Assembly (NCBI GenBank): GCA_013314775.1
Contig: JABUFB010000008.1
Coordinates: forward strand, 434,001-498,000
Length of the DNA: 64,000 nucleotides
Source of the DNA: Armatimonadota bacterium
GTDB lineage: Bacteria > Armatimonadota > Zipacnadia > Zipacnadales > JABUFB01
Direction of reading: 5' to 3'
Translations under genes and position numbers: made by a program
Shown: piece by piece, positions 1 through 64,000 of the stretch
Layout of the letters: each line of letters begins with the position of its first letter
Position numbering within the stretch: position 1 is the first letter of the stretch
Notes under the pieces: generated by a model
What the model was told of the DNA's origin: nothing
Database searches by the model: none
Seen by the model: the letters and a program-made list of their open reading frames with translations, nothing else

Positions 1-418
1 GGTTCGGAACTGCCTTGGGCGCGTCCATCTTCCCTCGCCTGTGGCCGCAGACTATGCCACGACCCAGGCGAGCCGAAAATGCAAAAGCCCCGCTGCAGGC
101 GTACGTGAACGCCGCGCACGGGGCCGGTCCTCTCGGCTGTGGCAAATGCGAAGATGGATCACGTCAAGGCCTCACTGCTGCGATTGCCCAGTCGTTGCGC
201 GGGGGAGCAATCGCACGGTGTGCTGTGTCGTTGGCTGCGAACAATGCGTCTACGGTCGGCCGATTGACTGAGGCATGTTAGCCGCGCCCAGGCAGAATTG
301 TCAAGGGAATGCTTGCCTTCCGCGCGAACAAAACTCAAATCTGGCTCAAGATAACGAAATTACTGTAGCAGATAGGCGACCCCCTGTCGAGAGGCAACTT
401 GCCGACAGCAGCAACCAG
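1..418. other. Left-edge stretch with no recognisable gene
   Basis: No reading frame here resembles a known protein. The open frames present lack a convincing ribosome binding site and have composition typical of chance frames in GC-rich DNA. Part of the stretch around 280-390 is richer in A and T than the rest of the window, but I could not assign a promoter or terminator to it. It lies downstream of the deacetylase gene, whose stop codon is at its right edge. Confidence 0.5.
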
Positions 419-1177
419 TCAACGGTATTGGGCTCGCGCTTCACGGCAGAACCGCGCAACATCCACCACGGGGGCGGTCCACACGCTCTCCCGTTCGTCG
501 GCCAGGAAGTCCAGCAACTCGCTGAATTCGTACTCTGCAATCCCCAACCGCCCGCCCTCGATGGAGTGGAAGGCGAAAATGATCCAGTGGCCGCGCTTCA
601 TGGCCTTGCGAACAAGCCCGATTAGTTCTGTTCCCCGGCAGTGTTCCGCGTTGTGGGACCACAGACAGTGGAGGTCGCTGTTCACCGGCGAGTTCGCAAA
701 ACCGTATTCCCCGATGCCCCGGGCTGCCGCGAAATGCCGGGCGATCACCGGCACGTAGCTCTGTCTCGTCAGCCCCTCCCCCACATCCGTCTGGTAGCAG
801 GGGTACGCGAAAGAGCGCTCGACGGCCGGGATGATCTCCTGGAGACGCTGCTCTGTCCGCAGGATGTCCGCTTCGATCTCGTCCAGCGTCGAACGCTCCA
901 GCCCCTTCGCCTCCGTGTCATTGGAAAAGTTGCGGGAGCAGGTGTGGCTGAAGCTGTGGTTGCCGATCTCATGTCCCCTGTCAGCCAGATCCTTCCAGGG
1001 AAGAAGAGTCTCTACGTAGTTATCCTCACGCGCGCTGATGTAGAAGGTCCCGCGAAGACCGCGGTCCTCCATGAGCGGAACGGCGTGCTGCAATTGACTG
1101 GGGTGCCCGTCGTCGAAGGTCAGGGACACAGCAGCGACCTGTGCGCCCGGCCACACATCACGGCAGTCAATGATCAT
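419..1177 (-). CDS. Polysaccharide deacetylase (NodB/CE4-like)
   Basis: A 252-residue protein with the NodB homology fold, expected to remove acetyl groups from N-acetylated or O-acetylated sugars using a bound metal. The first motif, TFDDGH, is at residues 20-25 and supplies the Asp pair D22-D23. The second, HSFSH, is at residues 74-78 and supplies two histidine ligands (H74, H78), completing the Asp-His-His triad of CE4 enzymes. No signal peptide is visible from this start, so it is either cytoplasmic or its true export route is hidden. A GAGG site lies about 9 bases before the ATG. It is last in a run of minus-strand genes, 60 bases after the SGNH esterase, which suggests joint transcription. 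Family assignment is firm; the substrate is unknown. Confidence 0.85.
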   Translation of the reverse strand: MIIDCRDVWPGAQVAAVSLTFDDGHPSQLQHAVPLMEDRGLRGTFYISAREDNYVETLLPWKDLADRGHEIGNHSFSHTCSRNFSNDTEAKGLERSTLDEIEADILRTEQRLQEIIPAVERSFAYPCYQTDVGEGLTRQSYVPVIARHFAAARGIGEYGFANSPVNSDLHCLWSHNAEHCRGTELIGLVRKAMKRGHWIIFAFHSIEGGRLGIAEYEFSELLDFLADERESVWTAPVVDVARFCREARAQYR

Positions 1178-1237
1178 CGGATGAACCTCGGCACCACATA
1201 GTTGGTAAAACTCTGGCCCGCCATATCTGCGGCTGCA

Positions 1238-2458
1238 TCAGTAGTTCGCCTGCAGCCAACTCTTGAGAATCTCGAACCCGTCACGCTGATCCCCCTCAGC
1301 GCGGGATATCCAGGGAATATCATTGCCCCGGATTACGTCCAAGGCAAAGGCTTCCGCCGCGCCTTCGGCCTCAGTCAGCTCCGGCTTGAAGACGGAGGGC
1401 AGTACCGCCACGCAGTCCCACTCCCTCTTGCCGAAACTCAGCGACCAGTTGACGATCCAGCTGTAGGAGCGGATGAACTGCTCCTCGCTGCTGCTTGTCG
1501 CAGAGGCAGGGACAGCGATGAGCACAAGGTCCGGGTTGAGGCCGCGAACGCCCCTGCCCCAGTTCTCCATGGACGCAAGCGAGCCGTCCCCCAGCGGCCA
1601 TTCGATCACATTCACCTGCGCCCGTGCATCCAGTGATGCAAGCGCCGGGGCAATGAGCGAAGCCGCGGGGGGCATCGCCACCACCTTGACGGGACTGCCG
1701 GCCTTGATGAGAGCTGCCGTTCGCGGAATGAAGGGCGGCACGGAGCTAACGTCAGCCAGCGAGATCTCGCGTCCGGAAATGGCCTTCGCGAGCATTTCTG
1801 CAAAGAGCTTGTGGCCGTGCATGCTCGGGTGAATAGTCTCGCTCATGAGGAGCATCCAGCGGCGCATGTCGGTCTTCCTGATGCGTTCGTATTCGGCGAA
1901 AAAGTCCACCACCGGCAGTCCCTGCTCCGCGGCAACCGCACGCACAATACCGGAGTACTCCGCCAGCTTTGCCATCGGGCGGCGTGGGTCCTCATCGTAG
2001 ATGCTGTTGGGCGTGCACAGCATTACCTCGGCGCCGATGCCCCGGCAGCGCGCGGCGATTTCCAGGAGGTTCTGCCGATAAGTCTCGGGAGGAACGCCGG
2101 TGACATCATTCATCCCGAACATGACAGTCACCAGTTGAGGCTTGTGCGCCAGAACATCGCGCTCAATCCGCGCCAGCGCCTGAACCGTGGTATTGCCGCT
2201 GATCCCGGCATTGATGACTTTCACCTTTGCGCTGGGGTATTGACGCGACAGGGCAAGCTGGAGCATCTCAGGATAGGCGCGAATGCCGCCGGTGTGGTAG
2301 TAGACACCCGTGATGCTATCGCCAAAGCAGACGATGGTTGCAGATGGATCGCCTCCGGACAGCGCGGCGTCGGTCGCAGGCGTCAGGGATTCGGCGCGCA
2401 CTCCCGACAGGGCGATAATCGTGAGGGAGACCGTGAGTGCGGCGACTGCGATGGACAT
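1238..2458 (-). CDS. Secreted SGNH/GDSL-family esterase
   Basis: A 406-residue exported hydrolase, probably a carbohydrate acetyl esterase or related acyl esterase. The first 22 residues form a signal peptide ending near VRA. Catalytic Ser lies in the GDSIT block (S48), followed by a GISGN block and the GMND block, the standard SGNH arrangement. The fifth block reads ETIHPS, so the usual Asp of the D-x-x-H motif appears as Glu. I chose the ATG at 2458 because an AAAGGTG site sits just upstream and the signal peptide starts there; an ATG 12 codons earlier overlaps the previous stop but has no good site. About 200 C-terminal residues beyond the SGNH core form a second domain with no recognised family. 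Confidence 0.82.
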   Translation of the reverse strand: MSIAVAALTVSLTIIALSGVRAESLTPATDAALSGGDPSATIVCFGDSITGVYYHTGGIRAYPEMLQLALSRQYPSAKVKVINAGISGNTTVQALARIERDVLAHKPQLVTVMFGMNDVTGVPPETYRQNLLEIAARCRGIGAEVMLCTPNSIYDEDPRRPMAKLAEYSGIVRAVAAEQGLPVVDFFAEYERIRKTDMRRWMLLMSETIHPSMHGHKLFAEMLAKAISGREISLADVSSVPPFIPRTAALIKAGSPVKVVAMPPAASLIAPALASLDARAQVNVIEWPLGDGSLASMENWGRGVRGLNPDLVLIAVPASATSSSEEQFIRSYSWIVNWSLSFGKREWDCVAVLPSVFKPELTEAEGAAEAFALDVIRGNDIPWISRAEGDQRDGFEILKSWLQANY

Positions 2459-2490
2459 TGTAGGCACCTTTCGGACTGGTTGTCGTACCG

Positions 2491-4002
2491 TCATTCGGCT
2501 GGGTGCACTTCCCAGACGCGGAAGTGGCTGAAGGATGCTTTTGCAGTGTAGCCCATGATGCGCAGGCCTATGAGGCCTTCCTGCCAGACGGGACCGTATG
2601 TCTGCCCGTCGTCGTCGAAGCGCGTGGCGATCAGTCCCCGGGTCTCCAGCGCGATCTTCCCGCCGACTTTGAGCAGCCGGAACAAGTGGGGGCCGGGCCC
2701 CTGACCGGTGATGCGATCGTCGCCGCAGGTGACAAGGAAGAAGCCCTGGTTCTTGCGCACGTTTGTGGTGCGTCGCGGCCGCCCGGTCTCGGATGTGGCG
2801 AAGCCGGAGATATGGTAGCAGTTCATCTCGCCACTGTGGTAGTTGCGGAAGATACCCTCCCGCAGGGGCAGATCAAGATCGAATATCGACCCTCCCGAAA
2901 GGGACTTCGCGCCGAAGAACACGATATGCAGGCCGCGGCTGGAGTCATTTGGCGAGAAGCCATACTCTAGCAGGAAATCCCCTGGAAACTGCCGGGTGTT
3001 CCACAGGACGAGGTGACCGTCATCGCCACCGTGGGTCTCCATCCACAGGCGGCCGCCTTCTGTCCACGCCTTGCCTGGTCCCTCGAGGACCCACTCTGCG
3101 CCATCCGGCCTGCGAACGCGCTTTTCACCGTCGAAAAGGGACGCCTCGTGCACCCAGTTGAGCGGGGCGTTGAAGTCCGCCTCGTATGCAAGTTTCAGAC
3201 GATAGGGGCTCAGGTCCAGCGGCTCGCTGTAGACGGTCCTGCCTTCTCCCTCGAGGGCGTTGATCCGGCGGCCAGCGAGAGTCGGTCCAAGCTGCTCTTC
3301 CGTCATGTAGTCGTCAAACAGCTGGACTTCGTCTATCGCAAGAGTGGCCCGTCGGTCGCCTTCGCCCATGGAGCCACCCAATTCCAGGGGCGCATCGAGG
3401 TCGAGCATCAGTGGGCCCACGTCCTGCAGGAACGTATCCTCCTGTAGGACGCCGTTGAGGTACGTGTCCACCGTGCCGGAAGGAAGGTCCCAGGCGACCG
3501 CTAGATGATACCAGCGATCGGCTTTCAGGTGGCTCAGGTAGATATTGCCTTGCAGCGGCTTGCTCACGTCCGGCTGGGCAACGATTACCCGGAGGATGGG
3601 ATGAGCCGGGCCTTCAATGAGGATGAACTTCCCGACGGGGCAGGTCAACAGAGTGGCCTGGATGGGTCTTGCATCGGAACCGGCAAGCTTCGCGGCACGG
3701 ATGGTGCGGGAAGCTCTGAACCGGAAGGCGAGGGTCCCGCGGTCCCCCCAGGTGTCTGGGGTGACCGGGATTGACAGCGCCGGACCTGCGGCTCCGGGCT
3801 CGACGCCCTGCCCCTCGACGGACTCCACGAAAACAGCACCGGAGAGCAGCGTGGCGGCGGCGGGTTCACCGCTAATTGTACCCTCCAGGGTGCCGTCCAG
3901 ACGGAACTGCGCGATCTGGGCCGGGGCGCGAGTGCACGCGAGCAGGACCAGCAGGATTGCCAGGGCTCCCTGCGCCAGCGTGCACGTGAATGCGTATTGC
4001 AT
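2491..4002 (-). CDS. Secreted LamG plus DUF1961 (YesU-like) protein
   Basis: A 503-residue exported protein with a signal peptide (about residues 1-28, ending APAQ). Residues about 30-230 form a LamG/concanavalin A-like jelly roll, with the typical run of WYHLAVAWD, a short chain describing a strand pair, and an IDEVQLFDD segment. Residues about 245-503 match DUF1961, the family of Bacillus YesU, recognisable by the NYHSGEMNCYHISG stretch. YesU sits in a rhamnogalacturonan-degradation region of Bacillus, so a role in binding or cleaving a pectin-like polysaccharide is plausible but not shown. It sits between a sulfatase and an SGNH esterase on the same strand. Its Shine-Dalgarno site is weak (GGAG about 13 bases upstream), which suggests coupled or read-through expression. 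Confidence 0.8.
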   Translation of the reverse strand: MQYAFTCTLAQGALAILLVLLACTRAPAQIAQFRLDGTLEGTISGEPAAATLLSGAVFVESVEGQGVEPGAAGPALSIPVTPDTWGDRGTLAFRFRASRTIRAAKLAGSDARPIQATLLTCPVGKFILIEGPAHPILRVIVAQPDVSKPLQGNIYLSHLKADRWYHLAVAWDLPSGTVDTYLNGVLQEDTFLQDVGPLMLDLDAPLELGGSMGEGDRRATLAIDEVQLFDDYMTEEQLGPTLAGRRINALEGEGRTVYSEPLDLSPYRLKLAYEADFNAPLNWVHEASLFDGEKRVRRPDGAEWVLEGPGKAWTEGGRLWMETHGGDDGHLVLWNTRQFPGDFLLEYGFSPNDSSRGLHIVFFGAKSLSGGSIFDLDLPLREGIFRNYHSGEMNCYHISGFATSETGRPRRTTNVRKNQGFFLVTCGDDRITGQGPGPHLFRLLKVGGKIALETRGLIATRFDDDGQTYGPVWQEGLIGLRIMGYTAKASFSHFRVWEVHPAE

Positions 4003-4086
4003 GGTTGATCACGCTCCAATCGGGACGGCGGAAGACTGGGCCGCGAAGGGTCCCTGGTGATACCGACGACATACGCCCTGTAAGAA

Positions 4087-5565
4087 TCAGGCCGGGGGCT
4101 TCGCGGCCTGCCAGCCCTCGGCGAGCATCTTCCCCAGCTCCGCCACCGTTCCTGCCGCTTCCGGTCGGTTGGCGATGTTCACGTTCTCCCCCGGATCAGT
4201 CTCGTGGTCGTACAGTTCCCGCGCCACGACACTCTTGTCTTTCTGCTGCCATTCCGTGTAGCGGTACCGGTCGGTGCGCATTGTGTAGCCCATAATCTTT
4301 CCCCGGGGGTACTGGCTGAAGGCCGCAAGTTTCCACGGGCGTCCAGGGTCGTACATGAGCGGCTTCAGGCTTGTGCCCTCGAGATGCGCTGGCAGGGGTA
4401 GACCGCACAGTTCACAAAGCGTCGGGTAGATGTCCACAAACTCGCACAGGGCGGTGGTGGGCCTGCCCGGTGCGCCCTGATTCGGGGCGCTGATGATGAG
4501 CGGTGAGTGCACGGATGTCTCGAAGTTGCAGTGCTTGCACCACAGCCCGTGCTCGCCCAGGTTCCAGCCGTGGTCCCCCCACACCACGACCACCGTGTGG
4601 TCGCGCAGACCGAGGTTATCCAGTTCGTCCAGCAGCTTGCCGATCTGGGTGTCGGTGAAGGTGGTGCACGCGTAGTAGCCGCGTATCAGTTCGCGCGCCT
4701 TCTCATCGCTGAGCGGGCCCGTCTGCGGGATCTCGTAGTACGCCCGCAACTCGCCCCACGTGTGCAGCGCGATATCGGGGCAGTCCGCGGGCCGGAAAGG
4801 GTTGTCGGCCAGACTGATGGTATCCTCGGGGTACATGTCCCAGTAGCGCTTCGGGCATGCGAAGGGCAGGTGCGGCCGGAGGAACCCGGCGGCCAGGAAA
4901 AACGGGCGATCCTTGAGGCGACGCATCTCCTCGATGGCATGGGCAGCCGTGAGCCCGTCCGGGTAGGTCTCATCCGGCACATCGAGACACTCCGTGGCCG
5001 GTCCACGCCACGCAGGTTCTTTTCCCATCTTGCGTGCTTCCTCACGCGCCAGCCTTCCCTCTTCGCGAGTCTTGGGGTCGGCGTGGCTGGAAGTCTTCGG
5101 GTACCACGGGTCCAGACTCCAGCTATTGGGGTCATCCCGCTTGCCGTGGTGGTAGATCTTGCCCATGCTCACCGCCTCATAGCCGTTGGCGCGAAAATGT
5201 CCGGGCAGAGTGACCACGTCCGGACGCGTCGTAGGCAGTGGGGTGTTCAGGTCCCAAACCCGAGTGGAATCAGGGCGCATCCCCGTGAGAAGGCTGGCTC
5301 TCGATGGTGCGCAGACCGCCTGCTGACAGTAAGTGCGCTGAAATGCCGTGCCCCTGGCCGCGAGACGGTCGAGGTTCGGCGAGATCATGCGTTCATGGCC
5401 GAAGCAGTTGAGTTGGGGGCGCAGGTCGTCCACGGCGATGAACAACACGTTCAACGGGCGGTTCGCGGGAGTGTCTGCATGGGAATCACGACCCGCCAGG
5501 AGTGACGCGAGACCCCCGGATGCCAGAAGGCCTGCCTGGACGAATCTCCTGCGAGAGATGGACAT
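4087..5565 (-). CDS. Tat-exported sulfatase (iduronate-2-sulfatase-like)
   Basis: A 492-residue family S1 sulfatase that should hydrolyse sulfate esters on a glycan. It starts with a twin-arginine signal (SRRRFVQAG at residues 4-12 followed by a hydrophobic stretch). The calcium-binding Asp pair lies in AVDD (D46, D47). The CAPSR motif places the cysteine that is converted to formylglycine at C85, so it needs a formylglycine-generating enzyme, not present in this window. A GDHGWNLGEHG segment supplies the late metal and substrate residues, and the overall sequence resembles the iduronate-2-sulfatase subgroup. The start at 5565 follows a perfect AGGAGG 9 bases upstream; 58 additional upstream codons are open but uncharacteristic. 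Exact substrate unknown. Confidence 0.92.
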   Translation of the reverse strand: MSISRRRFVQAGLLASGGLASLLAGRDSHADTPANRPLNVLFIAVDDLRPQLNCFGHERMISPNLDRLAARGTAFQRTYCQQAVCAPSRASLLTGMRPDSTRVWDLNTPLPTTRPDVVTLPGHFRANGYEAVSMGKIYHHGKRDDPNSWSLDPWYPKTSSHADPKTREEGRLAREEARKMGKEPAWRGPATECLDVPDETYPDGLTAAHAIEEMRRLKDRPFFLAAGFLRPHLPFACPKRYWDMYPEDTISLADNPFRPADCPDIALHTWGELRAYYEIPQTGPLSDEKARELIRGYYACTTFTDTQIGKLLDELDNLGLRDHTVVVVWGDHGWNLGEHGLWCKHCNFETSVHSPLIISAPNQGAPGRPTTALCEFVDIYPTLCELCGLPLPAHLEGTSLKPLMYDPGRPWKLAAFSQYPRGKIMGYTMRTDRYRYTEWQQKDKSVVARELYDHETDPGENVNIANRPEAAGTVAELGKMLAEGWQAAKPPA

Positions 5566-5731
5566 GATGGGGATCCTCCTGTGTTTGGGTGCGGCGGACG
5601 ACGGAACCGGGCAACTTGAGGCCCATTCGCCTATGCGTCCGTCAGGACGCCTGGCCGCAGGCCCTCCACCCCATGCTTCAGCGCGGGGCGCCGCGAATGC
5701 GACCGCTCTGCACCAACAGGGCAGAGCCCCT

Positions 5732-8700
5732 CTACTCAAATCGAATCCGATAGCTGAAAGCTCTTGCGTCCAGGTTCAGCTCCAGATTCCGGCCATTTTG
5801 AGAGAAGGCCACGTCTTCCTGCTTCTCGCCTTTCTGATTCAGGCCGTCAACGCCGGACACCTTTCCGGGCCTCCCGGGCAGGTCATCCAGCTTTAGTATT
5901 GCCCGGAATGGAAGGCTGCCCTGCAGGGGCAACAGCCGCCATTCTGACGGGCTTTCGTGGACCAGCCGGAAAGCGCCATTGGTGACGATCGGGCCGAAGT
6001 CGACCATGCGGCCCTCCACGTTGAGCCTAGGCGCATCCGCCGGCGGCAACTCGGGCCGGTACTCAACAGACTTGATCTTGCCGTCTTCTCGAGTCACTGT
6101 GAAGATGCCGCCACGCACCCGCGTGTCATCCATGTAGGCAATAGGCAGGAGGCGTCCACCGCCCCGTGAGGGCGAGTAGAGACCATATCGCAGCTGGTAC
6201 TCTCCATCATACAGGTCCGCCGGGATCGTGAAGGAAGTCTTTGAAAGGTGCACTCCGACCTCCTGGAGCTTCGCGAGCGGCAGGTCCACGTTGGAGTGGA
6301 TTGCGATGCGTTCGCCCTGGTCGGTTGCCTTCGGGTGACAGACATGCACGAAGGTCTGGTACCCGTCAGGGAGTGGGCTCAGCACCTCCCACTCGATGTC
6401 CGCCTCGATTTTTCCACCACCCAGGTGCCGTGCCGCCACCACTCGCGTCCTGATGGGCGCCCGGCTGCTCACATCCAAAGACTGTGGGCGTGCATCCACG
6501 AAGGTTGCCGTGGGGCTCTGCGCAAATCCCGTGGAAAGCCCGTCGCGCAGGGCGATCTCGCTGATTACGTCTCCCGAGACGGCGAGGTATCCGAACCTGG
6601 GCAGCGTGCGGCCATTCACCACCCACGGGGTGTCGCCACGGTTCACCCAGACCTGTCCGCCGCCACCAAAAGTGGTGTGCTGACGGTGGATGTCATCGCC
6701 GACGAACTCGTGGGCCTCAAAGGATTCCCGGGCGAGGCGAGCGCAGATGTCGTGCTGCAACCAGTAGGTCATCACCGTGTCCCGGGTGCACGGGCCAGTG
6801 CACATGGGGTTTCGGCCACCCATAACAGTATTCGACAGGTAGTCATCGCTGCCCCAGCCGGAAAAGGGCTCATCTCCGGCATAGCGTGGCCCAAGGCCGC
6901 CGGCCAGCAGGACAAAGCTCCCATGGCTCGCCATGTCATGCCAGGGCGTGCGTTCGGCGTCGCCGCATTGCCAGCCCCAGGCCTTCGCGGAGTTGTGGTC
7001 AGCCTGTGCGCCGTCGAGATGTCCGATCAACCCGTCATGGCCGGCTTCCGAGATCTGCGGGGCATTGTCACCCAGCTGCTCGCGCACATAATCGAAGGTC
7101 CGGCCCCAGTGCTCGGCGCACTCCAGCTTGGTGTGGAAGCGGCCTTCCTGGTCGTAATAGTCCAGGAGGGGAATAGCTGAGAATACGTCGATGAAGTATG
7201 CGGTGGGCGCAAAGCCCTCCTTGATGAGCTTGATGTTCCGCTCCAGCCAGGGGCCGTACGCGCCGGGCAGCCACCGGTAGCTCTGGGCCTTGAGGCCCGA
7301 GTGGAACCAGGCGCGCTGCGGCGTGCCGTCGCGGTTGAACAGGATGTGCCGGTAGCTGAACCCTGACGCATCCGGGTAGAAGTCGATGTAATTGTCATGA
7401 ACTGCGCAGAGCATCCCGGCGTCCTTGCAGGCCTTCACCCAGGCGTCCCAGACTGCGGGGTCGCAGCTCGGCGGATAGATATCTGGCAAGCGATAGTCGT
7501 ACCCGTGTCGCTGCCAGGCGTGTTTCACGAAGACCGAGTCATTGAGGCCGTACGCCCCCGCGCGGCGTATGTCGGCGGCGATGTCATGCCCTCCCCACCA
7601 GTCGATGCACATTCTCCCCTTGAGTTTCTCCACGCCGCCGGCGGGCTCGAAGCCGGACAGGTCGCGGTACACCCGGGCCGCGGCAAATGCCCCGCGCTCC
7701 GAGGGGACGAACAACAAAGTAGCGTCGTGCCCGGTCTGAAGAGAATAGAGCTTGCGGTCCGGATCGACTTCGAAACGATACGGAAAAACATCGGCGGCCT
7801 GAACGAGGCTGATGCCATTCTCAAAGTCCATCCCCACGTGCCGGGTGCTGAGGGTGAACCCGCCCTGCCCGAGGGTGAACTTACCCGGGTCCTGAATCAC
7901 GTTCCCGAATCCCGCGTACACCCGCCTTGCCCTGATCGTTGCCGGACCGGGCCCCAGGCATGTGAAACGGGGCTCGCCACGGGAATTGCGTTCCTCCGTG
8001 GGCATACTGAAATGAATCTTGAATGCCCCATCTTCGGCCCACATCTCGGTCCAGGCGGTGATGGTGTTGTACTGCGGGTCGGCGACGAAATCCCGGATTG
8101 CGATGCTGCGGCGCGTGGGATCACGTTCGGTCTTCCCGCCGATCACGCGCATCTCAGAACGCGGATCGCGCAGGTTCTGGCCATTGATTTCGACAATGAA
8201 TTCATCAAAGACCACCGCTTCTTCCTCGGTGACGAAGGCCAGGGCGCCATCCGCGAAACCGTTGGCACCCGCGGCCCAGCCCACCCCGAAACGCCCGGCG
8301 GGGTTCTCCACCAGCCAGCCGAAATCATCCGGCCTGCCTGCAAGCGCTGCCCGCGCCCGGCGTATGGCCCTGTCACGACGCTCCTGCAGAGCCGCGGGGT
8401 CCTCGGGTTCAGGAATCTCGCCCACCATCAGCGTGGGTTCGCCCCAGTACCCTGAGTCGCAGGTGGTGTTGTTCTTTGGACCGGGGCCGTTCCACAGCCG
8501 CAGAGTAATGGTCTGCCCGGCGAAGGCGGATAGGTCAACTTCGGCAGGTTCCCAGACCTTCGATGCCGAGAAGCGTTTGAAGACTTCCTGGAATGCCCCG
8601 CCTTCGGGAGCCACCTGCACCCGCCATTCCACCCCGTCGCTGGGCGGTTCGGTCTCCGGGTTGTGGTCCCGTATGGCGGTAGAGAAAGTGAGACTGACTG

Positions 8701-10081
8701 GCGTGATGTCGGGCAGGCGGAATCGGGTCTCGGCCCACATGCGACCCGCTCCGCCGCGGTATGGCGGGTGAATGCCAATGGAAGGCTTCTCGTCGGGCCG
8801 GCGGGCGCGAACAGGCGCGAAGGTGGTCCCGGTCTGGGGATCCGTACCCACCCAGCCAACAGGCAGGACGTGGAAGGGCGCATCGCCCTGGGCGCTGGTA
8901 ACCCGAAACAGCCCCAGGCGGTCCAGGGCAACCGGTCCCGTGCCGTTGAGCGTGGTGATCGGCAACGCGGAGCTTCCATCGTCTTCGGTGAGGGCCGACA
9001 GCCGCAAGCTCGCATAGCATCCCGCATTGGTCCAGTACTCCCCCGACTGGCTGCCGATGGTTACCTCAGCCTGCCTGACACCGTTGTCCGAGTCCCCCAG
9101 CATGAGGTTGAAGCCCAGTTCGGCGCCGGTGGACAGACCATCGCCCACGAGACTTAGCGGCACGGCAATCTCCTCATCATACCCGGCTACCGTCTTGCGC
9201 GCGCCCACTTTGATCGCCGACATATCCGCGGGTGTCCGAGTGCGGACACCGTAGTCAGGCACTTTCACCCGCGGCCCCAGTTCCGCCAGAGGATTGATAC
9301 TCAACACCAGGTCGTCGCGGCCGATGCTTCCAGCATTGGCACCGGACTCCCCCCGCGCCGACAAATATACGCGGGTGTAGTCACTGTTTACGTAGTCACG
9401 CGATTCCACATCCGCCGCGCTGATGTCGTCATCCGTGACGCGTAGTCCGATGTAGAGCGTATCCCCGTCATGCAGCAGGTGGAGGATCGGGGCGAAGTCA
9501 CCTGGCGAGACCGAACCGAAGCTGACGAGTTCCTGGCCCAGCGGCACGGCAATGGCTTTCCCCCACTCAGACAGATCGCCGTCCACCTTGACCGGCGCCT
9601 CGGTGCGCAAGGCTTCGAGACGCCTCAGGCCGGCCTTCGCGGCGGGCTTGTTGCCGACAGCAGAAGGCGAAACGAAGGTTACGTAGACTGCATGCGCCTC
9701 CAGTGAATGCCCTGCGTGCTGGAACTCAACATACGCGTGAACCGGGTAGTGCGCCGAGTACGAGGCCTGGCCGGGAGTGACTACTGCTTCGACTTCCAGG
9801 CGGCCCTTCGCGGGGATCTCGACCGCGCGAGGTTCGGCCGGATCCACGGACCAGTCGTCGATGACACCCATGCGCAGGCGGCCCGAGACGCGCTGGTCGC
9901 CAGAGTTCTCCAACACAACGGTAACTGGGATCGGCTTGCCCAGTTCGCCCACATCGCCGAACTCCATGATGCTTACGGTGAGAGGGCCGACGGTGTCCTT
10001 AGCAGGCTTCCAGGCCCAGGCGACAGCGGACAGACAGAGGGCCATGGTAGCGATGAGGAAGAAAGGGAATCGGGTTGACAT
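5732..10081 (-). CDS. Large secreted multi-domain glycoside hydrolase-like protein
   Basis: A 1449-residue exported protein. The start at 10081 follows GGAGG and begins a clear signal peptide. Order of domains as I read it: an Ig-like/NPCBM-associated beta-sandwich (about 25-150); a CBM9-like domain beginning VDGDLSEWGK (about 165-350); a jelly-roll region (about 370-550) with LRLWNGPG; then a long region (about 570-1200) containing a probable TIM barrel with segments such as VKHAWQRHGYDYRLPDIYPP, YFIDVF and SEAGHDG. A C-terminal beta-rich part follows. The barrel recalls DUF5696 and endo-alpha-N-acetylgalactosaminidase-like proteins. An Asp in YFIDVF and the Glu in ISEAGHDG would be candidate catalytic residues. 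It heads the minus-strand run that continues with the sulfatase. The precise family and substrate are uncertain. Confidence 0.72.
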   Translation of the reverse strand: MSTRFPFFLIATMALCLSAVAWAWKPAKDTVGPLTVSIMEFGDVGELGKPIPVTVVLENSGDQRVSGRLRMGVIDDWSVDPAEPRAVEIPAKGRLEVEAVVTPGQASYSAHYPVHAYVEFQHAGHSLEAHAVYVTFVSPSAVGNKPAAKAGLRRLEALRTEAPVKVDGDLSEWGKAIAVPLGQELVSFGSVSPGDFAPILHLLHDGDTLYIGLRVTDDDISAADVESRDYVNSDYTRVYLSARGESGANAGSIGRDDLVLSINPLAELGPRVKVPDYGVRTRTPADMSAIKVGARKTVAGYDEEIAVPLSLVGDGLSTGAELGFNLMLGDSDNGVRQAEVTIGSQSGEYWTNAGCYASLRLSALTEDDGSSALPITTLNGTGPVALDRLGLFRVTSAQGDAPFHVLPVGWVGTDPQTGTTFAPVRARRPDEKPSIGIHPPYRGGAGRMWAETRFRLPDITPVSLTFSTAIRDHNPETEPPSDGVEWRVQVAPEGGAFQEVFKRFSASKVWEPAEVDLSAFAGQTITLRLWNGPGPKNNTTCDSGYWGEPTLMVGEIPEPEDPAALQERRDRAIRRARAALAGRPDDFGWLVENPAGRFGVGWAAGANGFADGALAFVTEEEAVVFDEFIVEINGQNLRDPRSEMRVIGGKTERDPTRRSIAIRDFVADPQYNTITAWTEMWAEDGAFKIHFSMPTEERNSRGEPRFTCLGPGPATIRARRVYAGFGNVIQDPGKFTLGQGGFTLSTRHVGMDFENGISLVQAADVFPYRFEVDPDRKLYSLQTGHDATLLFVPSERGAFAAARVYRDLSGFEPAGGVEKLKGRMCIDWWGGHDIAADIRRAGAYGLNDSVFVKHAWQRHGYDYRLPDIYPPSCDPAVWDAWVKACKDAGMLCAVHDNYIDFYPDASGFSYRHILFNRDGTPQRAWFHSGLKAQSYRWLPGAYGPWLERNIKLIKEGFAPTAYFIDVFSAIPLLDYYDQEGRFHTKLECAEHWGRTFDYVREQLGDNAPQISEAGHDGLIGHLDGAQADHNSAKAWGWQCGDAERTPWHDMASHGSFVLLAGGLGPRYAGDEPFSGWGSDDYLSNTVMGGRNPMCTGPCTRDTVMTYWLQHDICARLARESFEAHEFVGDDIHRQHTTFGGGGQVWVNRGDTPWVVNGRTLPRFGYLAVSGDVISEIALRDGLSTGFAQSPTATFVDARPQSLDVSSRAPIRTRVVAARHLGGGKIEADIEWEVLSPLPDGYQTFVHVCHPKATDQGERIAIHSNVDLPLAKLQEVGVHLSKTSFTIPADLYDGEYQLRYGLYSPSRGGGRLLPIAYMDDTRVRGGIFTVTREDGKIKSVEYRPELPPADAPRLNVEGRMVDFGPIVTNGAFRLVHESPSEWRLLPLQGSLPFRAILKLDDLPGRPGKVSGVDGLNQKGEKQEDVAFSQNGRNLELNLDARAFSYRIRFE

Positions 10082-10262
10082 AAGTGCCTCCGGCAGGTCA
10101 AGTCTGGTTCCCGGAGGGCACATTTCGCGGAACGGGTGCCGGATACCTACCCGAACATCCCACAGGCTCGCCCAGGCATGCAGGTAATTCCGAATGGACG
10201 GGGAAACACGGCCCTCGCACGAGACCAGGATGAGCGCCAACAAGAGGACAGGAGAGACCACA

Positions 10263-11636
10263 ATGTCAGACAAGAAGGCCGAACTCGCAATCAATGGTGG
10301 CCCGAAGGCCGTGGAGAAGATTGAATGCCCGGCAGAGCCCAAAGTCGGGCTGGAGGAGTTCCTGGAACTCGCGGACACGTGGGGGTACAGCGCGGAAGCC
10401 GTGGAGCGCGTCCGAGCAGCGCTCAAGGACGAGCCCCTGGGCAGCGGGCCGCACCTGACGCGTTACTATAACCCGCGCCCGTCGAAAGTGGTGGCGATGG
10501 AAGAGGAAGTCCGCAAGTTCCTGCGCTGCAGGTACGTCCTGGCACTGCACTCGGGCACTTCGGCACTGGAGACCGCCTACGTGGCGGGGGGCATTGGTCC
10601 TGGAACAGAGGTCATCGTCCCCGCATACACATTCTTCGCCACCGCGGCGGCCGTGGTGAGCGCCAAAGGCATACCGGTCATCGCCGAGATTGACGAGTCG
10701 CTAACCATCGACCCGACGGACGTGGCGAAGAAGATCACCCCGCGGACCAAAGCCATCGTCCCCGTGCATATGATCGGCACCGTCTGCGACATGGACCCCA
10801 TCATGAAGCTCGCGAAGGATAATGACTGCCTGGTGATCGAAGACACCGCCCAGGCTGCGGGGGCCGAGTACAAGGGCAAGCGCTGCGGCACCATCGGCGA
10901 CCTGGGCTGCTTCAGCATCAGTAGCTACAAATACATCGGCGCGGGTGAAGCGGGCCTTGTGGTTACTGACGATGAGCGCCTGTTCATCCGCGCCCAGAAT
11001 CACCACGACACCGGCGCTTGCTGGAGGCCCGACCGGTATGCGGAGGAGCGATTCGAAGGCGAGCTCTTCTGTGGCACTAACTACCGCCTGTCTGAGCTTG
11101 AGGGCGCGGTGAACCTGGTGCAATTCCGGAAGGCCCCGGCGCGTTTGGAACGGAACCGGACGGTCTACAAGCGGTTCACGGATCGTCTTGTCCCCCACAC
11201 CGACATCATCCCGCAGCAGGTGCGCGATGTTGAGGGCCAGGTAGGTTACCGGTTCGCCTTCTTCGCTCCCGACGCAGCCCAGGCCCGGACACTCACGGAT
11301 GCCCTGCAGGCCGAAGGCGTGGGCGCCAGCGTAATGACCGCAGGTGGCGCGCGCGACTGGCACATCTACAGCTACTGGGAGCACATCCTGAAGCAGAAGT
11401 CGGCGACGCCTGAAGGCTGCCCCTTCACCTGCCCCTACTACAACGCGCCGCTGCCGCCTTACGCCGAAGACATGTGCCCGCGCACTCTGGACCTGCTGTC
11501 CCGCTGCGTGACCTTGGGCTTGAGCGAGTGGTACACCGAAGAGGACTGCGCGCAGCTTGCCGGTGCGGTGAACAAGGTGCTGGGGGCATTCCACACGCCG
11601 ATTGAGGGTGCGGCGTGGCATGACATCAAAGTCTAG
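10263..11636 (+). CDS. DegT/DnrJ/EryC1/StrS-family aminotransferase
   Basis: A 457-residue PLP enzyme of the family that transaminates keto-sugars or keto-inositols using glutamate or glutamine. The PLP-binding lysine is K223 in SSYKYIGAGEAG, preceded by an EDTAQAAG segment (D194) that contacts the cofactor ring, and by HSGTSALE near residue 96, which binds the phosphate. It lacks a signal peptide and is cytoplasmic. I chose the ATG at 10263 because AGGAGAG is positioned just upstream and the conserved start (AINGGPKAV) follows closely. It diverges from the large glycosidase gene with about 180 bases between them and ends at a strong terminator. No other sugar-nucleotide enzymes are nearby, so its product (amino sugar or amino-inositol) is open. 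Confidence 0.88.
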   Translation: MSDKKAELAINGGPKAVEKIECPAEPKVGLEEFLELADTWGYSAEAVERVRAALKDEPLGSGPHLTRYYNPRPSKVVAMEEEVRKFLRCRYVLALHSGTSALETAYVAGGIGPGTEVIVPAYTFFATAAAVVSAKGIPVIAEIDESLTIDPTDVAKKITPRTKAIVPVHMIGTVCDMDPIMKLAKDNDCLVIEDTAQAAGAEYKGKRCGTIGDLGCFSISSYKYIGAGEAGLVVTDDERLFIRAQNHHDTGACWRPDRYAEERFEGELFCGTNYRLSELEGAVNLVQFRKAPARLERNRTVYKRFTDRLVPHTDIIPQQVRDVEGQVGYRFAFFAPDAAQARTLTDALQAEGVGASVMTAGGARDWHIYSYWEHILKQKSATPEGCPFTCPYYNAPLPPYAEDMCPRTLDLLSRCVTLGLSEWYTEEDCAQLAGAVNKVLGAFHTPIEGAAWHDIKV

Positions 11637-11666
11637 CAGGGGCACACCCCACGCCGGATGCACGGA

Positions 11667-11718
11667 AAACGAGCGGGGCTTCGAACCTTCTCATCGGTCG
11701 AAGCCCCGCCTCTCGTTT
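11667..11718. terminator. Bidirectional intrinsic terminator
   Basis: A long inverted repeat with arms containing CGGGGCTTCGA (11674-11684) and TCGAAGCCCCG (11698-11708), an 11-base perfect core. It is extended on the outside by AACGAG and CTCGTT, which are also complementary. It lies between the convergent aminotransferase and MsrBA genes and ends in a short T run, so it could stop transcription from both sides. Confidence 0.85.
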
Positions 11719-11730
11719 CATCAACCTGCA

Positions 11731-12762
11731 CTACCACAGCTTCTGGCGGCGGTGGCATGAGTATCCGCCCTTTTTCGTGAACCAGTCCTGGTGATACTCC
11801 TCTGCCGGCCAGAACTTCCCCGCGGGCGTTACCTGGGTCGCTATCTTCATCCCCCGCCCCTTGAGATCAGCAATGAGTTTCTCGGCGATGGCCTTCTGGT
11901 CATCATTGGTGGTGAATATCGCCGAACGGTACTGGTCACCGATATCCGGTCCCTGGCGGTCAACCTGGGTCGGATCGTGGATCTCGAAGAAGAGCTTTGC
12001 GAGATCCTCGAAGGAAATGCGCACTGGGTCGTAAAGGACCTCCACCGCCTCTGCGTGGCCGGTAGTGTGGCTGCAGACCTGTTCGTAGGTGGGCTTCTCA
12101 GTGCTGCCGCCAATATACCCCACCGTAGTGCTCAGGACACCCGGCTGCTGTTGGAACTGGTATTCCACACCCCAGAAGCAGCCGGCGGCGAAGATCGCCC
12201 GGCCGAACTTCACCTCCTCAGCGGGCCGGAACAGCATCGAGATCGAGTTCACGCAATGCCGGGTGTTCTTGTCCGTATAGCCTTCCCCGGTAAACACGTG
12301 ACCCAGATGGCCTCCGCAGTTGGCGCAGATGATCTCTGTGCGGCGGCCGTCGGCATCGGGCACACGCTTCACAGCGCCCGGAATCTCGTCATCGAACGCC
12401 GGCCAGCCACAGTGTGCCTTGAACTTGTCTTCGGACCGGTACAGCATTGCCCCACACTGGCGGCAGGTGTAGATACCCTCGGCGAAGTGATCGGTATATT
12501 CCCCGGTGAAGGGTCGCTCAGTGCCCTTGTGGAGAATGACAGCCGCCTCTTCGGGGGTGAGTTTCCGGTATTCGCCGGGCTTGGGTTCGCTGGTCATGAT
12601 GTTTGCCTCCGTAACGGCTGTGGTATCCGTCCCTCCTGCACTCTCGGCCGGCTGCGCGACCGGACGGCTTGTTGCCACGAATGCGCCTGACAGGATCATC
12701 GCCGCAAAGACCAACCCGACAAGCAGCGTGCCGGCCGGGCGTGTCGAGCAGTGGCTGCACAT
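11731..12762 (-). CDS. msrBA: Exported MsrB-MsrA fusion, peptide methionine sulfoxide reductase
   Basis: A 343-residue bifunctional enzyme repairing both R- and S-methionine sulfoxide in proteins. Residues about 9-31 form an N-terminal hydrophobic signal or anchor, so the enzyme should act outside the cytoplasm. MsrB domain (about 60-180): two CxxC zinc pairs (C100, C103, C146, C149) and the catalytic C170 in RHCVNS. MsrA domain (about 187-335): catalytic C195 in GCFWG, plus a C-terminal Cys in a YSCH segment as a candidate resolving residue. The order B then A is the reverse of the A-then-B order in neisserial PilB. The gene is divergent from the Tat-protein gene, with an AT-rich promoter region between, and is convergent with the aminotransferase. 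Confidence 0.93.
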
Positions 12763-12783
12763 ACAGTCATCACCCGTTCAGAT

Positions 12784-12795
12784 GATTATATAATC
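12784..12795. promoter_or_regulatory. AT-rich 12-base palindrome between divergent genes, probable promoter/operator
   Basis: The sequence GATTATATAATC is a perfect palindrome in otherwise GC-rich DNA. It contains TATAAT on both strands (plus strand 12789-12794, minus strand 12790-12785), so it could act as the -10 element for msrBA, which begins at 12762. The nearest plus-strand gene starts at 12949, more distant. The surrounding 12780-12810 stretch is strongly AT-rich, and TATACT occurs nearby on the minus strand. Confidence 0.5.
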
Positions 12796-12948
12796 AGTAT
12801 ACATATCAACGCATGGACAGCCCCTGTGGTTCACCCCTCGGGGACCTAGTTTTCCGGATACTGGCGGCTCTCCTGCAAAGGTATTGGACGCAGGCCGCGG
12901 AACTGAAAAGTGACAGCGTCTATCCACTTCATCCGAGGTGACCTCGCA

Positions 12949-13740
12949 ATGCCCGTTGGCGAACACAGCGAACCGGAATCCACCCGCCGCACCTTCTTCA
13001 AAGCCGCACTGGTGCCGGCGCTTGCGGCCGTTGCTGCGACGGCGGCGGTGAAGGAGTCGCAGGCGCAGGAAACGCTTCCCGACACCCTTCCCCGGCGGTT
13101 CATCGTTGGCAAGCCGGACATTCCCCCGCTGGACACGCCGATCCTGTTCGCGCGGGAAGGCAGTCACGAGACGGGGCAGACCCACGAGGTCCTCTCGCTC
13201 ATCCAGGACGAAAAGGGCAGCAATGCCTTCCCATGGACGGTCTATGCACAATTGCGCACACATCACACCGGTGGCGACGCGGTGGTCTTCTACTCGCGAC
13301 TGCATAAGGAGGGGCCCGGCTGGAGTTGCGGGTTCCATTCAGAGGTCTTCGCCCGCAACTGGGGCGTAGGCATTGGCATGAACATCGAGGTGGGCAACCA
13401 GTACGAGGGCACAGAGGGTTTCAACGGCGTGATCGGCATTGAGGTGCAGTCCCTTGGCCCGCAGCCTGCCCTGGCCGGGCTGCAGATCGAGGGTGCGGGA
13501 TCTTTCGAGAACATGGTCCGCCTGCGAGGGCGCGCAGAGACCGGCATCGACATGCCCGGTGAGTGCGGAGTAGGCATCAACCTGCACGGGAACTCCCTAC
13601 GGATGGATGAGGGCGCATGGATCGAGCTTGATCAGGATGGACAGGTGCGGATGCGCTACCACGAAGGGAACATCGAGTTCTTCAGGGGCCAGGAGCGAAT
13701 CGCCCACATTCCTGTGAATGGAGAGGACCACGCACTATGA
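12949..13740 (+). CDS. Tat-exported protein of unknown function
   Basis: A 263-residue protein with a twin-arginine signal (STRRTFFKA then a long Ala-rich hydrophobic stretch, about residues 10-36). I chose the ATG at 12949, with GAGGTGA upstream. The mature part is rich in short glycine-containing beta segments (for example GVGIGMNIEVG, GVIGIEVQSLG, GVGINLHG) and ends with strands of about 8-10 residues. This pattern is reminiscent of a beta-solenoid or phage-spike-like fold, which is only an impression. I do not recognise the family. Its stop overlaps the start of the next gene (ATGA), so the two are translationally coupled, and the pair is divergent from msrBA. Confidence 0.75.
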   Translation: MPVGEHSEPESTRRTFFKAALVPALAAVAATAAVKESQAQETLPDTLPRRFIVGKPDIPPLDTPILFAREGSHETGQTHEVLSLIQDEKGSNAFPWTVYAQLRTHHTGGDAVVFYSRLHKEGPGWSCGFHSEVFARNWGVGIGMNIEVGNQYEGTEGFNGVIGIEVQSLGPQPALAGLQIEGAGSFENMVRLRGRAETGIDMPGECGVGINLHGNSLRMDEGAWIELDQDGQVRMRYHEGNIEFFRGQERIAHIPVNGEDHAL

Positions 13741-13955
13741 CGCCCCGGAATGAGAGCGAGCGCGTTCTGACCCCTGCCCAACAAGCCCACCTGCAGCGTC
13801 TGTATGCCGGCTTTGAGCAGGCGCAGCGCCAGCTCAACGACTTCGTCACATATCTCATGGCCGAACACGAGCTGGAGAACCCGGACCAGTGGCAGCTCTC
13901 AGCCGACCTGACGAGATTCAAGAAGATGGGAGCGCCGCCGGAGCAGGCTGGATAG
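13737..13955 (+). CDS. Small coupled helical protein
   Basis: A 72-residue protein starting inside the stop of the preceding gene (ATGA overlap), a strong sign of a real, co-translated gene. It is charged, with predicted long helix from about residue 12 to 44 (TPAQQAHLQRL ... FVTYLMAEHEL) and no signal peptide or membrane segment, so it should stay in the cytoplasm although its partner is exported. I recognise no family. Confidence 0.65.
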   Translation: MTPRNESERVLTPAQQAHLQRLYAGFEQAQRQLNDFVTYLMAEHELENPDQWQLSADLTRFKKMGAPPEQAG

Positions 13956-13980
13956 CTACGCCCACCGTCTGGAGGCCTCG

Positions 13981-15768
13981 ATGACCATGTGCACCGACCC
14001 TTGCCCGAGCTTGTTCTGGATGCTCACGCTCCTGTTTCTGTGCGCACTGTGCCATGCCCAGGCCCCCTCCGCCGGAACGATCTTCGTCGACCAGCGCCAT
14101 CCCCAGGCCGACGACACCAACCCAGGCACGCCTGCGGCACCCCTGAAGACCATTTCGGCAGCCGCGGCGCTGGCGGAGCCCGGCGCCACGGTCTACATCC
14201 GCTCGGGCATCTACCGCGAGAGGGTGCTGATCGAGAAGAACGGCACCGCCGATGCGCCGATCCGCTTCGAGGCATCGCCCGCCGCGAATGTCATCGTCAC
14301 CGGCGCGGATGCCATTACCGAGTTGCGCCACGAAGAGGAGCCGGGAGTCTTCAGCGCACCCTGGCCCTACGTGTTCATCGGCTGGAGCCCGAACCGGGCG
14401 CATCCGGATGATGCGCACCACGCCATGGTCGGACGCGCAGAACAGGTGTTCGTCAGGGGGTACCCCTTGCACCAGGTCCTCGAACGCGCGCACCTCAGCC
14501 GCGGGTCCTTCTACGTGGACCAGAGCAATAAGCGGCTTTTCGTTCGCGGGAAGCATGGCGAAGACCTGACCAAGGTCCTGGTGGAGGCATCTGTGCGTGA
14601 CGTGGTGTGGGATGTGCAGGGCGAGCATGTGAGAACCCGGGGCATCCGCTTCCGTTATGCCGCGAACAGAGCCCAGTCAGGCGCGGTTGTCCTGCGAAAG
14701 ACCGGGGATGTGCTGGAAGACTGCGTGGTAGAGCGCATGAACTCCATCGGGGCCACCTTCACCGGGCCGAACATGACGGTACGGCGCTGCACCTTTCAGG
14801 ACAATGGGCAGATGGGCTTTTCCGCCGGCTCGGCCCACAATCTTCTTTTCACCGGCTGCCTGGTACGCAACAACAATACCAAGGACTGGGCGCGGGGCTG
14901 GGAAGCCGGGGGCAACAAGCTCGTTCTGTGCCGGGGAGTGGTGCTGGAAAACAGCAGGTTCCTAGAAAACCGCGGCAACGGCATCTGGTTCGACATCGGC
15001 AATGAAGACTGTGTGGTGCGCAACTGCCTGATCGCCGACAATGAGGACTGCGGCATTTTCTACGAGATCTCCTATGGCCTGCGTGCCCATGACAACGTGA
15101 TCGTCGGCAACGGACTCACGGACACCCCCGGCGCGTGGGGAGCGCAGGCGGCCATCTCCCTGTCAAGCTCCCCAGGCTGCGTGATCGAGCGCAACATCAT
15201 GGTGGGCAATCGCGAGGGGTTCAATTTCCGCGAACAGGGCCGCACTACGCCCCGCATCGGCAAGAGTGGACCGGAGGAGCCCGTCTGGAACCACGATCAG
15301 ACGGTGCGCAACAATATCATCGCTTACAACCGCGACGCCCAGACCTGGGGCTGGTTTGATGTGCTGGATGAGCGACACTTCCCCCAGCACATGCAGCGCA
15401 AGCCGGCGGATCTGAAGCAGGGAGAGCCGGTGGGAATGATGGGCGAGATGCAGATTGACGAGACCGGGCGCCCGGTCAATCTTGTCCTGGACCAGCTCAA
15501 CTTCAAGTTCAGCAGCAATCTCTATGACGTGGCGGCGGGACAGGAACTGTTCAACTGGGGCTGCGCGTGGCGGCACAATGTGCGGTACTCGGACCTGGAG
15601 AAGGTGCGGGTGGAGCTTGGCCTGGAACAGGGCAGCGTGCAGGCGCCGTTCCAATTCGCAGATTACCTGACGCGGGACTTCCGGGTACCCGCGGACAGCC
15701 CGGCGCTGAAGATGGATTGCTACCCCCACGGTGAGGTGCCGGGGGTCGTGCTGGGGACGCTGGAATAG
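13981..15768 (+). CDS. Secreted right-handed parallel beta-helix protein
   Basis: A 595-residue exported protein. The signal peptide covers about residues 1-26. Mature N-terminus begins with a DUF1565-like segment (IFVDQRHPQADDTNPGT then APLKTISAAA and VYIRSGIYRE), the typical entry to a right-handed beta-helix of the pectate lyase/NosD type. Repeated turns such as NNNTKDW, NRGNGIWFDIGNEDCVVRN and RNNIIAYN follow to about residue 480. Such proteins bind or cleave polysaccharides, but no catalytic residue can be named from sequence alone. The gene starts 25 bases after the 72-residue gene and probably belongs to the same transcript. It is convergent, 6 bases apart, with the CBM gene on the minus strand. 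Confidence 0.85.
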   Translation: MTMCTDPCPSLFWMLTLLFLCALCHAQAPSAGTIFVDQRHPQADDTNPGTPAAPLKTISAAAALAEPGATVYIRSGIYRERVLIEKNGTADAPIRFEASPAANVIVTGADAITELRHEEEPGVFSAPWPYVFIGWSPNRAHPDDAHHAMVGRAEQVFVRGYPLHQVLERAHLSRGSFYVDQSNKRLFVRGKHGEDLTKVLVEASVRDVVWDVQGEHVRTRGIRFRYAANRAQSGAVVLRKTGDVLEDCVVERMNSIGATFTGPNMTVRRCTFQDNGQMGFSAGSAHNLLFTGCLVRNNNTKDWARGWEAGGNKLVLCRGVVLENSRFLENRGNGIWFDIGNEDCVVRNCLIADNEDCGIFYEISYGLRAHDNVIVGNGLTDTPGAWGAQAAISLSSSPGCVIERNIMVGNREGFNFREQGRTTPRIGKSGPEEPVWNHDQTVRNNIIAYNRDAQTWGWFDVLDERHFPQHMQRKPADLKQGEPVGMMGEMQIDETGRPVNLVLDQLNFKFSSNLYDVAAGQELFNWGCAWRHNVRYSDLEKVRVELGLEQGSVQAPFQFADYLTRDFRVPADSPALKMDCYPHGEVPGVVLGTLE

Positions 15769-15774
15769 CGGGCG

Positions 15775-17031
15775 TCACCGCCCGATCTCGAGCGTCTCTC
15801 CTGTTGCCAGGTCGGTGAACCTGGCCGACCCGTCCGGTTCGAATACCAGATCGAACAGGCCTTCGCCGTAGAAACGTGCCAGGGTGGGGTAACGCGACGC
15901 CGTCTCCCTCACCACGAAAGAATCTTTCCGGGACCCCACACCGATACTCGGGCGATCCGTACCCCATCGGGTCGATAACCGTGCAGCGCCGATGAACATG
16001 CCCTGCCACTGGTCCAGACGCAGACGCAGGCCGGGTACCTGTGGCGCACCGTCTGACAGGGACGAGATCGTGAGCCCGGGCGACGCTGTTATGTGCACCC
16101 CGCCCATTGACAGGTAGTTCGATTCCCACCTGATCCCCGCTTCGCTCAAGAGCAGGCGTTCGCCATCGCCGGTGGTCGCTTCCACAGTACGCATGCCATC
16201 CGAGGAGACTACAGGAGCGGGCAATGCGACGTCCCTTTTAGTTCGCGACTTCACCACCACGAAGAGATTGCTCCCATCGCTGATCCAGAACGCAAGCTGC
16301 CCTTGGTCAGGGCCGCGCACCACCCCAAGCCGATGCTGACCGACGGCGTGCAAGGTCCACTGTGCGCCGGGAGTTTCCGGCTCGGAAGCTGTCGCAAACA
16401 GGCAGTCTCCGATCTTCGCAAACACTCCCTGCCCTGTCTCGCTGAAGCCGAACTCCACCGTCCCGTGCTTTAGCGCGGCATCTTGCCGGGGTGCCACATT
16501 CCGCCGCGCCGCCGCCTCCAATTCCGCGAGTTCATCGGGCGACAGCTTCCTATCCGCGAGCAAGACCTCCCGGGTATGAAGCGCCACCCAGTCCAGCGAT
16601 AGACCTCGCGAGTCAGCGTTTGTGATGCGGAGCACATGTCTTCCCGCTGCCAACCTGAGCGGCGGGAGATCGAGCGTGGCGACCTCAAAGGCGTCCCAAG
16701 CGCCGGTTCCAGCCAGCGTCACCGACCCGAGCGACTTGCCATCGAGGGACAGCTCGCGCCGGGTGTCAGGCCAGCCCAGGCTGTAGCGTAGACTAATGAC
16801 GTACTCCCCCTCGGCGGGTACATCGAAGGCCAGCTCGAGCCACGGACCGGGGTCTTCCCAGTAACTGACAGTCTTCCCGCCCGATGCCTCTTTGCGCTCG
16901 ATCACCTGCACCGTCCCACCACCCTGGGCGGCCCATTTCTCGGCCTCCACCCGCAGCAGATCCCCCGCGCTCCAGCTCCAGACGGCACAGAGAACCAGCC
17001 CGGCAGCAAGTATCGACACCCATGGTCTCAT
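15775..17031 (-). CDS. Secreted protein with CBM6/35-like domain
   Basis: A 418-residue exported protein with a signal peptide of about 23 residues. Residues about 25-155 look like a CBM6/CBM35-type sugar-binding jelly roll: VEAEKWA near the start, a PGPWLELAFDVPAEGEYVISLRY segment, and a final LSLDWVALH strand. The rest, to residue 418, is beta-rich without a recognised domain. Its ATG lies within the stop of the large upstream gene (ATGA overlap), so both are translated together and probably act on the same glycan. Most likely it binds carbohydrate outside the cell; any catalytic role is unknown. Confidence 0.75.
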   Translation of the reverse strand: MRPWVSILAAGLVLCAVWSWSAGDLLRVEAEKWAAQGGGTVQVIERKEASGGKTVSYWEDPGPWLELAFDVPAEGEYVISLRYSLGWPDTRRELSLDGKSLGSVTLAGTGAWDAFEVATLDLPPLRLAAGRHVLRITNADSRGLSLDWVALHTREVLLADRKLSPDELAELEAAARRNVAPRQDAALKHGTVEFGFSETGQGVFAKIGDCLFATASEPETPGAQWTLHAVGQHRLGVVRGPDQGQLAFWISDGSNLFVVVKSRTKRDVALPAPVVSSDGMRTVEATTGDGERLLLSEAGIRWESNYLSMGGVHITASPGLTISSLSDGAPQVPGLRLRLDQWQGMFIGAARLSTRWGTDRPSIGVGSRKDSFVVRETASRYPTLARFYGEGLFDLVFEPDGSARFTDLATGETLEIGR

Positions 17032-20000
17032 CCCTCGACCACCACCGTCACGTGGGACTTTGCAGGGATCGTGACCGTGGCCTTCCCGCCCGCCACGTCG
17101 AGGATAGTGGCGTCGTGCTGTGGCGCAAACACCCGGGCCTGGCCCTCTCCTACCTGCAGATCCCGCTCCACACTTGCGTCGGATTCATTGTGCAGCACGG
17201 TCACCCTTCGGGCGCCTTCGGTGAAAGAGAAGCCGAAGATCGGGCCTTCGCGGATGGTCTGTACGTTTTCGGCCAGATCACTCTGGTACGGCAGCACTTC
17301 GGCGAGAAAATGGAACTGCCGGCCTGCGGTATAGCTGAAGGGTGGCGCATCGCCCGATGCGGCAGCGGCGTCCTTCAGGATAATCTCGCGACTTCGGTAC
17401 TTCTCGGGCTTATCCAGGAAGAAGGTCTCGCTGGGCGCGGTCTCGACACTGGCGAAACTGCTGTCGTGGATGCGGGTGATCAGGCTGCCATAGCGGAACA
17501 TGCCTTCCTGGCCGACCTCAAATTCGCGGTTCATCCCGAAGCGCAAGCGTCCCCAGACCCCGGCGCACGTTGTGTCCTCAACCGCGCGAATTGTCAGCAT
17601 GCCGATGAGCCGGTCCTTGCTCAGGAACCATTGCTGAAGCCCTTCCCACGGTTCATCGCTGCTGCCGTGGCCCCAGGCAGGGTGCGCTATGCGATACTTG
17701 ACGCAGAGGGTGGAAAAGTCGGGCGCAACAACGACCGACGGCTCCTCGCGGCCCGAGCAGTACCGGGCATTGTGCCAATGATCGCCGTCCGGCTTCAGTC
17801 GGGCCTCTACCGTGGCCACTTGCAGTGCGGCATCAAGTGGCAGCGGCTTACTGTTCCGGTCGCTCACCATGCATCCGACGAAGGTGTCTTTGCCGATTTC
17901 ACCCACCGGTGTCACGCGAGCGGTACCCGCGAAACCGAACTTGCCGTACCGGCCCCGAGGGCCCTGGATATCCTCGTCATACAGCAGCCAGTTGTCCCGG
18001 CGTGGCGAGGGCTCTATGTCTTTCCACCATGGGGCCGCGTAGACTGCGGCAAGCCCCCGGTCATACCCGTTCTGCGCGGCGTCCAGGGCCGCCAGCTTGT
18101 TCGCACCATCGTCGAACATTCCTGCGATCACGTCGGCCCCGGCTGGTGCCGCCGCGCTCCAGTAGTGTTTCCAGGAGCAGTCGGTGTAGGACTCCGTCAT
18201 GCCCTCAGAGTCATGCACAAGGGGGTAGTATCCGGCCGATCGGCGCAGGATATCTCGTGCCCGTTCATCACCCGTGACCTGGTAGTATCGCGCGATGAAG
18301 GTCACATTGAGCTGGTGGTAGACGTAGCACTCATTCTGCGGCCAGATGTAGGTCCATGCGCCATTGGGGTAGAGCGCATCAGACAGCCACTGGAGCATGG
18401 TGTCACGGTCGTCCCGGTATTTTTCATCCCCGAACATTCGCCAGGCCCATTCCATGATGAGCAGGTAGTGCACATCCATGTTGGGGTAGTATCGGGGTCT
18501 GTCGGGATCAAGCGGCTCGCGCGGCCCGTAGGTGCGGTACTGGTAATCGACAAGGGTCCGCAGTTCCCGCTGCCACTCCTCGCGTTTCGAGGGCAGGATC
18601 ACCCACGGATATTCCGCCTCCAGCATCAGCAGAGAGTCCATCATCGGCGCGATGCAGAAGCGGTTGATGTTCTCATCGCGGCCATAGATCGCTTCGCGGC
18701 GCGGGTTGAAGTCTCCACCGTCGTGGTTCTGCGTAATCGCCTGGTAGTGAACCAGAAGGCGCTTGAGCAAAGCCGGGCTGTGTCGCAGGGCGCTTCGCGG
18801 GTCCAACAGCCCCCAGGCCATCACTGCGCACTGCTCCCCGAGGGTCCGGAATGTCCACGCGTTGGCTATCTGGTTATAGCCCTCTTCGCCCTTCTTGTAG
18901 ACGGTGGTGTCCTTCGCGATGCCCGCAGCGTTCTGGTTGAGATTCGCGATATACGGATTGCCATCGGCGTCAGGCGGTTGGCTGACCGCGTGTGGTACCG
19001 CGGCGGCCTGAGCCAGGATCTCGTCTGCGCGGCGGCAGTAGTCCTCGACGTCCTCGAGGGTCGCCAGTGCCTGCGTTCCAAGGCCTGCGTCGATGGCCAA
19101 CTTTGCGTCATCCAGCGCCCATTCGAGGGTCGCCAGGAGGAGCTTCCAGTCATCACTGTCACTTGCCCGCTGGGCCAATTGGATTACGCCATCGGTGGTG
19201 GGCTCGAAGATCGCCCTTGCCTGCTCCAGCGCTGCTGCGTTCAATCGGCGTTCCTCCTCGATCTCTGCGATTCTCTGGGTGTCGGCTCCCAGATGCACGT
19301 CATCCCACCAGACTTTCCCTGCGGCGAAGAAGTTGAACAGGTACACGTGCGCAGCGGCCGTCTGAGCGGGGGCTTCGAAACGCACAGTGGTCTGCTTCCA
19401 CGTCTCGGACGGTTCGCCGTATGCATGGAACTCCCGGATCGTACGTCCCTCTGGATCCACCAGCGTTATCCGGGCATCCACTCCCTTGCGGGGGGCAGCT
19501 TGAGGGTGGCGAGTACGATACCAGCCCTGGAATACCCACAGACCGGGAGCAAGGGGCACACGGAGATCCCAGGAGCCGCGCTGCTCCTTGTCGGCACATT
19601 CCACCGACACGGAGCGTTCACCCGCGAAGGGATTGTCGGTCTCCCAGGTCATGACGCTGCCCAGGCCCCAGTCGCCGGCGGACCAGAAATCGGGCTTGCC
19701 CTGTCCGGTGAGGTCCAGTTCGAAGCCCGGGTTCGGCAGGAGGTTTGAGCCATCCAGGGCGGGCGGACCGCCGAGTTTGCCAGCTTCCGCCGCATACTGG
19801 TCGAGAATCGCAGACTGCTCCGGCGTGGGCGGCACCACGCGGATGTTATCGAAGGCGATCTCGGTGGTTCCGGTGCGCCTGCCCCCGGTAACGAACAGCT
19901 CGACGAAGAAGACCTGCGAGAGGTCGTCAGTGCGCAAGCGTCCGGCCGGTCCGGCGAAGTTGGTCAGCCGGAAGCTGATGCGCTTCCAGCCTGTGAAGTC

Positions 20001-20378
20001 CAACTCAACCGCGTCGCGCAGGTTGCGATAGTAGATCGGGCGTTCGGGGGCCTTGCGGCCCAGTTGCATGTCCAGCCTCCCCCCTTTCCCATCGCCGCGC
20101 ACGTCCAGCTCCACGGCCCAGGATCGCGAGAAGTCCGTGTCGGGGATGAAGCGGCTAAACCAGCCGAAATCAAACTCTCCGTAGGTGATCTTTCCCTCGA
20201 GAATCCCACCGCGATCTGTATCCTCGCCCAAGGAAATGACCGCGTTCGACTTGCAGCGCCAACCGTCGAGACTCTTGTCTTCAAAATCCCAGTTCACCGC
20301 GTCGTGCGCGACGGGGTTCTGAGCGGCGGCCAACTGGCTGAACCACAGAAGACAGATGAGGGCAGGGGCAAGGGGCAT
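17028..20378 (-). CDS. Large secreted alpha/alpha-toroid protein, putative polysaccharide lyase or hydrolase
   Basis: A 1116-residue exported protein. I chose the ATG at 20378 after GGAGG and before a signal peptide ending LAAAQ. Residues about 22-190 and 215-375 resemble two carbohydrate-binding jelly rolls (WDFEDKSLDGW at the first; NLLPNPGFELDLTG at the second, a CBM4/9-type opening). A helical linker follows. Residues about 490-790 carry repeated helices with PNMDVHYLLIMEWAWRMFGDEKYRD and NGAWTYIWPQNECYVYHQLNVTFIARYYQ, typical of an (alpha/alpha) toroid as in polysaccharide lyases and some glycosidases. The C-terminal 300 residues are beta-rich, as in the heparinase/PL8 architecture. Neither lyase nor hydrolase activity can be proven. 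The following CBM gene is coupled to it. Confidence 0.7.
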   Translation of the reverse strand: MPLAPALICLLWFSQLAAAQNPVAHDAVNWDFEDKSLDGWRCKSNAVISLGEDTDRGGILEGKITYGEFDFGWFSRFIPDTDFSRSWAVELDVRGDGKGGRLDMQLGRKAPERPIYYRNLRDAVELDFTGWKRISFRLTNFAGPAGRLRTDDLSQVFFVELFVTGGRRTGTTEIAFDNIRVVPPTPEQSAILDQYAAEAGKLGGPPALDGSNLLPNPGFELDLTGQGKPDFWSAGDWGLGSVMTWETDNPFAGERSVSVECADKEQRGSWDLRVPLAPGLWVFQGWYRTRHPQAAPRKGVDARITLVDPEGRTIREFHAYGEPSETWKQTTVRFEAPAQTAAAHVYLFNFFAAGKVWWDDVHLGADTQRIAEIEEERRLNAAALEQARAIFEPTTDGVIQLAQRASDSDDWKLLLATLEWALDDAKLAIDAGLGTQALATLEDVEDYCRRADEILAQAAAVPHAVSQPPDADGNPYIANLNQNAAGIAKDTTVYKKGEEGYNQIANAWTFRTLGEQCAVMAWGLLDPRSALRHSPALLKRLLVHYQAITQNHDGGDFNPRREAIYGRDENINRFCIAPMMDSLLMLEAEYPWVILPSKREEWQRELRTLVDYQYRTYGPREPLDPDRPRYYPNMDVHYLLIMEWAWRMFGDEKYRDDRDTMLQWLSDALYPNGAWTYIWPQNECYVYHQLNVTFIARYYQVTGDERARDILRRSAGYYPLVHDSEGMTESYTDCSWKHYWSAAAPAGADVIAGMFDDGANKLAALDAAQNGYDRGLAAVYAAPWWKDIEPSPRRDNWLLYDEDIQGPRGRYGKFGFAGTARVTPVGEIGKDTFVGCMVSDRNSKPLPLDAALQVATVEARLKPDGDHWHNARYCSGREEPSVVVAPDFSTLCVKYRIAHPAWGHGSSDEPWEGLQQWFLSKDRLIGMLTIRAVEDTTCAGVWGRLRFGMNREFEVGQEGMFRYGSLITRIHDSSFASVETAPSETFFLDKPEKYRSREIILKDAAAASGDAPPFSYTAGRQFHFLAEVLPYQSDLAENVQTIREGPIFGFSFTEGARRVTVLHNESDASVERDLQVGEGQARVFAPQHDATILDVAGGKATVTIPAKSHVTVVVEG

Positions 20379-20512
20379 CTCCGGACCTCCGGGCGGATGA
20401 TGGTCGGGGTTAGTTCGCCGCCGGGGGATGCCGCCCCTCCGGGAGGGAGGGCAATCCCGCACGGCGAAGCACTTGCGGTCAGCAACGACCATGCCCACTG
20501 GTGGTACCGTCC

Positions 20513-20880
20513 ATGTCGCGCTGCATCCAGTATTGTCTTCGGTGTATCACGGCCTGCACGCTGGCGGTATTCGCCGTCACTGCGTCCGCGCAGGAAACCA
20601 CGGGAGTGTTCGCTCTCGTCGAGCACAACCTGCCCGAATCGCTGCAGCCCGGAGAACGCTTTGTCGGCAGGCTGACGTGGCGGGTTGTCGAGCCGGGCGA
20701 GCCCCTGTACACCACGTCAGTGCTGGACTTCTCGGCGACAGGCAACGCAATGACCAGGCCGGGATGGCGCACCTGGACGATCTCGTCAAACAGGTGGTGG
20801 CAGTTCCGGGCGACCCGAAGCTGGCGGAGGATGCCCGCGACTGGCTGCGCGAGGTCATCTGTCCGGCGGAGAAGGACTGA
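20513..20880 (+). pseudogene. Frameshifted small secreted protein gene
   Basis: The ATG at 20513 opens a signal peptide (about 26 residues ending ASAQ) and a plausible soluble stretch ending near DFSATG at about 20748. Beyond this, the frame runs into Arg- and Trp-rich sequence that looks like noncoding translation. The +1-shifted frame instead gives a sensible charged C-terminus (MAHLDDLVKQVVAVP ... LREVICPAEKD) ending at a TGA at 20880. A single-base loss near 20745-20755 would explain both halves. Reading them together gives about 122 residues. It may be a real mutation or an assembly error. Function unknown; the sialidase-like gene follows 52 bases later. Confidence 0.5.
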
Positions 20881-20932
20881 CGCGGAAGCAGGGCGAAGAG
20901 GCCTGCATATTGGCGCGGAAGAGGGGATTCGC

Positions 20933-21982
20933 GTGCGCACGCTCATCTGTGCACTTACTGTGCCCGCCTGCCTCACAACCTGCCTCGGGGAGGTAGAGAG
21001 ACCCGTGATTGAGTTCCAGACCGTCGCTGTGAAAGACGTCTGCGCCTGGCCGAATCTCACAGAACTGCCCGACGAGAGTATCGTCGCGTCCATTTTCAAT
21101 CAGCCCGGCCACGGTTCGCTCCCCGGGGATGTTGACTGCTGGGCGACTACCGATGGTGGAAAGACCTGGCAACTGCGGGGCACCGCCGCGCTGTGCGACA
21201 ATGCCACCTCGAACCGGATGAATGTTGCCGCAGGCATGGCCACCGACGGCGACATGGTTGTGATCGCCAGCGGGTACGGGGAGATTGGCACCGACAAGCC
21301 CTTCCACGAGCGCGTGCTGGTGGCGAAAGTCTACCGGTCTTGGGATGGCGCCCGCAGCTGGATCGTCACCTCGGACCTGCCCATGGCGCCCGACGGCGCG
21401 CACCTCATTCCCTTCGGCGACATCATCACTGCAAATGACGGGAGCATGCGGGTGCTGTGCTATACCGCGTGGAAGACCTGGGCCACATACATGCTCACTA
21501 GCCGCGATGAGGGGCGGTCGTGGTCCGAGCCAGTGAAGATCGGCGAGGGGATCAACGAAGGCGCGCCGCTGCATCTCGGCGAGGGCAAGTGGATCGCGGT
21601 GATCCGCACCGTCTCTCCCGCCGACTGTCGCCTGTACACCTCCGAGGACGACGGAGCAACCTGGACAGATCGCGGCCCCGTTACAGAAGCATCTCAGCAC
21701 CCCGCGCACCTGCTGAAGCTCAAGGATGGTCGCGTGCTGATGACTTACGGGAACCGTCGCGAGGAGCGCCCCGGTGTAGAAGCGAAGTTCAGCTCCGATG
21801 GTGGATTCACCTGGACGGAACCGCTGCGCATCCAGGAACTGCCCATGGTGGACCTTGGCTACCCCGCGAGCCTCGAACTGGCCGACGGGAGAGTGCTCAC
21901 CGCCTACTACGCTCGCAGTGGGCCCGGCTATGACGGCTACCACATGGGCGCGGTTGTCTGGAGGCTGCCGGAAGCCAATTGA
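20933..21982 (+). CDS. Secreted BNR-repeat sialidase-like protein
   Basis: A 349-residue six-bladed propeller of the sialidase superfamily. Asp boxes visible in order: TTDGGKTW, SWDGARSW, SRDEGRSW, SEDDGATW and SSDGGFTW. I place the start at the GTG at 20933, which follows AGAGGGG and opens a short signal peptide (about 18 residues, RTLICALTVPACLTTCLG). The continuous frame extends upstream to 20501 only because the broken neighbouring gene shares it. The sialidase arginine triad cannot be assigned with confidence, so the substrate may be something other than sialic acid. Neighbours include a TIM-barrel protein and other glycan-active genes. Confidence 0.75.
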   Translation: MRTLICALTVPACLTTCLGEVERPVIEFQTVAVKDVCAWPNLTELPDESIVASIFNQPGHGSLPGDVDCWATTDGGKTWQLRGTAALCDNATSNRMNVAAGMATDGDMVVIASGYGEIGTDKPFHERVLVAKVYRSWDGARSWIVTSDLPMAPDGAHLIPFGDIITANDGSMRVLCYTAWKTWATYMLTSRDEGRSWSEPVKIGEGINEGAPLHLGEGKWIAVIRTVSPADCRLYTSEDDGATWTDRGPVTEASQHPAHLLKLKDGRVLMTYGNRREERPGVEAKFSSDGGFTWTEPLRIQELPMVDLGYPASLELADGRVLTAYYARSGPGYDGYHMGAVVWRLPEAN

Positions 21983-22065
21983 CCGGCACCTGAGATTCTG
22001 CACCCATCGGGAGGCGCTCTGCTCCCGCTGCAGAAGTACTCGTGTTGGAAAGATGCGGAGCCGGG

Positions 22066-23208
22066 CTAATTCCCTGCTTCGGTCACTTTCCACACGAAGG
22101 TCTCCCACGGTTCGGCGGTGACGGTGACCCGGCCGTCCTCAAGGGTGGCTTCTGTGGTGCGCGTGTGTCCCCAAGGCTCCAGTTTCCCATTGTCCGGCAA
22201 CAGGCCTTCGCCGCCGCGACTGATCCTCCGCGCGATGGGCTGACCATTGGCGAGCACAAGGTAATCCCCAGCAGGGCGCTTCCAGAGCGCCATATACACC
22301 GCCTCGTCCGCCGCATACTGGAACCGCTGGGGCTTGTGCGCCGGCTTCACGAGGTCTGTGAACGCTCGCACCTCGAGCATCGTGTTCTTGAACTCCGAGT
22401 TGATCCAACCGTAGCCGCCCTGAACCGATCGGTAGTAGCTCCACCAGAAGAGTCCGCGCACTCCCTGAGCCAGGCTCGAGTAGGACCAGTAGAAGAGCTC
22501 GGTGGCGTTGGGGTAGCGCAGGTTCGCAGGGTCCTGGGCGCGGCTTGCTCCCGCTGCCCCGAAGACCTTCCAGTTCATGCACTGCAGGACGGGCATAATC
22601 GGCTTCGACTCCAGGCCGACCCCACGCCCGATGAAAGTCGTCACATTGTGCAGCGGGGCATTCGGGAAAGGCTGATCAGCCACCGGATAGTGGTCAAGTT
22701 GCAGGATGTCGCAGGCCTCGGTGTAATCCCACCAGTCCGTTGTCCAGGCTTCCACGATGCACACGGGCACCAGCGGCGCTTCGTATTTGAGCAGCCAGTA
22801 GAAGGGCATGAGATCGCCGGTTGTGTGCTTTCCGCTGGGTTCGTCATACATGAGCCAGAAGCCTAGGGCCGGGTGATCCTTCAGCGCCATCGCGATTTTG
22901 TGCATCTCCAGCAGCCCGTGTTCCGACGCCCACTTGCGGCCATTGAGATACGCCATGACCTTGAGCCCGTGCTTTTCCGCAAGGTCCATGTACGCCAGGT
23001 ACTTCTCGATGGATTCGGCGTCCGACGCACCACCCATCCCGTAGGTGTGTACGTAATTGACGCCCATCGCCTTGACCTGCTCCATCGCGGCTTCGCTGTC
23101 CACCGAATACATGCCGATGGGGAAGTCGTCCGAGTTGAGGTCCAGCGGCGCTGCGATCGCAGCCGCCGTGCCGAGGGCGAGAAGGAGAGCGAGGGACGTC
23201 TTGCGCAT
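22066..23208 (-). CDS. Secreted TIM-barrel protein, putative glycoside hydrolase
   Basis: A 380-residue exported protein with a signal peptide of about 19 residues and GGAGGTGA upstream of its ATG at 23208. Segments such as DFPIGMYSV, GVNYVHTYGMGG, HGLKVMAYLNG, FWLMYDEPSG and ILQLDHYPV are spaced as in a (beta/alpha)8 barrel, and the Glu of YDEP sits where a clan GH-A acid/base residue would be. Residues after about 320 form a small beta domain (ETFVWKVTE). I do not assign a GH family. It is convergent with the sialidase-like gene and divergent from the broken beta-helix gene. Confidence 0.68.
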   Translation of the reverse strand: MRKTSLALLLALGTAAAIAAPLDLNSDDFPIGMYSVDSEAAMEQVKAMGVNYVHTYGMGGASDAESIEKYLAYMDLAEKHGLKVMAYLNGRKWASEHGLLEMHKIAMALKDHPALGFWLMYDEPSGKHTTGDLMPFYWLLKYEAPLVPVCIVEAWTTDWWDYTEACDILQLDHYPVADQPFPNAPLHNVTTFIGRGVGLESKPIMPVLQCMNWKVFGAAGASRAQDPANLRYPNATELFYWSYSSLAQGVRGLFWWSYYRSVQGGYGWINSEFKNTMLEVRAFTDLVKPAHKPQRFQYAADEAVYMALWKRPAGDYLVLANGQPIARRISRGGEGLLPDNGKLEPWGHTRTTEATLEDGRVTVTAEPWETFVWKVTEAGN

Positions 23209-23347
23209 CGGGAGTCACCTCCGGGCGTTTTCATGACGGTTCCCGGCGCCGGTCACATCATCCTCCATACCCGCCAAGAGCATTGGGGCGCAGTGGCGAA
23301 CCATGACCGATATCCCGATGATCACCGGTCAAGCCGAAGGTTCGACC

Positions 23348-24193
23348 ATGCAAGCTCTCGTGCTCATGTGTCTTCTTTGGCTGTCTCTCTCTCAAGCCGG
23401 AGCCCAGGCGACTGGCGTCCGTTCGCCGGCCGAATTCACCAATGACGACGGCTCGCGCCCGGACGGCATGCATGACGGGTCCGACGATAGCTCCGCATTG
23501 CGCAAAGCGCCGGCCGAAGGCCCCGGCATGGTGATGGTCGGCGCGAGGACGTTCCGCTTCAGCGAGATCACTGTTCCCGCAGGCGTCACCCTCGCTGGCA
23601 CCGGGCCCGGCACGGTCATTCGCCCGGCCGCGAAGGGTATCGTCTTTCGCCAGGAGGGTGTGCGCGACTGAAGGATCCGCGACCTGACGATCGACGGCGT
23701 GGCACCAGGCAACTGGCTCGAGCGCACGGATCAAGGTGCCGAGTATATCAATGCCACCGGTCTGTGCTGCGAGAGCAACGTGACAGGCGGCATTGTGAAC
23801 GCCGGCAATGCGAAGATCACGGACTCGAACATCATCAACAACGTGGACGGGCTAGTGCTCAAGGATGGCGACAACGGCTCTCACGGGATCATCGGCAACT
23901 GCCTGCCGAACCACAATCAGCGCTAAGCACTCCTCGCCCGGGAGGTAAAGAGCGGGATGGTGATCAGCGGCTGCTGCTTCTTCTACGGCTGGATCCTGGT
24001 GGAGAACGCGACAGGCGTGAGCATCACGGACGGCCTGATCGGCTGCTCGCTGCTGGTGCGCGGCGAAGAGATCAACCGCATTGCCGGGAACCGCATCTTC
24101 CCCGGCAGCGCGCCAGAGATCAGCAGCAGCCCGGCAACGCTGGTGCGCGACAACTATGGCCCGGATGGCCCGTGGGAGCATCACCGGAACTGA
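23348..24193 (+). pseudogene. Secreted pectate-lyase-like beta-helix gene broken by two in-frame stops
   Basis: The ATG at 23348 starts a good signal peptide and a typical opening (PDGMHDGSDDSSALRKA ... FRFSEITVPAGVTLAGTG). The same reading frame continues to 24193 with normal beta-helix turns (ITDSNIINNVDGLVLKD, GVSITDGLIGCS, INRIAGNRIF) but is cut by TGA at 23669-23671 and TAA at 23924-23926. Restoring a Trp at the first (RDWRIRDLTIDG) and a Tyr at the second would give a 281-residue protein. No frameshift is required, so this is a recent inactivation by point mutation, or an assembly error. The family is pectate lyase/GH28-like. Confidence 0.75.
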
Positions 24194-24205
24194 GTTGGCA
24201 GGGCA

Positions 24206-25666
24206 TCAGGCACTCTGCGGCGTGGTCTGACGCGCGAACCTGAGGGCGAACAGGTCCGCGTCCTTCATCACAAAGCGCAGCCGCACCGGGCGTCCTGCGA
24301 GCGCATAGACGTCGGTCCCGTGGGTCCAGCGGACGACCCGGTCGGTCTCGTCACCAATGATTTCCGGGCAATCGGCCAGAGCATACCGCGGAATCGGCGC
24401 ACCCGACGCATCCTGGATCTCAACCCGCACGGACCCGGCGGCGCTGGTTCGGTAGCTGATCTCGAGCTGGCCACCGTCGAAGGTGAGTGGCTTGGTGACC
24501 ATCTCCCCACCGGCCCACGGGGCGCTGACCGACGCGAAGCCATCAGTGCGCAGGACCAGGCGCTCGACGTGCCAACTATCCTGCATGTAGTGCCGGGCCA
24601 CGAACATCATCATCTGCGCCGGCCCGCAGGGCAGGATTCCGGTCAGCGGGTAGTTGGTGCGCGAGACCCAGTTCGACGCGCCCGGCCCGGGCCGCACGAA
24701 GGTCTCCATGAAGGTGCGGTCATAACTGGTCGTGCCTGCACGCGTTGTCAGCAGGACGGCGTCGGAGCAGTCATTGGCGTATGAGTAGCCATGCGCGGTG
24801 TGCAGGCCAATCTCGCGCTCCTGCTCCTGGGTCACTACGCGCCGGCCTTCCATGAATCGGGCCGCGGGGGCAATATAGATGTGTGGCGCGCGAAAGTAAG
24901 GCGTCGTGTTGTTCGTGTAGAACTGTTCGCGCGGGGTGTCGGAATATGTCATCGGCACCGATTCCGTCCACTCCATCAGGTCCTTCGACGTAGCCCTCGC
25001 CACCGTCCGGTACCCTTTCCCCCACTCATCGTCATACCAGCGGTAGTACAGCACATACTGCTGCTCGGCATCGCTCCAGAAGAGGGTGTTGCCGCCGTCG
25101 AAGCAGTTGCGCAGGTGGCTGACCATGTTGGGCTGTGGGTCTAGTCTGTGGAAGCGCATCCCGTCCGCGGAACCCCAGAAGACCAGGCGCTTCGGGCCGG
25201 CCGGATCTGCGAAAGCAGTGTGCTGCTCTCCGCTCAAGGGCTCGCTTGCGATCGCCTTGATGCGCTCGCTTTCAGGCACGCCCGGGCGGGTGTCGAGCCA
25301 TGGAGCGGGCATGAACCCCCGGCCTGATTCGTCGGCAACGATATTGGTGTCGCGCCGCCCGGCACGCTCAACCAGGCCCAGTTCGGGCTTGGTCCAGTTG
25401 ATTCCGTCATCGCTGACAGCCACGCACAGCACGCCGCTGTGGTCGTCCGGCGCGAGGGTCATCGCCCGGTAGTACATCAGGTAGCGGCCCTTGTGCATGA
25501 AAACCGCGTGGGGGCCGTTCGCCGGGCCTTCCCAGGGCCTGTCGAGGCTGATGGCGGTTCCTCCCGGGACCGGCTCGTGCAGTTGGAGGCGAGCACCTTC
25601 CAGCCGGTCGATGAGCAGCCGATCGACGAACAACTCCCGACGGGAGCCCAGGTTCAAAGTACTCAT
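24206..25666 (-). CDS. GH43/GH32-like five-bladed propeller protein
   Basis: A 486-residue protein with the beta-fructosidase/arabinanase superfamily pattern: a start of GSRRELFVDRLLIDRLEG, then NGPHAVFMHKGRYLMYYRAM, DDGINWTKPELGLVE and further FWSDAEQQYVLYYRWYDD blades, followed by a C-terminal beta-sandwich from about residue 370. No signal peptide is visible, so it may act on oligosaccharides inside the cell. A GGAGGG site lies about 10 bases upstream of the ATG. The genomic neighbours are the GH123-like gene upstream on the same strand, 51 bases away, and the broken beta-helix gene convergent at its end. Similar proteins are common in bacteria with many glycosidases; catalytic residues are not assigned. 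Confidence 0.7.
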   Translation of the reverse strand: MSTLNLGSRRELFVDRLLIDRLEGARLQLHEPVPGGTAISLDRPWEGPANGPHAVFMHKGRYLMYYRAMTLAPDDHSGVLCVAVSDDGINWTKPELGLVERAGRRDTNIVADESGRGFMPAPWLDTRPGVPESERIKAIASEPLSGEQHTAFADPAGPKRLVFWGSADGMRFHRLDPQPNMVSHLRNCFDGGNTLFWSDAEQQYVLYYRWYDDEWGKGYRTVARATSKDLMEWTESVPMTYSDTPREQFYTNNTTPYFRAPHIYIAPAARFMEGRRVVTQEQEREIGLHTAHGYSYANDCSDAVLLTTRAGTTSYDRTFMETFVRPGPGASNWVSRTNYPLTGILPCGPAQMMMFVARHYMQDSWHVERLVLRTDGFASVSAPWAGGEMVTKPLTFDGGQLEISYRTSAAGSVRVEIQDASGAPIPRYALADCPEIIGDETDRVVRWTHGTDVYALAGRPVRLRFVMKDADLFALRFARQTTPQSA

Positions 25667-25717
25667 CTGTACGTTGCCCTCCGCACGTCATGCTCCGGAC
25701 ACATTTGCACGCGCCAA

Positions 25718-28261
25718 CTACCACGGATACGCGGGGTCCGTCTCCGCCGCCTCGATTAGTTCCGCGAGTGCAGTGCGCCAGCGGTACACGTCCCCCGGCT
25801 GCATGGAATACCGCATGCCGCTCTCAACGAGGGTCTCTGGGACCACCAGGGCATTCTCGGCCTGCTTCAGCCAGTCCGCGCGGGTCGCACTGAGTTCCGC
25901 CGATGCCTTCACCTTCGCAACAGTCGCTTCGAGCACCCGGAAGTAGGCGTAGTCCTCCAGACCGTCGCGGAAGTTCTCCAAACGTACAGTGGGCAGGGGA
26001 GTTCCATCCGGGCCGACGCATGTCCACGAACCATCCCCATGGTAGGTGGTCCAGCTGCGCGGGTCCCAGTCTGTAAAAGGCCCGCTGTCGATGGGCTTGC
26101 GCGAGTTCCAGATACTGATCTGGTAGTACAGGAATCCATCAGGCCGGAACTTCGCGGTCATCGCGCCCATGAGGATCCGGCCATCTATGGCCGGGTACTC
26201 GATGAACATGTTGGGGAAGGGATGATGCGGCCCGCAGCAGATATACCACCAGACCTGCTTGCCCTGGGCTCGCACTTCATCCGCCGCTTCCTTGTTGTAA
26301 CGCGGCGTCAGCGGGCACCAGGCGTCCATGGACTTGATCTCGCTGTCCATCCCGTAGCTGTGGTCGTATGTGGTCGTCATGACCATCACGTCCGGGAACT
26401 CCGCCTTGATCGCGGCGGCTGCCTTCTCAACCCACGGGAACTCCTCTTTCGGGTGCTCGTCGCAGCCGTATATGTAGGCTTTGTCCAGGATGCCCAGGGC
26501 CTTCGCTTTCTCATAGCGCGGCCGCAGCTTGTCGATGGTCGCCGCGCGCCAGGCCGGCACCCCATCCTCACTGGCGGGGTATTTCGAATAGTAGCCGAGG
26601 TTGAAGGTGCCCAGTTTCCCGGCGTCGTTCAGGCGCTTGAGTTCGTCGAACTGGGGCTCCCAGTCAGCGTAGGCGTAAAGGCTGTCCATGGTGATGTAGT
26701 AGTCGGCCAGGAAGTCCGCCCACTCGGACTTGTGCTTTCTCCAGGCTCGGATCGGATAGTCGGGTTGGGACCGCCACGTCTCCTGCTCCGCCGCATTGCC
26801 GCCACCATCGGGGTAGTCGTGGGGCCAGAATGTGATCGCCATGGGTAGCGGCGGTGCGTCCGGCATCGCAAAGTCGTACACCCTCACCGAGAGGTCATAG
26901 GCGAGCAGAGCCTTGCCATCGGACACAATCTCCAGCTTACCCCGGTACAGGCCTGCCGGCTGGTCCTTCGGCACATCGACGTTCACCCAGAAGGACTGTG
27001 CGTCACCCGTCGCGATGTCTGCACTGTCCATGAAAGTGAGGATCGGGTCGGGCCACCAGCCTACATGGGAGGAGCCGTAGGGAGGTATGCGCTTGGTCTC
27101 CACGTAGCCAACGGGCGGCGCAGTAATGCAGGCCTCCGGGAATGGTGTCCCGTCGCCGGACTTCATGCCCACGGCACGCACCTGCACCTGCTTCAGGTCC
27201 CGCTCCAGGGGATAGACAACCACCTGAAAGCTCTCGCGCTCGTTTCTGGCGGCCGACACGCGCGCCGCCGGGCGCACGTCCAGCGAGGGCACCGCAGCGC
27301 GCGGCAGAACCTTCTCCATGGACGTCGCAAAGCCCGCGGCAATCCCGTCGGCTGCACCGGGCGAAGCCTCGATGCGGGGCCTGATCTGGTCGAACTCCAA
27401 CCGCAGGTCGAGTAATGCGGCCATCCGGTCCAGATCCACTTGCACGGACTGAACCTGCTTGGGCAGGTCGAGCACCGTCTCGTCCTCGGCCTGCAGCCTC
27501 GCGCGCACCTGGGCCAGCCGGTCCTGCATGCGGCTGATCTCTGATTCGACCCAGGCGGCGATATGCGCGGGCATGTTCGGAGTCTCACGCAGGCGTTGAG
27601 CAGACCGTTCGAAGACCGCCGTCATCTCATTGATGGCACCGGCGTGCAGGGCCGCAACATCGCGCAGGAAAGCGCCCGGCACCGGCGGGATCGGCTCGCC
27701 CGGCTCGAGCAGCAGGAAGCGGTCCAGATACACCACCAGGTCCTCCGGGGGATCCTCAGTGAAGAAATGCATGACATGAACGTCCGCCGCATCCAGGCCG
27801 CGGTCACCGAACCCCTTCCTCAGGTCCACGATTGCCCGCGCGTACGTGTGTGGCGGCATGATTTCGCGGTGCAAGAGGCCGTCACGGGTTGCCTTCTTCG
27901 AGTCAGAGATGAACAGCATCATTTTCTGCGTCGCGTCGGTGACATTCACCATCTCCATGACTAGCCGGTCGTACTTCGACCAGTCGGTGATGGGTGGCTT
28001 GCCCTCGAAAGCCGGCCATCTCTGAGCACCGCCGTGTTCGGCAGGCCGCCATGCCGGCGTGGTGAAGCGCATGGAGTAACGGCCCGACGCGGCGAAGCTC
28101 TCCGACCGTGTCAGCGTCTTGTCCGATCCGAGCACCGTGGCGTGCTCATTGTGCCAGATGCCGATCTCGTCATCGGTCTCAAAGTCGAACAACACCGTTA
28201 CGGCTCCGGCCTGCAGGCAGATGAGGGCAAGAGTGCACATCAGCAGGATCAGTTGTCCCAT
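25718..28261 (-). CDS. Secreted GH123/DUF4091 glycoside hydrolase-like protein
   Basis: An 847-residue exported protein. The ATG at 28261 starts a signal peptide of about 19 residues and is preceded by GGGAGGACC. Residues about 20-200 are a CBM-like sandwich (FDFETDDEIGIWHN), followed by a helical linker with coiled-coil character (about 210-300). The C-terminal two-thirds matches the GH123/DUF4091 group: an N-terminal beta domain (ARNERESFQVVVYP, then DVPKDQPAGLYRG) and a TIM barrel with IYGCDEHPKEEF. The Asp-Glu pair there (D601-E602) is where GH123 beta-N-acetylgalactosaminidases place their catalytic pair. Beta-GalNAc removal from glycans is therefore likely but not proven. It is divergent from the DUF4838 gene. 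Confidence 0.8.
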   Translation of the reverse strand: MGQLILLMCTLALICLQAGAVTVLFDFETDDEIGIWHNEHATVLGSDKTLTRSESFAASGRYSMRFTTPAWRPAEHGGAQRWPAFEGKPPITDWSKYDRLVMEMVNVTDATQKMMLFISDSKKATRDGLLHREIMPPHTYARAIVDLRKGFGDRGLDAADVHVMHFFTEDPPEDLVVYLDRFLLLEPGEPIPPVPGAFLRDVAALHAGAINEMTAVFERSAQRLRETPNMPAHIAAWVESEISRMQDRLAQVRARLQAEDETVLDLPKQVQSVQVDLDRMAALLDLRLEFDQIRPRIEASPGAADGIAAGFATSMEKVLPRAAVPSLDVRPAARVSAARNERESFQVVVYPLERDLKQVQVRAVGMKSGDGTPFPEACITAPPVGYVETKRIPPYGSSHVGWWPDPILTFMDSADIATGDAQSFWVNVDVPKDQPAGLYRGKLEIVSDGKALLAYDLSVRVYDFAMPDAPPLPMAITFWPHDYPDGGGNAAEQETWRSQPDYPIRAWRKHKSEWADFLADYYITMDSLYAYADWEPQFDELKRLNDAGKLGTFNLGYYSKYPASEDGVPAWRAATIDKLRPRYEKAKALGILDKAYIYGCDEHPKEEFPWVEKAAAAIKAEFPDVMVMTTTYDHSYGMDSEIKSMDAWCPLTPRYNKEAADEVRAQGKQVWWYICCGPHHPFPNMFIEYPAIDGRILMGAMTAKFRPDGFLYYQISIWNSRKPIDSGPFTDWDPRSWTTYHGDGSWTCVGPDGTPLPTVRLENFRDGLEDYAYFRVLEATVAKVKASAELSATRADWLKQAENALVVPETLVESGMRYSMQPGDVYRWRTALAELIEAAETDPAYPW

Positions 28262-28468
28262 GGTCCTCCCACTCCCCGTGGTCGTACACAGACTGCTGTC
28301 GGAACCAGGCGGCCCCGGGCACACTCCGCATGGTGCCAAATCATCACCCCAGCATGTTCGCCGTCGATGCCCTGCCAACCTGCGCCCGTCGCGCAAGGAC
28401 AAATGGGTTCGCGAGGCGAAGAACCGTCCAGCAACGAGAGGACCACACACACGGAAGGAGCATTCCCC

Positions 28469-31387
28469 TTGCGCGTCGCCCTTTCACTACTCATTCTCGC
28501 TGCGATCCTCCTGGTCAACCAGCCTGCTAACGCCTTGGACCTTGTTCGCGACGGCCGGCCTGTCACCACGATCGTGGTGCCCGATGACGCGCTTCCAGTG
28601 GAGACTGCCGCCGCTGCCGAGCTCCAGTACCACGTCCAGAAAGCCTCCGGTGCGCAAGTGCCGATAGCGAAAGAGTCTGAGGCCCGCGAGGGCGCCGGAC
28701 TGGTGTACATCGGCGCGTGCAAGGCAACCCAAGCGCTTGGATTGGACAAGGCTACGCTCCCTGCCAACGGGTTTGTGATGCGCCTGAAAGAAAGTAATCT
28801 CTTTCTCTTCGGCGACGACACGGATGGCGAACCCTTCTGGGTCCAGCATAACAACCGCAACCGCGTTGGCACACTGTTCGCTGTATACGAACTGCTGGAG
28901 ACGCGCCTGGGCGTGCGCTGGCTCTGGCCGGGAGACCTCGGGACCGTGGTTCCGCGCAGGGCGACGATCACCATCGATGCCTGCGATGAGACCGGCCAGC
29001 CCGCTTTCATCCACACCCGCTGGCGTGACGGAGGGAATACGGTCGCCGGTCCAAAGGGTTGGGGCGACCCATCAAACCGCGCGCGTTTCATACAGGAGCA
29101 GGCGAAATGGCTGCGCCGCCATCGTTTTGCCATGGGCATCAATATGGACATGGCCCATTCCTTCACCAATTGGTGGGCACGCTTTGGCGAAGACCACCCC
29201 GAGTATTTCAACCTCCTGCCAGACGGCACCCGGCGTGTGGACCCCAATGACCACGGGGGCGCGCCGGAGTTGATTTCGATGTGTGTCTCAGAGCCCGGCG
29301 TTGTCCGACAGAAAGTGGCCGACTGGGCCGCGAGACGCACGCCACAGAATCCGTACATCGATGCCAGCGAAAACGACACGCCCGGCAAATGCACCTGCGA
29401 TCTGTGTATGGCCATGGACGAGCCCCACCCCGACAGTCCGGTGCCCTTCGACCGGCGCGCGGCGATTGCGAAAGAGCGTTTCGAGGCAAAGGACCCCAAC
29501 TGGGCGGAGGCGTTGGGTTCGCTATCCGACCGCTACGCCCGGTTCTACCTCGCGGTACAGAAGGAAGCCGAGAAGGTTGATCCCGAGGTCGTGGTGATGG
29601 GTTACTCATACGCCAACTATGTTAGACCGCCGGTCAACACCAGGCTCAACGAGCGCATCATCATCGGCATTGTCCCCGCGCTCATGTACCCCTGGACCGC
29701 GGAGAAGCGCGCAGGGTTCCGCGAGCAATGGGAGGGCTGGCGCGCCACCGGCTGCCAGATGTTCCTGCGGCCCAACTACACTCTGGACGGCCACGGCCTG
29801 CCAATCTTCTTCGCGAACAAGCTGGGCGAAGACTTCACTTTCGCGGCTGCCCGGGGTCTCGTGGGGACGGATTTCGACTCACTCACGGGCCAGTATGCGA
29901 TTCAGGGTCCGAACCTGTACATGTTAGCGCGGCTGACCGATGACCCAACCCTCGCGCCGCAAGAGGTGATGGACGAGTACTACTCCGCTTTCGGGAACGC
30001 CGAGGCGGCGGTGCGCGAGTACTTCGCCCACTGGGAACGTGTATCCGACGCAGCGACCGATGACGACGTGACCCACTGGTCTTATTTCTACCGGGAGGCG
30101 GACCGCCTGTTTACGCCCGATGTCATGGCAGAAGGCCGGCGGCTGCTGGACGCGGCGACACTGGCGGCTCGAGGCGACACGGACGCCGAAGCTCGCGTGG
30201 CGTTCCTGGACAAGGGCCTGACGAACGCGGAGATGGTCCTGGCCACCCAACGGGCGTACCGTGCTTACAAGGAAACCGGGCAACTTCAGGGCTATGCAGA
30301 CGCGCTCGGCGCTTTGGATGAATACCGCGCGAGCATTGAGAGTGACCTGTGCCTGAACATGGGCTTCCTGCACTGGTCCGAGGGCTACACGTGGGACCGG
30401 GAACTGGTGCGGCTCATGGCCCAGCCCGGAGAACGATTGCCGGACAGCTGGAAGTTCGCGTTCGACCCGGCCAGGCGCGGCGAGGAACTGGGATGGGCCG
30501 GCATCGACTTCGATGACAGCGCATGGGAGACAATGCCAACCAACGGCCCATGGGAGCAGCAGGAGGCCGGGAAGCGCTACCGCGAGGAGACCGGCACCGA
30601 TTATAACGGGCTTGCCTGGTATCGCAACCGGTTCGACATTGGGGCGAGCGAGCAGCCAAGGCGCATCAGCCTGGTCTTCGGCGCGGTGGATGAGGCGTGC
30701 ACCGTCTGGGTCAACGGGGTCAAGGTCCTGGAGCGCCCCTACCCGTACCAGGGCAATACGAACTCATGGCTGGAGGCCTTCGAGGTTGACATCACCGCGG
30801 CGGTGCGACCTGGGTCGAATGTGCTTGCAGTGCGGGTCGAGGACAATCAGGGCGCTGGCGGCATCTGGAAGCCTGTCTGGCTGGTGGTGTCCGAAGGCGC
30901 GACCGGCAGTGCCGACAACCTGCTGGGCGACGGGACCTTCGAGAACGGCCCGGGGCCCTGGAGGACCCACGTGCAGTGCGGTAAGTTCGAGCTGGCGGTA
31001 GACAAGACCGTCGCCCGCACCGGCAGCGCTTCCGCCCGGATCACCTGCTCTGAACTTGCGCCGCCCGAGGCCTTTGACACCTACCGCACCCGGGCCTGGG
31101 CACGCTGGCACATGCCCGCGAAAGTCGAAGCAGGGAAGGCGTACCGGTTGCGGGCATGGGTGAAAACGACGCCGGACTTCGCGGGCACCGTGTGGATCTG
31201 GGTGACCGGCACCCCGAAGGGGACGGTGGAGGGGAAAATGCTCAATACTGGTGGACTATGGCGGCTCGTAACCATCGAGAACGCAGTGGCCGCCGCGGAC
31301 GGGCTGGGGATATATCTCAACCTGTACGATGCGGTGGGAACTGTTTGGTTCGATGATGTGGAACTGACAGAGCAGCGAGCCGAGTGA
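28469..31387 (+). CDS. Secreted DUF4838 protein with alpha-glucuronidase-like N-terminus
   Basis: A 972-residue exported protein. I infer a TTG start at 28469: AAGGAG lies 9 bases upstream and the following residues form a signal peptide (RVALSLLILAAILLV). The upstream continuation of the frame shows no coding character. Residues about 25-150 resemble the GH67 alpha-glucuronidase N-terminal domain (DDALPVETAAAAELQYHVQKASG, GTLFAVYELLETRLGVRWLWPG). DUF4838 follows (about 190-480), with DASENDTPGKCTCDLC typical of the family. After a helical part there is a GH2-like galactose-binding sandwich (about 640-810) with TVWVNGVKV, and a CBM4/9-like domain to the end. It is divergent from GH123, with 207 bases between. 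Confidence 0.78.
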   Translation: MRVALSLLILAAILLVNQPANALDLVRDGRPVTTIVVPDDALPVETAAAAELQYHVQKASGAQVPIAKESEAREGAGLVYIGACKATQALGLDKATLPANGFVMRLKESNLFLFGDDTDGEPFWVQHNNRNRVGTLFAVYELLETRLGVRWLWPGDLGTVVPRRATITIDACDETGQPAFIHTRWRDGGNTVAGPKGWGDPSNRARFIQEQAKWLRRHRFAMGINMDMAHSFTNWWARFGEDHPEYFNLLPDGTRRVDPNDHGGAPELISMCVSEPGVVRQKVADWAARRTPQNPYIDASENDTPGKCTCDLCMAMDEPHPDSPVPFDRRAAIAKERFEAKDPNWAEALGSLSDRYARFYLAVQKEAEKVDPEVVVMGYSYANYVRPPVNTRLNERIIIGIVPALMYPWTAEKRAGFREQWEGWRATGCQMFLRPNYTLDGHGLPIFFANKLGEDFTFAAARGLVGTDFDSLTGQYAIQGPNLYMLARLTDDPTLAPQEVMDEYYSAFGNAEAAVREYFAHWERVSDAATDDDVTHWSYFYREADRLFTPDVMAEGRRLLDAATLAARGDTDAEARVAFLDKGLTNAEMVLATQRAYRAYKETGQLQGYADALGALDEYRASIESDLCLNMGFLHWSEGYTWDRELVRLMAQPGERLPDSWKFAFDPARRGEELGWAGIDFDDSAWETMPTNGPWEQQEAGKRYREETGTDYNGLAWYRNRFDIGASEQPRRISLVFGAVDEACTVWVNGVKVLERPYPYQGNTNSWLEAFEVDITAAVRPGSNVLAVRVEDNQGAGGIWKPVWLVVSEGATGSADNLLGDGTFENGPGPWRTHVQCGKFELAVDKTVARTGSASARITCSELAPPEAFDTYRTRAWARWHMPAKVEAGKAYRLRAWVKTTPDFAGTVWIWVTGTPKGTVEGKMLNTGGLWRLVTIENAVAAADGLGIYLNLYDAVGTVWFDDVELTEQRAE

Positions 31388-31406
31388 GACAAACGCTGAA
31401 CCAGTG

Positions 31407-31448
31407 GGGAACTGCATGGCAACCGTCTACGGCCACCATGCAGTTCCC
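31407..31448. terminator. Long inverted repeat between convergent genes, probable terminator
   Basis: GGGAACTGCATGG (31407-31419) and CCATGCAGTTCCC (31436-31448) are perfect 13-base complements around a 16-base loop. The repeat lies between the DUF4838 gene on the plus strand and the GH36 gene on the minus strand. No T run follows, so a factor-assisted role or another RNA function is possible. Confidence 0.55.
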
Positions 31449-31477
31449 GGTGTGCGAACGACAAGACTCGCCGTCCC

Positions 31478-33505
31478 TCAAGTCTGTCCCTTGTACACGA
31501 TTAGCCGGCTCGAGCGCCGTTCCAACCGCAAACGCAGCCCCTTCTCTCCAAGCTCCCTGCCATCGAGCGCCCAGTTCTCGCCGGAATCCAGGTCCTCCAG
31601 CGTATACCGCTTGTCGGGGTTGAGTCCCTGCAGCGCGAAATCCCCGCAGGCCAACGGGCTGCCTTCGCGCCTGAAGGCCACCACCGCCCCCTCGTCCAGG
31701 TCCGGCCGGTGCAACTGGTACACAATCCATGCATCGGGCATTGTCGAGCACGAAGTCAGCAGATAGTACTCGCCATACCAGAACGGCCTCAGGCGGTGGT
31801 AATCGGCCAGCATCTTCCGGTGCCATTCCCACGGATAGTCGTCACCCACGGTCTGTAGACCGAACTCTCCCAGCGTGAACACGAGACCGGGAGCCAAGGC
31901 GCCGCGGAAGTGGTAAGTGTCCCCGGGGCGGGAGTTGGGTGGGCTGGTGGCGTGCAGGGGCACCCAGCAGCTCAGGCCCGTGCCGTGCACCTGCACCGTC
32001 TCGGAGTTGGCGTTGGGAAAGCAGTTGTAATCATTGCGCCACAGGGGGATGCTTCGACCCAGCGTTTCCAGGTCGATGCGCCTGCCGCCGCTGGCGCAAT
32101 TGTCGATGAGCAGGTGTGGGTGTCGCTCTCGCAGTTCATCCCAGAAAGCGTAAAGCCCCTCGATATGCCGGATCTCGTGAATGCCCTGCCGGTCGGGCTC
32201 ATCGTTTCCGCGCCAGTACGGCAATGCGCTCATGTTGAAATCCTGCCGATAGCAGTCGATGCCGGCGGTCTCGATCAGGCTGCTCACTGTTTCCACCGCC
32301 CACCTGCGCGCATCCGGGTTGCCTAGATCGAGAAGCACGTTCTCGCCCTTCTCGCGCTCCTTGCCGGGCAGCGACAGGAACCATTCCGGGTGCTCAAGGG
32401 TGATCGGCGCACCGTGCAAGGCGCGCTCGATCTCCACCCACAGGAGGAATTTCATGCCGGCTGCGTGGGCAGCATCACTGATGGGTCGCAGCCCGTGGGG
32501 ATGCCGATAGGGGTTCACACGCCAGTCTCCGGCGGCCGAACCCCAGTCGCCTTCGAATACGTTCGGGCACGGGTCAGTGCCCATTCCGTACCAACCCGCA
32601 TCCACCCAGTAATAGTCGTACTCCAGCCCCTGGTCCTCGATGAACTGGATCAGCTTGATGTGCTCGTCGGTTGGGGAACCGCCCCAACTCCCGTGGCAGG
32701 CAGGCGCCTGGATCAACTCGCCCTCGCAGCGCGGGCAGTGGTGGGCGAGCATGAACCCCCGCAGCAGATTATGGCCGCGGTCGGGTCGGTCGCGCCAGTA
32801 GAGAAGGGCGATGCGCGGAGTGCGGATACGTTCCCCAGGCTTCAGGCGCAGGCGCGTGATCTCCATACCCGCGCGCAGGTGCACGCTCTCTGGTGAGTGG
32901 CGGGTGATCTCCGCAGCCCACTGCCCGGTCCAGCCGATAGCGATCATCAGCCCGTCCGCGCCGGTGTCCAGGTTCATAAAGGGCAACCACTCCACCGAAG
33001 AGCGCCCCTCCTGCCCTGAGACCATGCGGGTGTGGAAGTGTGGCACGTGAATGTTCCCAACTTCCTCCGCAGTGATCTGGAAATCATCCAGGCGCAGCGA
33101 CGTCCCGCGCGACCGCCACAGCAACGGCATCCCCTGACAGGCCCAGTGGAGGTCCAGCGCCTGCACGTCCTCCAGGAGGGGGCTGTCTCCTGAGCCGGTG
33201 TTCGTGATGTGCAGGACCCACTCCAGCGCAGGGAAGTCCCGGAACTCGATGAGTTCGAGAGCAAACTCAAGACCGGTCTGCTCGTCCAGCCAGCGCAGGT
33301 TGTGGACCGTGAGGTCACCCGCGTCCTTGGACTCGCAGGAAAACGCGGCCCGCGCCAGGATCTCCGCGGAAGTCTCATCCCCGCACTTGAAGAAGACAGG
33401 GGGGCTGGGGTCTATCGCGCGTACCTGGGTTTCTTCCGCCGTTCTTCCGCACAACGCCGCCGCCCACGACTGCACGACATTCATCTCATCGCAACGCGGG
33501 TCCAT
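31478..33505 (-). CDS. GH36 alpha-galactosidase (melibiase)
   Basis: A 675-residue enzyme cleaving terminal alpha-galactosides. The start at 33505 is supported by GGAGG 8 bases upstream; no signal peptide follows, so it is cytoplasmic. A beta-sandwich covers about residues 20-270. The TIM barrel carries the family pattern: DYYWVDAGWYG, WRVNPYRHPHGLRPI, then the nucleophile Asp in YRQDFN (D422) and the acid/base Asp in WRNDY (D492). The 70-residue spacing between these is the same as between the catalytic pair of characterised GH36 enzymes. It is preceded, 56 bases away on the same strand, by an uncharacterised propeller-like protein, so the two are probably co-expressed. Confidence 0.9.
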   Translation of the reverse strand: MDPRCDEMNVVQSWAAALCGRTAEETQVRAIDPSPPVFFKCGDETSAEILARAAFSCESKDAGDLTVHNLRWLDEQTGLEFALELIEFRDFPALEWVLHITNTGSGDSPLLEDVQALDLHWACQGMPLLWRSRGTSLRLDDFQITAEEVGNIHVPHFHTRMVSGQEGRSSVEWLPFMNLDTGADGLMIAIGWTGQWAAEITRHSPESVHLRAGMEITRLRLKPGERIRTPRIALLYWRDRPDRGHNLLRGFMLAHHCPRCEGELIQAPACHGSWGGSPTDEHIKLIQFIEDQGLEYDYYWVDAGWYGMGTDPCPNVFEGDWGSAAGDWRVNPYRHPHGLRPISDAAHAAGMKFLLWVEIERALHGAPITLEHPEWFLSLPGKEREKGENVLLDLGNPDARRWAVETVSSLIETAGIDCYRQDFNMSALPYWRGNDEPDRQGIHEIRHIEGLYAFWDELRERHPHLLIDNCASGGRRIDLETLGRSIPLWRNDYNCFPNANSETVQVHGTGLSCWVPLHATSPPNSRPGDTYHFRGALAPGLVFTLGEFGLQTVGDDYPWEWHRKMLADYHRLRPFWYGEYYLLTSCSTMPDAWIVYQLHRPDLDEGAVVAFRREGSPLACGDFALQGLNPDKRYTLEDLDSGENWALDGRELGEKGLRLRLERRSSRLIVYKGQT

Positions 33506-33561
33506 TGAGGACGCCTCCATGTGGCAGTTTGGTCGGCTCTGACTTCGGATCGGATTCATGT

Positions 33562-34950
33562 CTAGGTGTAGAAGAACTGCGCCGAGGCCTCACAGTCTCT
33601 GTCGGCCACGAGACGCACCCAATGAGCGCAGAAGCCCGGCTCGAAGCAGTGGGCGACGTACCCCTGCGCCGGCACGGTAATCTCCCGGAGAAGGTTCCAG
33701 ACGCCGTCACCGTGGAAGTCGACCAGTATTTCGAAGGTCACGGCGTTGTCGCTGGTGTGACTCAGGTGCAGGCACTTGTGTTCGAAGCCGGTCATCAGGA
33801 AGGGGTCGGAGTGTTCGCCGGCTTTCACCGGAGTGCGGTACCACGGGCCACCCCAGCCCTTCGGCTTGCCCCAGGACCAGAGATCGTCCGACTTGCCCAG
33901 CCAGAGGTTCGCCTGTGGCTGGCCCACGTACGGGTTGGAGTCGTTGATCGGGGTGGTCTGGTCACCGGCGAGCACCAGCATGCCGTTCCAGGCGCAGAAG
34001 TCGCCGATGATCCGCAGGTGAGTGCAGACCGGGCGCACTCCCCAAACCTTTCCGCCATACTGCATCGCAGGCAGTTCGTAGAACATTCCGCAGACATTCA
34101 TGAGCCAGCGCTCCGATTCGACCTCTCGGATCCGCGGCCACTCGGTGGTCACCGTGTGATCCTGGGTGTGGGTGCCCTTGGGCAGGCGGTACGTGTCCCA
34201 CCGGCCGTGGACCAAGACCTTGAGGATCGCCGAGGCCCGGTCCTGACCCGTCGCGAAGAGCGCGCTGCCGATGTTCTGTCGCCCCATCACCTCGTTGTAC
34301 TGGGCAGTGTCGATGATCGTCCAGTTCTCCCCGTCCCACTCAGCGAGTCGTCCCCGGGCGGCGAGACCGAGGTGGTCTGCGTCCTCGTAGGTGTTGTTCG
34401 CAACCACCAGGCGGCCGTGTCCGCTGCACGCGCCCTTGAAATGGGGCTGGGCGTGGTACGGTTCGCCCGGCTGGGTCATCCCCAGGGCGTATGTGAGGTC
34501 GCAGAGCATCCGCGTCTCGAGGGTGTGTACATCCGCCTCGAATAGCTCCCCCTCCATGCCCAGCATGTAGACCTTGTTCTCCGGGTCGAAAAGGTGTTCC
34601 GCCGTTGCGGTTATGCGGATGTCAATGAGGCTCTCGAAGGTCCGCACATTACCGTCCACATCGATGACGTGCGGGCCGATGATGATCTGCGTCGAGGGCG
34701 AGTGCACCATGCGGTTGGCATAGGTGCCCACAACGCTCTCGGGGTGCTTCGTGATGTTCAGGTCATCGTCAACCGAGAAAAGCCCGGTACCGCCGCCGGT
34801 CCCGGCCTTGTGCGCCACGTAGGTAACAAACCACAGGCGGTTGGCCCAGGGCATGAGCGCCCCGATGCCGGTCTCGGTGCGCCTTGGAAGATGATCCGCC
34901 TTCACCGCGAGATGGGGCAGTACGCCGCTGATGTTGTACCGCGTGGTCAT
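33562..34950 (-). CDS. Uncharacterised cytoplasmic beta-propeller-like protein
   Basis: A 462-residue protein of a conserved but unnamed type. I chose the ATG at 34950, with GGGAG 9 bases upstream; three other in-frame starts lie further up. No signal peptide is visible. Repeated beta-strand units with Gly-Asp or Trp-Asp turns (LFSVDDDLNITKH, HVIDVDGNVRTF, RLAEWDGENWTIID, LWLGKSDDLWSWG) suggest a propeller fold, and a C-terminal sandwich starts near residue 375. It is followed by the alpha-galactosidase gene, hinting at a role in handling or sensing galactosides. I cannot assign catalytic residues. Confidence 0.65.
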   Translation of the reverse strand: MTTRYNISGVLPHLAVKADHLPRRTETGIGALMPWANRLWFVTYVAHKAGTGGGTGLFSVDDDLNITKHPESVVGTYANRMVHSPSTQIIIGPHVIDVDGNVRTFESLIDIRITATAEHLFDPENKVYMLGMEGELFEADVHTLETRMLCDLTYALGMTQPGEPYHAQPHFKGACSGHGRLVVANNTYEDADHLGLAARGRLAEWDGENWTIIDTAQYNEVMGRQNIGSALFATGQDRASAILKVLVHGRWDTYRLPKGTHTQDHTVTTEWPRIREVESERWLMNVCGMFYELPAMQYGGKVWGVRPVCTHLRIIGDFCAWNGMLVLAGDQTTPINDSNPYVGQPQANLWLGKSDDLWSWGKPKGWGGPWYRTPVKAGEHSDPFLMTGFEHKCLHLSHTSDNAVTFEILVDFHGDGVWNLLREITVPAQGYVAHCFEPGFCAHWVRLVADRDCEASAQFFYT

Positions 34951-35116
34951 GCTGGACATCTCCCTGGGAACGGTCTGAGTGGTCCGGAACCTTGCCGGGC
35001 AGGTCACAGGTGCCGCTCCGGCGAATCGGCATGTTGGGTCAGACTTATTCGCGCGGTGTGCAGTTTCCACCTGCGCATGTGCGAACTACTGCGGTCCGCT
35101 CCCCTGGAGGCCAACC

Positions 35117-36238
35117 ATGCCCTCGTCCTGGTCCGTGATTGCGATCCTCCTCGCCTCAGCGTCCGCTTTCTGCCAGGATGTCCCCGCGCCCGAAGCGGAC
35201 CGGATCTGGGTTGGCCCGATGCCCTTCATCACGGGGCGCGAAATCCGGCGCGACTACTTCTCGACACTCACCAATCCGGCGGCCTGGCCCACGGTGCTCG
35301 CGCGCACGGATGTATTCAAGTCGTACATCATGGTGCCCCCGCGCGACCCGCTTCCCGGTGAGGACCAGCCGCAGTCGTCAGATGAGGAGCTTCGAGGACT
35401 GGCGGCTTTCATGCGACAGCGGGGCATCAAGATCGCCTTCGAGGTAGGCGGTCTGCGCATCACGGACCGTCTCTTCGGCCCGCTTGCGGGAGAGAAATAC
35501 GCGCAGACCGAGCTGACCCACCTGCGGCGGTGGATCGACTGCGGGGGAAGCGTGGACTACCTCACCACCGACCATGCAATCATGATGAACATGCGCGGAG
35601 CCGGGTTCACCGGACCGGGAGTGAGCCCCGAACGCCCCGGAAACATGAGCATGAGCGAGCTGATCCGCGAACTGGTGATCTACTTCGAAACGATGCGACA
35701 GGCGATCCCCGGCGTGAAGTTCGGCGTGATCGAGTCCCTGGGATTTTTCCACATTATCGGGCCTGACGGGAGAGAGTATCCCCGCACCGACCCGCTGCTC
35801 CCGGTCTGGAAGTTCGACGCGTTCATGGACGAGCTGCTGGCTGCGATGAAGGACAAGGACCTCACTCTCGACCATTTCCACATTGATTTCGGGTACGAGG
35901 GCGTTCGTTTCGACGGCCGCAACCGGGGGGAACTCGACTTTGGGCGCATACTCGGTGTGGAGCAGGCGGTCCACGCCCGGGGGATCAAGGCAGGGGTTAT
36001 CATCAATGCCTTCCACGACCGGAGCGTGCAAGAACCGGACCCTGCGACGGCCAGCCGCGAGGCTTACGAAAACACGCTGGCCTTCACCCGCGGGTATCTC
36101 GCGGCTGGCGGCAAGTCGGAGCACATCATCTTGCAGACGTGGCAACCCTATCCGGACGTAACCGGGCCCGAAGACCGGCCACATACGGTGCTGAATATCG
36201 CGCGCGACGTGCTGGGTCTCATCCCGAACGCGGAGTAG
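35117..36238 (+). CDS. Secreted TIM-barrel-like protein of unknown function
   Basis: A 373-residue exported protein. The ATG at 35117 follows TGGAGG and opens a signal peptide ending near ASAFC. Segments RGIKIAFEVGGLRI, SVDYLTTDHAIM, VKFGVIESLGFF, LDHFHIDFGYEG and IKAGVIINAF alternate strand and helix as in a barrel. Acidic residues at strand ends (Glu in VIESLG, Asp in HIDFGYE) would be natural catalytic candidates, but I recognise no GH family. It diverges from the propeller-like gene with about 165 bases between them and is convergent with the SulP permease. Confidence 0.65.
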   Translation: MPSSWSVIAILLASASAFCQDVPAPEADRIWVGPMPFITGREIRRDYFSTLTNPAAWPTVLARTDVFKSYIMVPPRDPLPGEDQPQSSDEELRGLAAFMRQRGIKIAFEVGGLRITDRLFGPLAGEKYAQTELTHLRRWIDCGGSVDYLTTDHAIMMNMRGAGFTGPGVSPERPGNMSMSELIRELVIYFETMRQAIPGVKFGVIESLGFFHIIGPDGREYPRTDPLLPVWKFDAFMDELLAAMKDKDLTLDHFHIDFGYEGVRFDGRNRGELDFGRILGVEQAVHARGIKAGVIINAFHDRSVQEPDPATASREAYENTLAFTRGYLAAGGKSEHIILQTWQPYPDVTGPEDRPHTVLNIARDVLGLIPNAE

Positions 36239-36243
36239 CGCGA

Positions 36244-36260
36244 ACTCCGCCGCGCGGAGT
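36244..36260. terminator. Short hairpin between convergent genes
   Basis: ACTCCGC (36244-36250) pairs with GCGGAGT (36254-36260) over a 3-base loop in the 26-base gap between the TIM-barrel gene and the SulP gene. No T run follows, so this is a weak terminator candidate. Confidence 0.35.
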
Positions 36261-36264
36261 AATC

Positions 36265-37968
36265 TCAACCACTCTTGCCTGGTGACAGCCCGATCTCCGC
36301 CAGCGCATCGGGCAGGGCGTGACAGGTCTTCCAGCGCCCGAACCGGTCGTCCCAGCCGGCGCGCGCGACCACATCCCGCACCGGTCCTTTCATACCCGCG
36401 AACACAAAGGTTATGCCCAGGTCCCGATGGCTCTCCATGATGTCCTGAAGCGCGTATACCGCCGAAGCGTCGATGTCATTGACCCCGGAGAGGTCGAGGA
36501 CCACCCAGCGAGCATCCGTCCGGTCCGCCAGGCGCCGGCGCAGCCGGTTTTCCACGAAAGCCATGTTTGCGAAGTACAGCGCCGCATCCACCCGGAGCAA
36601 GATGGCTTCCGGGAAACGGATGGCATCGGGAAAGCGGCTTACGTTCAGGTACGCGTCCTCGCTCTCAACGTAGCCCAGCTCTGCAATGTGCGGGTGCGAA
36701 CTGCGCCAGATGAACTGCAGCAGCGAGAGCACCACGCCGGATACGATGCCGACTTCCACATTCACGCTCAGAGTGACCAGGAATGTAACGATAGCTACGA
36801 TGCCGTCGCCCACTTTCACCCGGAACAGCTGGCGCATGCCACGCACATCGATGAGGCCGACCACGGCCACCACAACCACGGATGCGAGCACCGCGTGCGG
36901 AAGGTAGTGGAAAAGCGGTGTCAGGAACAGGACAGTTAGAACCACGACCGCCGCCGTGACGACTGATGCGAGCCCCGTCTTCGCCCCTGACTGGTAATTG
37001 ACGGCAGTACGGGAGAAGCCGCCGGTAACTGGGTACCCTGAGATCAGCCCGGACGCCACATTTCCGAGGCCCAGGGCCACCAGTTCACGGTTCGCGTCCA
37101 CCTTGTACCGCTCGCGGGCGGCTATCATCTCAGCTACCGCGATGGATTCCATGAAGCCGACGAAGAGAATAGTGAGGGCCACGGGGAGCAGCTTCGCCGC
37201 CGCCTCTACGTCCATTGGCGGGAGGCCCGCCGAGGGCAGGCCCGCAGGGACATGGCCTACGATCGCAACGCCACGTCCAGACAGCCCAAGAGCCCACGTA
37301 GCAAGTGTGCCGAGGATCACCACCAACATGGAAGCCGGGAAGCGCGGCGACCTGGCCCGGAGCACCGCCAGTCCCGCAATCGCTCCGGCTCCCACCGTGA
37401 ATGTCAAGAGGTTCGTCTGTGGAACAGAGGTCACCAGTTCGCTAATCAAGTGCAGCGTTGACTCGGTCTGCTCCAGCTTCACCCCCAGGAGGTGCTTCAC
37501 CTGGCTCAGCAGGATGACCAGCGCTGCCGCCGACGTGAACCCGGTGACCACCGCGTGGGAGATGAAGTTCGCGACCATCCCCAGTCTCAACAGGCCGAAT
37601 GTGAACTGGAGGACTCCCACCATCAAGGCAAGCAGCGCGGCATAGCCCAGGTATTCGGGGGTCCCGGCTTCGGCAAGCTCGGACACGCCTGAAGCCACGA
37701 GGAGCGAGACGATCGCCACCGGACCCACCGCAAGCTGGCGGGAGGACCCAAACAGGGTGTACACGATCAGCGGGACAGTGGAAGCGTACAGACCTACAGA
37801 CGGCGGCAGTCCCGCAAGCATGGCGTATGCCATGGCCTGCGGCACCAGCATGACCCCGGTTGTGAGGCCGGCGACGATGTCCCCGGACAGGTCACCCCGC
37901 CGGTAGCGGCGCATCCAGTCCACTGCTGGAACGGCGCGCGCAATCAGGTCTGGCAGAGCATGAGGCAT
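36265..37968 (-). CDS. SulP-family anion permease with STAS domain
   Basis: A 567-residue inner-membrane transporter of the SLC26/SulP family, which moves sulfate or other anions such as bicarbonate. The N-terminal signature GDIVAGLTTGVMLVPQAMAYAMLAG appears near residue 28, followed by about ten hydrophobic segments to residue 425. The STAS domain occupies about 435-555, with VVLDLSGVNDIDASAVYAL. It is last of four minus-strand genes, 32 bases after the YeeE-like gene, in an operon for sulfur oxidation and transport. This context favours export or uptake of sulfate, sulfite or a similar anion, although transport direction cannot be read from sequence. Confidence 0.93.
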   Translation of the reverse strand: MPHALPDLIARAVPAVDWMRRYRRGDLSGDIVAGLTTGVMLVPQAMAYAMLAGLPPSVGLYASTVPLIVYTLFGSSRQLAVGPVAIVSLLVASGVSELAEAGTPEYLGYAALLALMVGVLQFTFGLLRLGMVANFISHAVVTGFTSAAALVILLSQVKHLLGVKLEQTESTLHLISELVTSVPQTNLLTFTVGAGAIAGLAVLRARSPRFPASMLVVILGTLATWALGLSGRGVAIVGHVPAGLPSAGLPPMDVEAAAKLLPVALTILFVGFMESIAVAEMIAARERYKVDANRELVALGLGNVASGLISGYPVTGGFSRTAVNYQSGAKTGLASVVTAAVVVLTVLFLTPLFHYLPHAVLASVVVVAVVGLIDVRGMRQLFRVKVGDGIVAIVTFLVTLSVNVEVGIVSGVVLSLLQFIWRSSHPHIAELGYVESEDAYLNVSRFPDAIRFPEAILLRVDAALYFANMAFVENRLRRRLADRTDARWVVLDLSGVNDIDASAVYALQDIMESHRDLGITFVFAGMKGPVRDVVARAGWDDRFGRWKTCHALPDALAEIGLSPGKSG

Positions 37969-38000
37969 CGTCTGGGCTCCCTCCCCTCAGGACCGGCAAA

Positions 38001-38558
38001 TCACAGGCCCGCGCTCTCGATCCACAGGAGTAGCCCGACGATGAGTCCTGAGACCGGAACAACCACCACCCAGGGGTTCACGTTGAACAGCTGCGGGAAG
38101 GTCAGTTCGCCGAAATGCCACTTATTGAGAATCCCCTTTTGCAGCTCAGGGTAGACCGACGCGAACAGTCCCGCGCCGATGAGGATTCCCACAACACCCC
38201 CGAAGACGGCATCCAGCGAGCCCTGCCCAACCGCGCCGGCCACTGTTCCGGGACAATACCCCAGTACGCCGAATCCGACGCCAAAGATCAAGGAGCCGAT
38301 CACTGTCATGCCTACTGAGCCAGCCTTCGGGTGCAGTTCGGCAAGCCCGAGACTTCGAAGGGCGTGAACGCCAATCATACCAACCAGGACCGCAGACAGC
38401 ATGATCTTGACCACGGTGAAGTCGTGCCAGAGCAATTGGCCGATGATCACATCGTAGCTGGTTGCGCCGCCCCGTTGCAGCAGGAAGCCAAAACAGATGC
38501 CCAGCAGTAGCCCGACATACATCTGCTTACTCTTGTCGCCGTGCAGACCCTTGAGCAT
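38001..38558 (-). CDS. YeeE/YedE (DUF395) half-protein, putative thiosulfate/sulfur transporter
   Basis: A 185-residue membrane protein with four or five hydrophobic segments. It contains GVGFGVLGYCPGT, whose Cys (C102) is the conserved Cys of the second half of YeeE/TsuA thiosulfate transporters. A strong AAGGAGG lies upstream. It begins 12 bases after the other DUF395 gene, and together they cover both halves of the full-length family, so they probably pair in the membrane. It follows a persulfide dioxygenase gene and precedes SulP. Confidence 0.88.
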   Translation of the reverse strand: MLKGLHGDKSKQMYVGLLLGICFGFLLQRGGATSYDVIIGQLLWHDFTVVKIMLSAVLVGMIGVHALRSLGLAELHPKAGSVGMTVIGSLIFGVGFGVLGYCPGTVAGAVGQGSLDAVFGGVVGILIGAGLFASVYPELQKGILNKWHFGELTFPQLFNVNPWVVVVPVSGLIVGLLLWIESAGL

Positions 38559-38570
38559 TGTCCGACCTCC

Positions 38571-39092
38571 TTACGTTCCGAAAACGCGGTAGATGAACAT
38601 CGCTGTCGCGATCCCGGCGATGAAAAAGCAGGCTGCGGCGATCCAGCCGCTTACGGCCAACTGGAGCGTGCCGCTGATCCCGTGGCCGCTTGTGCAGCCG
38701 TTGGCCCAGCGCGCACCGAAACCCATGAAGATGCCACCGATCAGGGCCACGGCCAGACGGGCAAGCGGGTCATCACCGAAGGCCTGCGCGAAACGGTCCG
38801 GAACCCAGCGCAGATCAAAGGTCCCGGCAAGCTGTGCCGAGATGAAGGCGCCAATGATCACCCCCACCACCAGCATCCATTCCCAATCGATCTCCGGCAC
38901 GAATGCCTTGTAGTAGGCGTTCTCCCGCACCTTCTCGGCGCGGAAAAGCTTCTCGATCATCCCGCTGGTCCGTGCGAAAGCAGCGGAGCACCCGATGGGC
39001 TTGTTCGACAGAAGAAAGGCGAGCCAGCTCAGGACACCGATACCCGCGCCGACGAGGTACGGTGACCAGCTTCGCATCATCAGCCAGTCCAT
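38571..39092 (-). CDS. YeeE/YedE (DUF395) half-protein carrying NGCTSGHG motif
   Basis: A 173-residue membrane protein with about four hydrophobic segments. It has the family motif GARWANGCTSGHGISG with C133, plus an earlier conserved Cys (C35, in KPIGCS). These correspond to the first half of YeeE/TsuA, in which conserved cysteines pass sulfur through the membrane. GGAGGTGA precedes the ATG. It follows the dioxygenase-rhodanese gene by 78 bases and is followed by the second half by 12 bases. Confidence 0.88.
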   Translation of the reverse strand: MDWLMMRSWSPYLVGAGIGVLSWLAFLLSNKPIGCSAAFARTSGMIEKLFRAEKVRENAYYKAFVPEIDWEWMLVVGVIIGAFISAQLAGTFDLRWVPDRFAQAFGDDPLARLAVALIGGIFMGFGARWANGCTSGHGISGTLQLAVSGWIAAACFFIAGIATAMFIYRVFGT

Positions 39093-39170
39093 CCGAGTTC
39101 ACCTCCCGAGGCATGGATGACCTGCCCGCGCTCGCTCTCCGAACGCGGGCAGGAACCCGGTTCATAGCTG

Positions 39171-40598
39171 TCAGGGCATTTTCTGACCCATAAACCTTGG
39201 CCCGTGAGGCACAACGCAGACCGGGCACTCCGGCGCGAAGCCGGCGGCGGTGTAGCCGGTCATGCCGCCGGAAGCGTTCACGACATTGCTGAAGCCCCGC
39301 TGCTTGAGAAGACTGGCGGCCATACTGGAGCGGTGGCCGGTGCTGCAGATCACCACAATGCGGGCGTTCGGGTCCAACTCCGTGTACCGCGTCCGGAGCG
39401 CAGGAGCAGGAATGTTGATAGCGCCCTCGATGTGATGCTGTTCGTACTCTGTTGCCGCGCGCACATCCAGGAGCACGATGCCGTCGCCGCCGGTGATGGT
39501 CCGGTTCACATCGTGGGCCGACATCTGCTCCACGTATGCAAGCGGGAACCCGGCCTTTGCCCAAGCGAACATCCCGCCGTGCAGTGCGGCCGTAACATTA
39601 TCCAGGCCTACACGGCGCAGAAGGACAGCCGCCTCCGCCGCCTGCTTTTCGCAGTCACCTACCAGCAATATCTCGGCATCAGGGGGGAGTATCCATCCCG
39701 CGAAAGTAGAGAAGTTGCCGCCGAAGTCCAGATGGTACGCCCCAGGGATATGCATCCCGCCGAAGCTCTCGAAGCTGCGGATGTCCACGACGATCACTCC
39801 GTCGCGTTCTGCACGCTCCCTGAACTCCGCGGGCTTGAGGCATGACAGCTTCGGCAGATCCGCAATCTTCGCGGGACCGGCGCCGTTGATGGCGCTGCAG
39901 CGACTGAAGTGATCGGGCGCCGCGGGCATATTGGTCGTCAGCGACTCAACGAACTCCGCCCTGTCTTTGATCTGCAAGGCCGCGTTGTAGAGGCGCTCGT
40001 AGCCGATGGTGCTGGTCCGCTTTGCGCCCATCGCCCGGCCACACAAAGACCCGGCGCCGTGGGCTGGGTAGACTTCGCAGAAATCGGGCAGCTTCAGGAG
40101 CTTGTCGTGAAGGCTGGAGTAAAGCTTGTTGGCAAGCTCCTCTGCCTGGCCGGGAAAAAGGTCTGGACGGCCGACATCCCCGACGAAGAGGGTGTCGCCA
40201 CAGAAAACCGCGGCCGGTTCGGGCCCACGCACATTGTCGACAACCACATAAGAGATATGCTCGGGGGTGTGTCCCGGGGTCTCCAGGACCGTCAGGGTTA
40301 TGTTGCCGATCTGGATCGTGTCACCCTCAGATAAAGGAACGTGTTCGAACCCGCAGCCCGCCGACTTCGGCGCGTAGATATCTGCACCGGTAGCAGCCGC
40401 AAGGTCCATGTGTCCGGAGATGAAATCCGCGTGGAGGTGGGTCTCGAGAATGTGGGTGATATTGAGCCCCATACTCTCGGCCGTCTCGAGGTAGACGTCG
40501 ATGTCACGCTGTGGGTCAACGATGGCGCATTGGTCGCCGCACGACAGGAGATAAGAACTATGCGCAAGGCCTTTCACGAAAAACTGCTGAACGAACAT
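39171..40598 (-). CDS. Persulfide dioxygenase-rhodanese fusion (CstB/Blh-like)
   Basis: A 475-residue cytoplasmic enzyme that should oxidise persulfides and transfer sulfane sulfur. Residues about 1-240 form a metallo-beta-lactamase fold of the ETHE1 type, with THLHADFISGH (metal ligands H and D) and TPGHTPEHISY. In classical ETHE1 the HADH motif has His where this protein has Phe, a variant shared by the Blh group. A first rhodanese-like domain (about 260-360) appears degenerate at its active loop (LVGDCEKQ). The second (about 370-460) has an intact active loop, VVICSTGHRSS. The layout matches CstB. AAGGAGGGG precedes the start at 40598. It heads the sulfur operon. Confidence 0.9.
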   Translation of the reverse strand: MFVQQFFVKGLAHSSYLLSCGDQCAIVDPQRDIDVYLETAESMGLNITHILETHLHADFISGHMDLAAATGADIYAPKSAGCGFEHVPLSEGDTIQIGNITLTVLETPGHTPEHISYVVVDNVRGPEPAAVFCGDTLFVGDVGRPDLFPGQAEELANKLYSSLHDKLLKLPDFCEVYPAHGAGSLCGRAMGAKRTSTIGYERLYNAALQIKDRAEFVESLTTNMPAAPDHFSRCSAINGAGPAKIADLPKLSCLKPAEFRERAERDGVIVVDIRSFESFGGMHIPGAYHLDFGGNFSTFAGWILPPDAEILLVGDCEKQAAEAAVLLRRVGLDNVTAALHGGMFAWAKAGFPLAYVEQMSAHDVNRTITGGDGIVLLDVRAATEYEQHHIEGAINIPAPALRTRYTELDPNARIVVICSTGHRSSMAASLLKQRGFSNVVNASGGMTGYTAAGFAPECPVCVVPHGPRFMGQKMP

Positions 40599-40653
40599 CG
40601 CTTCCCCTCCTTGAGCTCACACGTGGTAGACACAGGCTGTCAGGCTTGCTTAT

Positions 40654-40677
40654 ATTAGTATAAATTGATATTCTAAT
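40654..40677 (-). promoter_or_regulatory. AT-rich imperfect palindrome overlapping the promoter of the sulfur operon
   Basis: ATTAG-ATA and TAT-CTAAT arms match at 8 of 9 positions around a 6-base centre, giving an almost symmetric 24-base site in very AT-rich DNA. On the minus strand a TATACT -10-like element (40662-40657) lies inside the site, about 60 bases before the dioxygenase start. A binding protein here would cover the promoter, as ArsR-type sulfide sensors such as BigR do with AT-rich palindromes. No regulator gene is nearby. Confidence 0.6.
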
Positions 40678-40736
40678 GTTGCATAGCCCCTTTCCCCCTG
40701 CTGGGCGAAGTTCGCCTGCGCGCCCATGTAGTGATG

Positions 40737-43700
40737 CTATCCGGCCTTTTCCACGGCCAGCAGGCCCCCATTCTCGAGCTTCCATGTGGGACCCTGGGTG
40801 CCCACCCAGTTGATCCATTCTCCCGGCCTGCTGCGAAACACCCCCAGGTTGAAGGGGATGTCTTTCTGCCCAGGGGACACTCCGAGTGCTTCGAGCGGAA
40901 GCTGCCAGAAAGCCTGCCAGTCTGCCTCCCCAACTGCCGTCTGGAACTTGCAGGCTTGCGCCAGTGCCTTCGCCGCTGCCTCGGGAGCCCCGGCTTCGGT
41001 GCTGCCCTCGAGCGTTCCGTCGGCGAAGCCGTGCAGGACCCACGTGACCGCCGCGCCTTGCGATGTCTTGCCACGGATGCAGACCTCGGCGCCGTCGTTG
41101 ACGCGCCATTCCGACCCCAGGGAGATCGCGTCTTTCGAGGCGACGGGTACTGTCAGGCGCACGAACAGGCTTTTCCCGTCGTTCACAACCTGCGCCGAAC
41201 AGGGTTTGCCGCCCAAGGGTGCTCCATTGGGGTCTTCCTGGAGCGTCAGTGCGGTCCCGGGCCATTCAGCCCGGGCTGCCGCGGCGTCCATGGTCGTGGG
41301 CGTTTCCATGAAAGCGGCGATGGCCACGGGTTTCGGCTTCGGTGCAGCAGATGTCTGCGGCCCCCGGAAAATCACCCGGCCCCCGCGTTTGAGGTCATAC
41401 GTCTCTCCGAGGGTCCCGGCCCACTGCAGATACTGGTTGTCCTCGCTGCGGTAGACGGTGATGTTCAGGGGCAACTGGGCCTTGTCCGCCGGGATAAAAC
41501 GCAGAGCGGCAAAGGGGACCCGCAATTCGCAGCGCCAGATGGTCTTGTCCACGGATGCGCCGTATTCGATAGCCTGCCCGAAAGCGTTGGCCTCGGCCTC
41601 GGTCGCTCCCGCGAGAGACAGACTGCTCACGCTGCCGTCAGTAAAGCCTCGGAGCACGTAGTCCACTGCCGAGCCGTCTTCTCGCTTACCCTGCACCGCA
41701 ATTTCGATACCTTCGTCCACCCCCCACTGAGTACCGGTCTTGCGCTCCTCGGGGTACATGCTTACCACATTCACGGCCACGTACAGGTCGGTCTCGGTGG
41801 CGCAGAGCTTGGCAGTCACAGGAGCGCCCCGGGCGGCGCGCTGGTCCGGCAACTGCCCGAGACCAATGCCGCCGGCGGGCCACTCCTCGCCGTCCAGCTT
41901 GCCGTCCACCGTCGGCGGGTTCGTCAGGGGGATGACGTTGGCATACAGGGGCGCGTCTCGCTGTGGGCGGGTGACCGCAGGCATGGCGTCGCTGATGGCC
42001 GGCGTCACGTCGCCACTTTGCACGATCAGATTGTCGGACCACTCGGCGATAGCGTCGGGGTCGCCTACATTCACCTTACCGTTGAGATACAGCGTGTTCC
42101 CGATGACCTTGAACCCTGAGCTCCGCGCGAAGGACAGGTCCATGTCCCCATCGGTGATGAACACATTATCACGCACGGTGCAGTTCACGGTCATGTGGTT
42201 GTGGCTGGGACGACGCACGCCAATAGAGACGTTGCGCTCCACCACGCAGTCCCGACATTTCTCGTCAAGGTAATAGGCGGAGACCCCGTACCCCTCCCCC
42301 ACCTGCACGATATCGCGCACCACATTGCGCCGCAGAATATGCCCTCGCCCCCCGCCCATGTAAATGGCGGCGCCATCATGGAGTTCCTGCATGCAGCGGT
42401 ACAGCAGGTTCTCCTCGACCAGCGTGTTGGTGCCACCATTAGCCATGCCCGAATAAGGAGTGTCATGGATCTCATTGCGGCGGATGATGTACTGTCCTGG
42501 TCCTCCGCCGGCCATGAGGGCGACCGCGCTGGGATATACCAGGCCGACATGATGAATCTGGTTGCCTTCGATGGTGGCATTGCCGCCACCTGTACGGAGG
42601 CCACCCGCGCCGAGATGGTGCAGGCGGCAGTTGCGTACCTCGAAATCCTTCGTGCCCCACTCCCGGATTCCGTGGCCGGCGGTGTTTGTGATTTCAATGT
42701 CTGTCACCCTGATGCCCTCGCAACTGCCGATCTGCAGGGCGCCCCGGTAATTGCTGGCCCCGAACCCACCGGCCTTGCAGGGCGTTGTGGTGGTCGAGAG
42801 CGTAAAGGCCTGAAGGCTTACGTTCCGAACCGGGCTGCCTTGCTTGCCCTGCAGTTCGAGTATGGTCTCCACGGTGGGAGCGACCACGAGCGCGGTCTCC
42901 ATGTCCTCGCCCTCAAGCGGCCAGTAGACGACCCGGCCCTCATCTCGGTCGAGATACCACTGGCCGGGCTTTGTCATACCCTCTTTCACATTCCAGACCA
43001 CGTAGGTCTTCACGCCGAAGGCGCCGGGAGGATGTCCGGAGGGATTCGCGAAGGTGAGGGTACGGGTCTCCGGGTCATGGGCCGCAAGACCGATCATGGA
43101 CTCGTCCCACATGTGATAGACCGTGACCTCGGCGTTCTTCACGCTGAGCCACGGGCCGATGTCCCCGGCTTTATACTGCAGCGTGGTCAGTTCTTTCTGG
43201 GTCGGCTTCCGCTCCCAGCCGCCACCAGCCGTGCTCATCCAACGCACCGGGAAGTTGCTCTCGTGTGTGAGGCGACCGGTCTCGGGGTACCGAGCGCGTG
43301 GGCAGAGGCGATCATTGACAACAAGCGCCCGGAAGTCCCACTGCCCTTCTCTGACGCCGGGGATGTCCGCCACCCAGAACCTGTCCCCATCCCTGCGCCA
43401 GCCAGCGATCTTCCTGCCGCCGTAGAGAATGGTGTTCCCCGCTCCCGCGCCCTCGATGGTCAGGTCGGTATCGCGGGAATCGAGAACCAGGGGCTTTTCG
43501 ACGTAATGCCTGCCCGCGGACAGGACAATGCGGCGGGGCTGCCCGGCCCGCTTCCGGGATGCTTCAAGGGCGGCCGCAAGACTTGCCAGCGGCCCGTCGG
43601 TACCTTCGGCGTTGGGCGCGGCCAACTGACCGGACCACGCATCATTCCCTTCCGGCGACACGTTCCAGGTTGGTGTCTGGGCGCTTGCACACATAGAGAG

Positions 43701-43754
43701 CACCCCCAGGATCACTGTCCACATACCGAGCATGACCAGACGAGCCATTCTCAT
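40737..43754 (-). CDS. Secreted beta-helix protein with two CBM9-like domains
   Basis: A 1005-residue exported protein. A signal peptide of about 25 residues ends near ASAQ; AAAGGGG precedes the ATG. The mature start GNDAWSGQLAAPNAEGTDGP is shared with the beta-helix proteins at 55823 and 58407, and resembles the GH141/GH120 type. The helix covers about residues 30-640 with turns such as HAGGGNAT-type repeats and NTLVEENLLYRCM. Two tandem CBM9-like domains follow (about 665-815 and 840-1000). They share a plan (VDGKLDGEEWP; YLQWAGTLGETYDLKRGG versus EWINWVGTQGPTWKLENGG), so they look duplicated. It is last in a three-gene minus-strand run. Confidence 0.78.
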   Translation of the reverse strand: MRMARLVMLGMWTVILGVLSMCASAQTPTWNVSPEGNDAWSGQLAAPNAEGTDGPLASLAAALEASRKRAGQPRRIVLSAGRHYVEKPLVLDSRDTDLTIEGAGAGNTILYGGRKIAGWRRDGDRFWVADIPGVREGQWDFRALVVNDRLCPRARYPETGRLTHESNFPVRWMSTAGGGWERKPTQKELTTLQYKAGDIGPWLSVKNAEVTVYHMWDESMIGLAAHDPETRTLTFANPSGHPPGAFGVKTYVVWNVKEGMTKPGQWYLDRDEGRVVYWPLEGEDMETALVVAPTVETILELQGKQGSPVRNVSLQAFTLSTTTTPCKAGGFGASNYRGALQIGSCEGIRVTDIEITNTAGHGIREWGTKDFEVRNCRLHHLGAGGLRTGGGNATIEGNQIHHVGLVYPSAVALMAGGGPGQYIIRRNEIHDTPYSGMANGGTNTLVEENLLYRCMQELHDGAAIYMGGGRGHILRRNVVRDIVQVGEGYGVSAYYLDEKCRDCVVERNVSIGVRRPSHNHMTVNCTVRDNVFITDGDMDLSFARSSGFKVIGNTLYLNGKVNVGDPDAIAEWSDNLIVQSGDVTPAISDAMPAVTRPQRDAPLYANVIPLTNPPTVDGKLDGEEWPAGGIGLGQLPDQRAARGAPVTAKLCATETDLYVAVNVVSMYPEERKTGTQWGVDEGIEIAVQGKREDGSAVDYVLRGFTDGSVSSLSLAGATEAEANAFGQAIEYGASVDKTIWRCELRVPFAALRFIPADKAQLPLNITVYRSEDNQYLQWAGTLGETYDLKRGGRVIFRGPQTSAAPKPKPVAIAAFMETPTTMDAAAARAEWPGTALTLQEDPNGAPLGGKPCSAQVVNDGKSLFVRLTVPVASKDAISLGSEWRVNDGAEVCIRGKTSQGAAVTWVLHGFADGTLEGSTEAGAPEAAAKALAQACKFQTAVGEADWQAFWQLPLEALGVSPGQKDIPFNLGVFRSRPGEWINWVGTQGPTWKLENGGLLAVEKAG

Positions 43755-43792
43755 GCTACCCCTTTGCGAATGTCGGTTTTCGGCTGTTGCGG

Positions 43793-46700
43793 CTACGGAC
43801 TTTCCAGCACCGGCTGCACTTCAATGAAGCTGACCATCATCTGCTGCCCCACCGGTCCCCCCGGCAAATCGGGGCCGGCCCAGTCGCTGATGCGGAGGGT
43901 CGCGTTTTCGCCTTGTGCTCGGAACTGCAGCCAGTGGTAGGTCATCCAGAAGGGCTGCTCCGGAGTGAAGGGCTGCGGTCCGCGGGCGCTGCGGAAGGGG
44001 TAACTGAAGCCGCCCTCCAACACTTGTGCGCCGTCGACGGCTATGGACAGGACCTGGGTATCCTTCCGGCTCTTGCCGCCGGTCAGATCGGCGTAATCGC
44101 CCGTGATCACCTTGACTGAATACAGGCGCCCCCGTTCCAGTTTTTTCATCTGCTGACTCAGGGTGTTCGGAGCCCTTGCGCTGCGGATCATCACTGCGAA
44201 AGTATCTCCAAATGCCCCCGGCGGATATCTGCCCTGGAGCATGCCGTACCCGGGGAACTTGCCCCCCGTAATCGAACCTTCCTCTGCCGCGGAGACCTGC
44301 CAGTGCTCGGTGCCTTCTTCGAAGTCCGGGTCGGTCACGTGGCGTAATTCGTACGGATCGTCCAGCATGCGGCGGGTCTGCCCCTCGATGCAGTAGTGCC
44401 GCAGCATTCGGCCCATGCAGTTGAGGATCTCTTCGTCCACATAGTTAGAGCGGTACGGCTGGATGCCCCACAGTCCGAAGAGCGCAGGGTCATTGGCGAG
44501 TATCTCCATCTGCATGTCGAGGTGCACCCGGAAATCCGCCTGGGGGTAGCGATTCGTGGTGCAATAGGGCAGGTAGGCGTACATCGGGGTGAAAATCGCC
44601 CGGCGCATGCAGCCAGGATAGGCCCGTTCCCAGTCATTCGCCACCCCGAGAAACCGGTTGCGCAGGGCTTGGAGGTTGCGCTCCTCGGTGGGCTCCTCGC
44701 CTGCGTACACCTCGATCGAGAAAGGCCAGCCGCAGCCCAGTGTTGTTTTCATGAACAGCTCCGAGGCGGGGTTCCCGTGCATGTTGACGACAAAGGGGAT
44801 CCACAGTTTTCCTGCGAAAGCCGGGGCCTCGGACAGCCGGGCGATGGACAATGTGGTGGCGGCAACGTTCTCCGTTGACGGGTTACCCGGGTAATACTCG
44901 TCCACCTGGATGCCGCCGATCTTCGCAAGGTCCCAGCCCCGAGGGTTCAGCCACACATTCAGCAGCTTCTCGGCGGTCCACTCTTCCTTGTCAATGAGCC
45001 CGGGGGCCTGGAGGTTGGCGATCCACATCTTCCCCTGGGCGACCCACTCGCGGTACTCCGGGGTATCGATGACCTGCCCCTCGATCATGTTTGTGTTGGG
45101 CAAGGTATACCTGGCGAGACGCTCCCAGGTGTTGCTCCCGAAAGGCGCAATCTGCGGACCGGAGGGGAACACGTTGTACAGGAGCGCCGGAATCGCCCGG
45201 ACGATTAGGCCCGTCTGCACGCCGGTGACCGTCAGTGTGTGCTTCCCCGCCGGCAGGAGGCGCATGGCCTCCGCGGACCCGGCTTCGGGTTGGGCGGACA
45301 GCAGCCACTGGTCGCCCAGACTCAGTGAACACTGGCCCGTTGCGCTGAACCACACCCAGCCGTCCCGGGGGTTCATGAATTGTACCTGCCGGTTCCCCAG
45401 GAGATCCCGCGATTGCGCGTCCACCAACTCGCTCACAAGATTGTTCAGCACCCGGATCTGCTGCGCCCCCCCGGGGAGCACGGTCACGAGCCGTTTGGTC
45501 GAGGCCAGTTCGCTGCCGGACTTGTCTCGCAGCGCGAAGGTCGCGTCATACGCACCCCAGGGCAGTTCGCGGGTATCCAGCGCAAGCTCCAGCGAGGCAT
45601 CAGGCGCTTCGACCGCCTGCACGAGCGCGACCTTCCCCGTCTCCCGTGATACCAGGCGGACCGACAGCGTGCTCTCAGCCAGCTGCGTCCGGGGGACATC
45701 GAGATGCAAATCCACACGTACGGTCTGGGTCTTGCCCGGCGGCATTTGCGCCCGCCACGGATCGTGGACGTGCACCTGCAGCGGTTCCAAATACAGTTGG
45801 CCGGTGATAGGGACTTCCTGCACATCTGCGAAATCGCCACGGATCGTGCTCACCGCCAGCTTTCCTGACTGCCCACCCTCGCCACAGATGAACAGGTCCG
45901 TGCGGCCTGTCCAAGCGGGCGTCAGCGCGACCTGCCCGACCTCCAGTTCCGTCTGTTCGCCAGGCGCAAGGGTGACATCTCTCTGTTCGTCCTCCCTGCC
46001 GAGCCTGACCCGTCTGGGGTCTCTGCTCCAGTTGCGCAAGGTGAGCGCAGAGCGACCAACCGGCGGCGAGACGGAACCGTCGTACAGCACCTTCGCAGTC
46101 CCCACTTCCACATCGGCCTGAGACTGATACAGCGCCGTGATCTCGGTCGCCGGAAGAGCCCGGGAGTACAGCCGAATATCGTCCAGTTCGCCCTGGAAGT
46201 AACCGTTGTAGAACCACCCGGTCAGGCGCTCGCGCACAGGGGCCTTACTGATGGGCAGGGGCATCTGCATCTGTGCCACCTGTTTGCCGTCAACATACAT
46301 TGTGGCCAGCCTGGCGCCGCTGTCGGCGCTCACCACCACGTGCTTCCAAGAGCCGTTTAGCAGCGAACTGGGTGCCAGCAGCGACGCATTGTTGGTCCCG
46401 TCGGCCCACTCGAAGCGCAGGTAACCGTAGCCGTCCATGCGCAGATTCATGTTGCGCTCGACGCCGGCGCCTCCATCCCCGAAAAGGATGCGGTTGGTCT
46501 TCGGCTCTACAGACGAATCGGTCTTCACCCAGACCGCCAGCGTCATATCACCGCTGAGGTTCATCGTCTCGACCTGCCCGTACCTCGCCAGGTCGTCCCT
46601 GCTGTCGAATCGCAGAGCGTATCCCCGCGGCGATGGCACCCATTCCACGTTCTTCAGCGCGGCATCGTGCCCATTGCCGGTGACGTCACGGGCGACCTCG

Positions 46701-46807
46701 CCGCTGCCCTGGTCAAAGTTCCAGTGAGCGATAAGCCCCGACTCAGCCGCGTGACACGCCGAGCAGATGAGGGCCACCAGCGCCAGACCAACAAGTGCCC
46801 GATCCAT
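43793..46807 (-). CDS. Secreted LamG-domain protein, large
   Basis: A 1004-residue exported protein. The ATG at 46807 follows GGGAGG and opens a signal peptide (about 20 residues). Residues about 22-240 are a LamG/concanavalin-like fold (LIAHWNFDQGSGEVARDVTGNGHDA, WKHVVVSADSG, GELDDIRLYSRAL). The middle (about 250-560) has several immunoglobulin-like beta domains. Residues about 560-870 contain helices and strand segments around QVDEYYPGN, LWGIQPYRSN and similar, which might form a catalytic barrel. A C-terminal CBM-like domain (about 880-1004) follows. No family is assigned. It is 29 bases after the ceramidase-like gene and 38 before the beta-helix gene, so the three form an operon. Confidence 0.68.
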   Translation of the reverse strand: MDRALVGLALVALICSACHAAESGLIAHWNFDQGSGEVARDVTGNGHDAALKNVEWVPSPRGYALRFDSRDDLARYGQVETMNLSGDMTLAVWVKTDSSVEPKTNRILFGDGGAGVERNMNLRMDGYGYLRFEWADGTNNASLLAPSSLLNGSWKHVVVSADSGARLATMYVDGKQVAQMQMPLPISKAPVRERLTGWFYNGYFQGELDDIRLYSRALPATEITALYQSQADVEVGTAKVLYDGSVSPPVGRSALTLRNWSRDPRRVRLGREDEQRDVTLAPGEQTELEVGQVALTPAWTGRTDLFICGEGGQSGKLAVSTIRGDFADVQEVPITGQLYLEPLQVHVHDPWRAQMPPGKTQTVRVDLHLDVPRTQLAESTLSVRLVSRETGKVALVQAVEAPDASLELALDTRELPWGAYDATFALRDKSGSELASTKRLVTVLPGGAQQIRVLNNLVSELVDAQSRDLLGNRQVQFMNPRDGWVWFSATGQCSLSLGDQWLLSAQPEAGSAEAMRLLPAGKHTLTVTGVQTGLIVRAIPALLYNVFPSGPQIAPFGSNTWERLARYTLPNTNMIEGQVIDTPEYREWVAQGKMWIANLQAPGLIDKEEWTAEKLLNVWLNPRGWDLAKIGGIQVDEYYPGNPSTENVAATTLSIARLSEAPAFAGKLWIPFVVNMHGNPASELFMKTTLGCGWPFSIEVYAGEEPTEERNLQALRNRFLGVANDWERAYPGCMRRAIFTPMYAYLPYCTTNRYPQADFRVHLDMQMEILANDPALFGLWGIQPYRSNYVDEEILNCMGRMLRHYCIEGQTRRMLDDPYELRHVTDPDFEEGTEHWQVSAAEEGSITGGKFPGYGMLQGRYPPGAFGDTFAVMIRSARAPNTLSQQMKKLERGRLYSVKVITGDYADLTGGKSRKDTQVLSIAVDGAQVLEGGFSYPFRSARGPQPFTPEQPFWMTYHWLQFRAQGENATLRISDWAGPDLPGGPVGQQMMVSFIEVQPVLESP

Positions 46808-46836
46808 TGCGCTTGCCTCCCGTTCCCGCTCATACC

Positions 46837-48153
46837 TCACCCGTGCAAGGCCTGAAGCTGACGGACAGCGCTGTCCGCCCACAGCTTGCCCGTGCCCTTT
46901 GGGGCCCGTACGTGACGGCACAGCCGAGTCTCGTAGCTTCCCTCATCCAGCGCCTTGTCCGTTGCCACGTAACCGACGCTGCCGTTCGCCAACCCGATGT
47001 TCATCGTCTGCGGGAATGGCGAGCGGGCCTTGATGTCCAGCCCGATCTCGGTGAAGACTTCGCCGGGTAACCCGGCAATGCCCAGGTCGCCGATTCGCAT
47101 AGCGTGGATAGGCACGGTCCACTCACTTGGCAGATCCTGCATCAGCACCAGTTCCCGCGCATACGCCCACTCGACATCTCCCCAGTTTTCCCCGCTCTCA
47201 TACAGCTTCCGTGCAGCTGCAAGCTCCTCTTCACTGGGGCACCGCGCCTTGAAGTCCACTTGCTCAATAGATGCTCCCAGGGCGATGTCGTCGCTGAAAT
47301 CCTCCTCGCGCAGGCTGTTCCACACCCGCCACGCTTCCGCCGCGACAACATTCCCTACACGTTCGATCTGGAAGGTGTCATGCGGGCTGGTGCGCCCGGG
47401 TTTGGTGAAATCCAGGTTGTTGATATCGCCGAAAGTGCCGTTGGCCATCGGGCATACAAACTGCGCCCCTGCGCAGCGGTTGAGCGACCTGCCGAAGGCC
47501 GCGAAGTAGTCCGCGCAGACCACATCGTGTTTCGATCCGCTGATGCCAACGTAATGCAGGCCGAGGTTGCCCATAGCAGCGATAGGCCGACCTTCCGGTG
47601 TCCGCAGGACGATGAGCCCCAGTTCCGGATCGGTCGGCCCGGCCGGCTCGATAGCATCCGGGTTCAGATGGCCGGGGTTCATCCGCACCGTGCCATCCTT
47701 CATGCGCCAGCGGCGGTTGTGCACTTCCCCGGGGCATGCGCCCGCCCCGTGGGCGAACTGCGCGGGCTGCAGGTGCTCGACAGACAGCAGGAAAGCGTCG
47801 GCGATACGGGGGATGATCCAGTCGCAGTAGCCCTCTTCCTCCGGGGTGCCCAGGGCGCCGCGCGTGGCAGGGCCGGTGTGTGTGTGCGTGCCGGCAATGA
47901 GTACGTTTTCCGGCGGGATCCCGGACCGCTCCCTGATGATCGCCTTGGCTTCTTCCACCACTTCCATGGGGACCATGATGAGGTCGCAGATCACGAACCC
48001 GAGGGTCGTCTCACCGTTGGAGATCGCGATCGCTTTCGCGTGGAGTGGGTCGAGTATGTCGGTGGCCTGACGGTCATTGAAGTACCCCAGCAGGTGGGCA
48101 CCGAGACCGGGGGTGATGTCCACCTGTGCAGCGCCGGCTTGCAGGCTGGGCAT
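46837..48153 (-). CDS. Neutral ceramidase-like hydrolase, serine replaced
   Basis: A 438-residue protein matching the neutral/alkaline ceramidase N-terminal domain: AAQVDITPGLGAHLLGY at the start and IAGTHTHTGPATRG, whose H90 and H92 should bind zinc. GAGGAG precedes the ATG at 48153. No signal peptide is visible, so it is probably cytoplasmic. In true ceramidases a GDVSPN motif provides the catalytic Ser; here the equivalent reads GDINN (G242-D243-I244-N245-N246), with Asn where Ser should be. The family fit is good, but ceramide cleavage is therefore unlikely and the substrate unknown. It is first in a three-gene minus-strand operon and divergent from the GH110-like gene. Confidence 0.8.
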   Translation of the reverse strand: MPSLQAGAAQVDITPGLGAHLLGYFNDRQATDILDPLHAKAIAISNGETTLGFVICDLIMVPMEVVEEAKAIIRERSGIPPENVLIAGTHTHTGPATRGALGTPEEEGYCDWIIPRIADAFLLSVEHLQPAQFAHGAGACPGEVHNRRWRMKDGTVRMNPGHLNPDAIEPAGPTDPELGLIVLRTPEGRPIAAMGNLGLHYVGISGSKHDVVCADYFAAFGRSLNRCAGAQFVCPMANGTFGDINNLDFTKPGRTSPHDTFQIERVGNVVAAEAWRVWNSLREEDFSDDIALGASIEQVDFKARCPSEEELAAARKLYESGENWGDVEWAYARELVLMQDLPSEWTVPIHAMRIGDLGIAGLPGEVFTEIGLDIKARSPFPQTMNIGLANGSVGYVATDKALDEGSYETRLCRHVRAPKGTGKLWADSAVRQLQALHG

Positions 48154-48319
48154 GAAGGGCTCCTCGCAATGCGTGTTGTCTGCGGCTGCAATCATTTGAA
48201 GATTCCCGGTCGGAACACGGAATCCCTCCCTTGGACGGCCATTGCTGGGGGCAGGTACGGTCACGGGCGCGGCGAACAGTGTTCATCACGCATTCTGTTC
48301 GCGCGGGAGACCTCACACC

Positions 48320-50077
48320 ATGACCATCCGCCTGATCACTCTTGTCGCGGCCTTGCTTGTGTCCAGCATCGGAGTATTGGCCCAGGAGGCGACCATGCAG
48401 GAACCCGGTACCATCACCGTCTCACCGTCCGGCGCAGAAGATGACACTGCCACAGTCCTCGCAGCCCTGGAGAAATGCCGGGCCGAGAACGCGAGGAAGC
48501 TGGTGTTCGCGCCGGGAACCTACAACTTGCATGCCGGGCGAAACCCCGCCAACGCCACCATCGCCTTCATACTGCAGGACATGCACGACCTGACCATTGA
48601 CGGCCAGGGATCGCTGCTCAACTTCCACGGCATCACCGGCTGCTTCCTGTTCGTAAACTGCAGCAAGATCACCGTGCAGGGCTTTACCGTCGATTATCCC
48701 CGGCCCGCGCAGTCGGTGGGCACCGTGATCGCATCGGAGGGCAAACACTTCGACGTGGAGGTGCTGCCGGAGTTCCCGGTTGTTGGGGGCGAGCCCGTGG
48801 AGGCATTCATGGACTTCGACCCCGAGACCCGCCTGCCACGCAAACGCGGGGTGGACGTGTACTACGGTGTGGATTCCACGGAACTCATCGCACCGCAAGT
48901 CCTGCGCGTTCACACGAAAAACCCCTGCAATGTGCCCGTGGGGGTGCTGATGGCCCTGCGCCACAAAGTCTACGGCCCCAGCGGGTTCGTGATGAGCCGC
49001 TGCTCAGACATGCGCTTGCAGGACATCACCCTCTACCACGTGCCGGGCATGGGCGCCATCGGCTCTGTTAGCCGGGACATCACCCTGGAGCGCTTCAACG
49101 TGCTGCTCAAGCCCGGCACTGGCCGGCTGGTCTCGGCCAGCGCGGATGCCACCCATTTCGGCGGCTGCAAGGGCACGGTGCGCATCCAGGACTGCGTGTT
49201 TGAGGGCATGGGCGACGACGCGGTGAACATCAAGTCCGGACTATACCTGAGCGTGCGCAAGATCGAAAACGAGCGCACGATCCTTGGCCAGCACAACCTG
49301 AAGATGGTGGATGCGCCGGATCCGGGCGATACCATGGAGATCTGCCACGTAGACAATCTCGTCCCTTACGCAACCGCCACAGTGGAGTCCGTGGAAATCC
49401 TGCCGGGTGGTGAAAACATGCACCGGGTGGTCCTGCGCGACCCGCTCCCGGACGGGCTGCGCGAAGACGACGTTCTGGGGAATGCGAGCCGGGCCCCGGC
49501 GATCCGCATCAGCAACTGCGAAATCCGCCGCAACCGCGCCCGTGGGTTCCTGATCCAGTCGCGGGATGCGGTCATCGAGAACTGCCGCTTCAAGGACGTT
49601 ACCGGCGGAGGCATCTGGGTGATGACCGAAGTGGTGCACTTCTTCGAGTCCATCGGCACACGGGACATCACTGTCCGCAACTGCACCTTTGACAACTGCA
49701 ACTATGGCGCCGCCCTGGGCGACGGTGTCCTGAGCGCGTTCGCGTGGCTCAAAGACTTCCGGTTCCCGCCCGAACCTGGGGTACACCGGAACATACTCTT
49801 TGAGGGTAACACGATCCGTGGGGCCGACAACGCGGGGATCTTCGTGGCAGGCGTGGATGGGATCACCCTCCGCAACAACATCATCGAGGGCGCTTGCAGC
49901 AATCCCACCCGGGAGCAGACGAAGGCCGCGATCTCCATCTTGAGCAGCCGAGACATTGCCGTTGAGGGCAATACCGCATTGCCCGAGAAGCAAGGAGCAG
50001 GTTGCACCGCAGCGCTCTCACTGGGTCCGGATGTAGAGACCGGTACCGTGAGGGTCGAGGGTAACACCGGGTTTTGA
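48320..50077 (+). CDS. GH110-like alpha-1,3-galactosidase, secreted
   Basis: A 585-residue exported protein. A GGGAGA site precedes the ATG and a signal peptide of about 22 residues follows. The right-handed beta-helix pattern runs from about residue 60 to 560 (VFAPGTYNLHA, MHDLTIDGQGSLLNFHG, GSVSRDITLERFNV). The segment CKGTVRIQDCVFEGMGDDAVNIKS (D299-D300) is typical of GH110, which removes alpha-1,3-linked galactose as in blood group B antigens. Confidence in the family is good; whether the enzyme recognises branched or linear substrates is not readable. It is divergent from the ceramidase-like gene. Confidence 0.8.
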   Translation: MTIRLITLVAALLVSSIGVLAQEATMQEPGTITVSPSGAEDDTATVLAALEKCRAENARKLVFAPGTYNLHAGRNPANATIAFILQDMHDLTIDGQGSLLNFHGITGCFLFVNCSKITVQGFTVDYPRPAQSVGTVIASEGKHFDVEVLPEFPVVGGEPVEAFMDFDPETRLPRKRGVDVYYGVDSTELIAPQVLRVHTKNPCNVPVGVLMALRHKVYGPSGFVMSRCSDMRLQDITLYHVPGMGAIGSVSRDITLERFNVLLKPGTGRLVSASADATHFGGCKGTVRIQDCVFEGMGDDAVNIKSGLYLSVRKIENERTILGQHNLKMVDAPDPGDTMEICHVDNLVPYATATVESVEILPGGENMHRVVLRDPLPDGLREDDVLGNASRAPAIRISNCEIRRNRARGFLIQSRDAVIENCRFKDVTGGGIWVMTEVVHFFESIGTRDITVRNCTFDNCNYGAALGDGVLSAFAWLKDFRFPPEPGVHRNILFEGNTIRGADNAGIFVAGVDGITLRNNIIEGACSNPTREQTKAAISILSSRDIAVEGNTALPEKQGAGCTAALSLGPDVETGTVRVEGNTGF

Positions 50078-50101
50078 TGGCCCAATGACACCCGGTCTCG
50101 G

Positions 50102-53100
50102 TTACTTCCTCCTCACCTGCGCACAGGCTTCCAGTAACGCGCGGCGCGTGGCGAAGTCCGGATAGTCCGCCGCGATGTCCGCGAGTTCCGGGAGGTTCTC
50201 CCGTGGCGTGACCTTGCCCAGGGCAACCGCCGCCTCGTGCCGCACCGTCGGGGCATTGTCAAAGTCTGCCAACAGACTACGCAGCAGCGGCGCGGCGGAA
50301 CGCTCCCGCAACTCGCCCAGGGCGTACACCGCAGCGGATCTGAAGAACGGGTTCATCGCCTTGAATACCCAGTGATTCGGCGGCGGGTTGAACCCGTACT
50401 CGGCTTCAGTGGGCTCTTCGCGCAAGACCTGCAAGGCGCATTCCACAGCGTCCGGGCCCCCGAGTCGCGCCAGTGAACGCAGGAGCATGAAGCAGACCCA
50501 CGAACGCTCCTCGGACACCGGCCTGCGCAGGTAATCTGCCACAACCGCTCTCATTCTCGGCGCGTAATCCGGGTCGAGGCAGACCACGGAAAGGATCTGC
50601 GCCGCCCGGGCAGCGTGAGTGTGAGGACGGATGTGGCTCTCGGCAAAGGGGCTCTGGCTAACGGGGATGTCCAGATCGTCCACGCGCACGGCGTCGGGGT
50701 CGCCCAGCCATGCCAGGCAGGTCTCCATCACCTCGGCTGCCCGACCACTGCGCTGGATCACCCGGGCAGTAAGCGCCTCGTAGCTGTCGAACTCGAACAG
50801 CAATGCGCGGTCCTTGTCCATGGGTACCGAGCGCAGCACGGCCGGCACGATCCGTCCTGTCTCGGTGGAGCCCATCCCGTCAAGCGCTTCCAGTATCCGG
50901 TAATGAACGGGCGATGAATGGCAGCCCATCAGCCAAGGATGATCCCCGCAACGAAGGGTGTACTCCTCGAAGATCGCGAGCTTGCTGAAACCATCTACCA
51001 GCGCCGCTTCGGCCTCCGGACCGCCGATCCGTCCCAGCGCTTCGGCCGCGGTCGCGGCGAGGTACACCGGGCGCTGGTTGAAGCCCGCTTCGCGGTCGCC
51101 GGGGAGGTCAACCGGCGCGAGATTCGCCTGCAGAATCCCGGAAAGCGCCGCAATATGCCCCGTATCGCCGCAGTTCCCCAGCGCCCGAAGAGCCGCCATC
51201 AGAACGCGCAGTTCAGCATCCGGATTTGCGGCTATCCACGCTGCCAGCGCATCGCCAGCCACCTTCCCGCCCACATGCCCCAGGGCTTCGATGCTCCTCC
51301 AAACCTCAAGCCGCTCCCGGGATCGCAGCCGGGCGCACAATTCGGTCTCATACGCATCCCAGTCCAGGTTGCGCAGCCATGCGCGCCAGCCAGCGGTCTT
51401 TTCCCCGTCTGGCAGAGAATGTGCCGTGAGGTGCTCCAGCGCCGATCGGGCCGCACAGGCGACGATGGAATGCGCATCGGCCACGGAATCCGCGAGGGGC
51501 AGAAGCGCCCGCCTATTGCCGCACGCCGACAATGCAACCGCCGCAGCTACGCGCACCTCCGGCATTTCATCCTGGAGCAGTCCCACCAGGTCAGGAACCG
51601 CGCTTTCGTCGCGCAGGACAGCCAGGCGATTGGCCGCGGCGATGCGCTCCGCGGGGTCTGGGTGGTGAACTCGAGCAAGCAGAACGGCCTGCTCGAGTCG
51701 CCTGCCCGACGGGAGACGCTCCGGTGCGTCGTCAGTCAAGGCGCCCTGCCGGTAGAGGTTGATGCTCCCGACTTCGCGGAATCGGTCCAGTTGCAGGTTG
51801 AGCACGCCGCCGTTTGCCCCGTTATTTGCGCGAAAACGGTGGGGCTCGGCGTCATCCACCATCCGCAGTGGACGCTCCGCGGTGGCTCTGGGGCGCACCG
51901 CAGGAGGCGCGAAGCCGGTCTGCGCATGGCAACCCACGCAAGACCGCCGTTCGCCGGGTCTCACGTAAACCCAGCTCAGTTCGCTGATCACTGCCCGGCC
52001 TTCCCCATCGACAGCCTGCATGGACAGAGCGCGATCCGCCGGAACCTCCACGTAGAAAGACCCGTCCTCGTCCAGCGGCACCGTCCCCAGTTCCCGGCCC
52101 TCAGTGCCAATGTGCATGTAGATGCTGCGGGTCGGGGCCAGTGTGAAGGGCTTTCCCTCGTAGATGCGAACCGCCCTGATGCGCGAGACGTCAGCCGACG
52201 TGTGCCGGGTGTTCCGGGCATTCTGGCAGTACAAGAACCCCGTGGGTATCCGTTCCGGCCCGCTCCCTTCGGGGGTCGAGACCATATCCGGGATAGCCGG
52301 CGGCACGGGTTTCGGCCCCGCATAGACCACGGAATGGATCGCGTCGGAGACCATCCCCGGGTCAGCACCCAACTCATCGGCCAGCCCCAGATCCTCCCCG
52401 TCCAATATCTCCGTAGCAAGGCCCACTTTGGGGTCCAGAAGACAGATGCGCCAATTATCGCGGTCTGTGCAGACCAACCGACCGTCAGGCAGCGGAGAGA
52501 AGTCGTAGGGCAGGTATGATCCGGCTTTCCTGCCGCGCTGGTTGACTGAAAGCACAACGCCCTGCTCGGAGATGGCCGCAACGATTCCTCCAGGGAGCGG
52601 CGCGGGAACGCCTGCCCCGAACACCCGAAGCCAGGCTGAGTTCGACTCCCCGGCGGTGAAACGGTCCCAGGTCATTGGGAGGCGGTCCGGCCCGATGATG
52701 ATGCGGCCACCGGTACCGTCCGGGCGCACCTGATGGATGTGCGTCTCGACCTTGGCGCGTTCCAGGAAGTTATCGCAGCGAATGAAGGCAAGGGACCCGT
52801 CGCTGCAGACGCGGGGCTCACGGTCCGCCACGATGTGGCTGGTGATCCGTCGGATATCCGCACCCTGTGGATTGCAGGAAAACAGTGAGAACGCAGGGAC
52901 ACCGTGGTACTCTTCGGCGCTACCGGTGCGTGTCGAGCTAAAGGCGATGCGCCCGTCGGGGAGGGGCTCGGGGTCGAAGTCGTGGAAGGCGCCTGAGGTA
53001 ATCTGACGCAGGCCAGCGCCGTCGATGCCCACCTCAAACAAGTGGAAATACGGGTCGCCTTCGGGCGCCATGGCGAAGTACACAGTCCGCCCGTCGAAGG

Positions 53101-54481
53101 AGACTGCGGGGGCCCCGAGCAGGCCCCCTTTCGCGTCACACAAGACCCGCAGGACACCACCAGGCCGCATTGGTCCGTAGGAACAGAGCCTCTTTCCGAG
53201 GGCCGCCGGACTGGCTGTGTCGAACTCCGTGTACGCCCGGGTGCCGCTGATGTTCTGGATGAAGTTCTCGCCCCGGGAACCTGTCATGAACAGTCCCTGG
53301 ACGAACACGACCGCGCCCTGATGCACGGGGTCGGCATAGTCCGTGATGCGCGGGACAGGCAGAGAGAGCACTCCCTGCGCTGCAGGTGGGATGTGCAGCG
53401 CCCTTCCCCACGGTCCCATTTTGCTATCACCCAGGACTCTCGCCGGTTCCCAGCTCGTATGGGCGAATCCCGGCCGCTGCCAGCCCTTGGGTGCATCCTG
53501 TGAGCACACCCAGTCTTCCCCGGTGGACCATACCAACGGCTGAGCCCCGGGCTGGGCGACGGCGATCTTCGCGATGAGTGCCGCCGCACCCTCGAGGGTA
53601 TTCAAGGCACGCACTGCAATGGTGTTCATACCCGGCGCCAGGACTTTTGTGAGATCGAATCGCGCAGGCTGGGACCACTCCGAACCGCGGCCGATGCGGG
53701 TCCCGTTCACGTACAGCGCGAATGCATTGTCCGCAGTGATGAGCGCCTGGGCGCGGGCTCCAGCGGCCATTTCGGGCACATCAATGACGGTGCGGAAGTA
53801 CCGCGGTCCCGCGGGGAGATTCATCCCCCGAGCGGCCTCCTGGGTCCAGATCCACTTCGCGCCTTCGAAATCAAGGGCAGGCACTGTGCTCCTGGGCAGG
53901 CCCATATCTCCCCAGGGGGGCATACCGAACTCGCCATGGACCGTAACCGGATCCCAGCCAGAGTCATCGAAGCCAGGCCTCTGCCAGCCGGGCGCCGCCC
54001 TGTCACTCCCGCGCCAGAGGGCATCCGTGACAAAGACAATTGGTGTCCCCGATCCGTCCACAAGGCTCAGCTTGACGATGATCCCCGCCGGTCCGGCAAG
54101 GGTGTTCACACCCTCCACCGCAATGCAGTTCGTGCCCGGAAGCAGCAGGCCGGAGCTCTCGGTGGTGAGCGGCTTATTCCACCCGTCCGGGTCTCTCATG
54201 CGGCTCAGAATCTGCGTGCCGTTGAGGAAGACTGTCAGGTAGTTGTCGGCGGTGGCGGTGATCTGCGCGACCCCGCCCTCTGCTCCCGCCGGCAGGGTGA
54301 ACTCGCCGCGGAAGTACCGAGTGCACTGATCGGCATTGAGTCCGGCGGCATCGGAAGTCCAGATCCACGCTGCCCCGTCCAGATCAGGCGCCGGGGCAGC
54401 GCCACACGGTGGTAAGCCAAGCAGCAACACGACGGTGGAAGAGAGAGCGAGTATCGACACGTGAACGCGACCGGAGCCCAT
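50102..54481 (-). CDS. Secreted heme-motif protein, HzsA-like propeller with HEAT repeats
   Basis: A 1459-residue exported protein. The start follows GGAGGTGA, and a signal peptide (about 28 residues) follows. Two similar galactose-binding-like sandwiches (about 32-165 and 185-320) share AWIWT or KWIWTQ openings. A TolB/HzsA-middle-like propeller follows (about 400-880), with YFAMAPEGDPYFHLFEVGIDG. A single c-type heme motif, CVGCH (C848, C851, H852), lies near its end, in the RRSCVGCHAQTGF segment typical of HzsA_M-containing planctomycete-type proteins. The C-terminal region (about 930-1459) has many alpha-helical HEAT repeats with alternating hydrophobic helices. It may be an extracytoplasmic redox or scaffold protein. 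It is divergent from the creatininase-family gene. Confidence 0.75.
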   Translation of the reverse strand: MGSGRVHVSILALSSTVVLLLGLPPCGAAPAPDLDGAAWIWTSDAAGLNADQCTRYFRGEFTLPAGAEGGVAQITATADNYLTVFLNGTQILSRMRDPDGWNKPLTTESSGLLLPGTNCIAVEGVNTLAGPAGIIVKLSLVDGSGTPIVFVTDALWRGSDRAAPGWQRPGFDDSGWDPVTVHGEFGMPPWGDMGLPRSTVPALDFEGAKWIWTQEAARGMNLPAGPRYFRTVIDVPEMAAGARAQALITADNAFALYVNGTRIGRGSEWSQPARFDLTKVLAPGMNTIAVRALNTLEGAAALIAKIAVAQPGAQPLVWSTGEDWVCSQDAPKGWQRPGFAHTSWEPARVLGDSKMGPWGRALHIPPAAQGVLSLPVPRITDYADPVHQGAVVFVQGLFMTGSRGENFIQNISGTRAYTEFDTASPAALGKRLCSYGPMRPGGVLRVLCDAKGGLLGAPAVSFDGRTVYFAMAPEGDPYFHLFEVGIDGAGLRQITSGAFHDFDPEPLPDGRIAFSSTRTGSAEEYHGVPAFSLFSCNPQGADIRRITSHIVADREPRVCSDGSLAFIRCDNFLERAKVETHIHQVRPDGTGGRIIIGPDRLPMTWDRFTAGESNSAWLRVFGAGVPAPLPGGIVAAISEQGVVLSVNQRGRKAGSYLPYDFSPLPDGRLVCTDRDNWRICLLDPKVGLATEILDGEDLGLADELGADPGMVSDAIHSVVYAGPKPVPPAIPDMVSTPEGSGPERIPTGFLYCQNARNTRHTSADVSRIRAVRIYEGKPFTLAPTRSIYMHIGTEGRELGTVPLDEDGSFYVEVPADRALSMQAVDGEGRAVISELSWVYVRPGERRSCVGCHAQTGFAPPAVRPRATAERPLRMVDDAEPHRFRANNGANGGVLNLQLDRFREVGSINLYRQGALTDDAPERLPSGRRLEQAVLLARVHHPDPAERIAAANRLAVLRDESAVPDLVGLLQDEMPEVRVAAAVALSACGNRRALLPLADSVADAHSIVACAARSALEHLTAHSLPDGEKTAGWRAWLRNLDWDAYETELCARLRSRERLEVWRSIEALGHVGGKVAGDALAAWIAANPDAELRVLMAALRALGNCGDTGHIAALSGILQANLAPVDLPGDREAGFNQRPVYLAATAAEALGRIGGPEAEAALVDGFSKLAIFEEYTLRCGDHPWLMGCHSSPVHYRILEALDGMGSTETGRIVPAVLRSVPMDKDRALLFEFDSYEALTARVIQRSGRAAEVMETCLAWLGDPDAVRVDDLDIPVSQSPFAESHIRPHTHAARAAQILSVVCLDPDYAPRMRAVVADYLRRPVSEERSWVCFMLLRSLARLGGPDAVECALQVLREEPTEAEYGFNPPPNHWVFKAMNPFFRSAAVYALGELRERSAAPLLRSLLADFDNAPTVRHEAAVALGKVTPRENLPELADIAADYPDFATRRALLEACAQVRRK

Positions 54482-54632
54482 GCGCTCACCTCCAGCGCGT
54501 TTCTTCGACGTCCTGCGGTGCCGGGCCTTCTTCCAGGAAGGCCGTCCCAACGCGGGTGGCGAACTGCAATTCATCCGCAAACACATCAGGCCTTCGCCGC
54601 CTGCAGCGGCAAGACGACAAGTGAGGATACCC

Positions 54633-55349
54633 GTGGATAAGGTCCAGTGGGAAGAAATGTTCCGGTATGAGTTCGAGGGCGCACTGGAGCGCTGCCCTAT
54701 TTGCTATCTTCCCTTCGGCACCCTCGAACGTCACGGCGCGCATTTGCCCTACGGGCAGGACGCCATGAAAGCCCACGGGTTGTGCGTAGCCGCGGCGCGC
54801 AAACATGGCGGTGTGGTTGCTCCGCCCTTGCACTGGGGAACACACGGCAACGTGTTCCAGGAGGACTTCAAGCGCGGCACAGGCTGGGGGAACGTCACCC
54901 AGCCCACGGGGAGCGTCTACATCACTGAGGGCGTGCTCATGGCCCTCGCACTGGAGATGTTCCGGGAAGTCGAATACTGCGGCTTCAAGGTGATCGTCGC
55001 CCTCACGGGCCACTACCCGGAAGTTCAGGTGACCGCGCTCAAGTTCGCCGCCGAGCAGTTTATGGTCACGAGCAAGGTGCGGGTCTGGGCCCTGGCTGAA
55101 TACGAGGTGTCCGGGGAGGTCGAGGTCGGTCGGGACCACGCGGGAAAATGGGAGACCTCACTCTTCTGGGCCATGTACCCCGAACTTACGGACATGACCC
55201 GTCTGCCCGACCCGGAGACCGGCGGCTACGAGTTCACCAGTCCGGCCGCACACGAGGCCAGTCCGGAACTCGGCGCGAAGATGGTGGACTATATCGCCGA
55301 CCAGCTTGGCCTGGGAGCCCTCAAGCTGCTGGAGGAGACAGGCGCCTGA
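54633..55349 (+). CDS. Creatininase-family amidohydrolase
   Basis: A 238-residue metal-dependent enzyme of the creatinine amidohydrolase superfamily. Motif GTLERHGAHLPYGQD gives the metal-binding E32, H34 and D43. GHYPEVQ takes the place of the usual NGHGGN. Start: the GTG at 54633 follows GAGGA at 5 bases; an upstream GTG at 54621 is possible. No signal peptide. Relatives act on creatinine, formamidopyrimidines or mycofactocin-like peptides, so the substrate is open. It is divergent from the heme/HEAT gene and convergent with the small membrane protein. Confidence 0.85.
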   Translation: MDKVQWEEMFRYEFEGALERCPICYLPFGTLERHGAHLPYGQDAMKAHGLCVAAARKHGGVVAPPLHWGTHGNVFQEDFKRGTGWGNVTQPTGSVYITEGVLMALALEMFREVEYCGFKVIVALTGHYPEVQVTALKFAAEQFMVTSKVRVWALAEYEVSGEVEVGRDHAGKWETSLFWAMYPELTDMTRLPDPETGGYEFTSPAAHEASPELGAKMVDYIADQLGLGALKLLEETGA

Positions 55350-55357
55350 GTTCTGCG

Positions 55358-55687
55358 TCACGCGGGCCTGGCAACCGCTACGAACAGGCCCATCCCCACC
55401 GCGACCAGCACCGCGGCCAGGTACTGGAGCGGCGTGAGGCCGTGGTGGAACAGGAGCGCAAGAGCTCCCTGGGCGCACAGGAACCCGCCGCCTGTTCCCA
55501 GGCCTAACGCCAGGTTGGGGTTCATGGACTTGTACAGCAGCATCAACAGCCAGATGCTGGAGGCACCGAACACGTTGCCCAGCATGAAGCAGGGCACGAA
55601 ACGCTGCGGCGCGGTGCTGCCATAGCCGAAGATCACCTGTGCCGCCGCCTGCATCGCCCAGAAACAGAAGAGCCAGACAAGATACAT
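55358..55687 (-). CDS. Small four-helix membrane protein, DMT/SMR-like
   Basis: A 109-residue protein with about four hydrophobic helices (roughly 2-20, 33-52, 60-80, 87-105). GGAGG lies 6 bases before the ATG at 55687, which I prefer over an ATG 15 bases earlier. Size and helix layout recall small multidrug resistance or half-size EamA/DMT transporters, but the usual conserved Glu of SMR proteins is not evident in the first helix. Function unknown. It is convergent with the creatininase-family gene. Confidence 0.6.
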   Translation of the reverse strand: MYLVWLFCFWAMQAAAQVIFGYGSTAPQRFVPCFMLGNVFGASSIWLLMLLYKSMNPNLALGLGTGGGFLCAQGALALLFHHGLTPLQYLAAVLVAVGMGLFVAVARPA

Positions 55688-55822
55688 GAACGGCCTCCAC
55701 AATCCGTAATCAGTGTTCGTTGCTCCGCCCCGCGGTGAGCTGAAGGTTCAGGGCGGGGGCGACAGGAATCTCTCTTGTGCACGGCGTCGCATCACCGACG
55801 CAGCACTGCCCGGAGGCTTGCC

Positions 55823-58348
55823 ATGGCCAGCCCTTTCCGCCAGTTACTCCTAGCCGGCGCCATTCTTTTCGGGGCCGCTCTGACCTCCTCCGCGTCCCAG
55901 CCGATTGTCCTCTACGTATCCCCGGCCGGGAATGATGCCTGGTCGGGCAGCCTCGACGTCCCCAATGGTGCGGGCACCGACGGGCCACTCGCCACGCTCT
56001 CGGCGGCGCGCGACGCCATCAGGAAGCTGAAAGCCGACGGGCCCCTGACCGCTCCGGTGGAAGTGCGGTTGCGCGGAGGTTTGTACCGTCCCGATGGCGT
56101 GCTGACCCTCGAGCCACAGGACTCTGGCACTGAGGAGTGCCCCGTCTCATACACTGCCTGCCCCGACGAGAACCCGATCATCAGCGGAGGAGTCGAAATC
56201 ACCGGATTCGAGCCGTGGCGCGGGGAAATCCTCGTTGCCGATCTGCCCGATGAGCTCCCGACAGACGCTTACTTCCGCTCCCTTTTCGTAAACGGCGAGC
56301 GCATGGTCCGCGCTCGCTACCCAAACTACGTCGCCGAAGACCCTTACCGCAAGGGCTTCCTCTACGTACGCCCGGACTGCTTTGGCGAAGCGGTGGGCGC
56401 CATGCACAATCAGGGCGACTGGCTCGAATGGGATGCGGCAGTGCCGGCGGACGGCCAGTATTCGGTCTGGCTGCTGTACGCCCACGGTATGAAGCAGCTT
56501 GGTCGGGAGGACATGGGCGGGCAGACGAGTATCGCGGTCGACGGCGGCGCTCCCGTCCCGCTCATGAACCTGCCCGACACCGGTGGGTGGCGGGATTACA
56601 AGTGGGCGAATTCGGCCACGCTTGACCTCAGGTCGGGCAAGCGCACCCTCCGCTGGCGCAATGACAAGGGCGGCGGGTATAACATCGACGCCATCACACT
56701 GACCGATGACCCGAACTGGGCTCCCCTTGGCTGGACGAGACCTCCGGTAGCCGAGGGTAGGCACATCGTGACGATCCAGGGCGAAGACTACCGGGCCTGC
56801 GAGGGCCTGCAGATCGTGAAGTGCGGCGGCCTCAGCGCCTCAAGCAAGACCACCTTCCCGTTCCTCGCCGGAACCGCCAAACCGTCCTGGGCCAGGGAGC
56901 CGGATGCCGAAGTGCATGTCTGGCCATCCTCCCCCACCTCCTGCCGCGCATTCAATGAAATCGCGAAGCTGGATGCAATAGATGAGATTGCGGGCACGAT
57001 TACTATCAGCGGCAAGGAAGCCGCCACGGAGGTCTGCAGCGGTGATCGGTACTTCGTAGAGAACATTCTCGAGGAACTGGACAGCCCGGGCGAGTGGTAC
57101 CTCGACCGTTCGGCACGCAAGCTCTACTTGTGGCCCAAGTCACCGCTTACCGATGATTCGCGAGTGATCGCCCCGCGACTGACGCGGCTCATCGAACTCC
57201 TTGGTACCAAAGAGCGGCCCGTCGAGAATGTGAAAATCTCAGGCCTCACCCTGCAGGAGACCGACTACACGCCTGATGATGGCTTCGTCATGTACGGGGC
57301 CTGCAGAGACGGCGTTATCACCCTGCGCCACACGGCGCATATCACTGTCTCAGACTGCGTTATCCGCAATATCGGCAAGGCAGCGATCCACAGCGACGGC
57401 GACGGGGCAAACCAGTTCGTTGGCAACGAGATCGCTTTCGGCGCAGAAGGCGGCATCTATCTCATGAACGCTCCCGGAGGAACGGTCATCAGCGACAATC
57501 ACATCCACCACATGGGATGGGTGTACAAGCACGTGGCCGGAATCTCCACCCGCGACCAGGTCCACGGGGCGCTTATCGCTCACAATCTCGTGCATGAGAT
57601 GCCGCGTTGGGGGATCAGCGTCGGCCACACCACCAGCACCAACAATGTCGTTGAGTACAACCATATCCACCACGTGAATAACGAGACCTACGACACCGGC
57701 GGCCTCGAAGTCACTCAGCACTCCCGGGACCACCGCACGGGGAGCATCTTCCGATACAATCTCATCCACGATACCGGCGGATACTCGTCCATGATGGGCG
57801 AAGACATGTGGAACTCCTGGGGGATCTACCTGGACTCTTTCGCGGGCGGGTTCACCGTTTGCGGGAATGTGGTCTACAACACCGCCGACGGCGGCCTCAT
57901 GATCCAGGGCGGCAAGGACAACAAGGTCTTCAATAACGTGTTCGTGAACAACGGCCCGCGCCGCCAGATACTCATCGCACATTTCCAGGGGAATTCCAGC
58001 GGCACAGAGTTCCACCACAACATCGTGGCCTTTGATGACCCGAAATCGACGCTGATCTACTGCGGCCGGAAGGCGCCGGAATCTTTCGCGCGGTGGGACG
58101 AGAACCTGTACTGGCTCACCACCGGCGATGAACTGAGGGTCTACCTGCCGGGAGATGAGCCGTACGCAAAGTGGTTCCGGCCATTGCAGGCCTGGCGGGA
58201 CCTGGGATTCGACAGGAAAAGCATAATTGCCGACCCGCTCTTCGTGGACCCGGCGAGCAATGATTTCAGACTGCTCCCGGAATCTCCGGCCTTCGCGCTC
58301 GGGATCGAGCCCATCGACCTCAGCACCGTGGGCCCGCGAGAGCGCTGA
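55823..58348 (+). CDS. Secreted right-handed beta-helix protein (GH141-like) with inserted CBM
   Basis: An 841-residue exported protein. GGAGG precedes the ATG at 55823, and a signal peptide ends near SSAS. The opening YVSPAGNDAWSGSLDVPNG, then DGPLATLSAARDAIRKL, is characteristic of GH141/GH120-like proteins. A domain of about 130 residues inserted after residue 185, with SVWLLYAHGMKQLGRED and TLRWRNDKGGGYNIDAITL, looks like a CBM6/35-type jelly roll. The helix continues to about residue 790 (TIEGNQ- and NNVVEYNHIHHVNN-type turns). It is a tandem paralogue of the next gene. Confidence 0.78.
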   Translation: MASPFRQLLLAGAILFGAALTSSASQPIVLYVSPAGNDAWSGSLDVPNGAGTDGPLATLSAARDAIRKLKADGPLTAPVEVRLRGGLYRPDGVLTLEPQDSGTEECPVSYTACPDENPIISGGVEITGFEPWRGEILVADLPDELPTDAYFRSLFVNGERMVRARYPNYVAEDPYRKGFLYVRPDCFGEAVGAMHNQGDWLEWDAAVPADGQYSVWLLYAHGMKQLGREDMGGQTSIAVDGGAPVPLMNLPDTGGWRDYKWANSATLDLRSGKRTLRWRNDKGGGYNIDAITLTDDPNWAPLGWTRPPVAEGRHIVTIQGEDYRACEGLQIVKCGGLSASSKTTFPFLAGTAKPSWAREPDAEVHVWPSSPTSCRAFNEIAKLDAIDEIAGTITISGKEAATEVCSGDRYFVENILEELDSPGEWYLDRSARKLYLWPKSPLTDDSRVIAPRLTRLIELLGTKERPVENVKISGLTLQETDYTPDDGFVMYGACRDGVITLRHTAHITVSDCVIRNIGKAAIHSDGDGANQFVGNEIAFGAEGGIYLMNAPGGTVISDNHIHHMGWVYKHVAGISTRDQVHGALIAHNLVHEMPRWGISVGHTTSTNNVVEYNHIHHVNNETYDTGGLEVTQHSRDHRTGSIFRYNLIHDTGGYSSMMGEDMWNSWGIYLDSFAGGFTVCGNVVYNTADGGLMIQGGKDNKVFNNVFVNNGPRRQILIAHFQGNSSGTEFHHNIVAFDDPKSTLIYCGRKAPESFARWDENLYWLTTGDELRVYLPGDEPYAKWFRPLQAWRDLGFDRKSIIADPLFVDPASNDFRLLPESPAFALGIEPIDLSTVGPRER

Positions 58349-58406
58349 CCTGGCTGCGTGGCGTCACGAATACCAGACACGGCAACTTCCTGAGGTGATA
58401 TGAGGC

Positions 58407-61094
58407 ATGTTGGTTCTGATCGTCACACTATCGCTCCTTTCCTCGCTATCTGCCTTCGCCCAAACCGCAGACTTCTACGTCTCGACCGCGGGCAATGACG
58501 CCTGGTCGGGGCGGCTTGAAGGGGCCAATCACCCCGCCACGGATGGGCCTTTCGCAACCCTCGAGCGTGCCCGAGACGCCGTTCGCACCTTGCGTCAGGA
58601 AGAGCCCGAGCGCGACACTCCAGTGATCGTAATGGTGCGCGGCGGCCTGTACGAACTGGAAGAGACGCTCCGCTTTAGCGCGCTGGATTCCGGCACCGAG
58701 AAGTCGCCCACCGTCTACGCCGCCTATCCCGGGGAGCGGCCGGTGATCAGCGGCGGGCGCAGGATCGATGGCTGGCAGGTGAATTCCCGGGGCTGGTGGG
58801 AAGTGACGCTCCCCGAAGTTGCCCGGGGCCGATGGTCATTTACCCAGCTCTTCGTCAACGGTGAGCGCAGGTACCGGCCGCGCTGGCCGGAGGAAGGGTT
58901 CAGCTTCATCACGTCCGAGGAACCGTCGTCACCCGAAGTCGGTGACAAAGGCCACGATCGCTTTCGGTTCCGCGAGGGCGACATCGACCCTGACTGGGCC
59001 AATTTCAGCGACGTGGAACTGTGCACTTTCCACACCTGGACCATGGACCGCACACTGATCAAGTCCGTGGACCGCGAAGCCCTCATCGCGCAGCGCAGCG
59101 CCCCGACTCTTTCCCAGGTCTGGTTTTTCAGCCTCCCCAAAGGTGGGCGTTTCCTGTGCGACAATGTGAAGGACGCGCTGGGCAAGCCCGGCCAGTGGTA
59201 TCTCGACCGACCGACGGGCGTGCTCACGTACATCCCCCTGCCGGGTGAGACCCCGCAGAACACCGAGGTCATCGCACCGCGCATCGATATGCTGCTCAAA
59301 CTCCAGGGCGAACTGGCGCTCGGCCTCGGCGTGGAGAACCTGCGCTTTGAGGGCCTGACCTTCGCCCACACGAACTGGGTCATGACACCCAACGGCAACC
59401 GCCACCCACAGGCCGAAGTCGGGCTCAATGCGGCGGTATCGGCGACCGGCGCCCGCAACTGCGTCTGGCAGAACTGCAGGATCACCCACACCGGGGCGTA
59501 CGGATTGGAACTCGGTATCGGCTGCACGAACAATACGGTGACCGGATGCGAGATCACCGACCTGGGAGCAGGCGGGGTACGCATCGGCCACGGCGCGTAT
59601 GCGAGAGAGCCGGAAGCCGTCGCGAGCCACAACGTTGTCGAAAACTGTCTCATCGCCCATGGGGGACGCATGCACCCGGCGGGGATCGGCGTCTGGATCG
59701 GCCACTCGCCCTTCAATCGCATCTCGCACAATGAGATCTGCGACTTCTACTACTCGGGCTTCTCGGTGGGCTGGTCGTGGGGATATGGGCCCAGCCATGC
59801 CCATGACAACCTGATCGAGTTCAACGAGGTCCACGATATCGGACAGGGTGTGCTCAGCGACATGGGCGGCATCTACACCCTGGGCGTGTCTCCGGGAACT
59901 GTCATCCGTAACAACCGATTCCACGATATCGATGCCTATGGCTACGGTGGCTGGGGCATTTACCTCGACGAGGGGTCAAGCGGGATTCTGGCGGAGAATA
60001 ACATCACCTACAACACCCAGAGTCCCGGCTACCGCATCCACTACGGCCGAGACAACATCGCCACGAACAACATCTTCGCGCTATCCCAGGAAGCACCCCT
60101 GGGCCGGGGACGCAGCGAGAACCACCTTCATTTCACCATCGAGCGCAACATCATCTACTGGACCCAGGGCCAGGCCCTCGGCGAGAACTGGAACGGGACC
60201 CGCGACAACTTCCGCCTGAACCACAATCTGTACTGGTGCCCGAACCCCAACCTGCTGACTTTCGCCGGCAAGACTTTCGAGGAGTGGCAGGCGACGGGGC
60301 AGGATACGGACTCCATCGTCGCGGACCCGCTGTTCGTAGACCCCAAGAACGGGGACTTCACGCTGAAAGATGGCTCTCCGGCCGCGAAGATCGGCTTCAA
60401 GCCGATTGATACGTCCGAGATCGGCCGGATTGGCGCCCCGGGCGCGCAGACCCCTATCGCGGAGCCACGGGCATTCCCGGCGCCGATGATTCCGCCGCCG
60501 CTGCCGATCTACGCGGATTTCGAGAACCTGAAGGTCGGCGACAAGCCCCTGGAGGCCCAGATATACGAAGAGAACGATACCGCGACCATCCGGGTGACCG
60601 ATGAGACCGCCACCTCGGGGCGCCAGTGCCTGAAGATCGTAGACATGCCGGGGCAGAAGGGAGAGTACAACCCCCACTTCTTCTACAGCCCCAATTTCCT
60701 TTCAGGCACGCTCAAGGGGAGTTTCGATCTGCGCGTCGAACAAGGGACCTACATGTACCACGAATGGCGCGACTATTCCACCGGGGCGTTCAAGGTGGGG
60801 CCAGCTCTCCACGCCATGCCAGATGGGCGGCTCATGGGTTCCGGCCGCGAATTGATGCGCGTGCCCTACGGCAAATGGATGCACGTCGAGATCGTCTGCG
60901 CGTTGGGACCTGATCTCACGGGAACATGGGATGTGGGTATACACGTCCAAGGCGAGAGCGAGGCACGCGAGTTCAAGGGTCTACCATGCAACCCCGGATT
61001 CAACGTGCTGAACTGGTTCGGGTTCACCGCGAATGCCGACGCGGATGGGTTGTACTACCTGGACAACATCCGTCTCGAGCCGGTGCAGGAGTAG
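58407..61094 (+). CDS. Secreted right-handed beta-helix protein (GH141-like) with C-terminal sandwich
   Basis: An 895-residue exported protein. A GAGGTGAT site lies upstream, and a signal peptide of 18 residues ends at FAQ. The N-terminus YVSTAGNDAWSGRLEGAN and GPFATLERARDAVRTLRQ match the previous gene, and QLFVNGERRYRPRWP is a shared marker of the GH141-like group. It lacks the inserted CBM of its neighbour but adds a C-terminal domain from about residue 690 (IYADFENLKVGDKPLEAQIYEEND), probably a jelly-roll sugar-binding unit. It follows the paralogue by 58 bases, consistent with a common transcript. Confidence 0.78.
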   Translation: MLVLIVTLSLLSSLSAFAQTADFYVSTAGNDAWSGRLEGANHPATDGPFATLERARDAVRTLRQEEPERDTPVIVMVRGGLYELEETLRFSALDSGTEKSPTVYAAYPGERPVISGGRRIDGWQVNSRGWWEVTLPEVARGRWSFTQLFVNGERRYRPRWPEEGFSFITSEEPSSPEVGDKGHDRFRFREGDIDPDWANFSDVELCTFHTWTMDRTLIKSVDREALIAQRSAPTLSQVWFFSLPKGGRFLCDNVKDALGKPGQWYLDRPTGVLTYIPLPGETPQNTEVIAPRIDMLLKLQGELALGLGVENLRFEGLTFAHTNWVMTPNGNRHPQAEVGLNAAVSATGARNCVWQNCRITHTGAYGLELGIGCTNNTVTGCEITDLGAGGVRIGHGAYAREPEAVASHNVVENCLIAHGGRMHPAGIGVWIGHSPFNRISHNEICDFYYSGFSVGWSWGYGPSHAHDNLIEFNEVHDIGQGVLSDMGGIYTLGVSPGTVIRNNRFHDIDAYGYGGWGIYLDEGSSGILAENNITYNTQSPGYRIHYGRDNIATNNIFALSQEAPLGRGRSENHLHFTIERNIIYWTQGQALGENWNGTRDNFRLNHNLYWCPNPNLLTFAGKTFEEWQATGQDTDSIVADPLFVDPKNGDFTLKDGSPAAKIGFKPIDTSEIGRIGAPGAQTPIAEPRAFPAPMIPPPLPIYADFENLKVGDKPLEAQIYEENDTATIRVTDETATSGRQCLKIVDMPGQKGEYNPHFFYSPNFLSGTLKGSFDLRVEQGTYMYHEWRDYSTGAFKVGPALHAMPDGRLMGSGRELMRVPYGKWMHVEIVCALGPDLTGTWDVGIHVQGESEAREFKGLPCNPGFNVLNWFGFTANADADGLYYLDNIRLEPVQE

Positions 61095-61213
61095 TGGAGC
61101 GTGTGGCCGGAAAAGGTTACCGGCGCATGCTGACGTGTAGAACTAAGTGACCTTCGTCAGCCAGGCCTCACATACGTGTGAAACCACCGAAAGCAGGGAA
61201 AGGGGTATCTGGG

Positions 61214-62308
61214 ATGAGAATCGCGATGGGAGTATCCACGCTATTAGCGCTGGTGCTTGCCACATCCACGTACGCTCTTCCGCAACCGACGCTGTATCAG
61301 CCCAATGAGGGAGACGTGCTCGGACCGAGTTACGACATCAGCGGCACAGTGGGGCAACCCGCGCTGGTGGTTGTGCTGACCGACGTTGTCCTTTCCGATA
61401 CCGGGCGTCTTGTCGGAACGGTCCCCGGGATCCGCCACTTCACCAATGCCGACGGGACGTTCAGTTTCCGCTGCGCGAGCCCGCGGGTTCCCGTGGGCAA
61501 GCGTGAGGCCGACATCCTCTACCGTGTCCGGTGCTTCGTGGTGGGCCCGGGCGGCCAACGCGGACCTGAGGCGGTCGTGAACTGTAAAGCCGGCACAGCA
61601 TCGCGCCGAGATGCGCCTGGCTGGGGTAGCATCGAGGAAGGCGTCTGGAATCTGAAACTCCTGAACGCCAAGCGTCTCGTGGACGGCAGCCGGATAACCG
61701 CGAAGTTCACCGACGGCCGCCTCGGCGGTCACGGCGGGATCAACCAGTACTTCGGCAATTACAAGGTAGCGGGACGAGACCTGACAATCAGCGACATCGG
61801 CTCAACGAAAATGGCCGGGCCGGCCCCCCTCATGATGCAGGAACAGGAGTACTTCTGGACGCTCGAGTCGGCCAGGACCCACCAGGTCACCGGTGCTGAG
61901 CTGGCCGTCTTCAACGCAGATGGGAAGGTCATCCTTGTTTTCGGGCGTACTGCCCCCGCACCGGTGGCTCTGCGCCAGGGGCTGTGGGAGCTGAGAACCC
62001 TGAATGGCAAGCCGGTGCTCGAGGGCACCACTGTCACCGCCCGCTTCACCCACAAAGGCATCGGCGGAAACGGGGGTATCAACACCTACGGCGGCGACTG
62101 TAAGGTTGATGGCTCCAGGCTGTCCATCGGCGCGGTGGTCTCCACCATGATGGCTGGCGATCCGGCTACCATGGCCCAGGAGCAGGAATACTTCAAAGCC
62201 CTCTCGGCGGCGAAGAGCTACACAGTGGCGGGGGATGAGCTAATCATTCAGGATGCGGACGGCGAGGCCATCCTGTCTTTCGTGCGCGCGGCTCCGGACA
62301 CCGAGTAG
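61214..62308 (+). CDS. Secreted protein with tandem META (HslJ-like) domains
   Basis: A 364-residue exported protein. AAAGGGG precedes the ATG at 61214; a signal peptide of about 21 residues follows. Residues about 25-120 form an Ig-like domain (YDISGTVGQPALVVVLTDVVLSDTG). Two META domains follow (about 145-250 and 258-360), with duplicated patterns GLWELRTLNGKPVLEG and VWNLKLLNAKRLVDG, and GIGGNGGINTYGG paired with LGGHGGINQYFGN. META domains occur in heat-stress-linked (HslJ) and other exported proteins; a specific role cannot be given. Confidence 0.85.
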   Translation: MRIAMGVSTLLALVLATSTYALPQPTLYQPNEGDVLGPSYDISGTVGQPALVVVLTDVVLSDTGRLVGTVPGIRHFTNADGTFSFRCASPRVPVGKREADILYRVRCFVVGPGGQRGPEAVVNCKAGTASRRDAPGWGSIEEGVWNLKLLNAKRLVDGSRITAKFTDGRLGGHGGINQYFGNYKVAGRDLTISDIGSTKMAGPAPLMMQEQEYFWTLESARTHQVTGAELAVFNADGKVILVFGRTAPAPVALRQGLWELRTLNGKPVLEGTTVTARFTHKGIGGNGGINTYGGDCKVDGSRLSIGAVVSTMMAGDPATMAQEQEYFKALSAAKSYTVAGDELIIQDADGEAILSFVRAAPDTE

Positions 62309-62348
62309 TTGCCTGCCGCCGGCGTCCATGGTGAACTGAGCTGATCCG

Positions 62349-62399
62349 AACGGGGACTGGCGATCCGGGAAGAGTCTGGAACTCTCGCCAGTCCCCGTT
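62349..62399. terminator. Strong intrinsic terminator
   Basis: AACGGGGACTGGCGA (62349-62363) pairs perfectly with TCGCCAGTCCCCGTT (62385-62399), a 15-base stem with a 21-base loop, followed by a T run. It lies between the META-domain gene and the convergent GH106-like gene and can serve both. Confidence 0.9.
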
Positions 62400-62405
62400 T
62401 TGTCG

Positions 62406-64000
62406 TTACCGGCTCCGCGGAGCAAGTCCGAAGCACTGTGCGCTTCCTTCGAGCAAATGCACTGCGATCCGCGTCTGCCCATTCTCCACCTCACACGCAA
62501 CTCCATCCACCTGCCCGCAGCCAAGATCCCAGGCGGTCACGGCGTATTTGCCGGGGATAGAGACTACGCCCGCGTAGGGCGCACTGCCCTCGTTCACCAC
62601 AAACAGCAGGTCGCCATCCACGGCGGACCGGCGGGTCACGGTGATCTGGTCGCTGGGGGGATCGAGCGTGACGGTTCGCCACTGCCGGGCGAGAACCACA
62701 GCATTCCCATCGTCGGCGCTGATTACCGCAACCCCGGCATTCCGGGCTTCCTCAACCGTCGCCCGCGCCGATTCTGAGACCCCGCCTTCCGGAACCAAAA
62801 GCGCGCGATATTCCCGCCCATACAGGCAGAGCGCACCGTGCCTCAATTCGGCTGCATTGAGCGCGACATCGTCCAGGATATCGTAGTCGATCTGGGCCCG
62901 GAACAGTCCGTCCGTCAGACGGCGGAAAGCCAGCCCAAGGCGTCCCGCTTCCCCTGCGTTGCGTTCATCAAGGCCCCCACCCAGGGAACGCGGAACCTGT
63001 GGGCTGGTTACCGCGCGCACCGCGTCAATTGGGTAGTACACCGCCACTTGAGCAGCCGGCTGGGTATTCTCAAGCAGCCAACTCCAGCGGTTCATATAGC
63101 GCAGGAGCCCGGTGATGGCCGGCCAGTGGGGGCTCTGAAAGAACAGGGAGGGGGGACATTCGTGGTAGCGGTCGCCGGCGATGGAGTAATAAAACGCATG
63201 GGGTACGATGCGCGTGACCCCGCGGACACTCAGCCAGTCGGCAATGCGCCGAATCTCCTCGGGCGTGAGGCCCCAGCCGGCTGCTCCGTATGTCTCGCTC
63301 ATGGACCGAACATTCCCCCGGGTGTGGGCGGCTGAACTGGTGAGCTTCGCAACGAAGCTGTCGGGCTGTCGGTGCCAGTCTCCCGCGGGTCCGATGACGT
63401 CCATCCCCGGCATATCCAGCCCGTCCATGGCGCTGAAGAAGTCGGCGTTGTACCTCACGTGGTCCACCAGGTACTCCTCGTTATTCACGTGTCCCACGAG
63501 CTTCGTGCCATGCGCGTTGCACCAGTGCTTGAGCGGCAGGTAGAACCGTTCCACGATCAGCTCGGATACCACACGGTAGAAGTCCTGCCTCACCTTGGCC
63601 GCATCCGGGCCGTCTTCGAACAGCACGCGCAGGTGGGGCAGCAGGCTGTAGCCGCAGCGCTGCTCAAACTGCTCGGGGATGTCGCGGGTCCAGATGACGG
63701 TCCCCGGTGCGCAGTCGTGGAAATGGTTGTAGAAGCCGGGCTCGTCGGTGAAGACGGCGGTGACAGTCGTGCCCATGTGCTCGCCCAGCGTCTGTGCATA
63801 CCGTTCGTGGGTACTTCGGATGAAAGCCTCGGTCGCTTTGAGGTCCAGCAGGTCCGTGTACCAGCCGGGATTGTAAGCGGGGTGCCAGGGCGTCGGACGC
63901 ATGACGAACGCGCGGTCTCCCACTTTGACGACAACCTCGTCCCCCTCTTCCGCCTGTTGAACCATCGCCAGGTGCTTCGCCTGCCCATCCGGATAAGCCG
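62406..64000 (-). CDS. Partial glycoside hydrolase, GH106/alpha-L-rhamnosidase-like
   Basis: The reading frame is open to the right edge, so the N-terminus is missing; at least 530 residues are present. A barrel-like region includes TAVFTDEPGFYNH (a candidate acidic catalytic pair), GYSLLPHLRVLFED, HGTKLVGHVNNEEY and MPGMDVIGPAG, which resemble the large GH106-like rhamnosidase group and its uncharacterised relatives. Residues towards the C-terminus show a beta domain (GVVSIPGKYAVTAWDLG). Because the start is unseen, signal peptide and full family are undetermined. An ATG at 63965 is internal rather than a confident start. Confidence 0.65.
   Translation of the reverse strand, partial: AYPDGQAKHLAMVQQAEEGDEVVVKVGDRAFVMRPTPWHPAYNPGWYTDLLDLKATEAFIRSTHERYAQTLGEHMGTTVTAVFTDEPGFYNHFHDCAPGTVIWTRDIPEQFEQRCGYSLLPHLRVLFEDGPDAAKVRQDFYRVVSELIVERFYLPLKHWCNAHGTKLVGHVNNEEYLVDHVRYNADFFSAMDGLDMPGMDVIGPAGDWHRQPDSFVAKLTSSAAHTRGNVRSMSETYGAAGWGLTPEEIRRIADWLSVRGVTRIVPHAFYYSIAGDRYHECPPSLFFQSPHWPAITGLLRYMNRWSWLLENTQPAAQVAVYYPIDAVRAVTSPQVPRSLGGGLDERNAGEAGRLGLAFRRLTDGLFRAQIDYDILDDVALNAAELRHGALCLYGREYRALLVPEGGVSESARATVEEARNAGVAVISADDGNAVVLARQWRTVTLDPPSDQITVTRRSAVDGDLLFVVNEGSAPYAGVVSIPGKYAVTAWDLGCGQVDGVACEVENGQTRIAVHLLEGSAQCFGLAPRSR

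Follow-up and report, generated by a model that had tools for sequence, protein, structure and literature searches.

Why would one protein of an Armatimonadota bacterium join a single heme c motif to two sugar-binding-like domains and a long HEAT-repeat solenoid? The question arises from a gene in a 64,000-nucleotide stretch of DNA (the window, whose positions are used throughout), for which the original prediction had suggested oxidative processing of a carbohydrate or electron transfer at the cell surface. The coordinates given for the gene, 50102 to 54481, proved correct. Translation of this interval on the plus strand meets 10 stops, and the gene therefore lies on the minus strand, as do all features described below. 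Its open frame encodes 1459 amino acids and starts with the ATG at 54481, which is preceded by a strong Shine–Dalgarno sequence (GGAGGTGAG). Residues 1–28 (MGSGRVHVSILALSSTVVLLLGLPPCGA; 54398–54481) form a hydrophobic N-terminal segment that, by inspection of the sequence, resembles a signal peptide, and the product is probably exported. This segment is followed by two CBM67-like domains, a TolB-like propeller, an HZS_alpha (hydrazine synthase alpha middle) domain that terminates in CVGCH, and the HEAT repeats.

A search for the same arrangement in related genomes, which had been proposed as a check, employed the peptide patterns W[IV][YF]VRPGE and DH[PS][WA]LM[GA]C, both of which exclude the heme motif. 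The resulting family sample comprises 81 sequences from about six phyla, and relatives can be aligned along the full length of the gene. Judged from these sequences, the propeller–HZS_alpha–HEAT chain is widespread across phyla. The HEAT-linked proteins form a single clade (support 100/100).

Both predicted sugar-binding-like domains were found and belong to the CBM67-like type. Domain 1 (residues ~30–193; 53903–54394), which carries an ADN motif at residues 78–80, matches PDB entry 3w5m (E 1.9e-22) and the lectin 6kbj (E 1.2e-27), and domain 2 (residues ~203–362; 53396–53875), which carries the pair D251–N252, matches the same two structures (6kbj, E 5.5e-35; 3w5m, E 1.8e-19). The two-domain form that includes domain 1 is present in 8 of the 81 family members, this protein among them, and most relatives have one such domain. 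We take the Asp-Asn at positions 179–180, counted along chain 3w5m, to be the CBM67 calcium/sugar site. Because this pair is kept as D251 and N252 in all 71 members bearing a CBM67-like domain, sugar binding is supported. The corresponding pair of the related lectin is Asp-Asp, and the role of the acidic pair at the calcium/sugar site of such lectins has been described (PMC11512411). Unlike CBM67 and the lectin, the domains studied here are joined to a heme protein rather than to a glycosidase or existing as a free lectin.

The central part of the chain had been described as a propeller ending in CVGCH. Both the motif and the HzsA-middle-like domain are present, but the motif closes a separate HZS_alpha domain that follows the propeller. 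The propeller (residues ~380–735; 52277–53344) is of the TolB/PD40 type according to PF07676 and structural matches, and the HZS_alpha domain (residues ~745–852; 51926–52249) matches PF18582 with 74.9 bits (cut-off 26.6; E 7.5e-21). Structure prediction, also proposed at the outset, yielded a model of these two domains (pLDDT 91.4, pTM 0.93) that matches TolB (Z 25.6) and reveals the fold of HzsA, the hydrazine synthase alpha subunit (5c2v_D; Z 26.0, 3.6 Å across 461 residues). The CVGCH motif (residues 848–852; 51926–51940) is the only CxxCH in the protein. Its CxGCH form recurs in 81 of 81 family members, which rules out a chance motif, and its two Cys and its His are likewise invariant in 27 of 27 diheme HzsA-like relatives. 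Because the motif is invariant and aligned with the CSGCH of HzsA heme alpha-I, one heme c is very probably bound covalently in the HZS_alpha domain.

Attachment of this heme would require a maturation system, and the original prediction named the lack of such genes as a reason to abandon its claim. That lack is ruled out because the genome has both CcsB (TIGR03144, 194 bits; cut-off 187.6) and ResB (PF05140, 197.5 bits), encoded outside the window within the genome's cluster of HzsA-like genes. This is system II; a search of the genome for CcmE (system I) gave no match. Within the class, ResB is present in 12 of 14 HZS_alpha-bearing genomes versus 7 of 32 genomes lacking the domain (Fisher 7.7e-5). 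Across the phylum, HZS_alpha is only weakly associated with the presence of any maturation system (23/26 versus 84/125, p 0.033), and lineage confounds this association. Neither ResB nor CcmE was found in 3 of the 26 HZS_alpha-bearing genomes, two of which (G004 and G020) are more than 90% complete, and these genomes would fit a protein whose CxxCH serves a metal-binding or structural role without heme. The His of the HzsA alpha-I motif ligates zinc rather than heme iron (PMC12607021), so the chemistry of a CxxCH motif can shift. Nevertheless, the invariance of the Cys, Cys, and His residues, the co-occurrence with ResB, and the location of ResB-CcsB genes among HzsA-like genes render a heme-free motif very unlikely.

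If heme is bound, does the protein act as hydrazine synthase? Both this protein and HzsA of Kuenenia (PDB 5c2v) have the propeller and middle domain fold, and both have a CxGCH at the site of heme alpha-I; the lead-in to the motif is also similar (LTWAYLRP versus LSWVYVRP). In addition, the genome encodes a beta-gamma-like protein. Such features would suit an unrecognized anammox-like organism in which the protein serves as hydrazine synthase or as a different enzyme of the nitrogen cycle. However, the unusual heme ligand Tyr591 of HzsA, located four residues past CxxCH (CSGCHYGSY), is replaced by Gly in this protein, and no Tyr occurs at positions +1 to +6 past CxGCH in any of the 81 sequences. 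The alpha-II cytochrome domain is missing, whereas CBM67 domains and the HEAT solenoid are added, and the gene does not adjoin beta and gamma genes in its genome. The score against the NCBIfam HzsA model NF052339 is 44 bits, below the cut-off of 800, and that of the beta-gamma-like protein is 215 bits versus a hydrazine synthase beta-gamma cut-off of 1250. The missing Tyr591 and the NF052339 score rule out hydrazine synthase proper, and we consider any such nitrogen-cycle role exceedingly improbable.

HzsA homologues are already known from non-anammox bacteria (clades I–IV), and those studied were likewise judged not to be hydrazine synthases (PMC12758564). Like our family, they are HZS_alpha-type proteins without Tyr591, some with a single heme, and they are encoded close to fused beta-gamma homologues. 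Propeller Cys residues in our family reach a conservation of 58/77 at most. The zinc ligand of HzsA is Cys303, a residue that not every anammox bacterium retains (PMC12758564). The HAO-type profile PF13447 gave no match, and the controls were silent as well.

The same genome encodes ten multi-heme paralogs. They carry a second CxxCH ~50 residues past the first and keep the alpha-II cytochrome domain, and their profile matches both HzsA heme regions, whereas the HEAT clade lacks the second motif and this protein has the HEAT solenoid in place of the domain. The second-CxxCH site of diheme relatives corresponds here to the segment FRANNxANGGVLNxQxDRFRE (residues 883–903; 51773–51835), in which R884, N886, and N887 occur in 81 of 81 family members and in 27 of 27 diheme relatives the position of R902 is taken by the His of the second CxxCH. 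The clade also has invariant polar residues of its own, distinct from those of diheme relatives. In the propeller these are E524-Y525-H526 (52904–52912; H526 in 76/76), where position 525 is Cys in 27 of 27 diheme proteins, and the stretch R568...R575-K577-E579-H583 (52733–52780; H583 in 76/76), from which the diheme relatives depart at R575, K577, E579, and H583. Clade-specific residues of the HZS_alpha domain are C752 (73/80) and H790 (81/81), the latter not conserved among diheme relatives.

The HEAT part, predicted at about 500 residues, spans about 520 (residues ~935–1455; 50117–51679). It matches PF13646 with 104.1 bits (cut-off 27.7; E 4.8e-30), its model is all-helical (pLDDT 94.1), and a structure search retrieved generic alpha-solenoids, importins, and alphaReps only. 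An ordered loop within it, DHPWLMGCHSSPVHY (residues 1180–1194; 50900–50944), holds a His/Cys cluster (H1181 74/74, C1187 72/74, H1188 69/74, H1193 73/74) that may bind a metal or serve in docking. A weak HEAT match was the sole hint of an enzyme that binds metal in the manner of deoxyhypusine hydroxylase, and we consider this reading improbable.

HEAT solenoids usually bind proteins. The protein might thus be a noncatalytic electron-transfer or scaffold subunit, in which a six-coordinate heme relay (for example bis-His, with His852 and His790) is combined with docking of heme proteins on a glycan through the CBM67 and HEAT domains. The conservation of H790 fits this proposal, as do the heme-protein genes adjacent to some relatives described below. 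However, the clade-specific invariant polar residues of the propeller are too many for a mere relay, and the homologous HzsA heme is the proposed active site (PMC12607021). Because that heme has been described in this way, a single heme is not by itself proof of simple electron transfer, and we regard the relay as unlikely.

The window is rich in glycan genes, including GH123, melibiase, GH141-type beta-helices, DUF4838, and CBM9. Within its annotated part the gene has carbohydrate genes around it and no heme-protein neighbor; the genome's cluster of HzsA-like and beta-gamma-like genes, which contains its sole CCP/MauG-type match (the beta-gamma-like protein), lies elsewhere. Among relatives with usable flanks, only 18 of 67 have a CxxCH-bearing neighbor. 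The family gene stands in an operon-like context in six loci (L068, L054, L124, L098, L125, and L067), where several neighbors were typed as HZS_alpha or CCP/MauG proteins, and in some relatives it shares an array with genes for diheme HzsA-like proteins and for beta-gamma-like ones (CCP/MauG).

This glycan setting bears on the proposal that the heme is a catalytic center at the cell surface and directly oxidizes a carbohydrate to which the CBM67 domains hold on. The intact CBM67 site, the presence of galactose-binding-type or laminin-G-type domains in several of the multi-heme paralogs, and the clade-specific polar residues are all in keeping with it. However, binding modules tell where a protein is located, not what it does, and we know of no carbohydrate oxidase with the HzsA-like propeller and middle-domain fold. 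A COX1-type oxidase was not found in the genome, so that an obvious electron acceptor is lacking. A carbohydrate role has been suggested for other cytochromes of these phyla, the Planctomycete-specific c-type cytochromes (PSCyt), some of which have carbohydrate-binding modules and are encoded near glycan and sulfatase genes; their domain families differ from ours, and neither HZS_alpha nor HEAT is named for them in the accessible portion of that report (PMC5615132). On balance, direct carbohydrate oxidation seems doubtful.

We lean modestly toward a different explanation, namely that the protein is a glycan-docked, single-heme subunit of an uncharacterized hydrazine-synthase-like heme complex that is not hydrazine synthase. 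The Ccs (ResB-CcsB) system would attach one heme c, and, with no counterpart of the HzsA residue Tyr591, His852 would act as a normal proximal ligand. Glu524, Tyr525, His526, Arg575, Lys577, Glu579, His583, His790, and Cys752 may line the distal side or a substrate pocket between the propeller and middle domain. Through its CBM67 domains the protein would be anchored to a glycan of the rhamnose or galactose type. The HEAT solenoid would stand in for the second heme by giving another heme protein a surface to dock on; this partner would be either diheme HzsA-like or beta-gamma-like (a YVTN propeller with a diheme CCP/MauG module), of the kinds whose genes directly adjoin those of the HEAT clade in some relatives. 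The complex would thus act at the glycan surface. We infer the pocket and docking roles from sequence conservation.

The arrangement had been thought new. This holds for the HEAT and CBM67 fusions to an HZS_alpha protein, of which our literature search found no description, and the HEAT-linked family is apparently uncharacterized. It does not hold for HzsA homologues outside anammox, already published, nor for the propeller–HZS_alpha–HEAT chain, which is widespread; the text of PMC12758564 contains no HEAT repeats, no carbohydrate or galactose terms, and neither Armatimonadota nor Verrucomicrobiota. More speculatively, and with low confidence, a widespread glycan-binding, HzsA-like multi-heme complex (a HEAT-linked alpha with one heme, a diheme alpha, and a CCP/MauG-type beta-gamma) may oxidize or cleave a polysaccharide or glycan-linked substrate by a heme chemistry undescribed so far, and hydrazine synthase may have arisen from such stock rather than by de novo invention.

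No function is known for the relatives of hydrazine synthase, itself a unique enzyme. The heme alpha-I scaffold is in wide use beyond anammox bacteria and there lacks the unusual Tyr ligand, and in the HEAT clade a HEAT scaffold takes the place of the second heme domain and sugar-binding domains are added. Establishing the function of any one member would indicate what the hydrazine synthase fold does beyond anammox, and functional study of the clade could uncover new heme chemistry on glycans.

The gene encoding the exported HZS_alpha-CVGCH-HEAT protein is a single ORF on the minus strand, found by ORF search to run from 54481 to 50102, with GGAGGTGAG just 5′ of the ATG at 54481; the plus-strand translation over 50102–54481 contains 10 stops. 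Its 1459-residue product consists, in order, of a signal-peptide-like stretch (judged by inspection), two CBM67-like domains, a TolB/PD40-like propeller, an HZS_alpha domain, and HEAT repeats. Profile searches with this protein yielded 74.9 bits for HZS_alpha (PF18582, cut-off 26.6) and 104 bits for the HEAT repeats (PF13646). The original prediction of two sugar-binding-like domains and HEAT repeats in one chain holds. That prediction also described a propeller ending in CVGCH. The motif is indeed present (residues 848–852), but it ends the separate HZS_alpha domain, and the wording had merged two domains. A creatininase-family gene (54480–55349, plus strand) lies divergent from this gene, and the start codons overlap if the ATG at 54480 is used.

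Relatives were sought in one genome per species by using a HEAT-type alignment and the patterns W[IV][YF]VRPGE and DH[PS][WA]LM[GA]C, neither of which includes the heme motif. The scan confirmed 101 relatives, and 80 of these were retained; record labels are Planctomycetota, Verrucomicrobiota (including Akkermansiaceae), Lentisphaerae, Kiritimatiellaeota, Armatimonadetes, and Hydrogenedentota. Residues C848, C851, and H852 (window protein numbering) occur in 81/81 aligned family sequences, and CVGCH aligns with CSGCH of heme alpha-I in HzsA, the hydrazine synthase alpha subunit. Judged from sequence, the heme motif is real.

A lack of cytochrome c maturation genes had been named as grounds for refutation, and we found instead that ResB and CcsB are encoded in the window's genome (CcsB TIGR03144, 194 bits versus a cut-off of 187.6). 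Within the window's class, ResB is present in 12/14 HZS_alpha-bearing versus 7/32 HZS_alpha-lacking genomes, for which the Fisher p value of 7.7e-5 is only indicative because the genomes are related. Most HZS_alpha genomes beyond this class carry CcmE instead, and the association of HZS_alpha with maturation genes is weak across all 151 genomes (p = 0.033). No COX1-type oxidase was found in the window's genome by a search that gave matches in 8/14 control genomes, so the HzsA-like and beta-gamma-like heme proteins may be main clients of its ResB-CcsB machinery.

An AlphaFold2 model of residues 370–1459, based on a 56-sequence alignment (pLDDT 91.4, pTM 0.93), has HzsA as its best PDB match (Z 26.0, 461 residues, 3.6 Å), followed by TolB propellers. 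HzsA heme alpha-I is unusual in having Tyr591 as its proximal ligand, with the His of the motif bound to zinc (PMC12607021); Tyr591 lies at +4 after the motif (CSGCHYGSY). In contrast, no Tyr occurs at +1 to +6 after CxGCH in any of the 81 family members. HzsA-type ligation is therefore absent, which would leave His852 free to act as an ordinary proximal ligand. Other HzsA homologues, judged not to be hydrazine synthases, likewise lack Tyr591 (PMC12758564). Identity with HzsA was rejected on this missing residue and on the NCBIfam HzsA model (44 bits versus a cut-off of 800).

This gene is one of 11 HZS_alpha genes in the window's genome, and the other ten all encode a second CxxCH ~50 residues past the first; their profile matches both HzsA heme regions. 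In the studied family, Arg902 occupies the position of the second motif's His and HEAT repeats follow, such that, unlike in HzsA, a HEAT solenoid takes the place of the second heme domain. A 48-protein maximum-likelihood tree set C-terminal-HEAT, N-terminal-HEAT, and diheme proteins each apart with 100/100 support, with both HEAT kinds on one side of a midpoint root used for drawing only. The N-terminal-HEAT single-heme proteins (L044:3251–6859, L045:4021–6342, and L068:14309–17698) are a sister clade with most clade-specific residues in common; the repeats are directly seen in L044 and L068, and L045 ends at a contig edge. Set against 27 diheme relatives, the two HEAT kinds have in common E524-Y525-H526, R575, K577, E579, H583, C752, H790, and R841, which we infer could line a heme or substrate pocket. 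Position 525 is Cys in all 27 diheme relatives, whose propellers also have an invariant Tyr at the equivalent of 571 (27/27); at 525 and 571 the HEAT clade has Tyr and Asn, respectively, a possible active-site switch. A second invariant cluster, DHxxLMxCHxxxxH (residues 1180–1193), falls by alignment and model within an ordered HEAT-domain loop and may serve in metal binding or docking. One diheme paralog (L036:2114–6427) carries an extra C-terminal Mala_s_1-like/arylsulfotransferase-like propeller and a laminin-G domain.

Sequence matches to the CBM67 of alpha-L-rhamnosidase 3w5m, and to the Pleurotus lectins 6kbj and 6t1d, were obtained for each of the two N-terminal domains. An Asp-Asn pair is present in 71/71 members possessing the second CBM67-like domain, and the two-domain form occurs in 8/81 family members. 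Residues 179–180 of 3w5m are presumably the calcium- and sugar-holding pair. The acidic pair of related mushroom lectins is described as binding calcium and sugar (PMC11512411). Glycan genes abound around the gene (GH123, melibiase, DUF4838, GH141-type and other beta-helices, BNR, and CBM9), and this region also holds a 1156-residue ORF (17028–20498, minus strand) with no Pfam match at 1e-5. Direct oxidation of carbohydrate by the protein is a less likely rival to the mechanism proposed below.

No heme-protein neighbor of the gene was found in the annotated part of the window. Of the 67 relatives whose flank reaches at least 2.5 kb on one or the other side, 18 have a CxxCH-bearing neighbor. 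The tightest, on the same strand and nearly touching, occur at five loci where domain typing covered most neighbors: a triheme HzsA-like gene 16 bases from the HEAT-type gene (L054), a diheme one at 7 bases (L125), a YVTN propeller plus CCP/MauG (L124 and L098), and an array of beta-gamma-like, two triheme HzsA-like, HEAT, and N-terminal-HEAT variant genes in succession (L068). A ten-CxxCH protein near another HEAT-type gene (L117:14961–17852), grouped with beta-gamma-like genes, resembles multi-heme beta-gamma homologues of clade I (PMC12758564). 

Elsewhere in the window's genome, contig C5 carries at ~65–90 kb (L032 and L033) five diheme/triheme HzsA-like genes, a fused beta-gamma-like gene, ResB-CcsB, and an FGE-sulfatase-like gene, together making up a hydrazine-synthase-like gene set in a probable armatimonadote. 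Between two of the HzsA-like genes, 72494–74305 encodes the genome's only CCP/MauG match. This protein shares 43% identity with the L068 beta-gamma-like protein, and the hydrazine synthase beta-gamma model scores it at 215 bits against a cut-off of 1250. As a rival to the mechanism proposed below, a pure relay role for the studied protein is about as unlikely as direct carbohydrate oxidation.

The HzsA-like superfamily beyond anammox bacteria is already known (PMC12758564). In the open-licence literature, we found no account of single-heme proteins linked to HEAT repeats that form a separate clade with distinctive conserved candidate pocket residues and CBM67 modules. Comparison establishes the architecture, motif, fold, absent HzsA ligand, HEAT replacement of the second heme domain, conservation of the sugar site, and maturation genes. 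In the mechanism we propose, heme would be attached to CVGCH and ligated by His852, the clade-specific residues would form a pocket, and the HEAT solenoid would be a docking surface, with the protein anchored to glycan and belonging to a larger heme complex.
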